Shown piece after piece: positions 1 through 64,000 of a stretch of DNA of 64,000 nt. The DNA comes from an uncultured Treponema sp. Lineage in GTDB: Bacteria > Spirochaetota > Spirochaetia > Treponematales > Treponemataceae. Where the stretch lies: NCBI RefSeq assembly GCF_945873775.1, contig NZ_CAMCEC010000004.1, forward strand, positions 1 to 64,000, given 5' to 3'. Position 1 is the stretch's first letter, and each line of letters begins with the position of its first letter. A program made the translations under genes and the position numbers. The notes beneath the pieces are model-generated. The model made no database searches. It worked only from the letters and a program-made list of their open reading frames with translations, and had not been told where the DNA came from.

Positions 1-72
1 AAGTTGCTCTGTTCAAATCGTTTTATTCAATTTTCAATAAAAAATAATTTCTATAATTTAATGCTTTTTTAA

Positions 73-102
73 TTGACATTATTTCAATGTTTATAGTATT
101 GT
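73..102 (+). promoter_or_regulatory. Candidate sigma-70 promoter of the lipoprotein operon
   Basis: A perfect TTGACA lies at 73-78, followed after 18 nt by TATTGT at 97-102. It is the only good -35 before the first gene and would start a short leader ending in the GGAGG ribosome site at 112-116. The -10 is imperfect; TAGTAT at 94-99 is an alternative with a short spacer. Confidence 0.5.
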
Positions 103-123
103 TTTTGAATCGGAGGTTTTAAA

Positions 124-876
124 TTGAAACACTTAGTTAAATGTGTAGCTGTTGCTTTTTCAGTAATAGCACTTGCTTCATGCGGAACAACAAAAGAAAC
201 TGTAAAGGTTGTAACAGGAGCTTATGAGCGTTTGGACTGGCAGGGAAGAGCTACTGGAGCAGAAGTACCGAATTGGGTTGTTGCTGTAGGCGACAATAAC
301 AAAAGACAGATTGTAAAAGAACTTGATCTTGATGGCTATATGGTTTGGACTTTCAACTCAAACGGACCGGATTTGGATTTTCTCCAGAACTGGACAGACA
401 AAGTTGACCTTCAGAGCAATGTTGCACAGTCTATCAGCACTTCAATTGGACGCGCTACAGAAGCTTCTTTGAAAGCAGAACAGAGCATTGATGCAACAAA
501 AAGCGACAAGGCTCTCAAAGATGTTACAACAGTTCTTTCAAATGTACGTGTAAACGGACTTGAGAAAATTGCTTCATATTGGATTAAGAGCCGCTTCTCT
601 GAATCTGCAAAGCCAAAGGCTGATTCTGATTACAAGACAATGTATACTTACTATTCAGTATGGGCTTTGAAGAGCGATTTGTATCAGAGACAGATTAACG
701 CAGCAATGCAGGATCTTCCTGAAAACACAGCACAGGATCCACTTCTTATGAAACTTATCACAAGATCAATCGAAAAGACTATTCTTAACGAAGATGCAGA
801 TGCAAATGTCAGTGCTATATCTTATGATGCAGAAACAGATACTGTAACTTATGAAGAGCCTGGAGCTGAATTCTAA
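124..876 (+). CDS. LPP20-like outer-envelope lipoprotein
   Basis: A 250-aa protein with a lipoprotein signal peptide ending in the lipobox LASC, so Cys20 is the likely lipidated residue. The mature part starts with a PNWV segment and then a stretch rich in Ala, Ser and Gln, a pattern seen in LPP20-type lipoproteins; the family assignment is by pattern only. Translation starts at TTG, chosen because GGAGG sits 7 nt upstream and no ATG fits. The stop codon directly abuts the ATG of the LpoB-like gene, so the two are co-transcribed and probably translationally coupled. Function is unknown; the neighbours suggest a role at the envelope linked to peptidoglycan synthesis or envelope integrity. Confidence 0.6.
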   Translation: MKHLVKCVAVAFSVIALASCGTTKETVKVVTGAYERLDWQGRATGAEVPNWVVAVGDNNKRQIVKELDLDGYMVWTFNSNGPDLDFLQNWTDKVDLQSNVAQSISTSIGRATEASLKAEQSIDATKSDKALKDVTTVLSNVRVNGLEKIASYWIKSRFSESAKPKADSDYKTMYTYYSVWALKSDLYQRQINAAMQDLPENTAQDPLLMKLITRSIEKTILNEDADANVSAISYDAETDTVTYEEPGAEF

Positions 877-1482
877 ATGAAGAAGTTTGCTTTTTTGTTT
901 GCAGCTGTTTTCAGTGGTCTTATGATGGTTTCATGCGGAAGCACAAAAGTTTCCCGCGTTGATGCTGATGAGGTCATTGACTTGGACGGCTACTGGAACG
1001 AAAGCGATGTCCGCATCGTTTGTGATTCTCTTATTGAAGAATGTATAAGTTCTCCTAGAATTGCAAAGTTTGAAGGACAGCAAGGACACGCTCCAGTTGT
1101 TATAATTGATTCTATACGCAATCAGAGCAGCGAGCATATTGACACTTCAATTGTTGAAAAGAAATTTCAGACAGCAATAATTAATTCTGGTGTTATGGAA
1201 TTTGTTTCTAGCAGCACAGAAAGACAGGCTCTTAGAGAGGAAAAGGCTGATCAGGCTGATCATTCAACTTACGATACTGCGAAGGAAATGGATCAGGAAA
1301 CTGGAGCTGACTTCATGCTTAAAGGTTCTGTTAAGACTATTGTTCAGTCTGCTGGCGACAAAACTGTAAGAACTTACTATGTTTATGCAGAGTTGCATGA
1401 CATTAAAACAAATAAAATTGTTTGGATGGCAGAAAACGACAGCATAAAGAAAGTTATTAAACGTCAGAAAGCAAAGCTCTAA
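877..1482 (+). CDS. LpoB-like penicillin-binding-protein activator lipoprotein
   Basis: A 201-aa lipoprotein with lipobox MVSC (Cys20). The segment DLDGYWNESDVRIVCDSLIE followed by a C-x-S-P stretch is characteristic of the LpoB/COG3417 family, whose best known member is an outer-membrane lipoprotein that activates the bifunctional synthase PBP1B. The middle carries the family-like VVIIDSIRNQSSEHIDT strand. Here the protein would sit in the envelope and reach toward peptidoglycan enzymes; that role is inferred from the family and is not proven in spirochaetes. It lies between an LPP20-like gene and a COG3014-like gene, an arrangement also recalled for LpoB homologues in some proteobacteria, which supports the call. 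Confidence 0.75.
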   Translation: MKKFAFLFAAVFSGLMMVSCGSTKVSRVDADEVIDLDGYWNESDVRIVCDSLIEECISSPRIAKFEGQQGHAPVVIIDSIRNQSSEHIDTSIVEKKFQTAIINSGVMEFVSSSTERQALREEKADQADHSTYDTAKEMDQETGADFMLKGSVKTIVQSAGDKTVRTYYVYAELHDIKTNKIVWMAENDSIKKVIKRQKAKL

Positions 1483-1493
1483 TTTGCACAACA

Positions 1494-1521
1494 GGCATCT
1501 TCAGAAGTTTCTGGAGATGCC
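1494..1521 (+). terminator. Hairpin between lpoB-like and COG3014-like genes
   Basis: GGCATCTTCAG (1494-1504) pairs with CTGGAGATGCC (1511-1521) over 11 bp with one G-U pair and a 6-nt loop. The tail is T-rich but interrupted (ATTTACTTT), so it is probably a partial terminator or mRNA processing/stability hairpin within the operon rather than a full stop. Confidence 0.5.
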
Positions 1522-1547
1522 ATTTACTTTAGGTCGGAGAAGTTTTC

Positions 1548-2954
1548 ATGAAAAAGCTCTCGCTTCTTTCTTTGCTTTTTGTATTTTTTTTTCTAGTTGG
1601 ATGCGCTTCTACAAAAGTTGACTTGGAGGCTGAAAAATATTTTTCTGAAGGAAATTATTCAGCATCTGCATCCGTTATTCAAAAATCAATAAATAAAAAA
1701 AATCCGCCGATAGACAAAGCTCTTGACGTGGCGATTCTAAATCATTATTCAAGAAATTATTTGCAGTCTTCAAAAGATTTTAATCAGACTGACCGTCAGA
1801 TTGAAGATGCCTATACAAAAAGCATTTCAAAATCTACTGGCGCCGCTTCCTTAAATGAAAATATTTCTGATTACACTGGAAATATTTATGAATATCTTTT
1901 GCTAAATGCATTTAATTCTTTGAACTATTACAACCTGGGCGAATTTGACGAAGCTCTTGTTGAAATCAGAAAAATTGAAAATAAACAAAAAGAATATATT
2001 TCAAAATATGGCGAGCTCGCTTTGCAGGATTTGGAAGTAGACACAGAAGCTCTTGCAGATTCCGCAAAGACAATGAATATAAATATGCGTGAAGTTTATA
2101 GGCAGACTCCGCGGAAACCTACGGAAGCTGATGTCTATAAAGATTCTGCATTTGCGCATTATCTTGCGGCGTTGATGTATATTCAAGATAAAAGCGGAAC
2201 TCCGGAACTTCATGTCCGCGAATATGAGGCGATAAACCGTGGCGTAAAATGCGCTTCTTTGCGAGATGACTTGAAAATTCCATCTGGAATGGGAAGGTTG
2301 GATTTCGTTTCGTTAGCTGGAAAAATCATTTGCCGGAAAGAAGGAACTGTTTATTTTCCAAGTTTTGCGGCGAATGGAACTCCGATTTTTTTAACTTCTG
2401 TAACGATTGGAGACATTACGATTCCGGCTTTTAGACTGAAATATGTTTACCCTTATGTTGAAGCAGATAAAAACGGCAATCTTATAAAGCCTAGCGATTC
2501 AATTTCTTCTATAAAAGTTACGCTTTCTGACGGAAGCACTGCGCGCCTCAACCTTATTGAATGGTTTGATGAAGCTGTTCAAAAAGATGTTGCTTTAAGA
2601 GCACGCAAGGATTTTACAAGAAGCATATTCCGCAGTACAACAAAAAAAGCTGCCGCTGTAACTTCTGCCGCTGTTGCCATAAGAGCTACTCCTGAAAAGT
2701 TCCGGTCAATTACAGAAATTGCGGTTACTAAGGCTCTTGATGCTGTGGATTTAGCTGAAACTGCTGATATTCGTCAGTGCCGTTATTTTCCGAGCTTTGC
2801 GGCTGGCGGAGGTTTTACTTTAAAGCCTGGAATTTATTCAGCGAAAGTTGAATATTTTGATACAAATGAAAATCTTGTCGGAACAGAAACTTTTGAAAAT
2901 TTGGAAGTAAAAGCTGGTCGTCCGACTATTGTGGAGTCAATATGCGTAAAATAG
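1548..2954 (+). CDS. COG3014-like envelope lipoprotein with TPR-like N-terminus
   Basis: A 468-aa lipoprotein: hydrophobic leader, then lipobox LVGC (Cys19). The N-terminal 150 residues are helical and resemble a tetratricopeptide scaffold (FDEALVEIRKIENKQKEY); the second half is beta-rich and contains a hydrophobic Ala/Val stretch near residues 365-385 (KKAAAVTSAAVAIRAT). This layout matches COG3014 proteins, uncharacterised lipoproteins often encoded beside LpoB-type genes. ATG at 1548 follows a GGAG ribosome site. Its 3' end overlaps the next gene by 13 nt, so the cluster is one transcription unit. No catalytic motif is visible; a scaffolding role in the envelope is only an inference. Confidence 0.6.
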   Translation: MKKLSLLSLLFVFFFLVGCASTKVDLEAEKYFSEGNYSASASVIQKSINKKNPPIDKALDVAILNHYSRNYLQSSKDFNQTDRQIEDAYTKSISKSTGAASLNENISDYTGNIYEYLLLNAFNSLNYYNLGEFDEALVEIRKIENKQKEYISKYGELALQDLEVDTEALADSAKTMNINMREVYRQTPRKPTEADVYKDSAFAHYLAALMYIQDKSGTPELHVREYEAINRGVKCASLRDDLKIPSGMGRLDFVSLAGKIICRKEGTVYFPSFAANGTPIFLTSVTIGDITIPAFRLKYVYPYVEADKNGNLIKPSDSISSIKVTLSDGSTARLNLIEWFDEAVQKDVALRARKDFTRSIFRSTTKKAAAVTSAAVAIRATPEKFRSITEIAVTKALDAVDLAETADIRQCRYFPSFAAGGGFTLKPGIYSAKVEYFDTNENLVGTETFENLEVKAGRPTIVESICVK

Positions 2955-3976
2955 CTAATTTTTTTGCATTGCTTATTTGTGGAATTTCAGTTTGTTTTGC
3001 TGCCCATGTAAAAGAACCTGCCTGGGTAAGCGTTCCGAAGAAAGTTTACGATCCTGAAAAATATCTTTCTTATGTTGGAAAGGCAAAAGATAAATCTCAG
3101 GCGGAGCTTCTTGCGGTTGAAGGAATTGCTTCTGTTTTTGAGCAGGATGTCGCTTCTGCTTCTGTGTCTTCTTCAAGAATGGAACAGGCGAGCAATGAAG
3201 GAAAAGTCGCAATTGCAAAGTCTCAGAATTTCAATTCAAAGATAATGCGAAAAGTTGACGTTGATTCTCTTATTGGCATTGAAATCAAGGAATATTGGAC
3301 TGATGCTGATAAAAATATTTACGTTCTTGCGGTTCTTGACAAGCCGAAAACTTCGCTCCTTTATTCTAATATGATTGAAAAAAATAATGTGGAAATCAAA
3401 AAGCTTTTGAATGCTAAAACTGATGATGAGTTTTCTTTTGAAAATTATGCGCGGATTGATTTTGCTCGTGAAATTTCTGTTTTAAATGAAAAATATCTTT
3501 CACGTCTTTCTGTTATTGATTTTGACAAGGCTTCTGAATTGGAAAAGCAGACTGTGAGCGCATCTGATATAAATGCAATGTTGCTTCAGATTGCAAAGCA
3601 AATTCCTGTTTATGTTTATTTTCAGAATGATTCTGACGGCAGAGTTCGTTCCGCTTATGCAAAAATGCTGAATTCGTTTGGCTTTAGAACTTCGCAGGAA
3701 AGAAATGAACGTTATTCATTTACGGGAAGCATGAGTTTTGAACAGAATATTCCAAAAGATAAAAGTTCCGTTCAGTGCAGATACACTTTTAAGGCTGATT
3801 TGAAGGATTCTGCATTTGCGCAAAATCTTTTTACACTTTCATTTGATGGAAGAAATTCAAGCAATTCTTATTCTGATGCCCAGAACCGTGCTTTGCGCGC
3901 TATTGAAGCTCGTGCCGCAGGAAATTCTACAGAAGAATTTAGAAAATTTTTGCAGAATATTGTAGTTCATTATTGA
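2942..3976 (+). CDS. LPP20-family periplasmic or envelope protein
   Basis: A 344-aa protein with a classical signal peptide (cleavage expected after CFA near residue 20), no lipobox. The mature start EPAWVSVPKKVYDPEKYLSY followed by VGKAKDKSQAELLAVEG is the LPP20 pattern: a PxW motif, a YVG motif and a helix of alternating Ala that begins the repeat-like fold. The C-terminal half is beta-rich and may be a second domain. It overlaps the COG3014-like gene by 13 nt and ends the operon; the promoter of the following tRNA overlaps its stop codon. Function unknown; in context it belongs to the same envelope module as the LpoB-like protein. Confidence 0.6.
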   Translation: MRKIANFFALLICGISVCFAAHVKEPAWVSVPKKVYDPEKYLSYVGKAKDKSQAELLAVEGIASVFEQDVASASVSSSRMEQASNEGKVAIAKSQNFNSKIMRKVDVDSLIGIEIKEYWTDADKNIYVLAVLDKPKTSLLYSNMIEKNNVEIKKLLNAKTDDEFSFENYARIDFAREISVLNEKYLSRLSVIDFDKASELEKQTVSASDINAMLLQIAKQIPVYVYFQNDSDGRVRSAYAKMLNSFGFRTSQERNERYSFTGSMSFEQNIPKDKSSVQCRYTFKADLKDSAFAQNLFTLSFDGRNSSNSYSDAQNRALRAIEARAAGNSTEEFRKFLQNIVVHY

Positions 3977-4001
3977 CAAAAAATTACATTTTCTGTACTA
4001 T
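3973..4001 (+). promoter_or_regulatory. Consensus sigma-70 promoter of tRNA-Asn
   Basis: TTGACA (3973-3978), 17-nt spacer, TACTAT (3996-4001). The -35 box overlaps the TGA stop codon of the preceding gene. Spacing to the tRNA 5' end (about 22 nt) is appropriate. Confidence 0.8.
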
Positions 4002-4023
4002 ATTTATACATTCGTAACTGAAT

Positions 4024-4096
4024 GCTCCCTTAGCTCAGTCGGTAGAGCAATGGACTGTTAATCCATGTGTCGCTGGTTCAAGCCCAGCAGGGGGCG
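4024..4096 (+). tRNA. tRNA-Asn (GTT)
   Basis: Full cloverleaf: acceptor GCTCCCT pairs with AGGGGGC, D-stem GCTC/GAGC, anticodon stem ATGGA/TCCAT around loop CTGTTAA (anticodon GTT), T-stem GCTGG/CCAGC with loop TTCAAGC. The discriminator base is G, as expected for Asn. CCA is not encoded (CAT follows), so a CCA-adding enzyme is needed. Confidence 0.95.
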
Positions 4097-4103
4097 CATA
4101 TAA

Positions 4104-4128
4104 GGCAGCTGATTCGGCTGCCTTTTTT
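4104..4128 (+). terminator. Intrinsic terminator of tRNA-Asn
   Basis: GGCAGC pairs with GCTGCC across a 7-nt loop and is followed directly by six T. It lies 7 nt after the tRNA end. Confidence 0.9.
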
Positions 4129-4136
4129 GTTTATAG

Positions 4137-4186
4137 ATTGTCGTATCAAGTATGACAATGACAGAAAATCAAGTCTTACAATGACA
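4137..4186. repeat. Degenerate TGTCATT-type palindromic element
   Basis: ATTGTCGTA and TATGACAAT form a 9-bp inverted repeat with one mismatch around TCAAG, and a further AATGACA lies at 4180-4186. The loop and GACA ends match the better preserved elements at 13722, 39295, 46850 and 50200, so this is read as a decayed copy of the same family. Confidence 0.45.
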
Positions 4187-4238
4187 TTTTAAAATCGCAG
4201 TTAAAATTTGTTTTTTTCTTGAATTTTTATTATATTTA

Positions 4239-4267
4239 TTGGCAATCAAAAAATTTTAAAATGTAGA
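4239..4267 (+). promoter_or_regulatory. Weak candidate promoter of htpG
   Basis: TTGGCA (4239-4244), 17-nt spacer, TGTAGA (4262-4267). The -10 is poor. No CIRCE inverted repeat (TTAGCACTC...GAGTGCTAA) is seen upstream of this heat-shock gene. Confidence 0.3.
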
Positions 4268-4335
4268 ACTTTTTTTCGCTCAATTTCTTGCTTTTAATTG
4301 AAGATTTTCAGCTTAAAAAGTTTTGGAGTAAAATC

Positions 4336-6306
4336 ATGGCAAAGTATCAGTTTCAGACGGAAGTTAATCAGCTTTTAAAACTTATCATTCATTCAATGTA
4401 TTCAAACAAGGATATTTTTTTACGTGAAATTGTTTCGAATGCTTCGGATGCTTTGGACAAATTGAAATATCTTACAGTTTCTGATGATAAATATAAGGAT
4501 GTTGCTTTTAATCCGCGTATAGATATTTCGTTCAATGAGGAAAAAAAGATTCTTTCAGTTCAGGATTCTGGAATTGGAATGGACGAAGAGGATCTTACAA
4601 ATAATTTGGGAACAATCGCGCGTTCTGGAACAAAAGCTTTTATCGATATGCTTTCTAAAAATGGAAGCGGCTCTTCAGATTTGATTGGTCAGTTTGGCGT
4701 TGGCTTTTACAGCGCATTTATGGCGGCAAGCAAAATTGATGTTTACACAAGAAAAGCTGCTGGCGACGGAAAAGTTCTGCACTGGTCAAGCGATGGAACA
4801 AATTCCTATGAAATTGAAGAACTCACAGAAAAATCCGAAGCCTATTGCCAGTACGGATTTGACAAGGCTGAAACTGTAGGTTCTGTTATTGAAATTCATT
4901 TGAATGATGATTCTAAAGATTATGCTTCAAGATGGAAAATTGACGAGCTCATAAAAAAATATTCAAATCATATTGCTTTCCCGATTTATCTTCATTATGT
5001 TCAGACAAAGTATAACAAGGACGGAAAGGCTGAAGGAACTGAAAATAAAGTTGAACAAGTGAATTCTGCCAGCGCGCTTTGGAAGCGGAACAAGAGCGAG
5101 CTTAAAAAAGAAGATTACAATGACTTTTATAAGACAATCAGCCATGACGGAACAGATCCGCTTATGTATGTTCATACTCATGCAGAAGGAACTCAGGAAT
5201 ACACGACTTTGTTTTATGTTCCTCGCACGGCTCCGTTTGATATGTATCAGGCTGACTACAAAAGCGGCGTTAAGCTTTATGTAAAGCGCGTTTTTATAAC
5301 TGATGATGACCGTGAACTTTTGCCGTCTTACTTGCGTTTTATCCGCGGCGTTATTGATTCTGAAGATTTGCCTTTGAATGTGAGCCGTGAAATTCTTCAG
5401 CAAAACAGAATTCTTGAAACTATAAAAACTCAGTCTGTAAAGAAGCTTTTAAGCGAATTTAAAAAGCTTGGCGATGAGGCAAAAAAACTTGAGTCAAAAA
5501 CGGAACTTTCCGATGCTGAAAAAGAAACTGTTGAAAAATGGCACGATTTTGTAAAATCATACAATCGTCCTTTAAAAGAAGGGCTTTATTCTGATTTTGC
5601 AAACCGCGATGAAATTGCAGAGATAATCCGCTTTAAGTCAACTGCAGATGAAGGCAATGGCGAAAACAAATGGACAAGTTTTGCCGATTATGTTCAACGC
5701 ATGAAAACTGATCAAAAGGCAATTTACTATATCAGTGGAAGCGATGAAAAAAATTTGCGTTCTTCTCCGTTGCTTGAGGCTTACAAAAAGAAAGGGTTTG
5801 AAGTTCTTATCATGGCGGATGACATAGACGACATTGTTATTCCTGCATACGGAAAATATAAAGACTTTGAACTGAAAGCAGTAAACCGCGCCGGAAGCGA
5901 TGAAGAGCTTGGCGTTGACAAAGAAGAAGCTAAGAAAAAAGAGGAAGCGTTCAAGCCTGTTCAGGAAAAAATAAAAAAAGCACTTGAAGGCCGTGTAAAG
6001 GATGTTGTTCTTTCAAAGCGTCTTTCTGACAGTCCGAGCTGCATTGTTGTGGACGAAAATGATCCGAGCCTTCAGATGGAACGCATGATGAAAGCGATGG
6101 GACAAGGCGGCGGAGATTTTGTAAAGCCGATTCTTGAAATAAATGCAGACCACGCAATTGTAAAAAAACTGGAAGGTCCTGTTTCAGAAGAGTTTGTAAA
6201 AAATGTAAGTGAAGTTCTTCTTGATCAGGCGCTTCTTGTAAGCGGCGCGGAATTAAAAGATCCTGCTGATTTTGTAAAATCACTGAATTCTTTGCTCGCT
6301 GAATAA
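4336..6306 (+). CDS. htpG: Chaperone HtpG (Hsp90)
   Basis: Bacterial Hsp90, an ATP-driven cytoplasmic homodimeric chaperone. The N-terminal GHKL ATPase motifs are clear: FLREIVSNASDALDKLKYL, DSGIGMDEEDL and GQFGVGFYSAF; the middle domain has the catalytic-loop segment LPLNVSREILQQNRIL; the C-terminal dimerisation region ends near LLVSGAELKDP. The ORF track opens 16 codons too early: ATG at 4336 (MAKYQFQTEVNQLL) carries GGAG 7 nt upstream and gives 656 aa, the normal family length. It is monocistronic, with a strong terminator right after the stop. Confidence 0.95.
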   Translation: MAKYQFQTEVNQLLKLIIHSMYSNKDIFLREIVSNASDALDKLKYLTVSDDKYKDVAFNPRIDISFNEEKKILSVQDSGIGMDEEDLTNNLGTIARSGTKAFIDMLSKNGSGSSDLIGQFGVGFYSAFMAASKIDVYTRKAAGDGKVLHWSSDGTNSYEIEELTEKSEAYCQYGFDKAETVGSVIEIHLNDDSKDYASRWKIDELIKKYSNHIAFPIYLHYVQTKYNKDGKAEGTENKVEQVNSASALWKRNKSELKKEDYNDFYKTISHDGTDPLMYVHTHAEGTQEYTTLFYVPRTAPFDMYQADYKSGVKLYVKRVFITDDDRELLPSYLRFIRGVIDSEDLPLNVSREILQQNRILETIKTQSVKKLLSEFKKLGDEAKKLESKTELSDAEKETVEKWHDFVKSYNRPLKEGLYSDFANRDEIAEIIRFKSTADEGNGENKWTSFADYVQRMKTDQKAIYYISGSDEKNLRSSPLLEAYKKKGFEVLIMADDIDDIVIPAYGKYKDFELKAVNRAGSDEELGVDKEEAKKKEEAFKPVQEKIKKALEGRVKDVVLSKRLSDSPSCIVVDENDPSLQMERMMKAMGQGGGDFVKPILEINADHAIVKKLEGPVSEEFVKNVSEVLLDQALLVSGAELKDPADFVKSLNSLLAE

Positions 6307-6318
6307 AATTTTGTGCAG

Positions 6319-6358
6319 AAAGCTTTCCGATTTTTCTGGAAGGCTTTTTGCTTTTTTT
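6319..6358 (+). terminator. Intrinsic terminator of htpG
   Basis: AAAGCTTTCC (6319-6328) pairs with GGAAGGCTTT (6338-6347) including one T-G pair, followed by TT, G, C and a run of seven T. It begins 12 nt after the htpG stop. Confidence 0.8.
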
Positions 6359-6370
6359 ATGAGAAATCAT

Positions 6371-6399
6371 TTGTAACGATAATTGCGCATTTTTATTTT
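6371..6399 (+). promoter_or_regulatory. Candidate promoter of the alarmone synthetase, leaderless spacing
   Basis: TTGTAA (6371-6376), 17-nt spacer, TATTTT (6394-6399), then only 6 nt to the ATG at 6406. Transcription would start at or next to the A of ATG, which fits the absence of a Shine-Dalgarno sequence. The -10 is weaker than at the other loci of this type. Confidence 0.4.
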
Positions 6400-6405
6400 T
6401 TAGAT

Positions 6406-7137
6406 ATGGAAAAAATTGAAACTCCTGATGAGTATTTAGTGGAACATGACAACGATCATTTGCAGGGAAAAGAACTTGCAAAAATTTCATCATTGAACGA
6501 AATCAATTCGATGAATCCAAACGACTTTATAAAGATGGCTTTTGAATTTCAGAAGCTTATGATGATTTATGAAAGCGCGATAAAGCAAGTCGTTACAAAA
6601 CTTGAAATTTTAAACAAAGAATATAAAGTTACGGGCAGAAGAAATCCGATTGAAACAATAAAATCCAGAATAAAATCACCTGAAAGCATTGCCGAAAAAC
6701 TTGAAAAGCGGAAGTTGCCGTTTACATTTGAATCTATGACAGAAAATCTTACGGATGTCGCTGGCGTTCGTGTAATCTGCCCTTACATTTCGGACATTTA
6801 CACAATAAAGGACATTCTTTTAAAGCAGCCGGACATAAAACTTTTGAAGGAAAAAGATTACATAAAAGAGCCCAAGGAATCCGGCTACAGAAGCTTGCAC
6901 ATTGTTGTTGAAATAATTGTTTATCTTTCGAACACGGAGCACAGAGTTCCAGTTGAAATTCAGCTTAGGACAATTGCCATGGATTTTTGGGCGAGCCTTG
7001 AACATGAACTTAGATACAAAACTGAATCCCATATTCCAGCCGGAATCCGCCGTGAGCTTTTGAGATGCGCGGAAACAATCGCAATGACCGACCGTGAAAT
7101 GGAAGAAATTGCAATTGAACTTCAGGCGTTGGACTGA
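6406..7137 (+). CDS. Small alarmone synthetase (RelQ/YjbM-type GTP pyrophosphokinase)
   Basis: A 243-aa single-domain RelA/SpoT synthetase that would transfer pyrophosphate from ATP to GTP or GDP to make (p)ppGpp. Visible motifs: FTFESMTENLTDVAGVRVIC (substrate loop and conserved RV), EPKESGYRSLHIVVE (the YRSLH nucleotide-binding segment) and VPVEIQLRTIAMDFWASLEHEL, the QLRT-x-AMDFW-x-LEH signature of small synthetases. No HD hydrolase, TGS or ACT domain is present, so it is not a long RSH enzyme. The ORF track begins 31 codons early inside the htpG terminator; ATG at 6406 is preferred. It has no ribosome-binding site and sits 6 nt from a -10 box, suggesting a leaderless message. Confidence 0.88.
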   Translation: MEKIETPDEYLVEHDNDHLQGKELAKISSLNEINSMNPNDFIKMAFEFQKLMMIYESAIKQVVTKLEILNKEYKVTGRRNPIETIKSRIKSPESIAEKLEKRKLPFTFESMTENLTDVAGVRVICPYISDIYTIKDILLKQPDIKLLKEKDYIKEPKESGYRSLHIVVEIIVYLSNTEHRVPVEIQLRTIAMDFWASLEHELRYKTESHIPAGIRRELLRCAETIAMTDREMEEIAIELQALD

Positions 7138-7236
7138 TTTATTCGCTGTTTCTTTTGAATGCTTGGCATTACTAGAAAACTTTTTTTTTCTATAGTATGA
7201 TATGTTTGTCTTAGAAATTTCCTTTTGGCGATTTTT

Positions 7237-7327
7237 AGATGAAATATCTTATATCAACTGCGCATCTTCATTTGATTGCGGATGTGCTTAAAAAGTCAAG
7301 ATTTTTTTTGTTGGCTTTTTATGGGAG
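7237..7327 (+). promoter_or_regulatory. Putative structured leader RNA (copy 1) before dtxR-argH
   Basis: P1: GCGCATC (7260-7266) pairs with GATGTGC (7281-7287) around loop TTCATTTGATTGCG. After TT, P2: AAAAAGTCAA (7290-7299) pairs with TTGGCTTTTT (7311-7320), its 3' arm ending 2 nt before the GGGAG ribosome site. A small AGATG/TATCT hairpin precedes P1. The same order, loop and junctions recur at 31242-31349 with compensatory changes in P1, which argues for a conserved RNA structure. Function, ligand and direction of control are unknown; position suggests control of translation initiation. Confidence 0.6.
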
Positions 7328-7333
7328 ATTCAA

Positions 7334-7708
7334 TTGTCGGAATTACACGAGTCTGGTGAAGATTATCTTGAGGCAATTCTTAGATTAAAAGAAGAAAATG
7401 GAGTTGCAAGATCCGTTGATGTTGCAAAACGTCTTGGTGTTTCCAAGCCTAGTGTAAGCCGGGCGATGAGCATTTTGGGCGAAAATGGATATATTACAAC
7501 TGGCCACATCGGTTCTCTTGAGCTTACTGAAAAAGGTCAAAAAAAAGCCGAGTCCGTTTATGCGCGCCATGTTCTTCTCACAGATTTCCTTGTAAAAATT
7601 ACTGGCGTTGACAAAGCTCATGCTGAAGAAAATGCGTGCAGAATTGAGCATGACATTGATGAAGATATAAAAGACGGAATTCAAAAGTGGATGGAGCAAA
7701 ATAAATAA
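7334..7708 (+). CDS. DtxR/MntR-family metal-dependent repressor
   Basis: A 124-aa transcription factor: N-terminal winged helix (DVAKRLGVSKPSVSRAMSIL is the recognition helix region) and a metal-binding dimerisation domain, with no SH3 extension. Residues His79, Cys102, Glu105 and His106 (ACRIEH) fall at the very positions used by DtxR for metal coordination, so binding of Fe2+ or Mn2+ is plausible; which metal cannot be read. Start is TTG with GGGAG 6 nt upstream. It ends 1 nt before argH, so the two are co-transcribed behind the structured leader. Why a metal regulator is linked to argininosuccinate lyase is not evident. Confidence 0.85.
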   Translation: MSELHESGEDYLEAILRLKEENGVARSVDVAKRLGVSKPSVSRAMSILGENGYITTGHIGSLELTEKGQKKAESVYARHVLLTDFLVKITGVDKAHAEENACRIEHDIDEDIKDGIQKWMEQNK

Positions 7709-7709
7709 A

Positions 7710-9149
7710 ATGTCAGACATAAATGAAAAAAATCACGGCACATTGACTGGCGACAACCATGCTGCTCTTTGGAGCGGAAGATTTGCAGAAGGACCAGATG
7801 CCGCTGCGGTTGAGTTTGAGACTTCTATCCGTGTTGATGAAAGAATGGCTCTTGATGACATTCACGGTTCGATTGCACATGCGCAAATGCTTGACGAGCA
7901 GAAAATAATTTCAAAATCAGAAAGCTCTGAAATTGTAAAAGGCTTAAAATCGATTGAAAAGGATTTGCTTTCCGGCGAGTTGAAAATTGACTATAGTGCT
8001 GAAGACATTCATTCATTTGTCGAAGCAGTTCTTACAGACCGCATCGGTGAGCCTGGAAAAAAACTTCACACAGGACGCAGCCGAAATGACCAGATTGCAC
8101 TGGACGAGCGTCTTTATTTGCGCCGCATGATTCCTTGCATTCAAAATGAAATTTTAACTCTTATAAAGGCACTTTCAGAAATCGCTTCTAAAAATAAAAA
8201 ATCTTTGCTGACTGGTTATACTCACATGCAGCATGCTCAGCCGGGAACTTTGGCTCAGCATCTTTTGGCGTGGGCTTCTATGCTAGTGCGCGACTGGGAG
8301 CGTCTTGAAGATTCACTTAAGCGCATTGAAAAGTCTCCGCTTGGATCTGGAGCTTTGCAGGGAAGCACATTGCCTCTTGACCGTGAGCTTGTTGCAAAAA
8401 AACTTGGATTTTCTGGTGTTACTGAAAATTCATTGGACACAGTTTCTGACAGAGATTACTGCATAGAATTTACTTCGGATTTTGCGCTGCTTCAAAGCCA
8501 CTTGAGCCGGATGTGCGAAGAAATTGTTTTGTGGTCAACAACAGAATTTTCATTTGTTGAGCTAAGCGAAAAATGGTCAACTGGCTCTTCAATTATGCCG
8601 CAGAAAAAAAATCCAGACTTTGCTGAATTAATCCGCGGAAGAACAGGAAAAGTTTACGGAGATTTGATAAATCTTCTTACAATGGTAAAAGGGCTTCCGC
8701 TTGCTTATGACCGGGATTTGCAGGAAGACAAAGAGCCTTTGTTTGATGCTTTTGACACTGTTGAAGCGAACTTAAAAGTTTTTACGGCAATGGTTTCTTC
8801 TGCAAAATGGAATCTTGAAAAAATGGCGGCGAGCTGTGAAGGCGGTTTTGCAAATGCCACGGATTTGGCTGAATATCTTGTGCGCAAAGGACTTCCGTTT
8901 AGAACTGCGCATGGAGTTTCGGCAAAAGCTGTCCGCATGGCAATTGATGCGGGGCTTTCAAAAATTGAATATTTGTGCGTGGAAGAATTTAAAAAATGCT
9001 CGCCTTTAATTGAAGATGACGTTTATGAAATTCTTTCGCCTGAAGCCTGCGTGGAAAACAGAAAGACAATCGGTGCGCCTTCTTCTGAATCAACTTCAGT
9101 TCAAATAAAAGCTTTGCTTGCGTTCTGTAAAAAAAGCTTAAAAAAATAA
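7710..9149 (+). CDS. argH: Argininosuccinate lyase
   Basis: A 479-aa member of the fumarase/aspartase superfamily that splits argininosuccinate into arginine and fumarate, the last step of arginine biosynthesis; acts as a cytoplasmic homotetramer. Motifs: LHTGRSRNDQIALDERLYLR, TGYTHMQHAQPGT (catalytic His region) and the superfamily signature GSSIMPQKKNP at about residues 292-302, whose serine loop carries the catalytic base. Length is typical. It follows the DtxR-like gene by one nucleotide and has no other arg genes nearby, so it may use imported or distally made precursors. Confidence 0.95.
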   Translation: MSDINEKNHGTLTGDNHAALWSGRFAEGPDAAAVEFETSIRVDERMALDDIHGSIAHAQMLDEQKIISKSESSEIVKGLKSIEKDLLSGELKIDYSAEDIHSFVEAVLTDRIGEPGKKLHTGRSRNDQIALDERLYLRRMIPCIQNEILTLIKALSEIASKNKKSLLTGYTHMQHAQPGTLAQHLLAWASMLVRDWERLEDSLKRIEKSPLGSGALQGSTLPLDRELVAKKLGFSGVTENSLDTVSDRDYCIEFTSDFALLQSHLSRMCEEIVLWSTTEFSFVELSEKWSTGSSIMPQKKNPDFAELIRGRTGKVYGDLINLLTMVKGLPLAYDRDLQEDKEPLFDAFDTVEANLKVFTAMVSSAKWNLEKMAASCEGGFANATDLAEYLVRKGLPFRTAHGVSAKAVRMAIDAGLSKIEYLCVEEFKKCSPLIEDDVYEILSPEACVENRKTIGAPSSESTSVQIKALLAFCKKSLKK

Positions 9150-9171
9150 TTTTATAAAAGGAGTTTTCAAA

Positions 9172-9942
9172 ATGAAAAAAATTGTTGCAGTTATTTGCGG
9201 ACTTATGGTTTGCCTTTCAATGGCGAGCGCAAAAAAGAAATCGTCTGGAAAATTTGTTCTTGGCCTTGATGATTCGTTTCCGCCTCTTGGATTCCGCAAT
9301 GAAAATAATGAAATTGTAGGCTATGATATTGACCTTGCGCGCGAAGTTGCTTCACGTCTTGGGCTTGAACTTGTTTGCCAGCCGATTGACTGGTCTACAA
9401 AAGAAATGGAGCTTAACACTGGAAAAATCGACTGCATTTGGAACGGACTTACTTTGACAGAAGAAAGAAAACGCGCTATGGCTTGCTCTGAGCCTTATCT
9501 TGCAAATGCCCAGGTTGTTGTTGTCCGCAATAATGGTGAAGTAAAATCGCTTGCAGATTTGAAGGGAAAAAAAGTCGGTGTTCAGGCTGGCTCTTCTGCA
9601 CAGGAAGCGATTGACGGTGCGCCGGATTTCAAAAAAAGCCTAAAGGAAATTGTTGAGTTCAAGGAAAATGTTACGGCACTTAATGACCTTGAAGTTGGAA
9701 ATCTTGACGGCGTTGTAATGGATTTAGTTGTTGCGGGATATAGCATTACGCAGGGAAAAAAGCCGCTTGTTATTCTTGATGAAACTCTTGCTCCGGAAGA
9801 ATATGGAATTGCATTCAGCAGAAAAAATAAATCTCTCCGCGACAAAGTTCAGAAAACACTTTTAGAAATGCAGGCTGACGGAACTGTTGCAAAAATCTCA
9901 ACAAAGTGGTTCGGCTCTGATATTTCTACAATTGGAAAATAA
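9172..9942 (+). CDS. Polar amino-acid ABC transporter, periplasmic binding protein
   Basis: A 256-aa family 3 solute-binding protein with a signal peptide (MKKIVAVICGLMVCLSMASA). Typical segments: LGLDDSFPPLGFRNENNEIV, GYDIDLAREVASRLGL and DCIWNGLTLTEERKRAMACS, followed by the second lobe and C-terminal KWFGSDIS. It would capture an amino acid (cystine, glutamine, histidine or basic type; not resolvable by eye) in the periplasm. It heads a binding protein - permease - ATPase operon and has a ribosome site AGGAG. A hairpin terminator just after it probably keeps its transcript more abundant than the membrane components. Confidence 0.9.
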   Translation: MKKIVAVICGLMVCLSMASAKKKSSGKFVLGLDDSFPPLGFRNENNEIVGYDIDLAREVASRLGLELVCQPIDWSTKEMELNTGKIDCIWNGLTLTEERKRAMACSEPYLANAQVVVVRNNGEVKSLADLKGKKVGVQAGSSAQEAIDGAPDFKKSLKEIVEFKENVTALNDLEVGNLDGVVMDLVVAGYSITQGKKPLVILDETLAPEEYGIAFSRKNKSLRDKVQKTLLEMQADGTVAKISTKWFGSDISTIGK

Positions 9943-9963
9943 TTGTATTTTATAAAATGCTTT

Positions 9964-9994
9964 TGCGTCTGGAAAAATTTCCGGGCGCATTTTT
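9964..9994 (+). terminator. Intra-operon terminator/attenuator after the binding-protein gene
   Basis: TGCGTCTGGAAA pairs with TTTCCGGGCGCA (two T-G pairs) around a very short A-rich loop and is followed by TTTTT. Located between binding protein and permease, where partial termination commonly sets a high binding-protein to transporter ratio. Confidence 0.7.
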
Positions 9995-10010
9995 CTAAAC
10001 TAAACTTTAA

Positions 10011-10685
10011 ATGATTGAATTTTTATCTGAATATTTTCTAAGAATCAAAATCGGAAAACTTCTTGTTGTAATGCTTCAAAGCACTTGCGTTAGTTTGGAA
10101 GTTTTTTTTCTTACTCTGATTTTTTCTGTTCCGCTTGCGCTTTTTATTTGCTTTGGAAGAATGTCGGCTGTAAAAATTGTGGCTGGAGTTACAAATCTTT
10201 TTCTGCTGATAATCCGCGGAACTCCTCTCATGCTTCAGCTTATTTTTGTTTACTTTGCGCCCCAGATGATTTTTGGAATTGGCTTTGACAGATTTACAGC
10301 TGCAATTGTAGCGATGGTTATAAATTACGCGGCGTATTTTGCAGAAATTTACCGTGGAGGAATTCAGTCTATTCCGTTTGGCCAGTACGAGGCTGCGAAA
10401 GTTCTGGGCTTTACAAAAAATCAGACTTTTTTTCGCATTATAATTCCGCAGGTTGTAAAGCGAATAATTCCGCCGATGGGAAACGAAGTTATCACTCTTG
10501 TAAAAGACACTGCGCTTGTTCAGGTTTTGGGCGTGGCGGAACTTTTTCATGTTGCTCAGACTCAGAGCGGTCGGCTTGTTAGCGTTATGCCGCTTTTTAT
10601 TGCAGGCGTTTTTTATTTTATAATGAACTGGGCTGTTTCTAAAGCATTTGACTTTACGGAGAAAAAACTTGACTACTACAAATAG
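10011..10685 (+). CDS. Polar amino-acid ABC transporter, permease
   Basis: A 224-aa inner-membrane protein of the His/Glu/Gln/Arg/opine permease family. It has about five transmembrane helices; [17 protein letters not shown] and the EAA loop [23 protein letters not shown], which docks on the ATPase, are diagnostic. No strong ribosome site precedes the ATG. Its last 17 nt overlap the start of the ATPase gene, implying coupled translation of the two membrane-complex subunits. Confidence 0.92.
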
Positions 10686-11427
10686 TGAAATTATAAAAGT
10701 TGAAAATCTGAAAAAAAATTTTAGCGGACTAGAAGTTTTAAAGGGCGTTTCATTTTCTTTGCACAAGGGCGAAGTTCTTGGAATAATCGGTCCGAGCGGA
10801 AGCGGAAAGTCCACATTGCTTCGTTGTGTCTGTCAGCTTGAAAAAATTACGGACGGTTCAATTTCTATTTGCGGACAAAACATGGTTACGGACGGCGTTT
10901 ATGTCGATAAAAAAACTTTGAGAAAAATCGGCTTGAACGTTGGACTTGTGTTTCAGAATTTCAATCTTTTTCCACATTTTTCAGTTTTAAAGAATATTAC
11001 TGAGGCGCAGAGAGTTGTCCTTGGAAAAGAAAAGTCCGAAGCGGAAGAAACTGCGATTTCACTTTTGAAAAAAATGAATCTTGAGCAGAAAGCGTCGTGT
11101 TATCCTTGCGAACTTTCTGGCGGACAGCAGCAGCGTGTTTCTATTGCGCGCGCATTGGCACTTAAGCCTGAAGTTTTGTTTTTTGACGAGCCTACATCTG
11201 CTTTAGATCCTGAGCTTACTGGAGAAATTCTTGCTGTAATCCGTGAACTTGCCGAGGAAAAAATGACAATGGTTGTTGTTACTCATGAAATGTCTTTTGC
11301 CCGGGACACAAGCGACACAATTATTTTTATGGACGGCGGAGTTATTGTTGAGCAGGGAAAAGAAGTCATTGAAAATCCAAGGGAAGAACGCACAAAGCTT
11401 TTCTTGAAGCGTTTTAATGAAAAATAA
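10669..11427 (+). CDS. Polar amino-acid ABC transporter, ATP-binding protein
   Basis: A 253-aa ABC ATPase of the GlnQ/HisP type. Walker [10 protein letters not shown]-loop [11 protein letters not shown], signature LSGGQQQR, Walker [14 protein letters not shown] and the switch His in VVVTHEM are all intact. The ORF track starts at an upstream TTG (10648); TTG at 10669 is preferred because GGAG lies 7 nt before it, giving [14 protein letters not shown]. It energises uptake with the permease, whose gene end it overlaps by 17 nt. Confidence 0.92.
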
Positions 11428-11453
11428 GTTTTTTGTGTTTTTAAGAAAAGCTA

Positions 11454-11483
11454 TTGACAATATAAAGTGCTTTTTGATATGAT
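11454..11483 (+). promoter_or_regulatory. Promoter of tRNA-Asp
   Basis: TTGACA (11454-11459), 18-nt spacer, TATGAT (11478-11483), about 13 nt before the tRNA 5' end. Confidence 0.75.
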
Positions 11484-11496
11484 ATTATCACCTTTT

Positions 11497-11570
11497 GGGG
11501 TGTTAGCGAAGCTGGTTATCGCGCTGGCCTGTCACGCCGGAGACCACGAGTTCGAGTCTCGTACATCCCG
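11497..11570 (+). tRNA. tRNA-Asp (GTC)
   Basis: Acceptor GGGGTGT pairs with ACATCCC (one G-T), anticodon stem CTGGC/GCCGG around CTGTCAC (anticodon GTC), T-stem ACGAG/CTCGT with TTCGAGT, discriminator G as expected for Asp. CCA is not encoded. Confidence 0.95.
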
Positions 11571-11575
11571 AAGTC

Positions 11576-11608
11576 AAGCATCTGTTTTTATACAGGTGCT
11601 TTTTTTTT
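11576..11608 (+). terminator. Intrinsic terminator of tRNA-Asp
   Basis: AAGCATCTGT pairs with ACAGGTGCTT (one T-G) over a TTTTAT loop and runs into a T tract. Confidence 0.85.
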
Positions 11609-11641
11609 GCCTTGGTGCTATCATATTGTTGAGAGGAATTT

Positions 11642-13291
11642 ATGACAAATAAAGTTTACATAATCGGACACAGAAATCCCGATACTGATTCAGTTGTTGC
11701 GGCTGCTGCTTATGCAAGGCTCAAGCATCTTCTTGGAAAAAAAGAATACGTTGCTGCCCGCGCTGGAAAATTAGCTCCGCAGACAGAATATATTTTCAAG
11801 AGATTTAAAGTTGAGCCGCCTGAATATATTCCGGATTTGATTCCTAAAACTGAATATTACATGAGCGGAGAATATTCTTCTGTAGATCAGGATGTTCCGC
11901 TTTGGAATGCTGTGGACAAAATGATAAGCACAAATTCTTCTGTTCTTCCGATTGTCAATGTGGACGGAACTTATCAAGGACTTTTGAATTACAATGCGTT
12001 TGCCTTGAATTCATTTAAAATTCTAAGTCCGAAAAAAGATGACATTTTTTTAACAAGCATAAAGCTTATAGAAAAAACTTTGGGCGCAGTTCCGATTGTG
12101 GAATTTAACGCTGACGATTATTTTAAATGTTCTTTGATGGTTGGCGATGACGATGCTGATTCTTTTAAGAGCCTTCTTTCTGAGCACAAAAGTGAAAACA
12201 TTGTTGTTATTACAGGCGACCGTGAAGATATTCAGAAAATGTCAATTGAAGCAAAAGTGCGCGCGGTAATTGTTACCAAAGATTACGTTATAAAAAAAGA
12301 GCTTAGAGAACTTGCCCGCGAAAATAAAGTTTCAATTATTTCCGGCCATGACAGCACTGTTGCAACCGCGATGCTTGTAGAATATTCATCTCCTGTAAGT
12401 TCTATGGCTGACACGAAAATTCTTCCAGTGAAAGCAAGCGATACAGTGCAAAAAATCCGCGCCCAGCTTGCGCAAAGTCCCACCAGATGCTTGCCTGTTG
12501 TTGACGATGATTTTAAAGTTATCGGAATAATCAGTGAAAGCGATTTGCTGCACGAAGCGAATATTCAAGTTATTTTGGTTGATCACAATGAGCCGCAGCA
12601 GGCAGTTGAGGGAATTGAAAATTATATAATTCAGGAAATTATTGACCACCACAAAATAAATACGTTTGCAACCCGGATTCCAATTAATTTTATAAACAAG
12701 GCTGTCGGCTCAACAAGCACGATTATTGCGAATCTTTACCGCGAAAACAGAATTTCAATTCCGAAAGACATGGCTTCAATTCTTTTATGCGGAATTCTTA
12801 GCGACACTTTGATTCTTCAGTCTGCGACGACAACCGAATATGATGTTCTTACCGCTGAATATTTGAGCAACATTACCGAGCTTGACATAAAAACTTTGGG
12901 AAACGACATTATAAAAAGTGGAAGCCACATAGACGGACGTTCCGCGGAAGAAGTTGTGCATCAGGATATGAAAGAATATTCTGAAAACAAATTCAAATAT
13001 TCTGTGAGCCAGATAGAAGTTGACAGCACTCGTGAAATTGTTGAGCGCAAAAAAGAATTCCTTGATTGCCTTGAACAGGAACGAAAGTCGAAAGGAGCTT
13101 TATTCAGCGCGCTTCTTGTAACGGACATAACAAAATTGAGCTCGATAATGTTTTTGGCAAGCGATCCAAAATTTGAAGCCGTCATAAATTTCCCGAAACG
13201 TGATGAGCATATTTATTATATGAAAGATATTGTTTCGAGAAAAAAACAGCTGATTCCTTTGCTTTCTGAATTGACTGCAAAAGTGAATTAA
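11642..13291 (+). CDS. Manganese-dependent inorganic pyrophosphatase with CBS and DRTGG domains
   Basis: A 549-aa family II pyrophosphatase that hydrolyses PPi to phosphate in the cytoplasm. The DHH catalytic domain begins with GHRNPDTDSVVAA (metal ligands), is interrupted by about 240 residues containing CBS1 (VLPIVNVDGTYQGLLNY), a DRTGG-like domain and CBS2 (CLPVVDDDFKVIGIISESDLL), then resumes with IIDHHK (DHH at about 335-337) and a DHHA2 domain ending the protein. The CBS pair normally binds AMP/ADP (inhibitory) or ATP/ApnA (activating), so activity is likely tuned to energy charge. ATG follows GAGAGG; it sits alone behind the tRNA-Asp terminator. Confidence 0.92.
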   Translation: MTNKVYIIGHRNPDTDSVVAAAAYARLKHLLGKKEYVAARAGKLAPQTEYIFKRFKVEPPEYIPDLIPKTEYYMSGEYSSVDQDVPLWNAVDKMISTNSSVLPIVNVDGTYQGLLNYNAFALNSFKILSPKKDDIFLTSIKLIEKTLGAVPIVEFNADDYFKCSLMVGDDDADSFKSLLSEHKSENIVVITGDREDIQKMSIEAKVRAVIVTKDYVIKKELRELARENKVSIISGHDSTVATAMLVEYSSPVSSMADTKILPVKASDTVQKIRAQLAQSPTRCLPVVDDDFKVIGIISESDLLHEANIQVILVDHNEPQQAVEGIENYIIQEIIDHHKINTFATRIPINFINKAVGSTSTIIANLYRENRISIPKDMASILLCGILSDTLILQSATTTEYDVLTAEYLSNITELDIKTLGNDIIKSGSHIDGRSAEEVVHQDMKEYSENKFKYSVSQIEVDSTREIVERKKEFLDCLEQERKSKGALFSALLVTDITKLSSIMFLASDPKFEAVINFPKRDEHIYYMKDIVSRKKQLIPLLSELTAKVN

Positions 13292-13297
13292 AATTTT

Positions 13298-13651
13298 CTA
13301 CAGATATTTTTTTATTGTTTCTACGATTTTATTCTGAACCGGAAGAATTTCCTGAAGCTTTGCTTTTGCTTCTGGAATTTTTCCTTGGCGCAGAAAGTCT
13401 GTAATTTCAGTGTAAGATTTGTAAAGCGGAGTTACAGAAAGATTTCCTGCGTTTCCTTTTAATGTGTGCGACTTGGAAATTGCATTGCTAAGATTTCCAC
13501 TTGCGATGTCTTGCTCAATTCCGCTGTTCTGTTCAATTGAATCTGGAAATTTTTTCAGCATCATTTCCAAAAGCTGGCTGTTGCCCATAAACCGTTCGAG
13601 AGCAGAATCCATGTCGGCGCCAAGATTTTTCATCTCGTTTATCAAATCCAC
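13298..13651 (-). CDS. Hpt-domain phosphotransfer protein
   Basis: A 117-aa single-domain histidine phosphotransfer protein: a four-helix bundle with the phosphorylatable His62 in SHTLKGNAGNL, the canonical H-x-L-K-G-x-x-x-x-L motif. Such proteins shuttle phosphate between hybrid sensor kinases and response regulators; no partner is encoded nearby, so it is an orphan that must act in trans. Start is GTG with AGAGGG just upstream. It converges with the pyrophosphatase gene, only 6 nt apart. Confidence 0.88.
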   Translation of the reverse strand: MDLINEMKNLGADMDSALERFMGNSQLLEMMLKKFPDSIEQNSGIEQDIASGNLSNAISKSHTLKGNAGNLSVTPLYKSYTEITDFLRQGKIPEAKAKLQEILPVQNKIVETIKKYL

Positions 13652-13721
13652 AAAATCCCTCTAAGAAAAAAATTATTTTACTAGATTAAGTTTCAAGTTT
13701 TTGTAAAAGTAATTGCTAAAC

Positions 13722-13790
13722 TGTCATTCTCATGCTATGACACGAGAATCTTTGTAAATTTAGATTATCGGGTCAATCCCGATAATGACA
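13722..13790. repeat. 69-bp palindromic element with TGTCATT/AATGACA ends
   Basis: Starts TGTCATT (13722) and ends AATGACA (13790). It contains ATTATCGGG-TCAAT-CCCGATAAT, a perfect 9-bp inverted repeat, and at the left a second hairpin (CATTCTC...GAGAATC). The palindrome core is the same as at 39299-39321. Reads as a small non-autonomous, MITE-like or REP-like element in the intergenic space between hpt and the Gld-type operon. Confidence 0.7.
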
Positions 13791-13896
13791 TTTAGAGTTT
13801 ATCAAAACAATGAAAATTTGTATCTGACATAATTATATATCAATTTTTTATTATTTCAAATTTATTTTTTGCTTGAATTTCCGGCTGAATATAACC

Positions 13897-13925
13897 TTGT
13901 GAAGTTTAGTTTGTTTTATTATATT
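13897..13925 (+). promoter_or_regulatory. Candidate promoter of the Gld-type ABC operon
   Basis: TTGTGA (13897-13902), 17-nt spacer, TATATT (13920-13925), 22 nt before the ATG; a GAGG ribosome site lies between. Confidence 0.55.
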
Positions 13926-13947
13926 AGTAAAAATTAATGAGGTTGAT

Positions 13948-14910
13948 ATGATTGAAGTTGAAAATGTGTCCAAGCTATTCGGAAATTTCCGGGCGGTAGA
14001 CGGCATAAGTTTTTCTATTCAGACTGGAGAAATTGTGGGACTGCTTGGTCCGAACGGCGCTGGAAAAACAACAACGATGCGAATGATTTCCGGTTTTCTT
14101 GAGCCTGATTCTGGAACTGTGAAAATTGACGGGCTTGATGTCTTGAAAAATCCGGTTGAAACAAAAAGAAAAATTGGATATATGCCGGAAAGTGCGCCGA
14201 TGTATTCCGACATGATTGTTGCTGATTATTTAAAATATATTGCTGAAATTGAAAATCAGAATCCTGCGGAAAAATGCCGGGAACTTGCCGAAGTCTGTGG
14301 ACTGAAAGAAGTCATGCACAAAAATATTGGAGAGCTTAGCCGCGGAAACAGGCAGCGCGTTGGTCTTGCCCATGCTCTTATGGGAAATCCTGAAATTCTT
14401 ATTCTTGATGAGCCGACAAGCGGACTTGATCCAAACCAAGTTTTGGAAGTGCGCAGTTTGATTAAGCAGATTGGAAAAACTCATACTGTAATTATTTCAA
14501 CGCATATTCTTAGCGAAGTTGAAATGCTTTGCGGAAGAGTTATTATTATTTCCGGCGGAAAAAAAGTTGCCGACAGTCCGACAGAAGAACTTCGTGAGCA
14601 TTTTGGAAATTCGTCTGAAGTCCAGATTTGTGTTTCCGGGGCTTCCACAGAAGAGGCTGAAAAAATATTCCGTGGAATAAATGGCGTTTCAAAAATTCAT
14701 TCAAGTTTAAATGATGGGAAAATTGAATTTAGAATTTCAGTTGAAAAAAACATTGAAGTTAGACCAGAACTTGCAAAGGCTTGCGTGCAGAACGGCTTGG
14801 AGCTTTTTGAAATGCAGCAGAAAAAGAACAGTCTTGAAGATGTGTTTAGAAGTTTAACTTCTGCACATGATTCTGAAAATGGAGTGTATGATAAAAATGA
14901 AGAAAAATAA
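13948..14910 (+). CDS. ABC transporter ATP-binding protein (GldA-like)
   Basis: A 320-aa ABC-2-type ATPase: Walker A GPNGAGKTT, Q-loop GYMPESAPMY, signature LSRGNRQRVGLA, Walker B ILILDEPTSGLDP, switch His in IISTHIL, then a C-terminal extension of about 90 residues common in this class. It pairs with the downstream GldF-like permease and GldG-like auxiliary protein. In Bacteroidetes the homologues support gliding; in spirochaetes and many other bacteria the set occurs without gliding and its substrate is unknown. Translation starts at ATG behind GAGG. Confidence 0.88.
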   Translation: MIEVENVSKLFGNFRAVDGISFSIQTGEIVGLLGPNGAGKTTTMRMISGFLEPDSGTVKIDGLDVLKNPVETKRKIGYMPESAPMYSDMIVADYLKYIAEIENQNPAEKCRELAEVCGLKEVMHKNIGELSRGNRQRVGLAHALMGNPEILILDEPTSGLDPNQVLEVRSLIKQIGKTHTVIISTHILSEVEMLCGRVIIISGGKKVADSPTEELREHFGNSSEVQICVSGASTEEAEKIFRGINGVSKIHSSLNDGKIEFRISVEKNIEVRPELAKACVQNGLELFEMQQKKNSLEDVFRSLTSAHDSENGVYDKNEEK

Positions 14911-15622
14911 ATCTTGGATAGTCATTATGAAACGGGAACTCTGCTCGTATTTTACAAGTCCTGTTGCTTACATTGTTGGCGCGTTGTTTCTTTTGTTCAG
15001 CGGATTTTTATTTTTTTCCACATTCTTTTTGGTGAATCGTCCTGAACTTAGAAATTTTTTTGAGTTGCTTCCTATATTGTTCAGTTTTTTTATTCCGGCT
15101 ATGACGATGCGAATTTTCAGCGAGGAAAAAAAGAGCGGAACAATGGAAACTTTGGTTACGCTGCCTGTTACAAATTTCGACATTGTTGCAGGAAAATATC
15201 TTGCAACTTTTGTTTCTAGCATTGCGCTTTTGATTCCGACTTTTTTTTATGTTGCAGCTTGCGCAATTTTTGCATCTTCGCGGATTGATTTTGGTCCTAT
15301 TGTCGGCGGATATTTAGGAGCAGTGCTTTTGGCTTCGGCTTTTTGTGCGATTGGAATTTTCGCTTCGTCTGTTACAAAAAATCAGATTATCGCATTTTTT
15401 CTTGCGTTTGCAATTTGTATTTTCCTTACGATGATTACAGTTTTTTCTGTTTTGCTTCCGGGAATTTTCGTTGGATTCGCTTCGTTCATTTCTTCCACGA
15501 GCCACTTTATGTCAATTTCGAGAGGCATAATTGATTCGCGCGATATTTTGTATTTTGTTTCTTTGACAGCAGTTTTTGTTTCTCTGACAGTCTGCGTAAT
15601 TTCAAATCAAAGGAAAGGTTGA
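14897..15622 (+). CDS. ABC-2-type permease (GldF-like)
   Basis: A roughly 241-aa membrane protein with six predicted helices. Characteristic are the start MKRELCSYFTSPVAYIVGALF and the loop FFIPAMTMRIFSEEKKSGTMETLVTLPVT, the conserved SEE-x-x-x-GT-x-E-x-L segment of ABC-2 permeases. The ORF track opens at 14867; ATG 14897 is preferred but ATG 14888 is possible, since GGAG (14881-14884) is badly spaced for both. It overlaps the ATPase gene 3' end and is followed 3 nt later by the GldG-like gene. Confidence 0.85.
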   Translation: MKKNKSWIVIMKRELCSYFTSPVAYIVGALFLLFSGFLFFSTFFLVNRPELRNFFELLPILFSFFIPAMTMRIFSEEKKSGTMETLVTLPVTNFDIVAGKYLATFVSSIALLIPTFFYVAACAIFASSRIDFGPIVGGYLGAVLLASAFCAIGIFASSVTKNQIIAFFLAFAICIFLTMITVFSVLLPGIFVGFASFISSTSHFMSISRGIIDSRDILYFVSLTAVFVSLTVCVISNQRKG

Positions 15623-15625
15623 AAA

Positions 15626-17692
15626 ATGAAAAAGGAAAATAAATTTATTTCATGGATAAAAAATCCTTCCGCGGACATCTGGCTTTTTATAGTTGCCGTT
15701 GTTCTTTTAAATCTTGTTGCTTCCCGCGCTTTTTTTAGAATCGACTTGACTGAATCCAAATCATATTCGCTTTCATCTTCGAGCAAGGAAATTGTAAAAA
15801 ATCTTGAAGAGCCGCTGAACGTAAAAATTTTCTTTTCTGCAAATCTTCCGTCGCCTTATTCGAATGTTGAGCAGTACGTAAAAGATATTTTAGCTGAATA
15901 CGGAAATTCCGCGAACAAAAATTTCAGCTGCGAATTTTTTGACATGGAAGATTACGACAACCAGAGAATTGCAAGATGCTACGGACTGAATCAAATTCAA
16001 ATCCGCGAGCTAAAGAATAATGAAGTCGGCTTGAAAAATGCGTTCATGGGAATTGTTCTTTCTTATGCGGACCAGATAGAAAAAATTGACGGCATTTCTT
16101 CAAGCGATGGATTGGAATATAAAATTACTTCCGCCATTGGAAAAATTATTTCCAGCACAAATATTCTTGCGGGACTTTCTGACAATGTAAAGCTTTCGCT
16201 TTACAAATCTGAATCGCTTGAGCAGTTTAATATTGCTGACTTTGAAAAAATTGACGATGAAGTTGGCAAGGCTTTTTCTGCGGCGAACAAAAAATTTAAA
16301 GGCCGGCTTGATTTTAAATCTGAAAATCCTGACTCTGAAACTTCTCTTGCGCTCGGAAAAAAATATGGAATCCAGTCAGTGTCTTGGAAAAATTCGGATG
16401 GCGAAATTGAATACGGAACAATCGGGCTTGTTGTTGAGTACGGCCAAAAAGTTCAAGTTGTTCCGCTTAGACTTACGAATGCAATTTTTCAGTATGTTGT
16501 TTCTGGGCTTGACGACTTGGAAGAAAATATTGAAGAGTGCGTGAAAACTGTTGTTTCAAAAACTGATGTGATTGCTTATGTTACGGGGCACGGCGAGCAT
16601 TCCCTTGAGGACAAAAACGATTCAATGTATTTGAAAACCCTTCTTGCTGACACTTATGATTTGCAGGAAGTAAATCTTCTGGAAAATGAAATTCCGATTT
16701 CTGCGCAGTCGCTTATTGTAAACGGTCCGAAAGAAAAATTTTCAGATGTGGAGCTTTATAAAATTGATCAGTTTGTTTTGCGCGGCGGAAACGCAATTTT
16801 CTTTGTTGATTCAATTGACGAGATTATGCCTTATGGCGAAATGGCTTATTACAGCCAGCCTGAATATGTTCCTGTTGAAAACGGACTTGAAAAACTTTTT
16901 GACAGCTACGGAATAAAAGTCGGCAGTGAATATGTTATGGACGAAAAATGTTTTTCCCAGCTAACCCAGCAGTATGGAAAACTTGACTTTTACTATACGC
17001 CTCTGATTCAGAAAAATTGCCTTGACCAGAAAAATCTTATATCAAAAAATCTTGGCAATATTTTCTTTCCGCAGACTTTTGAAATTGATATTTCTGGCGC
17101 AAAAGAAAACAAAGATGCAAAAGTTTCTGTCATTGCAAAAACTTCTGAAAAATCCTGGACTGTTCCTGTCGCAGAAAATTTTGTTTTAAGTCCTATGTCA
17201 ATTTTCCCTCCGAAAGAAGAAGATAAGTTCAGTTCTAAAAATGTTGCAGTTTTACTTGAAGGAAAATTTAAAAGCGCGTTTGAAAAATCTCCTCTTGAAA
17301 GTGATTCTGAAAATGTCTTGGCTGCAAAAAATCATTTGGACTCAAGCATTCAAAGTTCCAAAATATTTATTGCTTCTACATCTTGCATTGCAACCGCAAA
17401 GTTTGGTCTGCTTCAGGAAGATTCACAAACTCCAAATTCATATTTTGTCCGCAATGCAGTTGACTACATGAACGGCAAAGAAGATTTTTGCTCAATGCGC
17501 ACAAAGAACCTTTCGCTTAACACGCTCAAAATGTCTTCTGGAAAATTTGCGCTTGCAGTGAAATATTTTAATCAGGTTGGGCTTGCAGTTCTTGTAGCCT
17601 TGGGCGGACTTTGCGTGTTTGTTCTGCGCCGCCAGCACCGTGAAAAAATTCGAATGGCTTACGACCCGGAAGATCCACGGCAAAAACAATAA
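15626..17692 (+). CDS. GldG-like ABC auxiliary membrane protein
   Basis: A 688-aa protein with one N-terminal helix (about residues 14-36), a large extracytoplasmic region and a C-terminal helix (VGLAVLVALGGLCVFVL) before a short basic tail. The segment LTESKSYSLSSSSKEIVKNL followed by VKIFFSANLPSPY and the later VTGHGEHSLED are typical of the ABC auxiliary (GldG) family, whose ectodomain resembles an inactive amidotransferase/thioredoxin-like fold. It is encoded between the permease and a DUF4340 protein, the usual order. It probably forms part of a membrane complex with both; what is moved is unknown. Confidence 0.82.
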   Translation: MKKENKFISWIKNPSADIWLFIVAVVLLNLVASRAFFRIDLTESKSYSLSSSSKEIVKNLEEPLNVKIFFSANLPSPYSNVEQYVKDILAEYGNSANKNFSCEFFDMEDYDNQRIARCYGLNQIQIRELKNNEVGLKNAFMGIVLSYADQIEKIDGISSSDGLEYKITSAIGKIISSTNILAGLSDNVKLSLYKSESLEQFNIADFEKIDDEVGKAFSAANKKFKGRLDFKSENPDSETSLALGKKYGIQSVSWKNSDGEIEYGTIGLVVEYGQKVQVVPLRLTNAIFQYVVSGLDDLEENIEECVKTVVSKTDVIAYVTGHGEHSLEDKNDSMYLKTLLADTYDLQEVNLLENEIPISAQSLIVNGPKEKFSDVELYKIDQFVLRGGNAIFFVDSIDEIMPYGEMAYYSQPEYVPVENGLEKLFDSYGIKVGSEYVMDEKCFSQLTQQYGKLDFYYTPLIQKNCLDQKNLISKNLGNIFFPQTFEIDISGAKENKDAKVSVIAKTSEKSWTVPVAENFVLSPMSIFPPKEEDKFSSKNVAVLLEGKFKSAFEKSPLESDSENVLAAKNHLDSSIQSSKIFIASTSCIATAKFGLLQEDSQTPNSYFVRNAVDYMNGKEDFCSMRTKNLSLNTLKMSSGKFALAVKYFNQVGLAVLVALGGLCVFVLRRQHREKIRMAYDPEDPRQKQ

Positions 17693-17709
17693 TTTAAATG
17701 GAGCTAGGA

Positions 17710-18252
17710 ATGAAAAATATTTACACAAGAAAAATAGTTCTTCTTTCATCGATTGCAGTTCTGCTCGTGATTTACATTCTGCAGATTTCTTTTTTGGGCA
17801 GATCGAAAGTAAAGACCGTTTACACAAATGAAGAAATTGATTCTGTTGAAATAACAAAAAACGGCGGACACATTCTTTCTCTTAAAAAAGAAAATGAAAA
17901 ATGGCTTGTTGAAAATTTTCCTGCCATGGAAAACCGCGCGAACAGAATTGTGAATTCAGTTAACGAAATAAAAATTCTTTCAACAGTGTCTTATGATTTA
18001 AGCGACTTGGAACGCTACGGCTTGACTGATGAGAATGCTGTAAAAGTTGTGGCTTCTTCCGGCGGAAAAATTTTGCGCACTTTGTATGTGGGCAAAGACT
18101 CTGTTGCAGGAAGCCAGTGCTACGTGCGCCTCGATGACGAAAAGAAAATTTATCTTGCGCAAGGTTCATTGAAGTCAACTTTTGAAGTTTCCGTTGACGA
18201 AATAAAAGAAAAGCCCAAGACGGAAAATTCGCAAGAGGCAGAAGCTGAATAA
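17710..18252 (+). CDS. DUF4340-type membrane-anchored protein
   Basis: A 180-aa protein with one N-terminal helix (VLLSSIAVLLVIYILQISF region) and a periplasmic beta-rich domain: DSVEITKNGGHILSLKKENEKWLVE and LERYGLTDENAVKVVASSGG, the pattern of DUF4340 proteins that follow GldG-like genes. The ORF track starts at 17698, but that ATG overlaps the GGAG that serves the ATG at 17710 (spacing 6), so 17710 is preferred. Shorter than many family members, with only one copy of the repeat-like unit. Last gene of the operon; it converges on the pseudouridine synthase gene with a 7-nt gap. Confidence 0.7.
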   Translation: MKNIYTRKIVLLSSIAVLLVIYILQISFLGRSKVKTVYTNEEIDSVEITKNGGHILSLKKENEKWLVENFPAMENRANRIVNSVNEIKILSTVSYDLSDLERYGLTDENAVKVVASSGGKILRTLYVGKDSVAGSQCYVRLDDEKKIYLAQGSLKSTFEVSVDEIKEKPKTENSQEAEAE

Positions 18253-18259
18253 AATCTTA

Positions 18260-19027
18260 TCACTTGAACAGCAGGGAAAGTTCTTCACTTGAAAGTTCTC
18301 TGCTGTCTCCCGGCGCAAGCTTTTCATCCAGCGCAAGGCTTCCGATTGAAATTCTTTTTAAGAAGATAACTTTGTTTCCTTGTGCGCTGAACATCCGCTT
18401 TACTTGATGAAATTTTCCTTCTGTTATTGTGAGGCGGCAGGAGTTTGCGCTGTTCCATTCCAAAATTGCCGGCCTTGAAATAAATTCCCTTTCATTTTTT
18501 TCAGGCGGAATAAAAAATCCTTCGCTGAATTTTTTTTCAAGGAATTTTCTTTGCTCTTCTGGTTCACTTTTTTCAAGCTCAACGTAGTAAGTTTTTTTTA
18601 CATGGAAAAGCGGATTTGCAAGGCTGTGCGAAAAGTCCCCGTTCGTTGTAAAAATCAAAAGACCTTCCGTGTCTGTGTCCAGCCGTCCAACCGTGTGAAT
18701 TTTTTGCAGCGAATTTTCTTTTGCATAGTAAAAATATTTTTGCGGAATAAAACTGTAGACCGTTTTGTAAAGCCCGTCGTCTTTTGTGGAGCAGATAGTT
18801 TTCGCCTTTTTGTTCATCATAAGATAGATGTCCGGCGCAAGATTTTTTCTGATTCCGTCTATGGAAATTTCATCCGCCGCCAAGTTCAGTCTGAATCCGC
18901 TTTCAAGAACTCTTGTGCCGTTTACGCATACATTGTGCTTCTGCAAAAGCCTGCGCACTCTTCTGTGCGTGCTGATTCCACGCCGGATAAAAACCGTGTC
19001 CAGCCGTTCCTTAAAAAGTCCGTCCAT
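18260..19027 (-). CDS. RsuA/RluB-family rRNA pseudouridine synthase
   Basis: A 256-aa enzyme that isomerises a uridine in ribosomal RNA. The S4 RNA-binding domain is first (ERLDTVFIRRGISTHRRVRRLLQ), then the catalytic domain with VGRLDTDTEGLLIFTTNGD, where the Asp of GRLD is the nucleophile. Which site is modified (16S by RsuA or 23S by RluB/E/F) cannot be told. The ORF track extends 61 codons upstream into a repeat array; ATG at 19027 is chosen because it begins the S4 domain and lies 7 nt after a TATACT box with TTGATT 17 nt further up. There is no ribosome site, implying a leaderless mRNA. Confidence 0.88.
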   Translation of the reverse strand: MDGLFKERLDTVFIRRGISTHRRVRRLLQKHNVCVNGTRVLESGFRLNLAADEISIDGIRKNLAPDIYLMMNKKAKTICSTKDDGLYKTVYSFIPQKYFYYAKENSLQKIHTVGRLDTDTEGLLIFTTNGDFSHSLANPLFHVKKTYYVELEKSEPEEQRKFLEKKFSEGFFIPPEKNEREFISRPAILEWNSANSCRLTITEGKFHQVKRMFSAQGNKVIFLKRISIGSLALDEKLAPGDSRELSSEELSLLFK

Positions 19028-19034
19028 TTGCAAA

Positions 19035-19063
19035 AGTATATATGTGCGCTCCCAAAAAATCAA
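19035..19063 (-). promoter_or_regulatory. Promoter of the pseudouridine synthase gene, leaderless spacing
   Basis: On the minus strand: TTGATT, 17-nt spacer, TATACT, then 7 nt (TTTGCAA) to ATG. The start point should coincide with the start codon. This is the best-formed of the leaderless-type promoters in the window. Confidence 0.65.
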
Positions 19064-19098
19064 TTTTGTTTTTTTATGAAAAAAATGTTTTCCGTTTA

Positions 19099-19385
19099 TG
19101 AAATTTCTGCATTGTATGGCAAAACACATTTTCTGCGAATGAAATAATTTCACGCTTCGCCCAGTGTGTTTTCTGTCCGTGCGGAAAATTTCACGAGCCG
19201 CCCAACGCATTTTTTACTTGTGAAATTTCTGCATTGTACGGCAAAAGGCATTTTCTGCAAATGAAATTATTTCATGGCTTGCCCAGCACGTTTTTTTAGA
19301 ATGAAATTATTTCACAAGTTGGAAAAATCCGTTTTTTGGAAATGCAGGAATTTCATTCACTGCCCAAGCCGTTTTCGTGTTAAGA
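19099..19385. repeat. Degenerate tandem array, about seven units of 40-41 bp
   Basis: Units begin near 19099, 19140, 19183, 19221, 19262, 19302 and 19343. The shared pattern is TGAAAT-(TA)-TTTCA, a small palindrome, then a TTGCCCA-like block and a GTTTTT run. Units 1 and 4 (TTTCTGCATTGTAYGGC) are closest to each other, as are 2 and 5, so a two-to-three-unit block seems to have been duplicated. It fills the gap between the divergent pseudouridine synthase and polA genes and has no coding potential I trust. Confidence 0.7.
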
Positions 19386-19458
19386 AATGTATATTTTTAC
19401 AATCTGTGTGGCAATTTAAAGCTGCGCCGCCTCTCTTTTTTTTAGTTTCAAGCTGTGG

Positions 19459-19470
19459 TAAAATCATTTC
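19459..19470 (+). promoter_or_regulatory. Extended -10 box directly before polA, leaderless spacing
   Basis: TGG-TAAAAT: an extended -10 with TAAAAT at 19459-19464, then CATTTC and the ATG at 19471. The -35 position holds only T residues. No Shine-Dalgarno sequence is present. Confidence 0.5.
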
Positions 19471-22260
19471 ATGGCAGAAGAAAAAACTGAAGATAAGACT
19501 GTATATATTCTTGATTCCTATGGCTTGATTTACAGGGCGTACTTTGCGCTTTTGAATCATCCTCTTACAAATCCTGGCGGAGACAATATAAGCGCGCTGG
19601 TTATTTTCTTTAAAAATTTGAAGGCGCTTATTTCAAAATACAATCCGTGCTATCTTGCTGCGGCGTTTGATTCGCGTGTCAAGACATTCCGGCATGAGCT
19701 TTATGCGGAGTACAAGGCCAACCGTGCCAAGACTCCAGAAGATTTGCACGCTCAGGTTCCTTGGATAGAAGAAATTCTTGAGGCGTTGGAAATTCCTGTT
19801 TTGCGCTACGATGGATTTGAAGCTGATGATATTATTGCGACTGTTGCCCAAAAATGCGCGCAGGAAAACCGGCCGTGTAGAATTCTTAGTGGAGACAAGG
19901 ATTTGCTTCAGCTTGTTACGGACTCTTGCTTGGAAATGCAGCCGGACAGAGCCAATGGCGGCTGGGAAGTTATTGGCGCGCAGGAGGTTCTTGAAAAGTG
20001 GGGAATTCCGCCTGAAAAAATTCTTGACTACCTTTCGCTTGTGGGTGATGCTTCTGACAATGTTCCGGGCGTGAAGGGTGTGGGCGACAAGACTGCGATA
20101 AAACTTTTGACCCAGTACGGAACTCTCGATGAAATTTATGCTCATGCTTCTGAAATAAAAGGTGCACTTGGAGAAAAAATCAGGAACGACAAGGACAACG
20201 CTTATTTTTCAAAGCAGCTTATAACGTTAAGATACGATGTTCCTGTTGAAATTGATTTTGAATCTTTCTGCACAAAAAATATAAATTTTAAGTCAGGCGC
20301 GGAAGTTCTTGAAAAATACGGAGCTTATGCGATTGCAAAAAGTTTTGCTTCGGAAACAGCGGCGGAAATTCATTCAGAAGAAAAATCAGCTTTACAAGAA
20401 GAGCCCGAAGAAAAAAAAGTTCTGCCTGTAAAGCAAAATGAAGGCGACTACAAGCCTTGCACAAATCTTGACGAGCTGAAAAATTTTGCGCAGAGCGTTT
20501 TGGATTCCGCGGAAAAAGTTGTGGCGTTTGACACAGAAACCGACAGCCTGAATACGCACGAGGCGAATCTTGTTGGCTTTAGTCTGAGTGTTGAAAAAGG
20601 AAAGGGAATTTATGTTCCTGTTGTTTTGAGCGGCGGAATGTTTGCTCCAGAGACGATTTCTAAAAAAGATTGCCTTTCTATTCTTGAAAAGCTTTTTGCG
20701 GAAAAAGAACTTACGCTTGTAATGCACAATGGAAAATTCGACCTTGAAGTTCTTGCCGCAAACGGAATGAGCCCAAAAACTGAATGTAAAATTTTTGATA
20801 CGATGATTGCCGCATGGCTTTTGAATCCTGCCGCTTCTGGAAAATCTCCGTACAGCCTTGAATTTCTTGCGGAAACAAAACTCGGGCTTAAAGGAATTGA
20901 GTTCAAGGACATTGTTCAGAAGAACCAGACTTTTGCGGATGTTCCTTTGGAGAAGGCTTTTAAATACGGCGCGGAAGATTCTGATTTTACATTGCAGCTT
21001 TACTATCTTTTAAAAGATGAAATAAAAAAATCAAATCTTGAAAAGCTTTTTTATGAAATGGAAATGAAAGTTCTTCCGATTCTTGTTTCCATGGAAATTC
21101 AGGGAATCCATCTGGATAAGAAAAAACTGAATGAGTATAAAGATGAGCTTGCAGTTTTGATTTCAGAAAAGGAAAAAGAAATTTACAAAGAGGCCGGCTG
21201 CGAATTTAACATTGCCTCTCCAAAGCAGCTTCAAGAAATTTTATTTGAAAAACGAAATCTTCCTCATGGTAAAAAAACGAAGACTGGCTACAGCACAGAT
21301 ACAGCCGTTCTTGAAGAGCTTGTGTTTTCTACAAATGATCCTCTTCCAAAAATGATTCTTGATTACCGTTCGTACACAAAACTTCAAAGCACTTATGTTG
21401 AAGCATTGCCTTTGCTGGCGGACAAGAACGGCAGAATCCATACTTCGTTTTTGCAGACGGGAACTGCCACAGGTCGTCTTTCAAGCCGCGATCCAAATTT
21501 GCAGAACATTCCGGTGCGCGACGAGTCTGGAAGAAGAATTCGTTCTGCGTTTACAGCTGTGCCTGGAACAGTTCTTATTTCCGCGGATTATTCTCAAATT
21601 GAACTTGTTGTTCTTGCGCATTTGAGTGGCGATAAAAATCTTTGCTCTGCGTTTATAAATGGAATCGATGTCCATAAATCTACAGCCGCATTGATTTACG
21701 GAATTTCCCCAGAGCAAGTAAAGCCTGAGCAACGACGTTTTGCAAAGACTGTAAACTTCGGTGTGATGTACGGAATGAGCGCGTTTCGTCTTGCAAATGA
21801 ACTGAACATAAGCCGGACTGAAGCAAAGAATTTCATTGACCAATATTTTTCAACGTATTCCGATGTTAAAAAATTTCTTGATGAAACAAAACGCATGGCA
21901 AGAGAAAACGGCTATGTTGAAACGATTACCGGGCGCAGACGTTATATCCCGGAAATAAAAAGCTCAAGCAAAATTGTGCTTCAGGGAGCTGAAAGAATTG
22001 CGATAAATACTCCGATTCAGGGAAGCGCGGCTGATATTGTAAAAACTGCGATGATAAAAGTTCAGGCTGCATTGGAAAAATCCGGCACGGGCGCAAAGAT
22101 GCTTTTGCAGGTTCACGATGAATTGATTTTTGAATGCCCGGAAGACAATGCGGGAAATGCAATTTCAATTATTCAGCGCGAAATGGAAAATGCCTTTCAG
22201 CTGAAAATTCCATTGCGTGTGAGTGTTGAGCGCGGAAAAAACTGGGGAGAATTCCACTGA
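19471..22260 (+). CDS. polA: DNA polymerase I
   Basis: A 929-aa enzyme for Okazaki fragment processing and repair. Domains in order: 5' nuclease (YILDSYGLIYRAYFALL, FDSRVKTFRHELYAEYKANR, GDASDNVPGVKGVGDKTA), 3'-5' exonuclease with acidic residues kept (VVAFDTETDSL, MHNGKFDLEVL), then the polymerase with motif A SADYSQIELVVLAHL, motif B RRFAKTVNFGVMYGMSAFR and motif C LLQVHDELIFECPED. All catalytic carboxylates appear present, so proofreading is probably retained, unlike some Pol I enzymes. ATG 19471 has no ribosome site. The stop overlaps the coaE start by one base (TGATG). Confidence 0.97.
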   Translation: MAEEKTEDKTVYILDSYGLIYRAYFALLNHPLTNPGGDNISALVIFFKNLKALISKYNPCYLAAAFDSRVKTFRHELYAEYKANRAKTPEDLHAQVPWIEEILEALEIPVLRYDGFEADDIIATVAQKCAQENRPCRILSGDKDLLQLVTDSCLEMQPDRANGGWEVIGAQEVLEKWGIPPEKILDYLSLVGDASDNVPGVKGVGDKTAIKLLTQYGTLDEIYAHASEIKGALGEKIRNDKDNAYFSKQLITLRYDVPVEIDFESFCTKNINFKSGAEVLEKYGAYAIAKSFASETAAEIHSEEKSALQEEPEEKKVLPVKQNEGDYKPCTNLDELKNFAQSVLDSAEKVVAFDTETDSLNTHEANLVGFSLSVEKGKGIYVPVVLSGGMFAPETISKKDCLSILEKLFAEKELTLVMHNGKFDLEVLAANGMSPKTECKIFDTMIAAWLLNPAASGKSPYSLEFLAETKLGLKGIEFKDIVQKNQTFADVPLEKAFKYGAEDSDFTLQLYYLLKDEIKKSNLEKLFYEMEMKVLPILVSMEIQGIHLDKKKLNEYKDELAVLISEKEKEIYKEAGCEFNIASPKQLQEILFEKRNLPHGKKTKTGYSTDTAVLEELVFSTNDPLPKMILDYRSYTKLQSTYVEALPLLADKNGRIHTSFLQTGTATGRLSSRDPNLQNIPVRDESGRRIRSAFTAVPGTVLISADYSQIELVVLAHLSGDKNLCSAFINGIDVHKSTAALIYGISPEQVKPEQRRFAKTVNFGVMYGMSAFRLANELNISRTEAKNFIDQYFSTYSDVKKFLDETKRMARENGYVETITGRRRYIPEIKSSSKIVLQGAERIAINTPIQGSAADIVKTAMIKVQAALEKSGTGAKMLLQVHDELIFECPEDNAGNAISIIQREMENAFQLKIPLRVSVERGKNWGEFH

Positions 22261-22856
22261 TGGTTTTGTGTGTTACAGGACCGATGGCGGCAGGAAAAAA
22301 TGCGGCAAGTTCAATTCTTGAAAGCATGGGATTTGCTTCGATTGATGCGGACTTGATTGGCCATGACGCAGTTGAAATTTGCAAGGGAAAAATTCTTGAG
22401 GAATTTTCTTCTTTGGCGCAGAAAAATAAAATTCAGCTTTTAAATCCAGATGGAAAAATCAACAGAAAAAATCTTGGGCAGCTTATATTTAAAGATAAAA
22501 TGCTTGTGAAAAAACAGGAGAACATTGTATTTCCGTATATAAATTCAGTTTTGGAAAAATTCATAGATGCCAATTCTGAAAAAAATATTGCGGTCAATGC
22601 GACTGTTTTGTACAAAGTGAATGCAATGAAAAAAATTGATAAAATTCTTTTTATTGACAGTCCGGCTCTTGTTAGATTTTTGCGCGCTAAAAAAAGAGAC
22701 AGAATGAAATCGCTTCAGATTATTGAAAGATTTTTTTCTCAAAGATTTTTGTTCAGCCAATATAAAAAAACTGGAATTGAAATTTTCAGAATCATAAACT
22801 GCGGAAATCTTTCTTCGCTTCAAAAAAAAATTGAGCGCGTAGTTTTTAAGAATTAA
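22260..22856 (+). CDS. coaE: Dephospho-CoA kinase with atypical P-loop
   Basis: A 198-aa P-loop kinase placed at the last step of coenzyme A synthesis, phosphorylating dephospho-CoA. Family features: N-terminal P-loop, SIDADLIGHDAVE (the DAD-x-I/L acceptor-site motif), FPYINSVLEKFI and the lid region RFLRAKKRDRMKSLQIIERFFSQR. The P-loop reads GPMAAGKN: the Ser/Thr that normally follows the Lys and helps bind Mg2+ is Asn, and the usual GGIGSGKS is lost. It overlaps polA by one base, so it is translationally coupled. The call rests on layout; a divergent or weak enzyme is possible. Confidence 0.75.
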   Translation: MVLCVTGPMAAGKNAASSILESMGFASIDADLIGHDAVEICKGKILEEFSSLAQKNKIQLLNPDGKINRKNLGQLIFKDKMLVKKQENIVFPYINSVLEKFIDANSEKNIAVNATVLYKVNAMKKIDKILFIDSPALVRFLRAKKRDRMKSLQIIERFFSQRFLFSQYKKTGIEIFRIINCGNLSSLQKKIERVVFKN

Positions 22857-22902
22857 TAGGCTTTTTAAACTTTAATTTTCCTCTAAATATCTTTTTTTTA
22901 AT

Positions 22903-22935
22903 GCCGATATTCTTTGTATGGAATACCGGCTTTTT
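22903..22935 (+). terminator. Intrinsic terminator after polA-coaE
   Basis: GCCGATATTC pairs with GAATACCGGC (one A-C mismatch) around an 8-nt loop, then TTTTTGTTTT. Confidence 0.75.
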
Positions 22936-22969
22936 GTTTTATTTTTGAAAGCTGGCAGGGGATAAGATT

Positions 22970-23908
22970 ATGGAACAGAAAAGAACTATTTGGATTGTAC
23001 TTGCGGCTGGAATTTTTTTGTCAGTTGTGCTTGGTGCCGCTGTAATTCTTTATGCGTCTGAAGCTAAAAAAAATACAACTGCTCTCTATCAGCGTTCTGC
23101 TGGCTCGGTTTGGATGTCTCCAGAAACTGCACAGCAAAAACACGCGGAATCATTTTCAAATGGAATTGATTTTCCGAGCGAGCCTCCTGTTGAAGAAAAA
23201 AACATAAATCCTGCGGAAGTAAATAATTCTTCTGTAACTTCAAATATTGAATCTCCTGCGGAAGGAAAAACTTCTATTGAAAATACTGACTCAAGAATTG
23301 CGCAGACAGACAACGTTACTGTTATTTCTACAGGAAACACAAGCGTTTATAATGTTGGAGACACATCGACTACAACAATTGATTTGAACGCATTGAAAAA
23401 CACAGCTTCCGCATCTAGCAATGTTACAGCTCAGAACAAGGCTGCTGAAACTGCAATCAGAGAAACAAATGCCGTTCACCGCAATGTTGAAAAAGATTCT
23501 CCTGTAGTTGAAAAGAAAATTTCTTCACCAAAGGCTTCTGCGTCTAGCAATAAAAATTCAATTTCTTCAAAAAGCTCTGCGCAAGTTTCTTCAGCTCCAA
23601 AAAAATCAACACAGTCTTCTGCTTCAAAAACTGCGCCGGCAAAAAAAGTTTCCGACAGATTCTGGGTTCAGGCTGGCTCTTACACAACGACAAAAAATGC
23701 TGACGAAGCCAGAGGAATTCTTGAGTCGAATAAAATTCCATGCGAAGTCTTTACATTTACAGATGCAAAAGGCGTGCTTCATTACCGCGTAAGAGTCGGA
23801 CCTTATACAACAAAAAGTGAAGCAGAATATTGGAAGCAAAGAATCGATACAATTTCTTTGTTTGCAAAAAATGGAACTTACGTTACAAATACTAGCGCGG
23901 CAAAATAA
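22970..23908 (+). CDS. Membrane-anchored SPOR-domain protein
   Basis: A 312-aa protein: one N-terminal helix (IVLAAGIFLSVVLGAAVILYA), about 190 residues of low-complexity Ser/Ala/Lys/Asn-rich linker, and a C-terminal SPOR domain of about 75 residues (FWVQAGSYTTTKNADEARGILES through YRVRVGPYTTKSEAEYWKQRI). SPOR domains bind peptidoglycan stripped of stem peptides at division sites, so this is likely a septal or cell-wall protein with its domain in the periplasm. It is preceded by a terminator and weak ribosome site and followed 5 nt later by ybaK. Confidence 0.85.
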   Translation: MEQKRTIWIVLAAGIFLSVVLGAAVILYASEAKKNTTALYQRSAGSVWMSPETAQQKHAESFSNGIDFPSEPPVEEKNINPAEVNNSSVTSNIESPAEGKTSIENTDSRIAQTDNVTVISTGNTSVYNVGDTSTTTIDLNALKNTASASSNVTAQNKAAETAIRETNAVHRNVEKDSPVVEKKISSPKASASSNKNSISSKSSAQVSSAPKKSTQSSASKTAPAKKVSDRFWVQAGSYTTTKNADEARGILESNKIPCEVFTFTDAKGVLHYRVRVGPYTTKSEAEYWKQRIDTISLFAKNGTYVTNTSAAK

Positions 23909-23913
23909 CTAAA

Positions 23914-24396
23914 ATGAAAAAAACAAATGCAATGCGCATTTTAGACAGTTTGGAAATTCCTTATGAAACAAAAGAGTACGACGATGACGGAGAGCATTTG
24001 CTTCATAAGGGAGCTGCCTTGGAGCTTTCTGAAAAACTTGGAATAAATCCTGAATGCGTTTTTAAAACGATAGTCATGCGCACGGATTCAAAAGAGACTG
24101 TTGTTTTTTGCCAGAGCGCGGTTTATGAAATCAACTTGAAAAAGGCCAGAGCTGCTTGTGGCGCAAAAGAAGTTCATCCTGCTAAGCCTGAGGAACTTTT
24201 GTCGCTTACAGGATATATCCGAGGCGGCTGTTCTCCAATTGGAATGAAACGGAAATACAGAACTTTTATTGATGAAACAGTTTCGCTTTATGAAAAGGTT
24301 TATGTCAGCGCAGGAATCCGCGGACTTCAGCTTGTGATTTCTCCTTCTGATTTGATAAAAGCCAGCGATGCTCAGCCTGTTGATTTAATTCTTTAA
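23914..24396 (+). CDS. ybaK: YbaK/EbsC-type aminoacyl-tRNA deacylase
   Basis: A 160-aa trans-editing protein that hydrolyses mischarged tRNA, typically Cys-tRNA(Pro). Features: LEIPYETKEYDDD at the start, INPECVFKTIVMRTD containing the conserved Lys, GAKEVHPAKPEELLSLTGYIRGGCSPIGMKR, and IDETVSLYEKVYVSAGIRGLQLVISPSDL, all standard for the YbaK fold. Substrate specificity within the ProX/YbaK group cannot be read by eye. It is 5 nt downstream of the SPOR gene and probably co-transcribed with it. Confidence 0.88.
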   Translation: MKKTNAMRILDSLEIPYETKEYDDDGEHLLHKGAALELSEKLGINPECVFKTIVMRTDSKETVVFCQSAVYEINLKKARAACGAKEVHPAKPEELLSLTGYIRGGCSPIGMKRKYRTFIDETVSLYEKVYVSAGIRGLQLVISPSDLIKASDAQPVDLIL

Positions 24397-24459
24397 CTTG
24401 AATTTTTGCCGGATATATTTTCAGCGGATTTCAAAATAGGAATTCGTTGTTTGAAATTA

Positions 24460-24488
24460 TCGACTTTTTGCGATTTCTATAGTAAAAT
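24460..24488 (+). promoter_or_regulatory. Promoter of the rnf operon, leaderless spacing
   Basis: TCGACT (24460-24465), 17-nt spacer, TAAAAT (24483-24488), then TATTTCC and the ATG of rnfC at 24496. No ribosome-binding site is visible before that ATG. Confidence 0.5.
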
Positions 24489-24495
24489 TATTTCC

Positions 24496-25845
24496 ATGAA
24501 AACACACACTTTTAAAGGCGGAATCTTTCCGTTGGAAATGAAGGAGCTTACAAATAAATGCCCTATAAAAGAGGCGTTTCCTTCTTCAAAAACGGTTACG
24601 ATTCCAATCACCATGGGCGGCGCACCAAACACTCCGCTCGTAAAAGTTGGAGATTCTGTTGCAAAAGGACAGAAAATAGCTTCGGGTGAAAAATTCATGT
24701 CAGTGCCCGTCCATTCTTCTATTTCAGGAAAAGTAAAGAAGATTCAGAATTTTACCGTTACTGGCGGAATGACTGCGCCTTGCATTGTTATCGAGTCTGA
24801 CGGTTCGGACAATGTTGAATTCCTGGAGCCGCTAGATCCGTTTACCTGTGGAAAAGAAAAAGTTCTTGAGCGGATAAAAGATGCTGGAATTGTCGGAATG
24901 GGCGGCGCGTCTTTTCCTGCGCATGTAAAATTAAATCCTCCAGAAGATAAAGAAATAGATTACGTTCTTGTCAATGCCGCTGAATGTGAGCCTTATCTTA
25001 CTTGCGATGAACGCACAATGATTGAAACTCCGGAAAAACTTATAGACGGGCTTGCGATTATTTTGAATCTTGTTGGCGCGGCTGGAATAATTGCGCTTGA
25101 AGACAACAAGGCTTATATAAAACCTTCCCTTGAAAAAATTATAGTTGAAAAAGGCTATGCGGATGATATTCGCGTGATGCTTGTCAAAACAAAATATCCG
25201 CAGGGTTCTGAAAAATTTATAGTTTCGTCTTGCCTTGGCGTTGAAATTCCTTCGGGAAAACTTCCTGCCGATGCTGGCGTGATTATTTCAAATGTTGGAA
25301 CTGTCTGCGCGATAAGCGATGCTTTTAGGCTTGGAAAACCTTTGATTGAACGCAGCCTTACAATTTCAGGCGGCGCAGTAGAAAATCCATGCAATTTAAG
25401 AGTTCCAGTCGGAACAATGATTTCAGATTTGTCTCCTGAATTTTTTTCTTTAAAAGAAAATTCAGCTGTGAAAATTATTTCCGGCGGTCCGATGATGGGC
25501 TTTACGATGCCTGATATGAATTTTCCAGTTGCAAAGGGAACAAGCGGAATTACTTTCCTTACAAAAGATGAAACTTATCTTGTTGATGAAGAGCAGTGCA
25601 TTGGCTGCGGAATGTGTGTGTCTGTCTGCGCAATGCATTTAAGCCCGGTTCTTATGGTTCGTGAGCTTAAGGCTGAAAATATTTCAAATGCTAAAAAACT
25701 TGGTCTTATGGACTGCATTGAATGCGGTTGCTGTGCTTATGCTTGTCCGGCGAATGTTAGGCTTGTTCAGCGTTTCAGAATTGGAAAGTCTATTGTAAGA
25801 GAACAGATTGCGGCGGCAAAAGCAAAGGAGGCTGTAAAAAAATGA
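24496..25845 (+). CDS. rnfC: Ion-translocating oxidoreductase subunit RnfC
   Basis: A 450-aa peripheral subunit of the Rnf complex, which couples electron flow between reduced ferredoxin and NAD+ to Na+ or H+ pumping; RnfC carries the NADH/flavin site. Motifs: GDSVAKGQKIASGEKF (barrel-sandwich domain), GAGIVGMGGASFPAHVK-like GIVGMGGASFP, NAAECEPYLTCDERTM, and two 4Fe-4S clusters CIGCGMCVSVC and CIECGCCAYACP. In the first cluster the usual Pro after the fourth Cys is Ala. The ORF track starts 30 codons early; ATG 24496 (MKTHTFKGGI) fits the family. First gene of rnfCDGEAB; the stop overlaps rnfD. Confidence 0.95.
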   Translation: MKTHTFKGGIFPLEMKELTNKCPIKEAFPSSKTVTIPITMGGAPNTPLVKVGDSVAKGQKIASGEKFMSVPVHSSISGKVKKIQNFTVTGGMTAPCIVIESDGSDNVEFLEPLDPFTCGKEKVLERIKDAGIVGMGGASFPAHVKLNPPEDKEIDYVLVNAAECEPYLTCDERTMIETPEKLIDGLAIILNLVGAAGIIALEDNKAYIKPSLEKIIVEKGYADDIRVMLVKTKYPQGSEKFIVSSCLGVEIPSGKLPADAGVIISNVGTVCAISDAFRLGKPLIERSLTISGGAVENPCNLRVPVGTMISDLSPEFFSLKENSAVKIISGGPMMGFTMPDMNFPVAKGTSGITFLTKDETYLVDEEQCIGCGMCVSVCAMHLSPVLMVRELKAENISNAKKLGLMDCIECGCCAYACPANVRLVQRFRIGKSIVREQIAAAKAKEAVKK

Positions 25846-26873
25846 ACTCTGAAAATAAAATGTTTCTTTCTTCTAGCCCGCATTTTACAGCTGGGCTTTC
25901 AACTCAAAAAATAATGCTTGCAGTTTTGATTTCTCTGCTTCCTGAATGTATTTATGGCGTTATTGTTTTTGGACTTCCTGCTTTGGCGACAATTCTTGTT
26001 TCTGTTGCTTCGTGCTTTGTTTTTGAATTTTTGTTTCAGAAAATCACTCGTCAAAAAATTGTTGTTTCAAATTTGTCTTGCTGTTTAACAGGCGTCTTGC
26101 TTGCTCTTGTAATTCCGTCTACAACGCCTTTGTGGATGACAGTTCTTGGCGCGTTGGTTGCGATTGTTATTGCAAAGGGACTTTTTGGAGGAATCGGAAG
26201 CAACGTTTTTAATCCGGCGCTTACTGGACGTGCTTTTATGTTTATAAGTTTTCCAGTTGCTTTGGGCGCGTCTTGGTTTAATCCGGCGACCGATGCAATT
26301 TCAAGCGCAACAGTTTTGAGTCAAGTTAAGGCAGGCTCTTTTGTTGCTGACAGTTCAGTTTATCTTCAATATTTTTTTGGAAACCGAGCCGGCTGCATTG
26401 GCGAAACTTCAATTCTTTTGATTTTGCTTTCGTTTGCATTTCTTGCTTTTACAAAAATAATCGACTGGAGAGCACCAATTGCAATGGTTGGAACTGTTGC
26501 TGTCTGCACATTTGTTTCCGGCGGAGATGTTCTTTTTGCGCTTTTGAGCGGAGGACTTTTGTTTGGAGCAACTTTTATGGTTACTGACTATTCAACTGCT
26601 CCTGTTACAAAAAAAGGCCGTCTTGTTTTTGGCTTTGGCTGCGGACTTATAACTTTCCTGATAAGAAAATTCGGCGGATACCCAGAAGGTGTAATGTTCA
26701 GCATTTTGATTATGAATGCAGTAGCTCCGTTCTTGAATAATCTTTCAGCAAGAAAATATGGCTACGGAAAAAAAGGAAACAGAAAGCCTGCTCCTAAAAA
26801 AATAATTCAGGATTTTGATGTTTCAAATACAGTTCCTTTAGAACAGAAAAAAAATGCGGAGGCTGAAAAATGA
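25842..26873 (+). CDS. rnfD: Rnf complex subunit RnfD
   Basis: A 343-aa integral membrane subunit with about nine helices and covalent FMN. The likely FMN-attachment Thr is in DAISSATVL (family pattern S-G/S-A-T). VKGLFGGIGSN-like GLFGGIGSNVFNPALTGRAF and TFMVTDYSTAPVTKKGRLVF are family hallmarks. It overlaps rnfC by 4 nt and rnfG by 4 nt (ATGA), consistent with tightly coupled subunit synthesis. Confidence 0.93.
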   Translation: MNSENKMFLSSSPHFTAGLSTQKIMLAVLISLLPECIYGVIVFGLPALATILVSVASCFVFEFLFQKITRQKIVVSNLSCCLTGVLLALVIPSTTPLWMTVLGALVAIVIAKGLFGGIGSNVFNPALTGRAFMFISFPVALGASWFNPATDAISSATVLSQVKAGSFVADSSVYLQYFFGNRAGCIGETSILLILLSFAFLAFTKIIDWRAPIAMVGTVAVCTFVSGGDVLFALLSGGLLFGATFMVTDYSTAPVTKKGRLVFGFGCGLITFLIRKFGGYPEGVMFSILIMNAVAPFLNNLSARKYGYGKKGNRKPAPKKIIQDFDVSNTVPLEQKKNAEAEK

Positions 26874-27472
26874 GCCAGAAAAATTCAGTCTTGGAAATGC
26901 TTGGACTTGGAATTGTCCTTGCGATTTATGCAATGGCGGCTTGCACAGTTCTTGCTGTTGTAAATAATTTTACTTACGGACGGATTGCGCAGAATAAACT
27001 TAACAAAGCGAATGCCGCAATGAAAGCTGTTGTAAAAGACGCAGATTCTTTTGAGGCTGTTGATTCATTTCCTGCAGCATCAAATTCTTCTATTACAATA
27101 CAAAATATTTTTATCGCAAAACAGGGTGGAAACGTGATTGGCGGAGTTGCCCAAGTTACAGGTCCAACTTATGACAAAGGCACAATCATGGTTGGAATGA
27201 AATCCGACGGAACTGTTACAGGCTTGCAGTTTTTGGAGCTTACTGATTCTCCAGGATTCGGCTTGAAGGCAAATGATCCGACTTTTACTCTTGCCAGCGG
27301 AAAAACGTTTTACGGACAATTTGAAGGAAAAAATGCCAAAGACGGGTTTGTTGCTGGTCAGACTTTTGACTCTATTTCCGGGGCGACAATAACTAGCGTT
27401 GGCATTGGCAATCTTATTTCCGCAGGAACAGAATGCCTTTTAAAAGTTCTTGATGGACAGGAGTTTAATTAA
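26870..27472 (+). CDS. rnfG: Rnf complex subunit RnfG
   Basis: A 200-aa subunit with one N-terminal transmembrane helix and a periplasmic FMN-binding domain. The covalent FMN motif SGATITS is intact within FDSISGATITSVGIGNL. ETPGFG-like DSPGFGLKANDPTF is the second family motif. It starts inside the rnfD stop (ATGA overlap) and is followed by rnfE. Confidence 0.93.
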   Translation: MSQKNSVLEMLGLGIVLAIYAMAACTVLAVVNNFTYGRIAQNKLNKANAAMKAVVKDADSFEAVDSFPAASNSSITIQNIFIAKQGGNVIGGVAQVTGPTYDKGTIMVGMKSDGTVTGLQFLELTDSPGFGLKANDPTFTLASGKTFYGQFEGKNAKDGFVAGQTFDSISGATITSVGIGNLISAGTECLLKVLDGQEFN

Positions 27473-27473
27473 T

Positions 27474-28091
27474 ATGAACAAGCAGCTTCAAATTTTTACA
27501 AACGGTTTCTTAAAGGAAAATCCGCTTTTGGTTTTAAATATCGGCTTGTGTTCTTCGCTTGGAGTTACAACAAGTATTTTTAACGGACTTGGAATGGGAA
27601 TGAGCATGACATTTGTTCTTCTTATGAGCGAGCTTGTAATCAGCGTTTTTAGAAAATGCATTCCCAATGCAATCCGCCTTCCAATTTTTATAATTATTAT
27701 TGCGGCGTTTACAACTATTGTTCAGTTTGTGCTTCAGGCTTATGTTGAATCTTTGTATGATGCGCTTGGAGTTTTTCTTCCGCTGATTGTTGTAAACTGC
27801 ATTATCATGGGACGCGTTGAATCTTTCGCTTCAAAAAACAATGTCGGAAATTCTATTCTTGATGCGCTCGGAATGGGAATTGGCTACACTTGCGTTCTCG
27901 TTGTGATTTCGCTTGTGCGTGAATTTTTTGGCGGCGGAACTTTGATGGCTGGAACTTCTGTAAAGCTTGAGCTTATTCCTGAAGCGTACAGAATTGGAAT
28001 TTTAAACAGCGCGCCGGGCGGCTTCATTGTTTTTGGACTTCTTGGTGCGGCAGTTCAGGCTTTAAAAAATAAAAAGGAGGCTGCAAAATGA
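27474..28091 (+). CDS. rnfE: Rnf complex subunit RnfE
   Basis: A 205-aa membrane protein with six helices of the RnfE/NqrD family; GLCSSLGVTTSIFNGLGMGM and NCIIMGRVESFASKNNVGNSI are conserved. The track start at 27450 lies inside rnfG; ATG 27474 (MNKQLQIFTNG) has GGAG 10 nt upstream and fits homologues. With RnfA it forms the membrane core around an intramembrane iron-sulfur centre. Overlaps rnfA by 4 nt. Confidence 0.92.
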   Translation: MNKQLQIFTNGFLKENPLLVLNIGLCSSLGVTTSIFNGLGMGMSMTFVLLMSELVISVFRKCIPNAIRLPIFIIIIAAFTTIVQFVLQAYVESLYDALGVFLPLIVVNCIIMGRVESFASKNNVGNSILDALGMGIGYTCVLVVISLVREFFGGGTLMAGTSVKLELIPEAYRIGILNSAPGGFIVFGLLGAAVQALKNKKEAAK

Positions 28092-28666
28092 CTGATATGA
28101 TTCAGCTTTTTATAAAGTCAGCAATTGTTGACAATGTTGTTTTTATTCAGTATTTGGCAATCTGTCCTTTTATTGGAATGACTGCTGAAACTGGCAAGGC
28201 TTCTGGAATGGGACTTGCTACAACTTTTGTTATCATTCTTGCAACTGTTGTTACTTGGCCTTTGTATAAATTTGTGATGATTCCGCTTGGATTGGAATTT
28301 TTGCAGACATTGTTTTTCATTCTTGTAATTGCATCTCTTGTTCAGCTTGTTGAATTTTATCTGAAAAAATCCGCGCCTGGACTTTATTCTTCAATGGGCG
28401 TTTATCTTGCGCTGATTACAACAAACTGCGCGGTTCTTGGCGTTACAATAAACTGCATAAGCAAAGACTACAATTATATTCAGAGCATTGTTTATGCTTT
28501 TGGAACAGCCTGCGGATTTCTTTTGAGCATGGTGATTATGTCGGGCGTAAGAAGTAGAATCAAAATTGCAAGAATTCCTGAAGCTTTTAAGGGAACTCCA
28601 ATTCTTTATGTTGCCGCCGGACTTTTGAGCCTTGCATTCTTAGGCTTTAAAGGTCTTATAAAATAA
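28088..28666 (+). CDS. rnfA: Rnf complex subunit RnfA
   Basis: A 192-aa six-helix membrane subunit homologous to RnfE but inverted in the membrane. Conserved segments: NVVFIQYLAICPFIGMTAET with the Cys proposed to help hold the intramembrane cluster, and LALITTNCAVLGVTI with the second Cys. AAGG/GGAGG ribosome site within the rnfE end; 17 nt before rnfB. Confidence 0.93.
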   Translation: MTDMIQLFIKSAIVDNVVFIQYLAICPFIGMTAETGKASGMGLATTFVIILATVVTWPLYKFVMIPLGLEFLQTLFFILVIASLVQLVEFYLKKSAPGLYSSMGVYLALITTNCAVLGVTINCISKDYNYIQSIVYAFGTACGFLLSMVIMSGVRSRIKIARIPEAFKGTPILYVAAGLLSLAFLGFKGLIK

Positions 28667-28683
28667 TTCAGCGGAGGAACTTT

Positions 28684-29505
28684 ATGAATACGATTATTTT
28701 TACAGTTGTTATTGCTCTGCTGATTGGTTTTGTTCTTGGCACTCTGTTAGGGCTTTTTAAAAAAATATTTTCAGTTGAAGTTGATCCAAAAGTTTCCCAT
28801 GTAAGAGAAGCTCTTCCTGGCGCTAACTGCGGAGGCTGCGGATATGCCGGCTGCGATTCTTTTGCTGTGGCTGTTGTAAAAGGCGAAGCTCCTGCAAATG
28901 GATGCGTTGCAGGCGGACCGTCAGTTTCAGCGGCGTTAAATAAAATTTTAGGCTTGACAGGCGATGAATCTGATGCTGTAAAAAAGGCTGCAGTTCTTGC
29001 TTGCCACGGAACAAATGAATGCGCTGGAACAAAAGGAATTTACAACGGCGTTCAGACTTGCAAAGCTGCCCAGCTTTCTGTGAATGGAACAAAGCTTTGC
29101 GCTTTTGGCTGCATTGGTCTTGGCGACTGCGTTTCATCTTGTCCGTTCGGCGCATTGTCAATGGGAGACGACGGGCTTCCTCATGTTGATTATTCAAAAT
29201 GTGTTGGCTGCGGAAAATGTGCAAAGGCTTGTCCGAAAAAACTTTTCAGCATTACAAACATTGAATTAAAAGGTCCTGTCGCGCTTTGTTCTTGCCATAA
29301 CGACAATAAGCCTCAGATTAGAAAAGACTGTTCTGCCGGATGCTTTAAATGCGGAATTTGCGCAAAAAAATGTCCTGAGCAGTGCATTGATCTTTCTTCT
29401 GGAATTCCTGCGGTTGATTATTCAAAATGTACAAGCTGCGGAACTTGTGTTTCCTCTTGCCCTGACAAAGTTTTGAAATTCATGCAGGAACTTACTGCTG
29501 TATAA
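28684..29505 (+). CDS. rnfB: Rnf complex ferredoxin-like subunit RnfB
   Basis: A 273-aa electron-entry subunit: N-terminal membrane helix, a 4Fe-4S domain NCGGCGYAGCDSFAVAV with the downstream Cys, then several ferredoxin-type clusters (CIGLGDCVSSCP, CVGCGKCAKACP, CFKCGICAKKCP, CTSCGTCVSSCP). The ferredoxin repeats separate Rnf from the related Na+-NQR, where this subunit is absent. GGAGG ribosome site; completes rnfCDGEAB, the usual order in anaerobes. Confidence 0.94.
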   Translation: MNTIIFTVVIALLIGFVLGTLLGLFKKIFSVEVDPKVSHVREALPGANCGGCGYAGCDSFAVAVVKGEAPANGCVAGGPSVSAALNKILGLTGDESDAVKKAAVLACHGTNECAGTKGIYNGVQTCKAAQLSVNGTKLCAFGCIGLGDCVSSCPFGALSMGDDGLPHVDYSKCVGCGKCAKACPKKLFSITNIELKGPVALCSCHNDNKPQIRKDCSAGCFKCGICAKKCPEQCIDLSSGIPAVDYSKCTSCGTCVSSCPDKVLKFMQELTAV

Positions 29506-29532
29506 AATTTGTTTTATAGATAGGAGGTTTCT

Positions 29533-29697
29533 ATGACAAATGTTCAGGTCATAAAAGAACTGACAAATTTAAAAACTTATTGTTCTGCAACTTCTTTGGA
29601 TGTAGTTGAGTATGCAATAAAAGTTTTTCAGAAACTTGAAAGCTGCGGAATTTCAGAGCCGCTGGAAACTGAATTTAAGAAAGAGGAAGAAAAATGA
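29533..29697 (+). CDS. Small 54-aa protein coupled to nhaC
   Basis: An ORF too short for the supplied track: MTNVQVIKELTNLKTYCSAT through a charged end FKKEEEK. It begins at ATG behind an excellent GGAGG (7 nt spacing) and its TGA overlaps the ATG of nhaC (ATGA), so it is very probably translated and coupled to the antiporter. Predicted as amphipathic alpha-helix with two Cys and no membrane segment. I do not recognise a family. It lies 27 nt after rnfB, with a small AT-rich hairpin (TATAAAA/TTTTATA) between, and may belong to the rnf operon or start a separate one. A regulatory or assembly partner of NhaC is only a guess. Confidence 0.75.
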   Translation: MTNVQVIKELTNLKTYCSATSLDVVEYAIKVFQKLESCGISEPLETEFKKEEEK

Positions 29698-31187
29698 TAG
29701 GAACATTTTGGTCTTTAGTTCCGCCGGTCGTAGCAATTTGTCTGGCGCTTATAACAAAGGAAGTTTATTCTTCTTTATTTATCGGAATTTTAATTGGCGG
29801 TCTTTTTTATTCAGGATTCAGTTTTGCAGGAACAATAAATCATGTTTTTAAAGACGGGTTCGTAGGCTCTCTGTCTGATTCTTACAACGTAGGAATTTTG
29901 ATTTTCCTTGTTATTCTTGGAATAATGGTTGCGCTCATGAACAAGGCTGGTGGTTCTGCGGCTTTTGGTGAATGGGCAAAAAAACGCATAAAGTCAAAAA
30001 AGAATGCGCAGATTGCAACTATTTTTCTTGGAATAATTGTTTTCATTGATGACTATTTTAACTGCCTCACAGTTGGAAGCGTAATGCGCCCGATTACAGA
30101 CAGATATAAAGTTTCAAAAGAAAAACTTGCTTATCTTATTGATTCAACTGCGGCTCCAGTTTGCATTATTGCGCCTATCAGTTCTTGGGCTGCGGCTGTA
30201 ACAGGATTTGTTGAAGGCGAAGACGGATTTCAGCTTTTTATAAAAGCGATTCCTTATAATTTTTACGCGCTTCTTACAATTTTTGCTCTTTTTGCAATTG
30301 TTATTTCCGGAGTTGATTTTGGTCCTATGAAAGGCTTTGAAGCTTTGTCATCTTCATCTTCTTCCAATGAACTTGAAGAGGAAAAACTTCCAACTGCAAA
30401 AGGAAAAGTTCTGGATCTTGTGTTCCCTATAATTTCGCTCATCGTTTTCTGCGTAATTGGAATGATTTATACAGGCGGATTTTTTGCTTCAGGCGAAGAC
30501 CACCGCGGATTTGTTGCGGCTTTTTCTGGCTGTGATGCTTCTGTCGGACTTATGTACGGTTCTTTTGGCGCGCTGATTTTAACTTTGATTGTTTTTGTTT
30601 TGCGCCGTGTTTTGAGTTTTAAAGACTGCATGTCTTGTATTCCAGACGGATTTAAAGCCATGGTTCCTGCGATTTTGATTTTGACGCTCGCCTGGACTTT
30701 GAAATCTATGACAGACAGTCTTGGCTCAAAAGAATTTGTTTCATCATTTGTTCAGACTTATGCTTCTGGAATGCTGAATTTTCTTCCTGCGATTGTATTC
30801 GTAATTGGCGCGTTCCTTGCATTTGCAACTGGAACTTCCTGGGGAACTTTTGGAATTCTTATTCCTATTGTAGTCGCCGTGTTTAACGGAAGTGATTACA
30901 ACCTTATGATTATTTCAATTTCAGCGTGCATGGCAGGAGCTGTTTGCGGAGACCACTGTTCGCCGATTTCTGATACAACTATAATGGCAAGCGCTGGCGC
31001 GGAATGTGTTCACGTGAACCATGTTAATTCGCAGCTTCCTTATGCGCTTTCTGTTGCAAGCGTTTCTTTTATTTGCTATCTGATTGCCGGTCTTGTAAAA
31101 AATCCAATTCTTCCTATTTTGTTCGGAATGATTGTAATTGCAGGATTTTTGTTTTTTCTTAAAAAACATCAGAAAGCAGAAGCTTAA
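29694..31187 (+). CDS. Na+/H+ antiporter, NhaC family
   Basis: A 497-aa inner-membrane protein with 11-12 helices. NhaC-superfamily motifs: VFIDDYFNCLTVGSVMRPI, STAAPVCIIAPISSWAA, TGTSWGTFGILIPI and CGDHCSPISDTTIMAS, the last being the most diagnostic. It would exchange Na+ for H+, closing the ion cycle with the Rnf pump encoded immediately upstream. Related members exchange malate/lactate or arginine/ornithine-type substrates, so the exact substrate is not certain. Start codon overlaps the small gene's stop. Confidence 0.85.
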   Translation: MIGTFWSLVPPVVAICLALITKEVYSSLFIGILIGGLFYSGFSFAGTINHVFKDGFVGSLSDSYNVGILIFLVILGIMVALMNKAGGSAAFGEWAKKRIKSKKNAQIATIFLGIIVFIDDYFNCLTVGSVMRPITDRYKVSKEKLAYLIDSTAAPVCIIAPISSWAAAVTGFVEGEDGFQLFIKAIPYNFYALLTIFALFAIVISGVDFGPMKGFEALSSSSSSNELEEEKLPTAKGKVLDLVFPIISLIVFCVIGMIYTGGFFASGEDHRGFVAAFSGCDASVGLMYGSFGALILTLIVFVLRRVLSFKDCMSCIPDGFKAMVPAILILTLAWTLKSMTDSLGSKEFVSSFVQTYASGMLNFLPAIVFVIGAFLAFATGTSWGTFGILIPIVVAVFNGSDYNLMIISISACMAGAVCGDHCSPISDTTIMASAGAECVHVNHVNSQLPYALSVASVSFICYLIAGLVKNPILPILFGMIVIAGFLFFLKKHQKAEA

Positions 31188-31199
31188 ACTTAGGAGTGT

Positions 31200-31238
31200 A
31201 ACAAAAACTTTGACTGAAATAGCGTCAAAGTTTTTGTT
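31200..31238 (+). terminator. Strong terminator after nhaC
   Basis: AACAAAAACTTTGAC pairs perfectly with GTCAAAGTTTTTGTT (15 bp) around a 9-nt loop. The U-tract is inside the 3' arm rather than after it, so it may stop transcription from either side or act mainly as an RNA 3' stabiliser. Confidence 0.7.
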
Positions 31239-31241
31239 CAC

Positions 31242-31349
31242 AAGTTTGCGTTGCAAACTTCTTGTTGATTGCATATTCTCATTTCATTGCGAATATGCTT
31301 AAAAAGCCAAATCGAAAGTTTATACTTTCTCATTGACTTTTTATTGGAG
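31242..31349 (+). promoter_or_regulatory. Putative structured leader RNA (copy 2) before uraA-upp
   Basis: First hairpin: AAGTTTGC (31242-31249) pairs with GCAAACTT (31253-31260). P1: GCATATT (31271-31277) pairs with AATATGC (31292-31298) around loop CTCATTTCATTGCG. After TT, P2: AAAAAGCCAA (31301-31310) pairs with TTGACTTTTT (31333-31342) with one C-A mismatch, enclosing a GAAAGT/ACTTTC hairpin. AT and then TGGAG follow before the uraA ATG. Loop, junctions and the position relative to the ribosome site match copy 1 at 7237-7327. No promoter is obvious between the nhaC terminator and this motif. Confidence 0.6.
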
Positions 31350-31354
31350 TAAAA

Positions 31355-32650
31355 ATGTCTAATGATAATTTAAATGCGGTTTATGATGCGCGCACTTTGG
31401 GAAAGCCTAGAATGCTTGCGCTTGGTGTGCAGCACATGTTTGCAATGTTCGGCGCAACGGTTCTTGTTCCGCAGCTTACGGGGCTTAGCGTTTCTTCTAC
31501 GCTTTTGTTTGCCGGAATCGGAACTCTTATATTTCACTTTTTTACAAAAGGAAAAGTTCCGGCTTTCTTAGGCTCGTCTTTTGCGTTTCTTGCCGGCTAC
31601 ATGACAATCGCCCCGAATGGTGAAAAACATCTTTTGCCTTATGCATGTCTTGGCGTTGCTTGTTCTGCGGCTTTGTATTTTCTGCTTGCTGTTCTTGTAA
31701 AAGTTTTCGGTGTAAAAAAAGTAATGCGCTTCTTTCCGCCGGTTGTTACAGGTCCGATTATAATTTCGATTGGACTTACGCTTTCACAGTCGGCAGTAGA
31801 CAATTGTTCAAGAAACTGGCTTGTCGCTTTTTCTGCGGTTCTTGTAATTGTTGCCTGCGTTATCTGGGGAAGGAGAATGATAAAAATTATTCCGATTCTT
31901 CTTGCGGCTGTCGTTTCTTATGTCTTTGCAGGAATTCTTGGCGAAGTTGATTTCACATCTGTAAAAAACGCGGCTTGGATTGGACTTCCAGTTATTAAAG
32001 AAAACACTGTTTTTGCAATTTTTGAAAATCCCGACACTTCATTAATTATAACTTCCATAGTTACGATTGTTCCGATTGCGATTGCAACCATGATGGAGCA
32101 CATCGGAGACATTGCCGCCATTTCATCAACTGTGAACAGAAATTATTTTGAAAATCCCGGACTTCACAGAACACTTTTGGGAGACGGACTTGCAACTCTT
32201 GTAGCTTCACTTTTCGGCGCGCCTGCGAACACGACTTACGGCGAAAACACTGGCGTTCTCACTTTGTCAAGAGTTTACGATCCGCGTGTAATCAGAATTG
32301 CGGCAGTGATTGCGATTTTGTTTTCGTTCTCTCCAAAATTTGCGGCGTTAATAAGCGCGATGCCAGCTGCAACTTGCGGCGGAATTTCAATTGTTCTATA
32401 TGGAATGATTTCCGCAGTCGGCGTAAGAAATATTGTTGAAAGCCAAGTTGATTTCAAGGATTCACGCAACGTAATTATTGCGGCTCTGATTCTCGTTCTT
32501 TCAATCGGAATAAAATATAGTTCCGCTGGAGCTGTAAACATTCACATCGGCGGACTGACTCTCGGACTTTCTGGCTTGGCGACAGGAGCTTTGGTTGGAA
32601 TCATTTTGAATATGCTTTTGCCTGAAAAAAAGGCTTCGGAAAAAGAGTAA
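31355..32650 (+). CDS. uraA: Uracil permease (NCS2 family)
   Basis: A 431-aa membrane transporter of the nucleobase-ascorbate family with 14 expected helices, probably a uracil/H+ symporter. Motifs: LGVQHMFAMFGATVLVP (helix 1 QHxFAMFGAT), MMEHIGDIAAISS with the substrate-binding Glu, and GAPANTTYGENTGVL, the NCS2 signature. Uracil specificity over xanthine is supported by the next gene, upp, which traps imported uracil as UMP. Ribosome site TGGAG follows the structured leader. Confidence 0.92.
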   Translation: MSNDNLNAVYDARTLGKPRMLALGVQHMFAMFGATVLVPQLTGLSVSSTLLFAGIGTLIFHFFTKGKVPAFLGSSFAFLAGYMTIAPNGEKHLLPYACLGVACSAALYFLLAVLVKVFGVKKVMRFFPPVVTGPIIISIGLTLSQSAVDNCSRNWLVAFSAVLVIVACVIWGRRMIKIIPILLAAVVSYVFAGILGEVDFTSVKNAAWIGLPVIKENTVFAIFENPDTSLIITSIVTIVPIAIATMMEHIGDIAAISSTVNRNYFENPGLHRTLLGDGLATLVASLFGAPANTTYGENTGVLTLSRVYDPRVIRIAAVIAILFSFSPKFAALISAMPAATCGGISIVLYGMISAVGVRNIVESQVDFKDSRNVIIAALILVLSIGIKYSSAGAVNIHIGGLTLGLSGLATGALVGIILNMLLPEKKASEKE

Positions 32651-32653
32651 TTT

Positions 32654-33289
32654 ATGGAAAATAAAAATGTAGTTTTTTTAAATCATCCGTTGATTCAGCA
32701 TAAAATTTCGATGCTCCGTGATGAAAAAACTGGAACAAATGAATTCAGAAAACTTGTTGAAGAAATTGCAGTTTTGATGGGATACGAAGCTTTGCGGGAT
32801 CTTCCAGTTGAAGATGTTGAAGTAAAAACTCCGATTGAAGTTTGCAAAACGCCGATGCTTTCTGGAAAAAAACTTGTTGTTGTTCCGATTCTTCGCGCCG
32901 GACTTGGAATGATGAACGGAATGCTGACTCTTGTTCCTTCCGCAAAAGTCGGGCACATTGGTTTGAGCCGCAATGAAAAAACTCATCAGGCTGAAGAATA
33001 TTATTGCAAAATGCCGGATTCTCTTGATCAGCGTCAGATTGTAATTGTTGATCCTATGCTTGCTACTGGAGGCTCTGCTGTTTCCGCAGTTGATTTTATA
33101 AAAAAGCGCGGCGGAAAAAACATAAAATTTATGTGCATAATTGCAGCTCCAGAAGGCGTTGACGTTCTGACAAAAGCTCATCCTGATGTAAAACTTTACA
33201 TTGGCCACCTTGACCGCTGCCTGAATGAAAACGCATATATTTGCCCTGGTCTTGGAGATGCTGGCGATAGAATTTTTGGAACAAACTGA
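32654..33289 (+). CDS. upp: Uracil phosphoribosyltransferase
   Basis: A 211-aa salvage enzyme making UMP from uracil and PRPP. The PRPP loop [14 protein letters not shown] and the uracil-binding C-terminus [23 protein letters not shown] are complete, as is [11 protein letters not shown]. It lies 3 nt after the permease stop, giving an import-and-trap pair. Length matches the family. Confidence 0.96.
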
Positions 33290-33310
33290 TTCCTTATAAA
33301 AAAGCGTAAA

Positions 33311-33345
33311 ATTCATGCTTCGTTGATTTTTGGCGGAGCATGAAT
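33311..33345 (+). terminator. Hairpin after upp
   Basis: ATTCATGCTTCG pairs with CGGAGCATGAAT (12 bp, one T-G) around an 11-nt loop. No T-run follows, so termination would be inefficient or Rho-assisted; it may instead protect the mRNA end. Confidence 0.5.
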
Positions 33346-33351
33346 CCACAA

Positions 33352-33380
33352 TTGACTATTTAAGTATTTAGTTTTACTAT
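33352..33380 (+). promoter_or_regulatory. Promoter of alaS, leaderless spacing
   Basis: TTGACT (33352-33357), 17-nt spacer, TACTAT (33375-33380), then 8 nt (AGATTGCT) to the alaS ATG at 33389. There is no Shine-Dalgarno sequence in those 8 nt or within the spacer. Confidence 0.65.
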
Positions 33381-33388
33381 AGATTGCT

Positions 33389-35206
33389 ATGACTGCAAAC
33401 GAGTTACGTTCAAAATATATTGAATTTTTTAAATCAAAGAACCATGTTGAAATTTCAGGCCAGTCTTTAATTCCTGAAAACGATCCTTCTGTACTTTTTA
33501 CAACCGCCGGAATGCATCCGCTTGTTCCGTATCTTTTGGGAGAAAAACATCCGGCCGGAACACGCCTTACAGATTACCAGAAATGCATCCGCACAGGTGA
33601 TATTGATGAAGTCGGCGATCCAAGCCATCTTACTTGCTTTGAAATGCTTGGAAACTGGTCTTTGGGCGATTATTTCAAGAAAGAATCAATCGGATTTTCT
33701 TACGAATTCCTTACAAGTCCAAAATGGCTCGGTCTTGATCCTAGAAAAATTTCTGTAACAGTTTTTGCCGGTGATGACAATGCTCCGCGCGATGAAGAGG
33801 CTGCTACTTACTGGAAAGAAAACGGAATGCCGGAAGACAAAATCGCATATCTTCCTGCAAGCGACAACTGGTGGGCTGCAGGTCCAACCGGTCCATGCGG
33901 TCCTGACACAGAAATTTTCTACTGGGTTGGCGAAGGACTTCCGCCGGCTGGCTCAAATAAAGGCACAGACAGCGAAAACTGGATGGAAATCTGGAACAAT
34001 GTTTTTATGCAGTACAACCGCGTTGATGAAAAAACTCTTGTGCCGCTTCCAAAGAAAAATGTTGATACAGGAATGGGACTTGAGCGCACAAACTGCATCC
34101 TGCAGGGAAAAACTTCGGTTTATCTCACAGAAGTTTTCCAGCCAATAATTGCGAAAATAGAGGAACTTTCTTCCTATAAATACGGCACAGATGCAGAAAA
34201 AGACAGAAGCGTCCGGATTATCGCCGACCATTCACGTTCAGCGGTTTTTATTCTCGGTGACCAGAAAGGCGTTTCCCCTTCAAATGTCGGTGCGGGCTAC
34301 GTTCTCCGCCGTCTGATCCGCCGTGCAGTCCGCCACGGAATGAAGCTTGGAATCGAAAAGAATTTTCTTGCGGAAATCGCGCAGGCAGTAATTGAGAATT
34401 TCAAGTGCGCATATCCGGAGCTTGAGCAGAACAAGGAAAAGATTTTCACGGAACTTTCCGCGGAAGAAAACAAATTCCGCGACACGTTGCGCAAGGGCGA
34501 GGCTGAATTCCAGAAGCTTCTTCCGAACCTGATGAAAAATCCAAAGAAGGAAATTTCAGGAAAAATCGCATTCAGGCTTTACGATACATTCGGATTCCCG
34601 CTTGAGCTTACTCAGGAGCTTGGAGCCGAAAACGGGTTCACCGTCGATGTCGAGGGATTCAAGGAGGCCGAGCGCAAGCATCAGGAGGCTTCAAAAACTC
34701 AGGATGCCGGAGCTGCAAAGGGCGGACTTGCCGAACAGTCGGACACAACAACAAAATACCACACGGCGACTCACTTGCTTCAGCAGGCGCTTGTCAATGT
34801 TCTTGGAGATAAGGTTGCGCAGAAAGGCTCGAACATCACGAATGAGCGTATGCGCTTTGACTTCACGTTTGACCGCCCGATGACAAAAGAGGAAATCCAG
34901 AAAGTTGAGGACATTGTGAACGAGCAGATAAAAAAAGATTTGCCGGTTACAATGGAAGTCATGCCGCTTGAAAAGGCGAAGGCGGAAGGCGCGCGCGCAC
35001 TGTTCACGAACAAATACGGCGAGGATGTAAAAGTCTACACAATCGGCGAAAAGGACAATTGGTTCAGCAAGGAAGTCTGTGGCGGACCGCACGTCCAGCA
35101 CACGGCGCAGATCGGCGAATTCAAAATCCAGAAGGAGCAGTCATCTTCCGCAGGAGTGCGCAGAATCAGAGCCGTAATTTCCGGCGGTCTTCCGTTGGAA
35201 AAATAA
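33389..35206 (+). CDS. alaS: Alanyl-tRNA synthetase, short form without C-Ala domain
   Basis: A 605-aa class II synthetase. Catalytic core motifs are near the N-terminus (LFTTAGMHPLVPYLLG, TDYQKCIRTGDIDEVGD, NVDTGMGLERT, GAGYVLRRLIRRAVRHG) followed by the editing domain with zinc/catalytic residues YHTATHLLQQAL and VCGGPHVQHT. The protein ends right after editing; the C-terminal coiled-coil and C-Ala domain of the usual roughly 875-aa enzyme are missing. Short AlaS proteins are recalled from treponemes, so this is probably natural. The 3' half is visibly more GC-rich (AAG, ATC, TTC, GGC codons) than the 5' half, suggesting recombination. Confidence 0.93.
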   Translation: MTANELRSKYIEFFKSKNHVEISGQSLIPENDPSVLFTTAGMHPLVPYLLGEKHPAGTRLTDYQKCIRTGDIDEVGDPSHLTCFEMLGNWSLGDYFKKESIGFSYEFLTSPKWLGLDPRKISVTVFAGDDNAPRDEEAATYWKENGMPEDKIAYLPASDNWWAAGPTGPCGPDTEIFYWVGEGLPPAGSNKGTDSENWMEIWNNVFMQYNRVDEKTLVPLPKKNVDTGMGLERTNCILQGKTSVYLTEVFQPIIAKIEELSSYKYGTDAEKDRSVRIIADHSRSAVFILGDQKGVSPSNVGAGYVLRRLIRRAVRHGMKLGIEKNFLAEIAQAVIENFKCAYPELEQNKEKIFTELSAEENKFRDTLRKGEAEFQKLLPNLMKNPKKEISGKIAFRLYDTFGFPLELTQELGAENGFTVDVEGFKEAERKHQEASKTQDAGAAKGGLAEQSDTTTKYHTATHLLQQALVNVLGDKVAQKGSNITNERMRFDFTFDRPMTKEEIQKVEDIVNEQIKKDLPVTMEVMPLEKAKAEGARALFTNKYGEDVKVYTIGEKDNWFSKEVCGGPHVQHTAQIGEFKIQKEQSSSAGVRRIRAVISGGLPLEK

Positions 35207-35269
35207 TTGCGTAACCTAACTGAATAATAACTGTTTATTAATAAATGAATTATATAAGGATGAATTTTC

Positions 35270-36349
35270 ATGAAAAAAATTTCTATTGGACTATTGATTT
35301 TTTTTGCTGCATTCGGAGCTTTTGCCCAAAGTGATTTGCAGCCTCTTGCAGTTGTAAAACTTAATAAATCAGAAACAATTACTGTAAAGCAGCTCAAGAC
35401 ACGCGCAAGTTTTATTCAAAAGCAGTACGGAATGGAATCTCTTCCTATTGAGCAAAAACAGGCTCTTTTGGAAAATCTTATCGCTGAAAAATTGATTACT
35501 CAGGCGGCGGCAAAAGAAGGTCTTTCCGTTACAGACAGCCAGGTTGATGACGCTTTCTTGAATACTTTTAGCCAGCAGCTTGGAACTCGTGTTTCAGAAG
35601 CTCAGCTTGAAGACTTGATAAAAAAGCAGACTGGAAAATCCCTGGATGAATATATAAAAGAATACAGCGGAATGTCAAAGTCTGAATACAAGGCTTACTT
35701 GAAAAATCAGCTTATCATTCAGCAGTATGTATTTTCAAAAAAACAGTCTGAAATTCAGGCGGTAGCAGCAACTGATGAAGAGATCCGCAATGCTTATGAA
35801 ATGAACAAGTCAACTTTTGTTTGGAACGACATGATGAAACTTTTCCTTGTTATGGTTCCAAAGGGAAGCAATGATATGGCGGCTCGTGCTTTGGCAACAG
35901 ACTTGAGAAACAAGTACAAAGGCGATTCTAAAAAATCCGAAGAGATTAAAAATTCAAACGAAAATGGAACTAATTACAGAGCTGGCGACATTACAGTTGC
36001 AAAAACAGCTCAGCAAGCGCAGCAGCTTGGCTGGTCAATCGACAAGCTTAATGAGCTCTTTGGAAAATCAGCTGGCTATCTTTCTGAAGTTACAGAAACT
36101 GCTTCTGACTTCCAGTTTTACGCTGTCCTAAAAAAATATGATGCAAAAATGCTTTCAATCAGCGATGTTGTTCAGCCGGAAACAACTGTAACTGTTTACG
36201 ATTATCTAAAGCGCAACATTACTTCTCAAAAACAGAGCCAGTATTTTACAGAAGCTGCCCAGGAAATTTCAAAGTCGCTTGATATTCCTTCAAATGTTGA
36301 GCGCAAAAAAACTGGCGACGCTCTAAAAAAGCTCCTTAATTGGCAATAG
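35270..36349 (+). CDS. SurA-like periplasmic chaperone with degenerate parvulin region
   Basis: A 359-aa exported protein (signal MKKISIGLLIFFAAFGAFAQ). Residues about 25-180 form a SurA N-terminal helical domain (LPIEQKQALLENLIAEKLITQAAAKEGLSV, repeated EYIKEYSGMSKSEYKAYLKNQLI). The following 110 residues align loosely with parvulin but lack a clear GGDLG core, so isomerase activity is doubtful. From the gene order it resembles the T. pallidum 39-kDa basic membrane antigen region (recalled, not checked). Probable outer-membrane-protein chaperone. AAGGATG ribosome site; nusB begins 9 nt after. Confidence 0.7.
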   Translation: MKKISIGLLIFFAAFGAFAQSDLQPLAVVKLNKSETITVKQLKTRASFIQKQYGMESLPIEQKQALLENLIAEKLITQAAAKEGLSVTDSQVDDAFLNTFSQQLGTRVSEAQLEDLIKKQTGKSLDEYIKEYSGMSKSEYKAYLKNQLIIQQYVFSKKQSEIQAVAATDEEIRNAYEMNKSTFVWNDMMKLFLVMVPKGSNDMAARALATDLRNKYKGDSKKSEEIKNSNENGTNYRAGDITVAKTAQQAQQLGWSIDKLNELFGKSAGYLSEVTETASDFQFYAVLKKYDAKMLSISDVVQPETTVTVYDYLKRNITSQKQSQYFTEAAQEISKSLDIPSNVERKKTGDALKKLLNWQ

Positions 36350-36358
36350 GAGTTTGTT

Positions 36359-36844
36359 GTGTCCAGAAGAAATGGTCGTATTTTTGCAGTTCAGGCTTTG
36401 TATTCCTATGATGTCGGCAAGGCGTCCCTTGATGATTTGCTAAAGCTTGAATGGCTGAAAGAAGATTCTGAAAATAATTCAAATGGAAAATTTGTTCTGC
36501 CCGAAACTGTAACAGAAAATTCTGAAACTGAAGATTTTTCCCAGTCGCGGGCGGAATCTTATGATTTTGCACGTTTGCTGATTTCAGGAACAATAAATCA
36601 TATTCAGGAAATTGATGAAAAAATAAAGGCGCATTTGACTGCAAACTGGAATTTTGACCGCTTGAACAGAGTTACACTTTCTATTTTGCGTATCAGTGTT
36701 TTTGCCTTGCTTTATCAAAAAGAACTTAAGCCTACAATAATTATTGATGAAGCCATTGCAATTTCAAAAGAATTTGGAACAGACGATTCTTTTAAATTTA
36801 TAAATGCAATCCTTGATACAATCAGCAAAGAAGAGGTAGCGTGA
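36359..36844 (+). CDS. nusB: Transcription antitermination factor NusB
   Basis: A 161-aa all-helical RNA-binding protein that joins NusE (S10) on boxA RNA during rRNA transcription. SRRNGRIFAVQALYSYDVG at the start and LNRVTLSILRISVFALLYQ, PTIIIDEAIAISKEFGTDDSFKFINAILD in the C-terminal half are standard. Start is GTG with AGGAG 6 nt upstream. The stop overlaps the GTG of the next gene (GTGA). Confidence 0.93.
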   Translation: MSRRNGRIFAVQALYSYDVGKASLDDLLKLEWLKEDSENNSNGKFVLPETVTENSETEDFSQSRAESYDFARLLISGTINHIQEIDEKIKAHLTANWNFDRLNRVTLSILRISVFALLYQKELKPTIIIDEAIAISKEFGTDDSFKFINAILDTISKEEVA

Positions 36845-38703
36845 GCAAAAAATCAATCTGCGTTGCGGCTTTTTGCTGCTTGGCTGCAGTTTTAATTTGT
36901 TCGTGCTCTTCTCATTCTGAAGGTTCATCTTTTACTTCCGCACTGGATTCTGTTGATGCTGCTGTTTCTCAGAATTCTGCGGAAGATGCTTTAAAAGCAC
37001 TAAAAAAACTTGAAAAAAAAGCCTATGCTTCCTACGAATATCTTGGAATTGCAAAACGTTATTTTTTTCTTGGCGAAACAAAATCCGCAGAACGTGTTTT
37101 AAAAAAAAGTCTTAAAAAAAATCAAAAAAATCCAGAGCTTTCCGCTGTGTATGCGAATTTTCTTTTGCGGGAAAATCGTCTTGAAGAAGCGTTTCAAATT
37201 TCACTTTGCTTAAAAGATTCCAGATATTCTTCGATTTATGCGGAATGTGTTTTAAGAAAGGCTTTGCTTGCTGTAGAAAATGGCGAGCCTGTTTTAAAAT
37301 CAGCATTCAATTCTGTTTCATCAAAAAAGAAAAATAAATCTGCGGAAATAAAAACTTCGGAAGAAATAAAAGAAATTTTTTGCAATCCGGCTTTTATTTC
37401 TGTGTACAAAAACGCTTTTGACGGTTCAGATGAAAGCATTTGGATTTTTAATGCCGCTTCAATTTTTATGCGCAGCGGTGAATTTAAAAATGCTGTTGCT
37501 TTGTATCCAAAGAAAATTTCGAGCGGCAAGGAAAGTCTTTTTTGGGGCTGTGTTTTTTTTGATTCAGGACTTTACGCTGAAAGCATTGCGGCTTTGGAAG
37601 CTAGTTCAAAACTTGCTTCGTTTGCGGAAAAAACTGATTTGACTGCAAAGATTGAAATTCTTTCGCTTGAATCGGACGGATTTTATATTGAAGGCGAGGA
37701 AAATTCTTCTGAAGAAATTCGGCAGAAACTTATTCAGAATTTCAGCGAAATTCCGCCGCGGATATACATGAACAGTGCGATGTTTGCCAAACGGAACGGG
37801 AACTTTGAAACCGAGCAAAAACTTCTTGATTTTCTTTCTGTTAATTTCCCTGATTATTTGCCTGGGCTTGCGGCTCTTGGAGAATTTTCACTTGATCAGA
37901 TAAAAAATCAGCATGAAGATTTTCTTTCGCAAAAAATTAGAAACGCCGGATTAAAAACTTTGAGCATGGAAAAAAAAGACAAAGTTCCGGTTGTGCCTTT
38001 TGATTCCGTTCTTGAAAAACTTGATACCCTTATTGCATCCCAAAATTCAGAAGCCTTGGTTTTAAAGGACGCGCTTGTTGCTCAAAAAAGCAAACTTGAC
38101 AAAACTGAAAAGCCTGTTTCTGATATTTGGCTGATGCTTGAAAAAAATGTTTCCGCGGAAAATATTTATCCTGAATCTGTTTTAAAGCACTGCGTTTTTT
38201 CTCTTCTAAACGAAAATTCCGAGCCGGATGCAGAAGCTCTTTTTGATTCTTATTATAAGTCGAAGTATGATTTTTTGCCTGAAGATTCTCCGGAAAATCT
38301 TGAGCTTTGGGAATGTGAACTTTGCGCCTGGTTCGCCTGTAAAAAGGAAAATTTTAAATCTGGAATTTCTCTTTATAATTTTATCGCTGAAAATTATGGA
38401 AACCGAATCGCCGCATTGAATTCATCTTCAAAAAATTCTTCAATTATAAATGCGTTTGTCAATCTTGGCGTTTTGTATGCTAGCGTTGACCGCCTGCCAG
38501 AAGCTTTGGATTCGCTTAACACGGCTTCTGCAAAATCATCTGAAGGAAAAGAAAAGGCTGAAATTTTGTTTAGAATTGCGCAGCTTGAATGGAAGCAGGG
38601 AAATTTATATGGAGCTTCAAGGGCTTTAAAATATGCGCTTTCGTTGGATTCTGAAAATAACAAGGTGCGTTTGCTTCAGAAAAAAATTCAAGCGGAAAAA
38701 TGA
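36841..38703 (+). CDS. TPR-repeat lipoprotein
   Basis: A 620-aa protein with a Cys-rich hydrophobic leader ending LICSCSS, so a lipoprotein with the Cys at about position 19 or 21. The body is helical with tetratricopeptide-like repeats: AYASYEYLGIAKRYFFLGETKSAERVL near the start and NAFVNLGVLYASVDRLPEALDSLNTASAK near the end. Probably an envelope scaffold; no enzyme motif seen. It starts at GTG overlapping the nusB stop, so it belongs to the SurA-like/nusB operon. Confidence 0.65.
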   Translation: MSKKSICVAAFCCLAAVLICSCSSHSEGSSFTSALDSVDAAVSQNSAEDALKALKKLEKKAYASYEYLGIAKRYFFLGETKSAERVLKKSLKKNQKNPELSAVYANFLLRENRLEEAFQISLCLKDSRYSSIYAECVLRKALLAVENGEPVLKSAFNSVSSKKKNKSAEIKTSEEIKEIFCNPAFISVYKNAFDGSDESIWIFNAASIFMRSGEFKNAVALYPKKISSGKESLFWGCVFFDSGLYAESIAALEASSKLASFAEKTDLTAKIEILSLESDGFYIEGEENSSEEIRQKLIQNFSEIPPRIYMNSAMFAKRNGNFETEQKLLDFLSVNFPDYLPGLAALGEFSLDQIKNQHEDFLSQKIRNAGLKTLSMEKKDKVPVVPFDSVLEKLDTLIASQNSEALVLKDALVAQKSKLDKTEKPVSDIWLMLEKNVSAENIYPESVLKHCVFSLLNENSEPDAEALFDSYYKSKYDFLPEDSPENLELWECELCAWFACKKENFKSGISLYNFIAENYGNRIAALNSSSKNSSIINAFVNLGVLYASVDRLPEALDSLNTASAKSSEGKEKAEILFRIAQLEWKQGNLYGASRALKYALSLDSENNKVRLLQKKIQAEK

Positions 38704-38722
38704 AACTTATTTTCTATAGAAT

Positions 38723-38751
38723 TTGACTTTAAGGAAAAAAATTTGTATTTT
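38723..38751 (+). promoter_or_regulatory. Candidate promoter of groES
   Basis: TTGACT (38723-38728), 17-nt spacer, TATTTT (38746-38751). The 85-nt leader holds an imperfect hairpin GAGCGTGC...GTACGCTC. It is not a CIRCE element, so HrcA control is not supported here. Confidence 0.5.
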
Positions 38752-38837
38752 TATAGTGTAAAAAAAAGAGCGTGCCTAATTTATGTTGTACGCTCAAAAT
38801 TTTAAAAAATTTTCAAATATAGATTTGGAGGATTTAA

Positions 38838-39110
38838 ATGAAAGTAAAACCATTGGCAGACAGAGTTTTGGTAAAGCAGGTTGCCGCAGAAACAAAAACA
38901 GCTGGCGGACTTATTATTCCAGACACAGCGCAGGAAAAAACTCAGCAGGCTGTTGTTGAGGCTGTTGGACCTGGAACTGAAAAGGAAAAAATCACTGTAA
39001 AGCCTGGTGAAAAAATTTTGTATGATAAGTATGCTGGAACAGGAATTAAGATTGACGGCGAAGACTATCTTATTCTTAAAAACTGCGACATTATTGCTGT
39101 TGTAGAGTAA
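38838..39110 (+). CDS. groES: Co-chaperonin GroES
   Basis: A 90-aa GroES: KVKPLADRVLVKQVAAETKTAGGLIIPDTA (mobile loop), GEKILYDKYAGTGIKIDGEDYLIL and IIAVVE at the end. It forms the heptameric lid of GroEL. GroEL is not adjacent, a split arrangement also known in treponemes. Strong GGAGG ribosome site and a downstream terminator make it a single-gene unit. Confidence 0.95.
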   Translation: MKVKPLADRVLVKQVAAETKTAGGLIIPDTAQEKTQQAVVEAVGPGTEKEKITVKPGEKILYDKYAGTGIKIDGEDYLILKNCDIIAVVE

Positions 39111-39160
39111 TTTTTTGTTTTTAGTGGGGCATTTTGACTCACTTTGAATCAACACTTTAT

Positions 39161-39196
39161 GGGCTGTGTCATTTTGATGCAGCCTTATTTGTTTTT
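39161..39196 (+). terminator. Intrinsic terminator after groES
   Basis: GGCTG pairs with CAGCC with a partly paired 13-nt interior (GTGTCATTTTGATG), then TTATTTGTTTTT. Confidence 0.6.
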
Positions 39197-39294
39197 AAAG
39201 GCTTTTAAAATCTAAAAAACTGCATTCAAATCAGCTTTTTTACTGTTGAAACGTAAAAAGTTGCTTACCCTTAATTTCGAGTTTTATAATTTAA

Positions 39295-39369
39295 TGTCAT
39301 TATCGGGCTTGACCCGATAATCTATTGAAAATTTTCAACAGATTCCAGTGTCGTAGCACGGGAATGACA
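39295..39369. repeat. 75-bp palindromic element with TGTCATT/AATGACA ends
   Basis: Begins TGTCATT, contains the perfect inverted repeat ATTATCGGG-CTTGA-CCCGATAAT, a central TTGAAAATTTTCAA palindrome, and ends with GGGAATGACA. An outer pair TCGAGTTTTATAAT (39278-39291 region) and ATTATCAAAACTCGA (39385-39399 region) flanks it. Same family as 13722-13790. Located in the 389-nt gap between groES and the sigma factor gene. Confidence 0.7.
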
Positions 39370-39445
39370 CTTAAACTACTGTCATTATCAAAACTCGATA
39401 TTTGGGCTGTTTATTTTATTTTTTTTCTTGCTTTTTTGTATGACT

Positions 39446-39462
39446 TGGCACGTTTTATGCTA
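39446..39462 (+). promoter_or_regulatory. Candidate sigma-54 (-24/-12) promoter of the sigma factor gene
   Basis: TGGCACG-TTTT-ATGCT: GG and GC are separated by exactly 10 nt, the invariant spacing of RpoN promoters, and the first block is the perfect TGGCACG consensus. It lies 38 nt before the ATG. A sigma-70 reading (TTGGCA, 17 nt, TAAGTA) is also possible but has a worse -10. Confidence 0.6.
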
Positions 39463-39499
39463 TTTATTAAGTAAATAAAAGCATACTGGAGGCAAAAAA

Positions 39500-40351
39500 A
39501 TGGCTAATGTTTCAGCAAAAGATTTAGACGTTGTGAGGATTCATCTTAATGAAATAACGAAGATTCCTCTTCTTACGAATGACGAAGAAACTCAGCTTGC
39601 AACAAAAGCCGCTGCTGGGGACAAAGCTGCAAGAGACAAACTTTTGACTTCCAATATGCGCTTTGTTATAAAAATTGCTTCACAGTATTTGAACAAAGGT
39701 CTTGAATACGAAGACTTGATAAGTGAAGGCTATCTTGGACTTATGAAGGCGCTTGATCATTTTGATGTAAGCAAAGGTTATCATTTTATATCTTATGCTG
39801 TTTGGTGGATTCGCCAGAGCATAATGAAAGCGATTGTTGATTTTGGCCGCCCGATTCGCCTGCCTGTAAATAAAGATGCTGAGCTTACTGAAATAAAAAG
39901 AGCGTGCCACAGTGTGAATCCGCATGGAAAAAAATCCGAGGAAGAAGAGCTTGAAGAAGTTGCGCTTAAACTTGGAATGACAAAGCACCACATAAGAGAA
40001 ATGCTTAATATTTCGCAGGAAATGATAAGCTTGGATTCTCCTGTTGGCGGCGATTCTGATACTGCTCTTGTTGATACAGTTTCTGCCGGAACTTTTACAC
40101 CTGAAGATGCGGCAATTGATGCTTCCTTGAAAACTGAAATTGACAAGGCTCTTGCGGGCTTGGATAAAAAGTCTATTGAAGTTCTTAATATGCGCTACGG
40201 TCTTAATGGTCAAGGCGAACGAACATTAAAAGAAGTCGGCGAGAAAATGAATCTTTCAAGAGAGCGTGTCCGCCAGATTGAAAAACATGCGATTGCAAAA
40301 ATCCGTGCAAACAAAATCTGCGATATTTCTCTTAAGGATTACGTTGCTTAA
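39500..40351 (+). CDS. Group 2 sigma-70 factor (RpoS/RpoD-like)
   Basis: A 283-aa alternative sigma factor. Region 1.2 (DVVRIHLNEITKIPLLTNDEETQLA), 2.1-2.4 (LTSNMRFVIKIASQYLNKGLEYEDLISEGYLGLMKALDHFDVSKGYHFISYAVWWIRQSI), region 3, and 4.2 (TLKEVGEKMNLSRERVRQIEKHAIAKIR) are complete; region 1.1 is absent, as expected for a non-housekeeping group 2 factor. GGAGG lies 8 nt before the ATG. The upstream -24/-12 box suggests RpoN-dependent expression, comparable in logic to the Borrelia RpoN-RpoS pathway. Its last 20 nt overlap the convergent recG gene. Confidence 0.88.
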   Translation: MANVSAKDLDVVRIHLNEITKIPLLTNDEETQLATKAAAGDKAARDKLLTSNMRFVIKIASQYLNKGLEYEDLISEGYLGLMKALDHFDVSKGYHFISYAVWWIRQSIMKAIVDFGRPIRLPVNKDAELTEIKRACHSVNPHGKKSEEEELEEVALKLGMTKHHIREMLNISQEMISLDSPVGGDSDTALVDTVSAGTFTPEDAAIDASLKTEIDKALAGLDKKSIEVLNMRYGLNGQGERTLKEVGEKMNLSRERVRQIEKHAIAKIRANKICDISLKDYVA

Positions 40352-42518
40352 GCTGGCATAAAGCGTCGTAACGTGTGGTCTTGAGAATTTCTTTATCACG
40401 GCTTAAGTCGGCTATGTTCAATGCAAAATATCCTGACTGGGCTGTTCCAAAAACTTCTCCAGGACCGCGCAGCTTTAAATCTTCTTCTGCAATAAAAAAT
40501 CCGTCGTTGCTTTGATGCAGTGCCTTTAATCGTGATATTCCAGTTTCGGTGATGTTTTTGCTGTAAGTTAAAAAACAGTATGACTGAAATTTTCCACGCC
40601 CGACTCTTCCGCGCAGCTGATGAAGCTCCGCAAGTCCAAAACGTTCGGCGTGCTCAATTGCAATGCAGGTTGCGTTTGGAACATCGACTCCGACTTCAAC
40701 AACTGTTGTTGCAACGAGAACTTGAATGTTTCCGCTTGAAAAATTTTTTAGTATTTCAGCTTGCTGCTCATCGTCAGTTCTTCCGTGGATAAGCGCGCAT
40801 TTAAAATTCGGATAAACTTCCTTTGAAAGAAAATCAAACATTTCTTCTGCGGACTTTAAAGAGGCTTTGTCTGTTTGTTCTGCCTGCGGATTTTCTGCGA
40901 TTCTTGGATAAACAAAATATGCCTGATGGCCTGCATTCAGTTCTTTTCTTATGGCTTCGTAAACATTGCGTTCGTTTCCAAAAACTGTAAGATAAGTTTT
41001 TACAGGAAGCCTTCCCTTGGGCATTGTTTTTATCACGCTTGTGTCAAGGTCGCCGAATGCAGTCAGCGCCAATGTCTGCGGAATCGGTGTTGCGCTCATC
41101 ATTAAAAGATCCGGAGAATGCGCCATGTGCTTGAATGAGATTCTTCCCTTTGAAATAATCGATTCTCTTTGCGTTACTCCAAATTTATGCTGCTCATCTA
41201 TTACCGCAAGCTGAAGATTTTTATACTGTGTGTTTCTGCTGAAAAGCGCATGAGTTCCAATTACAATGTCAATGTTTCCGTCTCTAAGAGCATTTAAAAG
41301 AGGCTGCCTGCCAGAAGCTTTTAAATTTCCTGTGAGAAACGCTGTTTTTATTCCGGCTGGCTCTAAAAGTTTTGCGGCGTTTTCTGCGTGCTGGCGAGCA
41401 AGAAGTTCTGTGGGAGCAAGAATAGCGCATTGTCCGCCGTAGTCAATTGTCCGTGCGCAGACAAAAAAAGATACAAGGGTTTTTCCAGAGCCGACATCTC
41501 CTTGCAAAAGCCGCTGCATGGAAAACGGAGGCTTTGAAAGTTTTTGCGGAGCATTCAGCATTGTGTTGCATTCCGTTTGGCTTTTATCAATGTCGCGGTT
41601 CATTTCTAAAATTGAATTCATCTGATCCAACGTAAGCTCAAAATTCAGGCTGCTGAAAATTTGCTTTTGACGCGGCGAAAGGCTTTTCTGGAATTCATTT
41701 TTTATCTGCTCAAGTCCTGTTTCTGAATCTGGCGTGGAAAAGTACGGATATGCTTCTGGAACAAAATCCTGCAAAGGCAAAGTTCCGCGGTGCATAAGAG
41801 CGCGTTCGAGCATTTTGTATTCAAAAAGATAAAGCTCTTCGTAAATTAAAGTTTTTCTAGCTTCCTGCGCCTGATTCAAATTTTGCGGCTGATGAACAAA
41901 AAGAATTGCTTCGCTTTTATTTAAAAGATTCCGCTCTTTTATGATTTGCTCTGGAATTTCATTGCTTATATTTTTTGCGTATTGCCTTAAAGCCTGCGCT
42001 ACAGTTTTTCTGTAGACTTTTTGCGTGAGCCCTTCTGTAAGCGGATAAATTGGAATTACCGCGCTGTCTGGAACTGGAATGTTTTCAAAATCCTCTAAGT
42101 TTCCGTCGAACGAAATTCTTGTCGCTTCAAAAGATGAAGACTGAAGCTCGTTGTATTTTGTTTCAAATTTTCCAGTTACGGCGATTATGCTTCCTTCTGG
42201 CAGTGATTTTGCAAGAAAGTCCCGGTTGAATGCAACAAGCCAGGCATTTGCGCTTCCGTCGCTTATTGCGATTTTCAAGGTTTTCATTTTGCCGTAGCCA
42301 AACCACTGGTGAGCCGTCACTTTGCAGATTGTGTGGACTTTTGGAAAATTTGCGTAATCCCTTAGCTGAATCCGCTTAGTTCTGTCTTCGTAGTCGCGTG
42401 GAAAAACAGAAAGCAAATCGGCTACTGTGAAAATATTTAGGCTGGCGAATTTTTTTGCCGCTGCCGGACCTACACCAGAAAGTGTTTCTACAGCGGCTCC
42501 AAGTTCAGAAAGAATCAT
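40332..42518 (-). CDS. recG: ATP-dependent DNA helicase RecG
   Basis: A 728-aa superfamily 2 helicase that remodels stalled replication forks and Holliday junctions. The N-terminal wedge/OB domain comes first (LSGVGPAAAKKFASLNIFTVADLL, KVHTICKVTAHQWFGYGKMK), then motif I LLQGDVGSGKTLVS, Ia ILAPTELLARQHA, II VIDEQHKFGVTQR, III MSATPIPQTLALT, V VLVATTVVEVGVDVP and VI QLRGRVGRGKFQSYC. All motor motifs are intact. The ATG follows the yggT stop immediately (TAAATG) without a clear ribosome site, so it depends on coupling. Converges on the sigma factor gene with a 20-nt overlap. Confidence 0.96.
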   Translation of the reverse strand: MILSELGAAVETLSGVGPAAAKKFASLNIFTVADLLSVFPRDYEDRTKRIQLRDYANFPKVHTICKVTAHQWFGYGKMKTLKIAISDGSANAWLVAFNRDFLAKSLPEGSIIAVTGKFETKYNELQSSSFEATRISFDGNLEDFENIPVPDSAVIPIYPLTEGLTQKVYRKTVAQALRQYAKNISNEIPEQIIKERNLLNKSEAILFVHQPQNLNQAQEARKTLIYEELYLFEYKMLERALMHRGTLPLQDFVPEAYPYFSTPDSETGLEQIKNEFQKSLSPRQKQIFSSLNFELTLDQMNSILEMNRDIDKSQTECNTMLNAPQKLSKPPFSMQRLLQGDVGSGKTLVSFFVCARTIDYGGQCAILAPTELLARQHAENAAKLLEPAGIKTAFLTGNLKASGRQPLLNALRDGNIDIVIGTHALFSRNTQYKNLQLAVIDEQHKFGVTQRESIISKGRISFKHMAHSPDLLMMSATPIPQTLALTAFGDLDTSVIKTMPKGRLPVKTYLTVFGNERNVYEAIRKELNAGHQAYFVYPRIAENPQAEQTDKASLKSAEEMFDFLSKEVYPNFKCALIHGRTDDEQQAEILKNFSSGNIQVLVATTVVEVGVDVPNATCIAIEHAERFGLAELHQLRGRVGRGKFQSYCFLTYSKNITETGISRLKALHQSNDGFFIAEEDLKLRGPGEVFGTAQSGYFALNIADLSRDKEILKTTRYDALCQLKQRNP

Positions 42519-43100
42519 TTATAAAATTATCGACAAAATAAGTGCTAAAAGAATTCTTAATGCAAACTGCAAAAATAAAAGGGCGATTATTGAAATTATC
42601 AAGGCGGCTTTGTAAGTTATGCGTCTGCCCATTGCGAATGTTCTTGCGATTCTGTAGACAATCGGTGAAATTGAGCTGTCAATTTGGTTCGCCATGAATC
42701 CGCTTGTGTTGTAAGAATCTCTGTTTATCATTATCAAAATAAGTCTTATTGCAAAAAGGATTATCAAAAAGAAAATGAGCGATGACAGAATTGAAAAGAA
42801 AATCCCAAGAATCATTGCCAGAATCATCTGGAGGTTTATGTAGCCTCCGTTTGCAAGGCTTGAAAAAAGCTGGGAGCCTGCGCCTAAAATGCACAAAGCG
42901 AGAGCGGGGCTAAAGTCAAAGCTTCCGAACCTAAGCCATTTTATTCCGCGGAAAAGATTCATGTACGGATCGCATATTTGCGCCAGAATGTCCGCCGGTT
43001 TGCTGTATGAATAATTTGGAATCCAAGTGATTATTATTCGCAAAAGACATAAAAGAGAATATAGCGATAAAAATGCTGAAATTATTCTTAAGATAAACAT
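42519..43100 (-). CDS. YggT-family membrane protein with two YggT domains
   Basis: A 193-aa integral membrane protein. The first unit (LRIIITWIPNYSYSKPADILAQICDPYMNLFRG) is the classic YggT pattern W-x-P and DPxLxxFRxIIP-like; a second, weaker copy follows around RLILIMINRDSYNTSGFMANQIDSSISPIVYRIARTF. YggT proteins are linked to septum or osmotic functions but have no defined activity. A GGAGG ribosome site precedes it; it is 22 nt downstream of dnaE and runs into recG. Confidence 0.8.
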   Translation of the reverse strand: MFILRIISAFLSLYSLLCLLRIIITWIPNYSYSKPADILAQICDPYMNLFRGIKWLRFGSFDFSPALALCILGAGSQLFSSLANGGYINLQMILAMILGIFFSILSSLIFFLIILFAIRLILIMINRDSYNTSGFMANQIDSSISPIVYRIARTFAMGRRITYKAALIISIIALLFLQFALRILLALILSIIL

Positions 43101-43122
43101 GGCGTAAAAACCTCCTGTGCCA

Positions 43123-46100
43123 TTATTCAGTCCAGACTTCCTGAACTCCGGAAATATCTTTTATGTTGTCTATGTATTCCTTTGTGTTTGGAACAGTCAG
43201 CTGAGTGTTCGCTTTTACGACATAAGTTTTTCCGTCTATTTCTATATGAAAATATACTAACAAAGTTCCCGTTCCGCCAAACAAAATGTCCCTAAGCGGC
43301 GCGATTTCTTTTACGGAAGAAAAGCCTTGTTCAAGCTGAATGTGAACACTTGAAATTGCCTTTTGCTGCAAAGTTGCAATGTCTTCAATTGATTCTACAA
43401 GAAAACTTGGAACTTCTCTTGAGCCGTCAACTTTGCCTTTGAACGCGTAAACTTTTTCGGCTTCAATTTGGCTTGAATATTTTTCCCAAACAGCAGGAAA
43501 GAATGTTACATCAATAAATCCTTTGTAGTCGGCAAGTTTTGCAAATGCCATCTGCTTGCCTTTTTTTGTCATTATGATTTTTAAATCCTGAAGCATTCCG
43601 ATTGCAACATAAGTTTTGCCGGAATTTCTTGACTGCCAAGATGACCTTCCGCTTGATTCCAGCGATGCTTTTTCTGCCTTGTCGATTTTTGCCCAGCGTC
43701 CGATATTTTCGCTGTTGCAGGTTGCGCAAGTTTCTATTGCGGTTTTGTAATCGTCCAGCGGATGCCCCGAAACAAAGCAGCCTATTAGTTCCTTTTCCAT
43801 GTTAAGACGCTCCATTTTTGGAAGGTCTTCACATTCTTCAAACTTAAAGTCTTCAAATTCTTTTATTCCGGCGTCTTCAAAAAGGCTTGCCTGACCGTAT
43901 TCCTTGGAAGCGTTCTTTTTGTCTTCGTATTCAATTACGCGCTCAAGGTTCATGGTAAGAGTTGCGCGGTTTTGTCCCAAGTTGTCAAATGCACCGGTTT
44001 TTATAAGGACTTCTATCGCTTTTTTGTTTACGTCTTTGTTGCTCAATCGTTCAATAAAATCCACAAAAGATTTGTAAGGTCCGTTTTGCTCGCGTTCTTC
44101 AACAATAGCTCTTGCGGCTCCTTCGCCCATTCCTTTTATTCCTTTAAGACCGAAAACAATATGACCGTCAATAACATCAAAAATTGAGTCGGAGCGGTTT
44201 ACGTCCGGCGGATCAACTTGAATTCCCATTTTGCGGGCTTCTTCAATGTATTCAGGAAGCGTATCTGTGGAAGTGATTTCGTTGGTAAGGTTTGCCGCCA
44301 TGAATTCAGCTTTCTTGTGGGTTTTAAGCCAGCCGGTTCTGTATGCAAGAACTGTGTAGGCCGCCGCATGGGACTTGTTAAATCCGTAGCCAGCGAACGG
44401 CACCATTATGTCAAAAATTTCATCAGCGTGCTCTTTTGTGTAGCCTTGCTTTATTGCGCCTTCTTCAAATTCAACTTTTTTGCCCATGAGGACTTCAAGC
44501 TTCTTTTTTCCCATGGCACGCCTAAGCATATCCGCGCCGCCAAGAGAAAAGCCCGCAATCTTCTGCGCAACCTGCATAACCTGTTCCTGATAAACCATAA
44601 CGCCGTAAGTTTCCTTTAGGATTCCTTCAAGGCACGGATCTGGGTAGTGAACGGTTTCTGGCTTCCATTTGCCTTCAATGTACTGCGGAATATAATCAAG
44701 CGGACCAGGACGGTAAAGCGCGTTCAAGGCGACAAGTTCTTCCACGCATCTTGGCTGGCACTGGCGCAATATTTTCTGCATTCCCGGAGATTCAAACTGG
44801 AAAATTGCAACAGAGTCTCCGCGGCAGAACAAGTCGAATGTCTCGGAGTCGGTTTCACTTACGTTTTCTGTCTTGAATTCCGGCTCGTCTGGCTTTTTAT
44901 GCTTGTTGATTATGTTTTCGGCATAGCGGATTAGAGAAAGTGTTTTAAGCCCAAGGTAGTCGAACTTTACAAGTCCGCACGGCTCAATTATGTCCATTGT
45001 ATACTGAACCGCAACTTCGCCTGTCTTTGGATCTTTGAAAACCGGCGCCCAGTCTGGAAGGGCAGTAAGTCCGATTACCATTCCAGAAGCGTGAAGACCA
45101 GTGTTTCTGATTAAGCCTTCAAGTTTTTTGCAAAGAGCAATCCAGCGGTCAAAAGTTTTTTTATCCAGCCCGATTGTCGTTTCTGGATTTTCGCTGATTG
45201 GAATAAGCTGTCCGCCGTCTGGAAATTTGTCTGTAGGCGGCTCAAGCGCGTTTTTCAGTTTTGCCTTTGGATTGTCTGGAATGCAGGCTTTTACTTTTGT
45301 AACAATTGAAAGCGGAATGTTCAGGATTCGTCCGACATCGGCAAGACAGTTCTTGGGCTTTAAAGTTCCGAACGTTACAATGTGGCCAACCTGCGGCTCT
45401 CCGTAAGTTTCTCTTGTATGCTGAATGATGTTCTGCCTAAAATCGAAGTCCATGTCTATATCAAAATCCGGCATGGAAACGCGCTCTGGATTTAAGAAAC
45501 GCTCGAAAATCAGCTTGAACCTGAACGGATCAATGTCTGTTATAGTCATGCAGTACGCAACTAGAGAGCCTGCGCCTGAACCGCGCCCCGGACCAATTGG
45601 AATGCCGTGTTCTTTTGCCCAGTTTATGAATTCCCAAACAATCAGGAAGTAGCCCGAAAATCCCATCTTAAAGATAATTCCAAGCTCGTATTCGCACCGC
45701 CGCCTTATTGCCTGCGTGATTTCCGGGTAGCGCACTCTAAGGCCTTTTTCTACAAGACAGCGCACGTAGTCGTCCTGATTTTCCGTGTAGTCTTCGTGCT
45801 TTTGAAATTCGATTGGAAGTGAAAACCGCGGAAGGCAGCCTTTTAATTCCGGCGTTGTGTACTGATGAATTGTAAGGTTGCACATATTGGCGATTTTTAT
45901 TGTGTTCGCCATAGCTTCCGGGTAGTTCGGAAAAAGAATTGACATTTCCTGTTCTGTCTTTAAGTACCATTCTTTTCTTCCGCCGCCCATTGTCTGATGA
46001 GGCTCGTCCAAAAGCTTCTTGAATCCAATGCACCTTAAAGCGTCTTGAGCTTCCGCATCGTCCTTGTTGCAGTAATGGACATCGTTTGTAAGAACAAGCG

Positions 46101-46764
46101 GAATGTCCAAGTCTTTGGAAAGTTTTATGAGCTTGACTGCGACTTCTTTTTGCTCGTCAAGTCCGTGGTCTTGAATTTCAATGTAGTAGCGGTCCGGCCC
46201 GAAAAGTTCCTTGTATTCTTTTGCGACCCGGTATGCGTCTTCGTCCCTTCCATTTAAAAGCAGCTGCGGAAGTTCTCCTTGAATGCACGCGCTTAGGCAG
46301 ATAAGTCCTTCATGGTACTTTTTTAGAAGCTCAAAGTCTATTCTTGGTTTTCCGTAGTAAAGTCCTTCCGTGTATGCGATTGAAGAAAGCCATGACATAT
46401 TTTTGTAGCCGGTTTGGTTTTCGCACAAAAGAATAAGATGAAAGTAGTGGCTGTTTTTTCCATTGCGCCCGAACGGAACATCGTTGTGCTCTGTGTGGTT
46501 TCCCCAGGCAACATAAAATTCTTCGCCTACAATCGGGTTGATTCCGTTTACGTGGCAGAGCTTTTCAAAGTTGAGCGAGCCGAACATATTTCCGTGGTCA
46601 GTAAGAGCCAGTGCCGGCATATTAAGCTCTTTTGCCCTTGCAACAAGCGTGTCAATTTTGCTTGCGCCGTCCAAAATTGAATAGTCTGAATGGACGTGAA
46701 GATGAACAAAATTGCTAACCGGAGTTCCTTCCGGGGCGTCAGGAAATTTATGATAGTCAGCCAA
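43123..46764 (-). CDS. dnaE: DNA polymerase III alpha subunit
   Basis: The 1213-aa replicative polymerase of the DnaE1 type. N-terminal PHP domain ([37 protein letters not shown]), polymerase palm with [16 protein letters not shown] and the catalytic aspartates in [10 protein letters not shown], finger region ([60 protein letters not shown]), tandem helix-hairpin-helix and an OB fold near the C-terminus ([20 protein letters not shown]). Start is TTG with AAGGAG 6 nt upstream. First gene of dnaE-yggT-recG. Confidence 0.97.
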
Positions 46765-46844
46765 GCCAAGCTCCTTGCAGTTTTTTTAGATGACCTTATT
46801 CTAATAGAAAAAGCCTCTTTTTGCTAGGCAGATTCCCTTGTCTA

Positions 46845-46941
46845 GCCTTTTGTCATTATCCAGCTTGACTGGATAATCCCCTGCAATCTTTCTTTTCATT
46901 GTGCATTTCGTTTTTAGGTGATAAAATAGCGCATTATGAAA
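46845..46941 (+). repeat. 97-bp direct repeat, copy A (upstream of the SUMF1 gene)
   Basis: Matches 50303-50399 at 89 of 97 positions without gaps. It spans a TGTCATTATC...GATAATCCCC palindrome, a CTGCAATCTTTC block, the whole promoter, and the ATGAAA start of the gene. Two of the differences are paired C-to-T and G-to-A changes that preserve the palindrome. Confidence 0.85.
46899..46927 (+). promoter_or_regulatory. Promoter of the SUMF1 gene, duplicated from murE
   Basis: TTGTGC (46899-46904), 17-nt spacer, TAAAAT (46922-46927), 8 nt to ATG. No ribosome site; leaderless spacing as in the murE copy. Confidence 0.55.
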
Positions 46942-48099
46942 GCAACAATAAAACAATTAAAACTTTTTGCCGTGTTTGCGGCTATGTCGCTTATGTTTGC
47001 AGAAAACGGATATTCACAAAACACTGGTTCTGATTTTGTGAGAATTTCGGCTGTTACCCTTGAAAGGGCTTTCTATATGTGCGACCACGAGGTAACGCAA
47101 AAGGAATATCAGGACATAATGGGAACAAACCCAAGCAAATTCAAAAACAACCCGGACAAAGGCGAGGTTCAGGAAAACCGCCCTGTAGAGCGTGTAAGCT
47201 GGTTTGACGCGATTGAATACTGCAACAAGCGTTCCATAAAAGAAGGACTCACACCATGCTACAGAGCCAATGACAGTACAGACACGAGCAAGTGGGGAAT
47301 AGAGCCTACAGCGGACACAAGCAAATGGGGCATAAAGCCCACAATGACAATCAGAAAAGAAGGTTACATTTTTAACCAATCGACGTGGTTTGAAGTTGAA
47401 TGCGACTGGAACGCGAACGGCTATCGCCTGCCAACGAATCTGGAATGGGAATATGCCGCAAGCGCAGGAAATTCTTTAGGCAAAGATGTTTACAGCGGAA
47501 CGGACGATGAGTCAAAACTTGATGATTACGCCTGGTACATTCGCAACAGCCGCAACAAGACGCACGAAGTAAAAAAGAAGAAGCCTAATGCTTTTGGACT
47601 TTATGACATGAGCGGCAACGTAGAGGAATGGTGCTGGGAAAACGAGGGTGATTATGTCAGCGGTTTGCACGGCGGTTACTGGGGCGTTAAAAATGGAAGA
47701 TACTGGCATGTTGGGAATGGGAAGGATGGTATTATAACTTGGAAGAGCACGAATCCTAGCTGGACAGTTCCTGAACAGTTTTATGTTCTCGACAAAGACT
47801 ATTGCTTGCCATATAAATACGCAACCGCCTGCTTTGGATTCCGTGTAGTGCGCACAGACACAACAAGCACAGTTCCCCAAGAGCATAAAAAGCAGGTAGC
47901 AAATCAAAAAGAAGCAGAGAGTAAAACTCAAGAGGAATATCAAGAAAGAAGAGTACAATCCAGAAGATCTATGGAAGAAGCAACATTGGATATGGCAAAA
48001 AAATTTCTTTTAGATGGCATTCCTCCGAAAAAAGTTGCAAAGATAATGGGGCTTGAACTTTCTCAAGTTAAAGAACTTCAAAAATCTATTAAAAAATAG
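46936..48099 (+). CDS. Exported SUMF1/FGE-fold protein with a transposase-nuclease-like C-terminal tail
   Basis: A 387-aa protein with a signal peptide (MKATIKQLKLFAVFAAMSLMFA). The SUMF1 fold is clear: FYMCDHEVTQKEYQDIMGTNPS, VSWFDAIEYCNKRSIKEGLTPCYR, GYRLPTNLEWEYAA, NAFGLYDMSGNVEEWCWE, CFGFRVVRTD. The catalytic Cys pair of true formylglycine-generating enzymes is not evident, so a structural or binding role is likelier. Odd points: an 11-aa tandem duplication (DTSKWGI-E/K-PT) near residue 115, and a C-terminal tail (LDMAKKFLLDGIPPKKVAKI, then a GLELSQV segment) of the type ending Rpn-family PD-(D/E)XK transposase-like nucleases. It starts inside the 97-bp repeat. Confidence 0.75.
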   Translation: MKATIKQLKLFAVFAAMSLMFAENGYSQNTGSDFVRISAVTLERAFYMCDHEVTQKEYQDIMGTNPSKFKNNPDKGEVQENRPVERVSWFDAIEYCNKRSIKEGLTPCYRANDSTDTSKWGIEPTADTSKWGIKPTMTIRKEGYIFNQSTWFEVECDWNANGYRLPTNLEWEYAASAGNSLGKDVYSGTDDESKLDDYAWYIRNSRNKTHEVKKKKPNAFGLYDMSGNVEEWCWENEGDYVSGLHGGYWGVKNGRYWHVGNGKDGIITWKSTNPSWTVPEQFYVLDKDYCLPYKYATACFGFRVVRTDTTSTVPQEHKKQVANQKEAESKTQEEYQERRVQSRRSMEEATLDMAKKFLLDGIPPKKVAKIMGLELSQVKELQKSIKK

Positions 48100-48128
48100 C
48101 TGATTTACTCTGTTCTAAGGAGATTTAC

Positions 48129-50075
48129 ATGAAAAAGACTTTGAAAATTGCAACGCTTTCAACTTTGATTATGGGCTTTTTTGCAAGCGTTGCTTCAGCA
48201 AAAGATATTTCTACATATATAAATGAAGCAGTTAAAGAAGTTACAGAAAATCAAATCTACAGCGAAAAGCAGGCTGATTCCTTATGGTGGAAGACGAACG
48301 AGCGTGAAATGGTTTTGACTCCTATCGAGGAATACGATGACCTTGGCGATAGCTTCTATGAATCAAAACTGTGGAAAGATGACTCCCTTTATATCACAAG
48401 GTTGCTTGTTGATTATCCTTCAGCTACTGCCAGCTATTTGCATCAGATATATAATGGGAGATATGACTGCCTTAGAAATGTCAGAGAGGTTTGGCTTAGT
48501 CCCCAAGTTGACGCCTGGGCTTTCATAGATGAGTTGCAGGATGAGTTTGTTGAAGAGGAATATCGGGCAGGAACTAAAGGCGACTTTATAAAATACAAAG
48601 ATAGATTATGGTTTGACAGCGGCATGATGAACGGCTCTTGCACTATTTATGTGCCTGAAAGCGAATTGCCAAAAGGTCTTTTAAGCTACAGTTCAAAGCC
48701 TTTGTCGCCTGTATATTTTGTGAAAGTTTATTCTGGAGATGTGTACGAGGCGTTCAAAAAAGGGGACTCTGCCGCAAGAGAATGGTGTCCGGGGCACGTC
48801 TATACTGGAAAAGCATATACTGCAAGCCGCATGAAGCAGCACATGACTTGCCAACAGCCAAACGAGTGGTATTATTCTTGCAAATGGTGCGGAAAGTGCG
48901 AGTACAATCCAAAGCACACTTTCTCGGACGGTGTGCCTAAGTCTCCTGTCCACGACTTTGCAAGGTTTGACATTTCCGACAAGAACTTTGCAGGCACAAA
49001 CAAGCAGGGAGAAAAAGTCTACTATATTTCATGCAGATGGTGCGGCATTAACAAGCGCGATTCTGACTTGTCTGATTTTACATACGAGTATTTCCGTTAT
49101 AACACAGGCCACAAGGATTCCCCGGAAGTTAGAGCGGCATACAATATGTACATGGAGCAGAAGAAGGACAGCTGGAAAAAAGGCGGCACAAACTACGAAA
49201 TGGCTTTGGATGTTTCAACAAAAGTCAATTTAAATCCGTGGTCTTTTGCAGTTTCAAAAAGCAAGGACGTAAAAGCAAAGATAAGCGAAAATGCTCAAGA
49301 CGGAGTTTACTGGGCGGCACGAAACGGATTGGTGGACGAATCTGTTCTAGGCGATGACTTTACAAAGCCTCTTACACGATTGCAGGCCAGCGCAATTGCG
49401 GTAACTCTTGCGGAAAAACTTTCGGGCAAGTCAGTTTCATCTGCAAAATCAAAGACATATTCCGACACAAAAAATAAATACGCTCTAAAAGCGGCTGGGG
49501 CTGGAATTTACGGCGGAGCTTCGGACGGGAAATTTAATCTGGATGGCATAGTTGACCGCCAGCAGCTTGCAACTTTCTTTTATCAGGCTTTGATGTACGC
49601 AAAAAAGAATAAAAATGTCCGCTACACGCCTTATGAGTCAAAGCTCGCTCGGTATTCAGACAATGCAGAGATTGCAGACTGGGCAAAAGAAGCGGCGGCT
49701 TTTATGGACGCTCTTGGTCTTGTTGAAGGCTCAAGCAACACAAAATTTTCACCAGAAGAAACATTGACTATTGAGCAGGCTTTGGCAATAGCAAACAACA
49801 GCCTTGACGCGCCGAATATCGGCTGGTATCAGAGCGGTCCGTCAAATACTGACAAGCTCGGATTCTCTAATTCTACAAATGACTTTCAGGCACAAAACTG
49901 TGGTGTCCCAACTTTGCTTGAATACCGAAATTATGAACGCTTTTGGCGGCCTGTTGCTATGCCAGAAGTTCCGGCCGCAGCTTCAATATTGGAAAGATTT
50001 GCAATACTCGACCCATACACAAACGATCGGCTTTATGTGAAGAAAATCAACTTTTTTGCAGTAAAGGCGGATTAG
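48129..50075 (+). CDS. Secreted SLH-domain protein with Cys-rich modules
   Basis: A 648-aa exported protein (MKKTLKIATLSTLIMGFFASVASAKD). Unrecognised N-terminal region; around residues 230-310 two Cys modules (YYSCKWCGKC and YYISCRWCGI) resemble the CxxCG repeats of Gram-positive surface proteins. From about residue 385 there are three S-layer-homology-type units: ENAQDGVYWAARNGLV, YSDTKNKYALKAAGAGIYGG and YSDNAEIADWAKEAAAFMDA-LGLVEGS, each followed by a T/R-x-Q-x-A-x-x-x helix. SLH units bind cell-wall polymers; what they bind in a spirochaete is unclear. AAGGAG ribosome site; 29 nt after the SUMF1 gene and in the same repeat-flanked segment, so probably acquired with it. Confidence 0.75.
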   Translation: MKKTLKIATLSTLIMGFFASVASAKDISTYINEAVKEVTENQIYSEKQADSLWWKTNEREMVLTPIEEYDDLGDSFYESKLWKDDSLYITRLLVDYPSATASYLHQIYNGRYDCLRNVREVWLSPQVDAWAFIDELQDEFVEEEYRAGTKGDFIKYKDRLWFDSGMMNGSCTIYVPESELPKGLLSYSSKPLSPVYFVKVYSGDVYEAFKKGDSAAREWCPGHVYTGKAYTASRMKQHMTCQQPNEWYYSCKWCGKCEYNPKHTFSDGVPKSPVHDFARFDISDKNFAGTNKQGEKVYYISCRWCGINKRDSDLSDFTYEYFRYNTGHKDSPEVRAAYNMYMEQKKDSWKKGGTNYEMALDVSTKVNLNPWSFAVSKSKDVKAKISENAQDGVYWAARNGLVDESVLGDDFTKPLTRLQASAIAVTLAEKLSGKSVSSAKSKTYSDTKNKYALKAAGAGIYGGASDGKFNLDGIVDRQQLATFFYQALMYAKKNKNVRYTPYESKLARYSDNAEIADWAKEAAAFMDALGLVEGSSNTKFSPEETLTIEQALAIANNSLDAPNIGWYQSGPSNTDKLGFSNSTNDFQAQNCGVPTLLEYRNYERFWRPVAMPEVPAAASILERFAILDPYTNDRLYVKKINFFAVKAD

Positions 50076-50102
50076 TTTGCAAGCATAATGAGAGTATGTG
50101 TA

Positions 50103-50137
50103 TCATTCTAATGATGTGGTGTGCGCCATTAGAATGA
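50103..50137 (+). terminator. Hairpin after the SLH gene
   Basis: TCATTCTAATG pairs perfectly with CATTAGAATGA (11 bp) around a 13-nt loop. No T-run follows. A near repeat GCATAATGA flanks it on both sides (about 50083 and 50152). It may be a 3' stabiliser or another palindromic repeat rather than a terminator. Confidence 0.45.
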
Positions 50138-50200
50138 CGCAGAGTGTATCAGCATAATGAATTTGTGTGATAAAATGGAATGTACAGAAATCCTGCATGG

Positions 50201-50302
50201 ATTCCCTTGTCAAGCAAGGGAATGACAAATAACAGTCTATCATTGCCATGCCAGACTAGCTTTTTGTCATTGCCGGAGTTGCCCTTTGTCATTGCCTTGC
50301 TT
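50201..50302. repeat. Cluster of palindromic-element fragments before murE
   Basis: ATTCCCTTG-TCAAG-CAAGGGAAT (50201-50223) is a perfect inverted repeat followed by GACA. Then come tandem half-elements of 24, 22 and 22 nt (from 50260, 50284 and 50306), each beginning with CTTT/TTTTGTCATT and ending near TTGCC or TTGAC; the third is the start of direct-repeat copy B. Confidence 0.6.
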
Positions 50303-50399
50303 GCCTTTTGTCATTATCTAGCTTGACTAGATAATCCCCTGCAATCTTTCTTTTCATTGTGCATTTCTTTTTAAAGTGGTAGAATGGCGCATTATGAAA
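50303..50399 (+). repeat. 97-bp direct repeat, copy B (upstream of murE)
   Basis: The partner of 46845-46941. Because murE-ddl-murD is core machinery, this is taken as the original and copy A as the duplicate. The repeat ends within the fourth to sixth base of the murE coding sequence (ATGAAA). Confidence 0.85.
50357..50385 (+). promoter_or_regulatory. Promoter of murE-ddl-murD, leaderless spacing
   Basis: TTGTGC (50357-50362), 17-nt spacer, TAGAAT (50380-50385) preceded by TGG (extended -10), then GGCGCATT and ATG. No ribosome-binding site. Confidence 0.6.
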
Positions 50400-52100
50400 A
50401 AGAATTTGTGCGCGCTTTTGAAGTCGCTTGGCTCGGAAGATACTGATTATAAGATTGTGGCGGAAGACGGAATTTCTTCCCCAAAGAATACAGATATTTG
50501 CATAGAAGGTCTTGCTTTTGACAGCCGGGATGTAAAAGAAAACTATTTGTTTTTTGCTTTGCCCGGAACTCATACAACTGGCAACAAGTTTATAGCACAG
50601 GCTGTTTCTTGCGGGGCTGGCGCAGTTGTTTTTCAGGATGAAATCACGCAGGAAGAGCAGTCGCAAATCAAGGCGGCTTTGGCATCCTCTTCAAAAAATG
50701 TTGTGTTTGTAAAAGTTCCTTCTGCCCGGTTTGCAATGTCGCCTGTAAGCTCGTGCTTTTATGACAATCCTTCTTCAAAACTTGTTGTCTACGGAGTTAC
50801 AGGAACGGAAGGTAAGTCTTCCACAGTTTCGTTTATATGGCAGTTCTTGCGCCTGAACGGAATCATGGCGGGCTTTATTTCCACAGTTCAGTATTCGCTT
50901 GGAGGAGACGCCATAGATAATCCGCAGCACCAGACAACCCCGGAATCTCCTATTGTTCAGCGCGAGCTTTACGAGATGGTTTGCAACGGATGCACTCACG
51001 CTGTTGTAGAATCTTCCAGCCACGGCTTGAGTAAAAAACTAAACAGGCTTGGCGATGTTCTTTTTGACTGTGCTGTTTTTATGAATGTTACGCTTGAGCA
51101 TCTGGAATTCCACGGGACTTACGAGCAGTACAAAAGCGATAAAGCAAATTTGTTCCGCGCATTGGATTTGCATAATCACGAAAAAACAATTGCCGGTGTT
51201 GCAACAAAAGTTCCTGCGTTTGGCGTTGTGAACTTGGAAGATCCTGCGGCATCTTATTTTGCTTCCTGCACCAAGCACAAAACTATAGGATTCACTACGG
51301 AAGGAAAGGCAGGCAAGCAGGCTGCTTTGGGGCTTTCATCTCCTCCGCTTCCAGAAATTCCAAAAGACATGCCGTACTTTTCGTGTAGAAATATAGCTTC
51401 GGCAAGATTCGGGCTTGCGTTTAGCATTCACCGTTTTGAAACCCACGATTCACTCAACAACGAAAATTCTGTTGTCCATGTAAAGGCTTCTGTTCCGGGA
51501 GCATTCAATGCGTACAATATAACCGCCGCGATTTTGGCTGTGCACGGAACAACCGGCATTTCAATAGAAAAACTTGCTTTGTGCGCGCAAAAACTTACAA
51601 GCGTAAAAGGCCGCATGACTGTAATTGATGAAGGTCAGCCTTTTGAAGTGATTGTGGACTATGCCCATACGCCTTCGAGTTTTGAGACAATTTTTCCGCC
51701 TGTAAAAAACCGCTCCATGGGCAAGATGATTTGCGTGTTCGGCTCTGGCGGTGAACGCGACACAACAAAGCGTCCTCTTCAAGGTGAAATTGCCGCCCGC
51801 TTCTGCGACACTGTTATTCTTACAGATGAAGATCCGCGCAAGGAAGACAGAATGGCGATTATTGAACAGATTGCTTTGGGCGCAAGAAAAGAAGGCAAAA
51901 AAGACAACTTGGATTTGTTCCTTGTTCCAGACCGTCCGCAGGCAATCAGAAAAGCGTTCAGCATGGCAAAGGAAAACGACATTGTGCTTCTTCTTGGAAA
52001 AAGCCATGAAAATTCTATAATTTACGCCGACAATGCTATAAAGTACGATGAAATTTCAGAAGCAAAGAAAGCTTTAAAAGAAATGAGGTTTGCAAAATGA
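50394..52100 (+). CDS. murE: UDP-MurNAc-tripeptide synthetase (MurE)
   Basis: A 568-aa Mur ligase adding the third stem-peptide residue to UDP-MurNAc-L-Ala-D-Glu. ATP loop GVTGTEGKSSTVSF (normally GTNGKT; here TEGKS), HAVVESSSHGLSKKLNRL, DYAHTPSSFE and VFGSGGERDTTKRP are recognisable. The residue-3 selectivity motif reads DEDPRKED; an Arg in this DNPR-type position is associated with meso-diaminopimelate, but treponemes are known to carry ornithine, so the substrate is open. Longer than the usual roughly 490 aa through internal loops. The track start at 50376 lies in the promoter; ATG 50394 is preferred. Confidence 0.88.
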   Translation: MKKNLCALLKSLGSEDTDYKIVAEDGISSPKNTDICIEGLAFDSRDVKENYLFFALPGTHTTGNKFIAQAVSCGAGAVVFQDEITQEEQSQIKAALASSSKNVVFVKVPSARFAMSPVSSCFYDNPSSKLVVYGVTGTEGKSSTVSFIWQFLRLNGIMAGFISTVQYSLGGDAIDNPQHQTTPESPIVQRELYEMVCNGCTHAVVESSSHGLSKKLNRLGDVLFDCAVFMNVTLEHLEFHGTYEQYKSDKANLFRALDLHNHEKTIAGVATKVPAFGVVNLEDPAASYFASCTKHKTIGFTTEGKAGKQAALGLSSPPLPEIPKDMPYFSCRNIASARFGLAFSIHRFETHDSLNNENSVVHVKASVPGAFNAYNITAAILAVHGTTGISIEKLALCAQKLTSVKGRMTVIDEGQPFEVIVDYAHTPSSFETIFPPVKNRSMGKMICVFGSGGERDTTKRPLQGEIAARFCDTVILTDEDPRKEDRMAIIEQIALGARKEGKKDNLDLFLVPDRPQAIRKAFSMAKENDIVLLLGKSHENSIIYADNAIKYDEISEAKKALKEMRFAK

Positions 52101-53227
52101 ATGTAGTTTTAATATACGGTGGAAAATCCGGCGAGCATGAAATTTCACTTTTGTCATGCGCATCTGTAATCAGAAATATCAGCGCAAAGCACAACGTTTC
52201 TCTCATTTCAATTTCCAAAGGCGGAAAATGGTATCTTGAGGACAATTCAGTTTTTGAGGAAGTAAGAAACAACCCGGAAGCCGCTCTTTGTGTGCATGAA
52301 GATGAAAGCCGCGAAGTAAAAGTTTCGTTCGGGCGCGGAAAAGACAATGTGTTTTTTGCCTGCGGAAATTATATTCCGTGCGATGTTGTGTTTCCTGTTC
52401 TGCATGGAACTTACGGCGAGGACGGAACTGTTCAGGGCGTGTTTGAAATGGCTGGCGTTCCTTTTGTTGGCTGCGGTGTTTTGGCTTCAAGCGTGGCAAT
52501 GGACAAGGAAACTACAAAAATTCTTTTAAAGAACGCAGGAATTCCTGTTGTTCCGTATATGTGCCTTTCAAGAAGCCAGATAAATTCAAGTTCTCTTTAC
52601 GACAAGCTGATTGAAGAGGCGGTTGAAAAACTTGAATTTCCGCTTTTTGTAAAGCCGTGCGCCGCAGGTTCAAGTGACGGAGCAAGCCTTGCCCGGAATA
52701 AAAAAGAGCTTTCGTTTGCGCTCATGGAAGCATTCAGCTGGGATAACAAAGTTCTTATTGAAAAGGCGATTGACGCGCGTGAAGTTGAATGCTCTGTAAC
52801 AGGAAACTCTGTAACGGCGACTTCGGAAACTGACTGCACGCTTTTAAAGGCTTACGGTCCTGGTGAAATCGTTCCAAAGCATGATTTTTATGACTACGAT
52901 GCAAAATACAATGATCCGGATGGTGCAGAACTAAAAATTCCCGCTCTTCTTTCAGATGACAAGCTTGAGTTTATAAGGGAAACTGCAAAAAAAGCGTATT
53001 CTGCAATAAACGCATCTGGCTTGAGCCGCGTGGATTTTTTTGTAGACCGCAAGACTGGCGAAATTTACCTGAACGAAATAAATACAATTCCTGGCTTTAC
53101 AAAAATCAGTATGTTCCCAAAGATGTGCGCTGCGGACGGCTTGGAATATTCTGAACTTATTGATTATCTTCTTGAAGAAGGAATTGAAAGTTTCAAGGCA
53201 AAACAGAGCCTTTGCACTTCAAGATAA
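52097..53227 (+). CDS. ddl: D-alanine--D-alanine ligase
   Basis: A 376-aa ATP-grasp enzyme making the D-Ala-D-Ala dipeptide of peptidoglycan. Motifs: YGGKSGEHEISLLSCASVI, FPVLHGTYGEDGTVQGVFEM, PLFVKPCAAGSSDGASL, EVECSVTGN and the metal-binding end YLNEINTIPGFTKISMFP. A Tyr after HGTYGEDG-type region is the D-Ala rather than D-Lac context. It overlaps murE by 4 nt (ATGA) with GAGG upstream. Confidence 0.95.
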   Translation: MNVVLIYGGKSGEHEISLLSCASVIRNISAKHNVSLISISKGGKWYLEDNSVFEEVRNNPEAALCVHEDESREVKVSFGRGKDNVFFACGNYIPCDVVFPVLHGTYGEDGTVQGVFEMAGVPFVGCGVLASSVAMDKETTKILLKNAGIPVVPYMCLSRSQINSSSLYDKLIEEAVEKLEFPLFVKPCAAGSSDGASLARNKKELSFALMEAFSWDNKVLIEKAIDAREVECSVTGNSVTATSETDCTLLKAYGPGEIVPKHDFYDYDAKYNDPDGAELKIPALLSDDKLEFIRETAKKAYSAINASGLSRVDFFVDRKTGEIYLNEINTIPGFTKISMFPKMCAADGLEYSELIDYLLEEGIESFKAKQSLCTSR

Positions 53228-53251
53228 AAAAGTAAAATTGGGAGGAGAAAA

Positions 53252-54853
53252 ATGCCGCATATTTATCCGCATGGATGTTATTTTAATTCGCTTGATGAAA
53301 TAAAGGGCAAAAAAATTACCATAATGGGGCTTGGTCTTAACGGCGGCGGGGAAGCTTGCGTCCGCTTTTTTTTAAGGCATGGAGCTTTTGTTACCGTTAC
53401 CGACATGAAGACTGCTGAACAGCTTGCGCCCACACTTGAATCTCTTGCAAAAGACAGGTTTCTTGACAAGTCCAGGCTTCGCTTTGTATTAGGCGGACAT
53501 AATATTGAAGATTTTTCCAATGCAGACTGCGTTATAAAAAATCCCGGCGTAAAAATTGAAGGCAATAAATTTCTTGCAGCTGCAAAATCAATTGAAACGG
53601 ACATCAGCATTTTTTTGCGCTTTACAAAAGCTCCTATAATTGCAGTTACAGGAAGCAAGGGAAAATCCAGCACAGTTAGCGCGCTTTCCTACGGACTGAA
53701 TCAGGCTGGCTTTAAGTGCTTCTTAGGCGGAAACATTACTGTAAGCCCGCTTTCGTTTCTTGAAAAAACAGACGGAACTACTCCTGTTGTGCTTGAACTT
53801 TCTAGCTGGCAGCTTGCGGATTTGCGCGGAAGAAAACTTTTAAAGCCAAAAATTTCTATAATCACAAAGATTGTTCCAGACCACCAGAACTGGTACGGCG
53901 ACATGGACAGCTACGTGGAAGACAAAAAACTGATTTTTGTTGACCAAGATAAAAACGATTTTACAATCCTTGACTTTGATGAAGACAACTACCTTAAAGA
54001 AACTGCTTGTCCAAAAAGAGGCTGCCGTTGCTGGGGCGATTTATTTGCAAGCGAGACAAAAGCCAAAGTTCTTAGATACAGCAAGGCTCTTTTGCCAAAA
54101 GGTGTTTTTGGAGCTTACTTGGAAAAAAGCGGTTCTTCCTATAAAGGCGTTGCTCGTGTTCCTTCAGAATTTGTAAAGCCTAGCTTAAAGGAAAAGATTG
54201 TTCTTGAAGAAGTTGTAATGGAAAGTCTGCAAGTTCCGGGCGAGCACATGAGAGCAAACGTTTTGAATGCCAGTCTTGCAATGTATCTTATGGGAGTTGC
54301 TCCGGCTCAAATTTGCACCGTGATGGGACAGTGGAAAGGAATTCCTCACCGCCTTGAAAAGTTCTACGACTGGAAAAGCCCTTCCGACGGACGCAAGGTT
54401 ATCTTTTACAATGACAGCTGCTCAACAGTTCCAGAAGCGTGCGCGGCGGCAAGCCAGTCATTTGATCAGCGTGTTGTTCTTATTGCTGGCGGAACAGATA
54501 AAGGTCTGGACTTTCTTCCGCTTGCAAGATGCCTTGATCCTGAAAACAACACAAAGTTTCCGCCTTACGAAATCTATTTGCTTTCCGGCAGTGGAACAGA
54601 CAAACTTGTTTCCATGCTTGATGAGCGCGGTGTAAAATATGAAGGCCCGTTCGATTCTTTGCAGATTCTTCTTGATGTTCTTAAAACCTGCCTTATGTCT
54701 GAAAACGCAAGCCGAAACTATGGCGAAGTTTTTTCGGACACCTGGCTGCCAGTAGTCTTTTCTCCGGGCGCAACTTCATTTGGAATGTTCTTAAACGAAT
54801 TTGACCGCGGCGACAAGTTTAAATCCCTTGTAAAGTCAATATTTCAGGAATAA
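53252..54853 (+). CDS. murD: UDP-N-acetylmuramoylalanine--D-glutamate ligase (MurD)
   Basis: A 533-aa Mur ligase adding D-Glu to UDP-MurNAc-L-Ala. Rossmann N-domain (ITIMGLGLNGGGEACVRFF), ATP loop AVTGSKGKSSTVSAL, VLELSSWQLAD, PDHQNWYGDMDSYVEDK, GIPHRLEKFYDW, FYNDSCSTVPEA and LIAGGTDKGLDFLPLA are diagnostic (ELSSWQL and AGG-x-D-K-G especially). Longer than the standard 440-450 aa. A GGGAGGAG ribosome site precedes ATG, 24 nt after ddl. Last gene of the murE-ddl-murD operon. Confidence 0.94.
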   Translation: MPHIYPHGCYFNSLDEIKGKKITIMGLGLNGGGEACVRFFLRHGAFVTVTDMKTAEQLAPTLESLAKDRFLDKSRLRFVLGGHNIEDFSNADCVIKNPGVKIEGNKFLAAAKSIETDISIFLRFTKAPIIAVTGSKGKSSTVSALSYGLNQAGFKCFLGGNITVSPLSFLEKTDGTTPVVLELSSWQLADLRGRKLLKPKISIITKIVPDHQNWYGDMDSYVEDKKLIFVDQDKNDFTILDFDEDNYLKETACPKRGCRCWGDLFASETKAKVLRYSKALLPKGVFGAYLEKSGSSYKGVARVPSEFVKPSLKEKIVLEEVVMESLQVPGEHMRANVLNASLAMYLMGVAPAQICTVMGQWKGIPHRLEKFYDWKSPSDGRKVIFYNDSCSTVPEACAAASQSFDQRVVLIAGGTDKGLDFLPLARCLDPENNTKFPPYEIYLLSGSGTDKLVSMLDERGVKYEGPFDSLQILLDVLKTCLMSENASRNYGEVFSDTWLPVVFSPGATSFGMFLNEFDRGDKFKSLVKSIFQE

Positions 54854-54870
54854 AACTATTAAAAACTGGA

Positions 54871-55024
54871 GGAATACTTTCTAAGAGGCTAAGTAATATT
54901 TCCTAAGAGCCGTAGAGATACTTTCTAAGACCCTTAGGAATACTCACTCAGGGGCTTAGGAATATTCACTTAGGGCTTTAGGAATACTCACTTCAGGTCT
55001 TAGGAAGTATTCCTTCAGAATTAG
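54871..55024 (+). repeat. Seven tandem 22-bp repeats (iteron-like array)
   Basis: Units start at 54871, 54893, 54915, 54937, 54959, 54981 and 55003, an exact 22-nt period with no indels. The core pattern is GGAATACTCACTTAGGG followed by CTTTA; the outer units diverge. The last unit contains the inverted form (AGTATTCC), so the array has near-inverted ends. 22 is not a multiple of three, and no reading frame runs through. It begins 18 nt after the murD stop. Confidence 0.85.
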
Positions 55025-55059
55025 ATAAAGCATGTCTGGTTAAGGAGAGGAGTACAATA

Positions 55060-55194
55060 TTGACTAAAACAAAAGAGAATGATGTCATCGACCAGTTACT
55101 GGACAGAATTGATTTCCATGGGATGACAGCAGAAGAGTTGGCAGGAGAAAACGGTCTGCTTAAGAAACTAGCAAGCCGTTTTTTAGGATTTTGA
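55060..55194 (+). pseudogene. N-terminal remnant of an IS256/Mutator-type transposase
   Basis: A 44-aa ORF from TTG behind GGAGAGGAG: TKTKENDVIDQLLDRI, then FHGMTAEELAGENGLLKKLA and a sudden end SRFLGF. The GENGLLKKL block near the start is the well-conserved N-terminus of IS256-family transposases, which normally continue for about 350 more residues. Codon choice (GTC, ATC, GAC, CTG) differs from the neighbours. The rest of the element is gone; a terminator of purC follows at once. The family call is by recall of the motif. Confidence 0.6.
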
Positions 55195-55203
55195 TAAATC
55201 CAA

Positions 55204-55234
55204 AATAAAAAATCCCGCGCTTAATGCGGGATTT
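55204..55234 (-). terminator. Intrinsic terminator of purC (usable from both sides)
   Basis: AAATCCCGC and GCGGGATTT form a 9-bp stem around a 7-nt loop. On the minus strand it is followed by TTTTTATTTTG, making it the purC terminator; the plus-strand tail is weaker. Confidence 0.85.
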
Positions 55235-55254
55235 ACATTTATTCTGCTCGAAAA

Positions 55255-56100
55255 TTATTTATGACAAATCTTTTCTTCACATTCCTTGTAGATTGCGCTT
55301 GTCTTAGCAACAACGTCTGCAGGAATTTCCTTGATGTTCGGGTCGCCTGCAAGGTTGTTTTCCTTCAGCCAGTCGCGGATAAACTGCTTGTCGTAAGAAG
55401 CTGGGCTTCCGCCAACCTTGTATTTGCTTAAATCCCAGAAGCGGCTTGAATCTGGAGTTAAAACTTCATCTCCAAGAACAAGCTCGCCGTTTTCGTCCAA
55501 GCCGAATTCAAATTTTGTATCAGCGATTATAATTCCGTTCTTGTATGCGTGCTCGTAGCATTTCTTGTAGATTGCAAGGGCAGCTTTTTCAATCTTTGTT
55601 CCAAGCTCTTCGCCTAAGTCTTTTTTCATGTAATCCAAAGTTACGTTTATGTCGTGTCCTTCCGCCGCTTTTGTGGAAGGAGTTACAATCGGCTCGTCAA
55701 GTTTTTCTGCCTGCTGGTATTCTTTTTCAAACTTGTGGCCAAGGAACGGCTCGCCTTTTTTGTAGGCTTCGTACATTGAACCGAACATATATCCGCGTAC
55801 AATCACTTCGTAAGGAATCATCTTAAGTTTTTTTACAAGAATTGTTCTTCCTTCAAATTCAGGCTTCTGGAATTCAGCCGGCATATCTTTTAAATTTGAA
55901 GAAATCATGTGGTTTTTTACAATGTCTTTTGTGTAGTCAAACCAGAAATTCGCAAGAGCGTTCAAAACCTTGCCTTTGTCTGTAATCATAGTTGGAAGAA
56001 TCACATCAAATGCGCTGATTCGGTCTGTTGTAACAATGACCATTCTTCCATCTTCCAAATCGTAAACTTCTCGGACTTTTCCGCTAGCATATTTTTTCAT
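55255..56100 (-). CDS. purC: SAICAR synthetase (PurC)
   Basis: A 281-aa enzyme of de novo purine synthesis that joins CAIR with aspartate using ATP. GKVREVYDLEDGRMVIVTTDRISAFD at the N-terminus, VRGYMFGSMYEAYKKG, ADTKFEFGLDENGELVLGDEVLTPDSSRFW are the two PROSITE-type family segments. ATG has AGAGG upstream and a good promoter. Single-gene unit downstream of the FNT gene. Confidence 0.95.
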   Translation of the reverse strand: MKKYASGKVREVYDLEDGRMVIVTTDRISAFDVILPTMITDKGKVLNALANFWFDYTKDIVKNHMISSNLKDMPAEFQKPEFEGRTILVKKLKMIPYEVIVRGYMFGSMYEAYKKGEPFLGHKFEKEYQQAEKLDEPIVTPSTKAAEGHDINVTLDYMKKDLGEELGTKIEKAALAIYKKCYEHAYKNGIIIADTKFEFGLDENGELVLGDEVLTPDSSRFWDLSKYKVGGSPASYDKQFIRDWLKENNLAGDPNIKEIPADVVAKTSAIYKECEEKICHK

Positions 56101-56136
56101 GTCGAACCTCTTGGCTTTATTCTATAGAATGCTTTT

Positions 56137-56166
56137 ATTATAAATCTTTTGTTGATTTGAATTCAA
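56137..56166 (-). promoter_or_regulatory. Promoter of purC
   Basis: On the minus strand TTGAAT, 18-nt spacer, perfect TATAAT. The -35 box abuts the stop codon of the FNT gene. Confidence 0.75.
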
Positions 56167-56167
56167 G

Positions 56168-56812
56168 TTAGTTTGAGTTTTGCAAAAATCCTTTCTTTAC
56201 GAGCGGAACTAGCATTCCTCCAAACGCGTTTCCTATTGTCATTATAATCAGGCAGAAAAAGTTGTGCGCTGTCCAAGTGCGGGAAACTGAAAAATAAAAC
56301 ATATCGGCGATGCTGTGTTCAAATCCGCTTAGAATGAACGCCATTACAGGAAGAAAAATTGCCAGAACTTTTCCAACTGGATTTTCAATTGTCTTGAATC
56401 CGTCCGCGGCAATGAACATGAGGATTCCGCAGAAAAAAGACAAAACAAGAAGGCTTAAAGGCGTGTCTGCTGATTTTACCGCGCACATTGCGGCTGCCTT
56501 TTGTGCCATTGAGCTTGTTCTTGTGCAAAGAATGAGGAAAGCGAAAACAAATGTTCCTGCAAAGTTTCCAAGCCAGATTAGCGCGACTTCTGCAATATAC
56601 GAAGGCTTTTTTTCAACAATGTAGCCGACTTTTCCAGTGTAAAGATAAAATCCGAAGTTCAGGATTATAAAAAGTCCAGTTCCGAATAAAAATGCGCCTG
56701 AGATTTTGCTTTCGCACGAAAGAAATGCTGTTGCGCCGATTCCGATTGCGATTCCAGTCATAAATGAGCGCAAGATGATATTAAGCAGTTTTGATTTTAT
56801 TGAATTTTCCAT
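56168..56812 (-). CDS. Formate/nitrite transporter (FNT) family channel
   Basis: A 214-aa membrane protein with six helices. SGFEHSIADMFYFSV is the FNT hallmark with the central His that protonates the transported anion; GTGLFIILNFGFYLYTGKVG and NAFGGMLVPLVKKGF match the first and last conserved segments. Substrate could be formate, nitrite, lactate or hydrosulfide; in an anaerobic fermenter formate release is most plausible but not shown. Shorter than the usual 260-280 aa at the N-terminus. ATG lies 6 nt after a TAGAAT box without a ribosome site. Confidence 0.88.
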   Translation of the reverse strand: MENSIKSKLLNIILRSFMTGIAIGIGATAFLSCESKISGAFLFGTGLFIILNFGFYLYTGKVGYIVEKKPSYIAEVALIWLGNFAGTFVFAFLILCTRTSSMAQKAAAMCAVKSADTPLSLLVLSFFCGILMFIAADGFKTIENPVGKVLAIFLPVMAFILSGFEHSIADMFYFSVSRTWTAHNFFCLIIMTIGNAFGGMLVPLVKKGFLQNSN

Positions 56813-56818
56813 GCGCCG

Positions 56819-56847
56819 ATTCTACTTTTTTTTGTGATTTTTGTCTT
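56819..56847 (-). promoter_or_regulatory. Promoter of the FNT gene, leaderless spacing
   Basis: On the minus strand AAGACA, 17-nt spacer, TAGAAT, then CGGCGC and the ATG. The -35 is weak (4 of 6). Confidence 0.45.
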
Positions 56848-56887
56848 TAGCGGAATATAATAAAATTCTTTTCTTGCGTAAAATAAA

Positions 56888-56915
56888 TTGTAAATTTTTT
56901 ATTGTATGATATACT
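56888..56915 (+). promoter_or_regulatory. Candidate promoter of malQ
   Basis: TTGTAA (56888-56893), 16-nt spacer, TATACT (56910-56915), giving a leader of about 65 nt with an AGG ribosome site. Divergent from the FNT promoter. Confidence 0.5.
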
Positions 56916-56987
56916 TAGATAGTTTCAAATGTTTTCGTCTGTAAGGATGATTTGTTTTTGCCAGAATTATTGAAATAGGTTTAAATT

Positions 56988-59006
56988 ATGAAAAAAAGAA
57001 CCGGTGTTGTAGTTCCGCTTTCGGCGTTGTATACAAAAGACTGCGCTGCCTGCGGAGATTTTCTTGCGTTGAAAAATCTTGCTGACTTCTGTGAAAAGGC
57101 GGGATTTTCTGTTGTTCAGCTTCTTCCTGTAAATGATACGGGAACTCAGTCTTCGCCTTATTCGGGGCTTTCTGCGTTTGCGCTTCATCCGCTTTTTATA
57201 AGAATTAATGCGCTGCCGGAATTTGAAGCGGCTCTAAAGGGAAGCAAGCAGTTTGCTTCGGCGTACAAGAATTTTGAAAAGAATTTTACATACAAGCGGC
57301 GGTTTGACTATGACGCTGTTGTAAATGAAAAAAATCAGCTCTTGCATCTTTTGTACAATTATATAGAAAAAACTTCTGCAAAATCAGAAAACGAATCTAT
57401 GCAGAAACTTCCGGCGCAAATGGAAAAGTTTATCCGCGCAAACAACTGGATTATTCCTTATGCGGTTTTCAAAAATATAAAAGACGAAAATATGCAGGCT
57501 TCCTGGAAAAGCTGGGATGAGCAGGTGCGCAATATAAGCCGCGAAAAAATCATGCTCAAATGGAACAATAAGGCAAAAAAATCCAGCCACAATTTTTTTG
57601 TCTGGTGCCAGATGCGGGCAAGCGAGCAGTTTAAAGAAAGCGCGGAATATCTTCGCTCAAAAGGAATAATTTTAAAAGGCGACATTCCGATTTTGATGAA
57701 CGAAGACAGCGTTGACTGCTGGACTTACCCTGAATTCTTTAGACAGGACTTGCGCGCTGGTTCTCCGCCAGATGGAGAAAATCCGCTTGGACAAAACTGG
57801 GGATTTCCAACTTATGACTGGGAGCGTCTTGAAGCAGACGGATTTGCTTGGTGGAAAGACAGAATAAAAGTTTCTTCTCAATATTATGACGCATTCCGAA
57901 TCGACCATGTTTTGGGCTTTTTTAGAATTTGGGCTGCAAAAGAATCTGAAACAACCGCTTATCTTGGACACACAGTTCCATATTCTGATTTTTCAAGAAA
58001 AGCCTTGAACGACTTGGGATTTTCTGACGACAGAATCAAATGGATTTCTGAGCCACATATTCCGACCGGGCTTATTGAAGAGATAACTTGGAACCATGAC
58101 GAAGCTGTTGCGTTCCTTGAGCAAGTTTGCGACCGTGTGAACAACGAGGAGCTTTGGAACTTTAAAAAAGAAATTTCTGGCGACAAGGAAATTTATTCCA
58201 AGAAGTTCTGCGATGATGAGCGCAAGGATTCCGCAGTGAAAAATGCGCTTGCTGAAAAATGGCGCGACCGTTCATTGATTCAAATTAAAAAAGACAGATT
58301 CATAAAAGTCTTTACGTTTGAAAAATCTTCAGCCTGGAAAACTTTAAGCTGGGATGAGCAGGAAAAACTGAAAAATCTTTTTGCCCAGACAGAAGAAAAA
58401 GAAAACGAGCTTTGGAAGCAGCAGGCTCTTTCTACTTTGGGCGCGATTGTCCATGCTTCTGACATGATTCCTTGCGCGGAAGATTTGGGCGTTAATTTAA
58501 AAGTTATGCCTGAAGTTCTTCAAAAACTTGAAATTCTTTCGCTTAAAGTTGTGCGCTGGTGCCGTGAGTGGGAAAAAGACGGACAGCCTTACATTCCGTT
58601 TGACCAGTATCCATCTTTGAGCGTTGCAACAACTTCTGTGCATGACAGTTCAACTTTGCGCCAGTGGTGGAATTCCGAAAAAGACAGCGTAAGAGCGTTC
58701 TTGTCTGCCTGCAAAACTGAAAACTGTCCTGATGCGAATTCAGCTTTTACTCCTGACATTGCAGAATTTATCTTGAAGACTGTTGCAAAATGCGAAAGCT
58801 CACTTCTTATAAATCCGCTTCAGGATTATTTGTTCCTTGAGCATTGCTTTTATCTTGAAAATGAAAATGACGAGCGCATCAATGTTCCGGGCAGCGTAAA
58901 CAGCTTTAACTGGACTTATAGAATTCCTGCTTTAATTGAAGAAATGTCTGAAAACAAATCTTTGATGAACAAGATAAAAACTGTGGTTCAGCTGCACGAC
59001 AAATAA
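56988..59006 (+). CDS. malQ: 4-alpha-glucanotransferase (amylomaltase, GH77)
   Basis: A 672-aa enzyme that transfers maltodextrin segments in glycogen or maltose metabolism. GH77 motifs: VVQLLPVNDTGTQSSPYSGLSAFALHP, GIILKGDIPILMNEDSVD, YDAFRIDHVLGFFRIWA (nucleophile Asp in FRIDH) and IPCAEDLGVN (acid/base Glu), then SVHDSSTLRQWW, close to the stabilising Asp. It has no N-terminal carbohydrate-binding module. Sits directly before a GH13 gene, 27 nt apart, forming an alpha-glucan operon. Confidence 0.94.
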   Translation: MKKRTGVVVPLSALYTKDCAACGDFLALKNLADFCEKAGFSVVQLLPVNDTGTQSSPYSGLSAFALHPLFIRINALPEFEAALKGSKQFASAYKNFEKNFTYKRRFDYDAVVNEKNQLLHLLYNYIEKTSAKSENESMQKLPAQMEKFIRANNWIIPYAVFKNIKDENMQASWKSWDEQVRNISREKIMLKWNNKAKKSSHNFFVWCQMRASEQFKESAEYLRSKGIILKGDIPILMNEDSVDCWTYPEFFRQDLRAGSPPDGENPLGQNWGFPTYDWERLEADGFAWWKDRIKVSSQYYDAFRIDHVLGFFRIWAAKESETTAYLGHTVPYSDFSRKALNDLGFSDDRIKWISEPHIPTGLIEEITWNHDEAVAFLEQVCDRVNNEELWNFKKEISGDKEIYSKKFCDDERKDSAVKNALAEKWRDRSLIQIKKDRFIKVFTFEKSSAWKTLSWDEQEKLKNLFAQTEEKENELWKQQALSTLGAIVHASDMIPCAEDLGVNLKVMPEVLQKLEILSLKVVRWCREWEKDGQPYIPFDQYPSLSVATTSVHDSSTLRQWWNSEKDSVRAFLSACKTENCPDANSAFTPDIAEFILKTVAKCESSLLINPLQDYLFLEHCFYLENENDERINVPGSVNSFNWTYRIPALIEEMSENKSLMNKIKTVVQLHDK

Positions 59007-59033
59007 AATAAAACTTTTTTATTGGAGTTAAAT

Positions 59034-62000
59034 ATGAAGATTTCTTACAATGAATTTCACATCAGCCGGAAAGTAAGAGAGGAATGCAATTTTGAAGATT
59101 CGCTTTTTTCTTCTGCTGGAAATGTTGTTTTTGCAAACTTCAAGGCTGTGCATAAATTTCAGACAAAACTGAATGAGCTTTTTGACAAACGCGGTCAAAG
59201 TGAAAAAAAAGTTTCCGCAGGCTCTTTGAACGCAATGGGACTTATCGATGAAATTTTCCATTACGTTTGCATGATTTATAGAAGAGACAAAGCTCCTGAT
59301 TGCTTTAAAAATCTTCTTGCTGATTTGGACAGAAATTTTTCACAAGTAAAAATTGACAAATTGCTTTTGCAGTTCATGGAAGAATTTCCGCCTGTGGAAG
59401 TGTTTAAAAATAAAATTTCCGCGGAAGAATTTTTAGCGCAGAACTGCATTGATGCCGGCACAAAAATGGAACGCTCAAACCGGGAGCAGGTTTTGGAAGA
59501 GCTTGTGATGCTTCATCTTGCAAATGAAAATCCGGCGTTTTATCCGTTTGCAATTTTGTTTGACGATTCAAATCTTGCCGCCAATGCTGACTACATTAAA
59601 ACTTGGAATCAGATTAAGGCGTTCTTTTTAACTCAGCCTGTCTTTGGTCCTAAAAATAATTCGCTTATAAATATGCTTAAAGAGCCGGTTGTTGCTTCTC
59701 CGACTTCTTTAAAAGGCCAGTTGGATTATATCCGCACTTACTGGAGCGATGTTCTTGGCGAATGGATTCGTCGTCTTCTTGAGGGAATCGATACAATTTC
59801 CGAGGAAGAAAAAGCTGCGTGGCATCCTACAAACGGCGGTGAGGTTTCCATGGAAGCCTACACTTACGATGAAGAAAATCTGATGAAAGAATACGAGCGG
59901 TTCAGTCCTGACCGTGAATGGATGCCAAAAGTTGTTTTGATGGCAAAAACTGTTCTTGTATGGCTTTATCAGCTTTCTAAAAAATACAACCGCGATATTT
60001 CACGCCTTGACCAGATTCCAGATGAAGAGCTTGATGCTTTGCGCGATGAAGGATTTACAGGGCTTTGGCTGATTGGACTTTGGGAGCGCAGTTATGCTTC
60101 AAAAAGAATCAAGCAGATAAACGGAAATCCAGAGGCAGCCGCTTCTGCATATTCTTTGCTTGACTATGAAATTGCAGGAAATCTTGGCGGATGGCAGGCT
60201 TTGGAAAATCTTCGCTACAGATGCTGGATCCGCGGAATTCGTCTTGCAAGCGACATGGTTCCAAACCACACTGGAATGGACGGAACTTGGGTTACAGAGC
60301 ATCCTGATTATTTTATAACAACAAAGGAATGTCCGTTTCCTGGCTACACTTTTAATGGAGAAAATTTGAGCCGCGATGGTCGTGTTTCAATTTACCTTGA
60401 AGACCATTATTATTCAAAAAGCGACTGCGCAGTTTGCTTTAAGCGCGTGGACAATGCGACAGGAGACGTTACTTATATTTACCACGGAAACGACGGAACT
60501 GGAATGCCTTGGAATGACACAGCCCAAATTGACTTTTTGAATCCAGTTGCGCGCGAAGCCGTTATGCAGCAAATTTTAAAAGTTGCCCGGAATTTCCCGA
60601 TTATCAGATTTGATGCCGCGATGGTTCTTGCAAAAAAACATATCCGCCGCCTTTGGTATCCAGAGCCAGGACACGGAGGAGACATTGCAAGCCGTAGCCG
60701 TTATGCTTTGACTTCCGCGGAATTTGAAAAACGCATTCCAAATGAATTCTGGCGCGAAGTTGTTGACCGTTGCGCTCAGGAAATGCCGGACACGCTTTTG
60801 CTTGCTGAAGCGTTCTGGATGATGGAAGGATATTTTACACGAACTCTTGGAATGCACCGTGTTTACAATTCCGCCTTTATGAATATGCTCAAGAAGGAAG
60901 AAAATCAAAAGTACCGCGACACTGTAAAAAACACAATAAAATTTGATCCGCAGATTCTAAAGCGTTTTGTAAACTTTATGAACAACCCGGATGAAGAAAC
61001 TGCTGTGGCTCAATTCGGAAAGGGCGACAAATATTTTGGTGTCTGCACGCTGATGATTACAATGCCTGGACTTCCAATGTTCGGACACGGTCAGCTTGAA
61101 GGCTTTGAAGAAAAGTACGGAATGGAATACACAAAGGCCTACAAAGATGAAAAAGTTGATCAGGATTTGATGAACCGCCATTGGCACGATATTTTCCCTC
61201 TCATGCACAAGCGTTATCTTTTTGCGCCTGTTGAAAACTTTTTGTTCTATGATGTTTGGGACAACGGAACTGTAAATGAAAATATTTTTGCTTACTCAAA
61301 TGTCGTAGGCAACGAGCGCACAATTGTTTTCTATAACAATAAATATGAACGTGCCCAAGGCTGGATAAAGCAGTCGTGCGAGTACGCTGTAAAAACCGGC
61401 TCTGACGAAAATGACAAAGTGATGGTTTCAAAATCTTTGGCTGAAAGCATGGGATTCACTTATGGTTACAATCACTATGTAATTTTCCGTGAGCACAGAA
61501 GCGGACTTTGGTTTGTACGCAGAAGCGATGATTTGATTAACAACGGAATGTTTGTTGCTCTCAATGGATTTGAATATCAGGTTTATCTTGATGTGCAGCA
61601 GGTTGTTGACGGCGCGGATGGAAAATACTTTAAGCTTAATGAACTTTTGAACGGTTCTGGTGTTCCTGACCTTGAAATTGCATGGCAGGAATTCCGCTAC
61701 AAGGATTTGTTTGCCGCTCTTAAAAATTTCGTCACAAAAGAATTTATTCAGGATATTCATGCTTTGTTCTCTAGCGATTCTTCAAAAGAATTCAAGCTTG
61801 AAAACAAAGAGCCAACATCGCTCAAAAAAGTTCTAAAATCTGCAAAAGAAGCCGCTCTTGCTTACTACGAAAAAGAAAGCGAGTTTGCGCTTGAAGAAGA
61901 AAAACTTGCATCTGAAAATTCCAAGAAGAAAGCAAAGTCAAAGAAAACTGAATCATCTCTTGACCTTGATCAGAAATTCAAGGCATTTGAAAAGTGCGTT

Positions 62001-62678
62001 GAATATTTATACGAAGCTTATTCTGCGCCGGAAGATGAAGATTCTCCAAACAACTTGGAGCTTGAAATTTCTTCTGGAATCAAGTCGAATGAATTTAGCG
62101 CGGAAATTCTGTGTGCCTTTGCAGCAGTTGCTTCAGCTGGCGGTGAAAACTGCAAGAAGTGGGGCTACAGCCGCAAACTTTCTGAAATAATCGAAAGCGC
62201 AGGTTTCTTCAATTCAGAAATGAGAAACAACTTTATCCGCATTTTTGAAAGCATGAAGATAAGCGACTTGAACTTTGGAACTTCTGGATTTGTAAAGTCA
62301 ACATATACTGTGGCGAAATCACTTGTGGACTCTGAAAATTCATTTGTTCTTACAGGCGCAAATGAATTCAACGGAGTGCGCTGGTTCAACAAGGAAAAAA
62401 TGGATGCCACACTTTGGTATGCGTTTGCTTCCAACTGCATGACAAGCAAAAGAATTCTCCGCGAGCAGATTTTCAGACTTTACAGAACTTTGTTTGCTTC
62501 AAAGGAACTTGCTGAATACAAGTGCGAGCAGTTTACAGAAGCCGTAAAGCCCGTGAAGATGCCAGCTCCAAAAACAGAGAAGGCAAAAGCAAAAAAATCT
62601 TCCGCGGAAAAAACTGATGCTAAAAAATCAGCTGTGAAAAAAACTAAGAAAGATTCAAAGAGTTCAAAATCGAAATAA
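59034..62678 (+). CDS. Large GH13 alpha-amylase-type glycosidase
   Basis: A 1214-aa protein without a signal peptide, so cytoplasmic. A helical N-terminal region of about 290 residues precedes the GH13 barrel: RLASDMVPNHTGMDG (region I), PIIRFDAAMVLAKKHIRRLW (region II, nucleophile Asp), TLLLAEAFWMMEGYF (region III, acid Glu). In region IV FMNNPDEETAVAQFG keeps the Asp but has Pro where His is usual. The C-terminal 280 residues are helical and end in a Lys/Ala/Ser-rich basic tail. The track start at 59022 is 4 codons early; ATG 59034 has GGAG 6 nt upstream. Paired with malQ for glycogen or maltodextrin use. The 3' end overlaps thrC by 35 nt, convergently. Confidence 0.85.
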   Translation: MKISYNEFHISRKVREECNFEDSLFSSAGNVVFANFKAVHKFQTKLNELFDKRGQSEKKVSAGSLNAMGLIDEIFHYVCMIYRRDKAPDCFKNLLADLDRNFSQVKIDKLLLQFMEEFPPVEVFKNKISAEEFLAQNCIDAGTKMERSNREQVLEELVMLHLANENPAFYPFAILFDDSNLAANADYIKTWNQIKAFFLTQPVFGPKNNSLINMLKEPVVASPTSLKGQLDYIRTYWSDVLGEWIRRLLEGIDTISEEEKAAWHPTNGGEVSMEAYTYDEENLMKEYERFSPDREWMPKVVLMAKTVLVWLYQLSKKYNRDISRLDQIPDEELDALRDEGFTGLWLIGLWERSYASKRIKQINGNPEAAASAYSLLDYEIAGNLGGWQALENLRYRCWIRGIRLASDMVPNHTGMDGTWVTEHPDYFITTKECPFPGYTFNGENLSRDGRVSIYLEDHYYSKSDCAVCFKRVDNATGDVTYIYHGNDGTGMPWNDTAQIDFLNPVAREAVMQQILKVARNFPIIRFDAAMVLAKKHIRRLWYPEPGHGGDIASRSRYALTSAEFEKRIPNEFWREVVDRCAQEMPDTLLLAEAFWMMEGYFTRTLGMHRVYNSAFMNMLKKEENQKYRDTVKNTIKFDPQILKRFVNFMNNPDEETAVAQFGKGDKYFGVCTLMITMPGLPMFGHGQLEGFEEKYGMEYTKAYKDEKVDQDLMNRHWHDIFPLMHKRYLFAPVENFLFYDVWDNGTVNENIFAYSNVVGNERTIVFYNNKYERAQGWIKQSCEYAVKTGSDENDKVMVSKSLAESMGFTYGYNHYVIFREHRSGLWFVRRSDDLINNGMFVALNGFEYQVYLDVQQVVDGADGKYFKLNELLNGSGVPDLEIAWQEFRYKDLFAALKNFVTKEFIQDIHALFSSDSSKEFKLENKEPTSLKKVLKSAKEAALAYYEKESEFALEEEKLASENSKKKAKSKKTESSLDLDQKFKAFEKCVEYLYEAYSAPEDEDSPNNLELEISSGIKSNEFSAEILCAFAAVASAGGENCKKWGYSRKLSEIIESAGFFNSEMRNNFIRIFESMKISDLNFGTSGFVKSTYTVAKSLVDSENSFVLTGANEFNGVRWFNKEKMDATLWYAFASNCMTSKRILREQIFRLYRTLFASKELAEYKCEQFTEAVKPVKMPAPKTEKAKAKKSSAEKTDAKKSAVKKTKKDSKSSKSK

Positions 62679-63963
62679 CTGAATCTATATCGTCCGGGGC
62701 AATTGGAGCTTTGTCAAGTTTGACTGGCTTGAATGCCTCGGTGATATTGTTCGGCATTGCAGGAGATTCTCCTAAGTTGTGCATAAGAAAATCTTTGCTA
62801 AGCGCAGGCGAGTCTCTTGCAACAAGAACAATTGCTCCGTCTTCTTCCGCGGCAACATCACTTCTTTTTAGAACTGCCGCATAAGTTGCCGCTGTGTCAT
62901 GGTCTGCATAGACTTTGTATTGCATAAAAAGCTTTTTGCAGGCTGCTTCAACTTCTTTTTCCGAAACTGCCGCTGGGTAAACAAAGCTTCTAAGCATAAG
63001 CGAATTTGCCTTGAAAATCTGTTCAAGCCTTTCTATGTTTGAAGGCGAAGCTGGATCTGCAGGCGTGCGTTTTTCAAGAGGAATCATGCTGTTCATAACC
63101 ATGCAGTTTCCGCCGGCATCAAGAGTAAGTTCCGGTGTTGAAGGAACGATGAATCCGTTTACAGGAAGTGCCATTCTCCAGCCGTAAAGACCTGAAACAA
63201 GATTTCCGTAGTTGCCAGCAGGAACGGCATAAAAAATGTCTCCGTTTATAATTCCCTTGAGCCTTGAAAATGCGAATGTGTAGAAAAATGACTGCGGTAA
63301 AAGCCGCCCGATGTTTGCTGTGTTTGCCACTGTCAGGCTGAGTTTTTTTACAAGCTGCTTGTCTGCAAAAATTTTCCTTACGATTTTGTGGCAGTCCTGT
63401 TCTGTTCCGTCTATTTCAATTGGATAAATATTTCCGCCGTTCCAAACAAAGCTTTTTTCATCAATTCCGCGCAATTTTCCTTTTGGCGCAAGAAGCACAG
63501 ATTTTAGAAGTTTTTTTCCGTCGATAGCTTTTGCCATGCACGCTCCAAGTTCGCCCGTAGTCGCATCGAGCAGAATGGCTTTTTTTCCGTCCATCTGTAG
63601 AATCGTTTCCAATGCAGAAGTTAAATAAGAAACTCCGAAGTCTTTAAAAGTTCCAGTTGCGCCGTGATAAAGCTCAAGAATAAAAAGATTTTTGTCCAGC
63701 TGCCTAAAAACTGGATCTTTTGGAAATGCGTGAGTTGCAATTGCTTCGCATATTACAGGGCTGAATTCTTCATTTATCATTGCGGAAGTGAGCGCGCCTG
63801 AAAGAGAAGCGAATGTTGTTTTTTCGTTTGTATAATAAATCCAGCGGCGCAAATCGTCTGTGTCGTCTGGAACGTAAAGTCCGCCATCAGAAGGAATGCA
63901 GTCCAAAACTGCCTGTTTGAATCCTACGATATTCCGGGCATCACGTGTGCTAAAAAATTTCAT
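62644..63963 (-). CDS. thrC: Threonine synthase
   Basis: A 439-aa PLP enzyme converting O-phosphohomoserine to threonine. FFSTRDARNIVGFKQAVLDCIPSDGGLYVPDD at the N-terminus and YHGATGTFKDFGVSYLTSALE with the PLP-binding Lys (FKDFG) are family hallmarks; the phosphate-binding AVPAGNYGNLVSGLYG follows. ATG has GGGGAT upstream at the window end. No other thr gene is visible; it converges on and overlaps the GH13 gene by 35 nt. Confidence 0.93.
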   Translation of the reverse strand: MKFFSTRDARNIVGFKQAVLDCIPSDGGLYVPDDTDDLRRWIYYTNEKTTFASLSGALTSAMINEEFSPVICEAIATHAFPKDPVFRQLDKNLFILELYHGATGTFKDFGVSYLTSALETILQMDGKKAILLDATTGELGACMAKAIDGKKLLKSVLLAPKGKLRGIDEKSFVWNGGNIYPIEIDGTEQDCHKIVRKIFADKQLVKKLSLTVANTANIGRLLPQSFFYTFAFSRLKGIINGDIFYAVPAGNYGNLVSGLYGWRMALPVNGFIVPSTPELTLDAGGNCMVMNSMIPLEKRTPADPASPSNIERLEQIFKANSLMLRSFVYPAAVSEKEVEAACKKLFMQYKVYADHDTAATYAAVLKRSDVAAEEDGAIVLVARDSPALSKDFLMHNLGESPAMPNNITEAFKPVKLDKAPIAPDDIDSVISILNSLNLS

Positions 63964-64000
63964 TTATGTATCCCCAACCATTTTTATTATTCAAAATAAT

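Follow-up and report, generated by a model that had tools for sequence, protein, structure and literature searches.

The conserved stem-loop in the leaders of dtxR-argH and uraA-upp very probably belongs to a short mobile repeat of Treponema, modular and non-autonomous, whose insertion point is immediately 3' of the GGAG in a Shine-Dalgarno (SD) sequence. The window, i.e., the whole stretch of 64,000 nucleotides that was analysed, from an uncultured Treponema sp., contains two copies of this repeat. They belong to an interspersed family that has a covarying fold, is placed on SDs in a single orientation, has precise empty sites and inserts in tandem into the SD of another copy. Short mobile repeats are common in bacteria; the surprising part here is the use of the SD as a target together with its replacement. 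The family is real, structured and apparently undescribed: a literature search covering papers available without subscription found no earlier account of the Treponema repeat, of an SD-targeting element or of one that also supplies a new SD.

Architecture and fold of the repeat

Both stem-loops of the preliminary description are found in the sequence where they had been placed (Table 1), and the feature is bigger than first noted, i.e., the uraA copy begins at position 31197 and includes two extra hairpins, with a second GGAG upstream. The family of copies was located by BLAST, with the uraA leader as query against the window's genome (G000). The complete repeat is about 155 nt long and is composed of four hairpins in the order A-B-C-D. 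It starts, after a GGAG, with hairpin A, (N)TGTAATAAAAAC...GTTTTTATT, a terminator-like palindrome in which stem changes between subfamilies are compensated (e.g., GTAAGATAAAACCG/CGGCTTTATCTTAC). Hairpin B (AAGTTTGCGTTGCAAACTT) is followed by hairpin C, which is the conserved-loop stem noted originally, and by hairpin D (AAAAAGTCAA/TTGACTTTTT), which harbors a covarying inner hairpin. The right end is formed by hairpin D and AT(G)GGAG (ATGGGAG).

Table 1. Positions of the two copies of the repeat in the window, their parts and the genes behind them, and of tandem arrays
Feature	Position	Strand	Description	Basis
Copy 1, before dtxR-argH	7249..7327	+	hairpins C + D + terminal GGAG; 5'-truncated or decayed	
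Hairpin C, copy 1	7260..7287	+	7-bp stem, 14-nt loop; GCGCATC 7260-7266, loop TTCATTTGATTGCG 7267-7280, GATGTGC 7281-7287	sequence; fold z -3.8
Hairpin D, copy 1	7290..7320	+	AAAAAGTCAA 7290-7299 / TTGGCTTTTT 7311-7320	sequence; fold
Right-end GGAG, copy 1 (SD of dtxR)	7324..7327	+	6 nt to TTG start at 7334	
dtxR-like gene (Fe-dependent repressor)	7334..7708	+	124 aa	Pfam PF01325, PF02742
argH (argininosuccinate lyase)	7710..9149	+	479 aa	Pfam PF00206, PF14698
Left GGAG beside copy 2	31193..31196	+		sequence; empty/filled comparison at other loci
Copy 2, before uraA-upp	31197..31349	+	complete A-B-C-D ending in GGAG	BLAST family in own genome
Hairpin A, copy 2	31200..31238	+	AACAAAAACTTTGAC / GTCAAAGTTTTTGTT, terminator-like	sequence
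Hairpin B, copy 2	31242..31260	+	AAGTTTGCGTTGCAAACTT	sequence; terminator-like by scan
Hairpin C, copy 2	31271..31298	+	GCATATT 31271-31277, loop 31278-31291, AATATGC 31292-31298	fold z -5.1; covariation
Hairpin D, copy 2	31301..31342	+	arms AAAAAGCCAA 31301-31310, TTGACTTTTT 31333-31342; inner hairpin GAAAGT/ACTTTC	sequence; inner-stem covariation
Right-end GGAG, copy 2 (SD of uraA)	31346..31349	+	5 nt to ATG at 31355	
uraA-like permease gene	31355..32650	+	431 aa	Pfam PF00860
upp (uracil phosphoribosyltransferase)	32654..33289	+	211 aa	Pfam PF14681
Tandem arrays	G064 C1:864485-864940 (L147); G103 C12:22728-22973 (L128); L076; L082			

The dtxR copy has no hairpin A, at most a remnant of B and no inner hairpin in D; the stretch 5' of its hairpin C may be a decayed hairpin B, and the copy is, as judged from its sequence, an old and shortened one. 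Partial copies are also found elsewhere (A only, A+B, A+B+C), and within one genome two different left halves are joined to the same C+D. In T. porcinum (G103), the copies L129, L131-L133, L136, L138 and L143 carry extra modules (AGTCAAGGCTTTAAGCGACAGCGTGCCTTGACT, AAGGTTTAATACAAACCTT) between A and B, and the joining of this subfamily to the C+D of simpler copies is read as module exchange. At one locus of the window's genome (L044, C20:22746-22778), hairpin A stands by itself, with a near-perfect duplication (TATGGGAGAAAG) on its flanks, and is possibly the minimal inserted unit. A transcription-terminator scan called hairpin B only, not A; both hairpins may terminate transcription from upstream genes. 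A search for promoters inside the element gave one weak sigma-70-like site per leader, the same as in shuffles.

Hairpin C of both window copies folds far better than shuffled sequences, and the two copies are recovered by covariance models. Model R1 gave 69.8 bits for the dtxR copy and 100 bits for the uraA copy. The independent model R2, built from 26 copies that are all of other genomes, found two sense loci in the window, at 31260-31349 (98.3 bits) and 7249-7327 (65.8 bits, E 1.4e-12), where the next-best sites are an antisense overlap at 30.7 bits and noise below 19 bits. In hairpins C and D of these 26 copies, 98.6% of the pair cells are standard pairs, and 100 double-change cells are observed vs 29.6 ± 4.7 in shuffles, which bears out the earlier claim of a covarying stem. 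The loop motif alone, when two mismatches are allowed, occurs in the window about as often as chance predicts (5 found vs 5.3 expected); it is the structured element and its family that stand out. A search of Rfam at the curated gathering score returned only two tRNAs for the whole window, and permissive settings gave no meaningful match at 7150-7400, in line with the original statement that the element fits no known riboswitch class.

A fold that is selected in mRNA is expected to favor G-U over A-C among its mismatches. Across 105 distinct copies, which are related and thus not independent, there are 38 G-T and 39 A-C mismatches, or 35 and 23, respectively, when the weak inner pairs of hairpin C are left out. 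This comparison, which is rough given the relatedness of the copies, lends no support to selection at the RNA level. Between the window's genome and its close sibling G107, the stem of the dtxR copy remains intact through G-U/G-C and U-A/U-G changes. Such wobble-path changes are neutral between an RNA and a mobile-repeat reading, and strong stem covariation beside a ribosome site is not sufficient to call a riboswitch.

Placement on Shine-Dalgarno sequences and empty sites

The covariance models find many further copies directly 5' of start codons. In 106 of 118 strong sense copies, the final GGAG is followed within 15 nt, with a mode of 5-7 nt, by the start of a reading frame that either has 60 aa or more or runs unbroken to the contig end, compared to 17.6% of random positions that pass the same test. 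With a stricter test the numbers are 103/118 for the copies and 169/937 (18%) for the full set of GGAG sites within 219 kb. Among the remaining 12 copies, at least six lead into another copy, two are followed by short reading frames (57-58 aa) and three lack a gene downstream. The copies are always in the sense orientation relative to the gene behind. These genes, which were named by inspection of their N-terminal sequences except for the Pfam-named genes of the window, are unrelated; they include genes for envelope and secreted proteins, ABC transporters, glycolysis enzymes (tpiA, pgk) and a sigma factor, as well as carB, dxs, galE, lexA, a gyrB-like gene, uraA and dtxR. The suggested carbamoyl-phosphate theme therefore falls, as no theme is common to the genes behind the copies. 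Nor is the element conserved at orthologous genes, since most uraA and dtxR orthologues in other species are without it, while the sibling G107 has both copies.

These observations bear on the initial proposal of a new cis-regulatory RNA class, i.e., a leader that acts as a riboswitch or binds a protein and in this way controls how the downstream gene is translated. The covarying stems, the conserved loop and the position adjacent to the SD agree with such a function, as does the stem that the sibling's dtxR copy has kept; the fold, the further copies and the placement at start codons thus stand. The identity as a regulatory class does not, and is highly improbable: the genes behind are unrelated, the element is absent from most orthologues, modules are freely lost, and there are precise empty sites and tandem copies, described below.

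Empty alleles were searched for in four genomes using the joined flanks of 20 copies as queries. In sibling genomes, a single intact SD is found where the filled allele reads GGAG-element-GGAG, and about nine empty sites were resolved (L213, L217, L220, L223, L224, L225, L226, L228 and L229). For example, an empty GTAAAGCTAGGAGAAATATATG corresponds to a filled GTAAAGCTAGGAGA-element-GGAGAAATATATG, and an empty AATTTTTAAAAGGAGTGGAAAATTTATG to an element copy after AAAAGGAG. The pair L217/L262 is clean, with GGAG common to both junctions; in the clean pairs L228/L264, L223/L285 and L213/L277 the common sequence is GGAGA, and in L220/L273 and L220/L265 it is GGAGG. At L225/L276 the target had only AAGAGG, yet the filled right end is ATGGGAGG; the right GGAG therefore belongs to the element. 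In tandem arrays, which have a period of about 156-183 bp, each further copy lies in the terminal SD of the copy before it. With the empty/filled pairs, the target rule can be put to a direct test.

From these comparisons a simple sequence of events can be proposed. After insertion directly 3' of a GGAG, the old SD would remain at the left edge of the element; under the empty-site model, the GGAG at 31193-31196 is such an ancestral SD of the target. The role of the SD would pass to the GGAG that closes the element on the right, which lies at the usual distance from the start codon, and therefore the gene should still be translated. The predicted accessibility of the SD is 0.49 with the element vs 0.32 with the native flank (40 copies), a weak hint that expression is kept. 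A host could survive the insertion of an SD-replacing element even in its essential genes, and such an element would exchange the 5' leaders of many genes in one go.

The junctions share usually 3-5 bases, up to 7-8 in others, and 13 and 19 at two sites; a target-site duplication of fixed length was not found, as the shared length varies between sites. In 17 of 56 distinct junction pairs at least two further bases after the GGAG are shared, vs about 5.6 expected from shuffled pairs, and some target sequence is therefore often duplicated. The two long matches are found at L229/L269 (13 bases) and L224/L260 (19 bases), where the left arm of hairpin A resembles the SD and start region of the target. 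This likeness may bear on target recognition, and simple joining at GGAG does not account for these two sites.

The short direct repeats at the junctions, including the excess of 1-3 shared bases after GGAG, as well as a short imperfect terminal similarity (ATAAAAAC / ATAAAAAG), are what an ordinary MITE moved by a cut-and-paste transposase would display. Such an element would insert anywhere and survive only in SDs because it brings its own SD, i.e., through selection rather than targeting. This explanation is unlikely, since harmless intergenic insertions in either orientation should then survive as well, whereas only about 3 of the 118 copies lie away from both a gene start and another copy; in addition, the length of the repeats varies and at one site the right-end GGAG did not come from the target. 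The near-absence of copies off SDs could nevertheless in part reflect selection. The preliminary description had itself set its proposal against a mobile repeat scattered irrespective of gene starts; the marks of a mobile repeat are indeed present, but the copies are tied to gene starts, a combination that had not been foreseen.

Inserted copies possibly have a regulatory effect. A more far-reaching version, in which the element actively targets translation-initiation sites (GGAG plus start region) and the four-hairpin leader serves as a transferable 5' UTR, insulating or regulating the gene behind and wiring dozens of genes into a common response as it spreads, is considered doubtful.

Distribution and candidate movers

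With model R1, the element is detected in 86 of 196 Treponema genomes, in a patchy distribution with no clear pattern. The number of copies per genome ranges from 1 to at least 22; these counts are rough, as scoring stopped at 22 per genome and strong copies add a weak antisense match, and they may err in either direction. The window's genome has at least 11 strong copies, and many near-identical copies are found within single genomes. A DNA search outside the genus found the element in 0 of 23 genomes of the order. The exact B+C pattern gave 41 matches in a species-wide genome collection, all in Treponema or Spirochaetaceae/Spirochaetales records, including T. porcinum, T. berlinense, T. parvum, T. 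vincentii and T. socranskii; there was no match in IMG/VR viral contigs, and only short chance matches in a plasmid collection.

None of three candidate protein families tracks the element. A Y1 transposase is found in 12 of 33 element-rich genomes vs 49 of 163 others, an IS110 (DEDD) transposase in 11/33 vs 53/163 and a reverse transcriptase (RVT_1) in 11/33 vs 44/163. When genomes with any copy are compared to those with none, the reverse transcriptase shows a weak trend (32/86 vs 23/110, p 0.016, uncorrected). The window's genome has no Y1 match, and several rich genomes are without a Y1/RAYT-type protein. Separately, a cluster of near-identical IS110-family transposase genes was observed within about 110 kb of one genome (G168 C1:737377-847913).

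The lack of an associated mover family would fit a process without any transposase, in which leader modules pass from the SD region of one gene to that of another through recombination or template switching. Module swaps, such as the two left halves found on the same C+D, and the two junctions with 13-19 shared bases point in the same direction. The single orientation and the precise GGAG edge argue against this process, as does the insertion of whole units of about 155 nt at sites that share only 3-5 bases, and it is regarded as quite improbable, slightly more so than the ordinary MITE.

For the mobile repeat inserting at GGAG, a putative trans-acting enzyme that recognises the ends of the element by their hairpins, probably in the form of folded single-stranded DNA, and links the element to GGAG by a logic like that of IS200/IS605 is tentatively put forward; it is favored because hairpins are found near both ends, a tetranucleotide is found at both edges and the orientation is fixed. 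In IS200/IS605 elements, a tetranucleotide flanks the left end and an equivalent tetranucleotide ends the right end (PMC6006769). The Treponema repeat resembles these elements (Y1 TnpA) and their non-autonomous derivatives in its end-near hairpins, its single orientation to the target and its GGAG on both sides, the right one being element-borne in at least one site. It differs from them in the Y1 distribution given above, in that the feet of its hairpins yielded no recognisable guide tetranucleotide with complementarity to GGAG, and in that its target is a ribosome-binding site and its direct repeats are short, sometimes longer.

REP palindromes carry tetranucleotide tags at one end (PMC3733652, PMC8266576). 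The Treponema repeat shares with REP/REPIN sequences and their RAYT (TnpA-REP) a palindromic, multi-copy nature and a location outside genes; in contrast, it is composed of four unlike hairpins in fixed order, placed in one orientation on SDs, and is abundant in several genomes without a Y1/RAYT-type protein.

Other bacterial repeats offer looser parallels. The BOX elements of Streptococcus pneumoniae and other modular bacterial MITEs are, like the Treponema repeat, short modular repeats before genes with a variable make-up, and their mover is unclear; sequence and phylum differ, and neither insertion into SDs nor delivery of a replacement SD is known for BOX. Integron attC sites are also imperfect folded sites between genes, but this identity was ruled out by eye, as the core pair RYYYAAC/GTTRRRY is absent and the copies lie before scattered chromosomal genes rather than in cassette arrays. 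A group II intron was likewise ruled out by eye, from the length and the lack of a domain V-like hairpin.

The flank query used to find empty alleles also brought up two other repeats. A short dispersed palindromic repeat, GATTCCCGTGTCGTAGCACGGGAATGACA, is located at 39329-39375 of the window, with many more sites in the window's genome and in G107. A further dispersed intergenic repeat, CCATGGCTCACCGCTAACGCAGAGTT-like, is found in the window's genome at C4:99540-99638, C24:6828-6945 and C35:15815-15925, and is sometimes located just 5' of the SD-targeted element.
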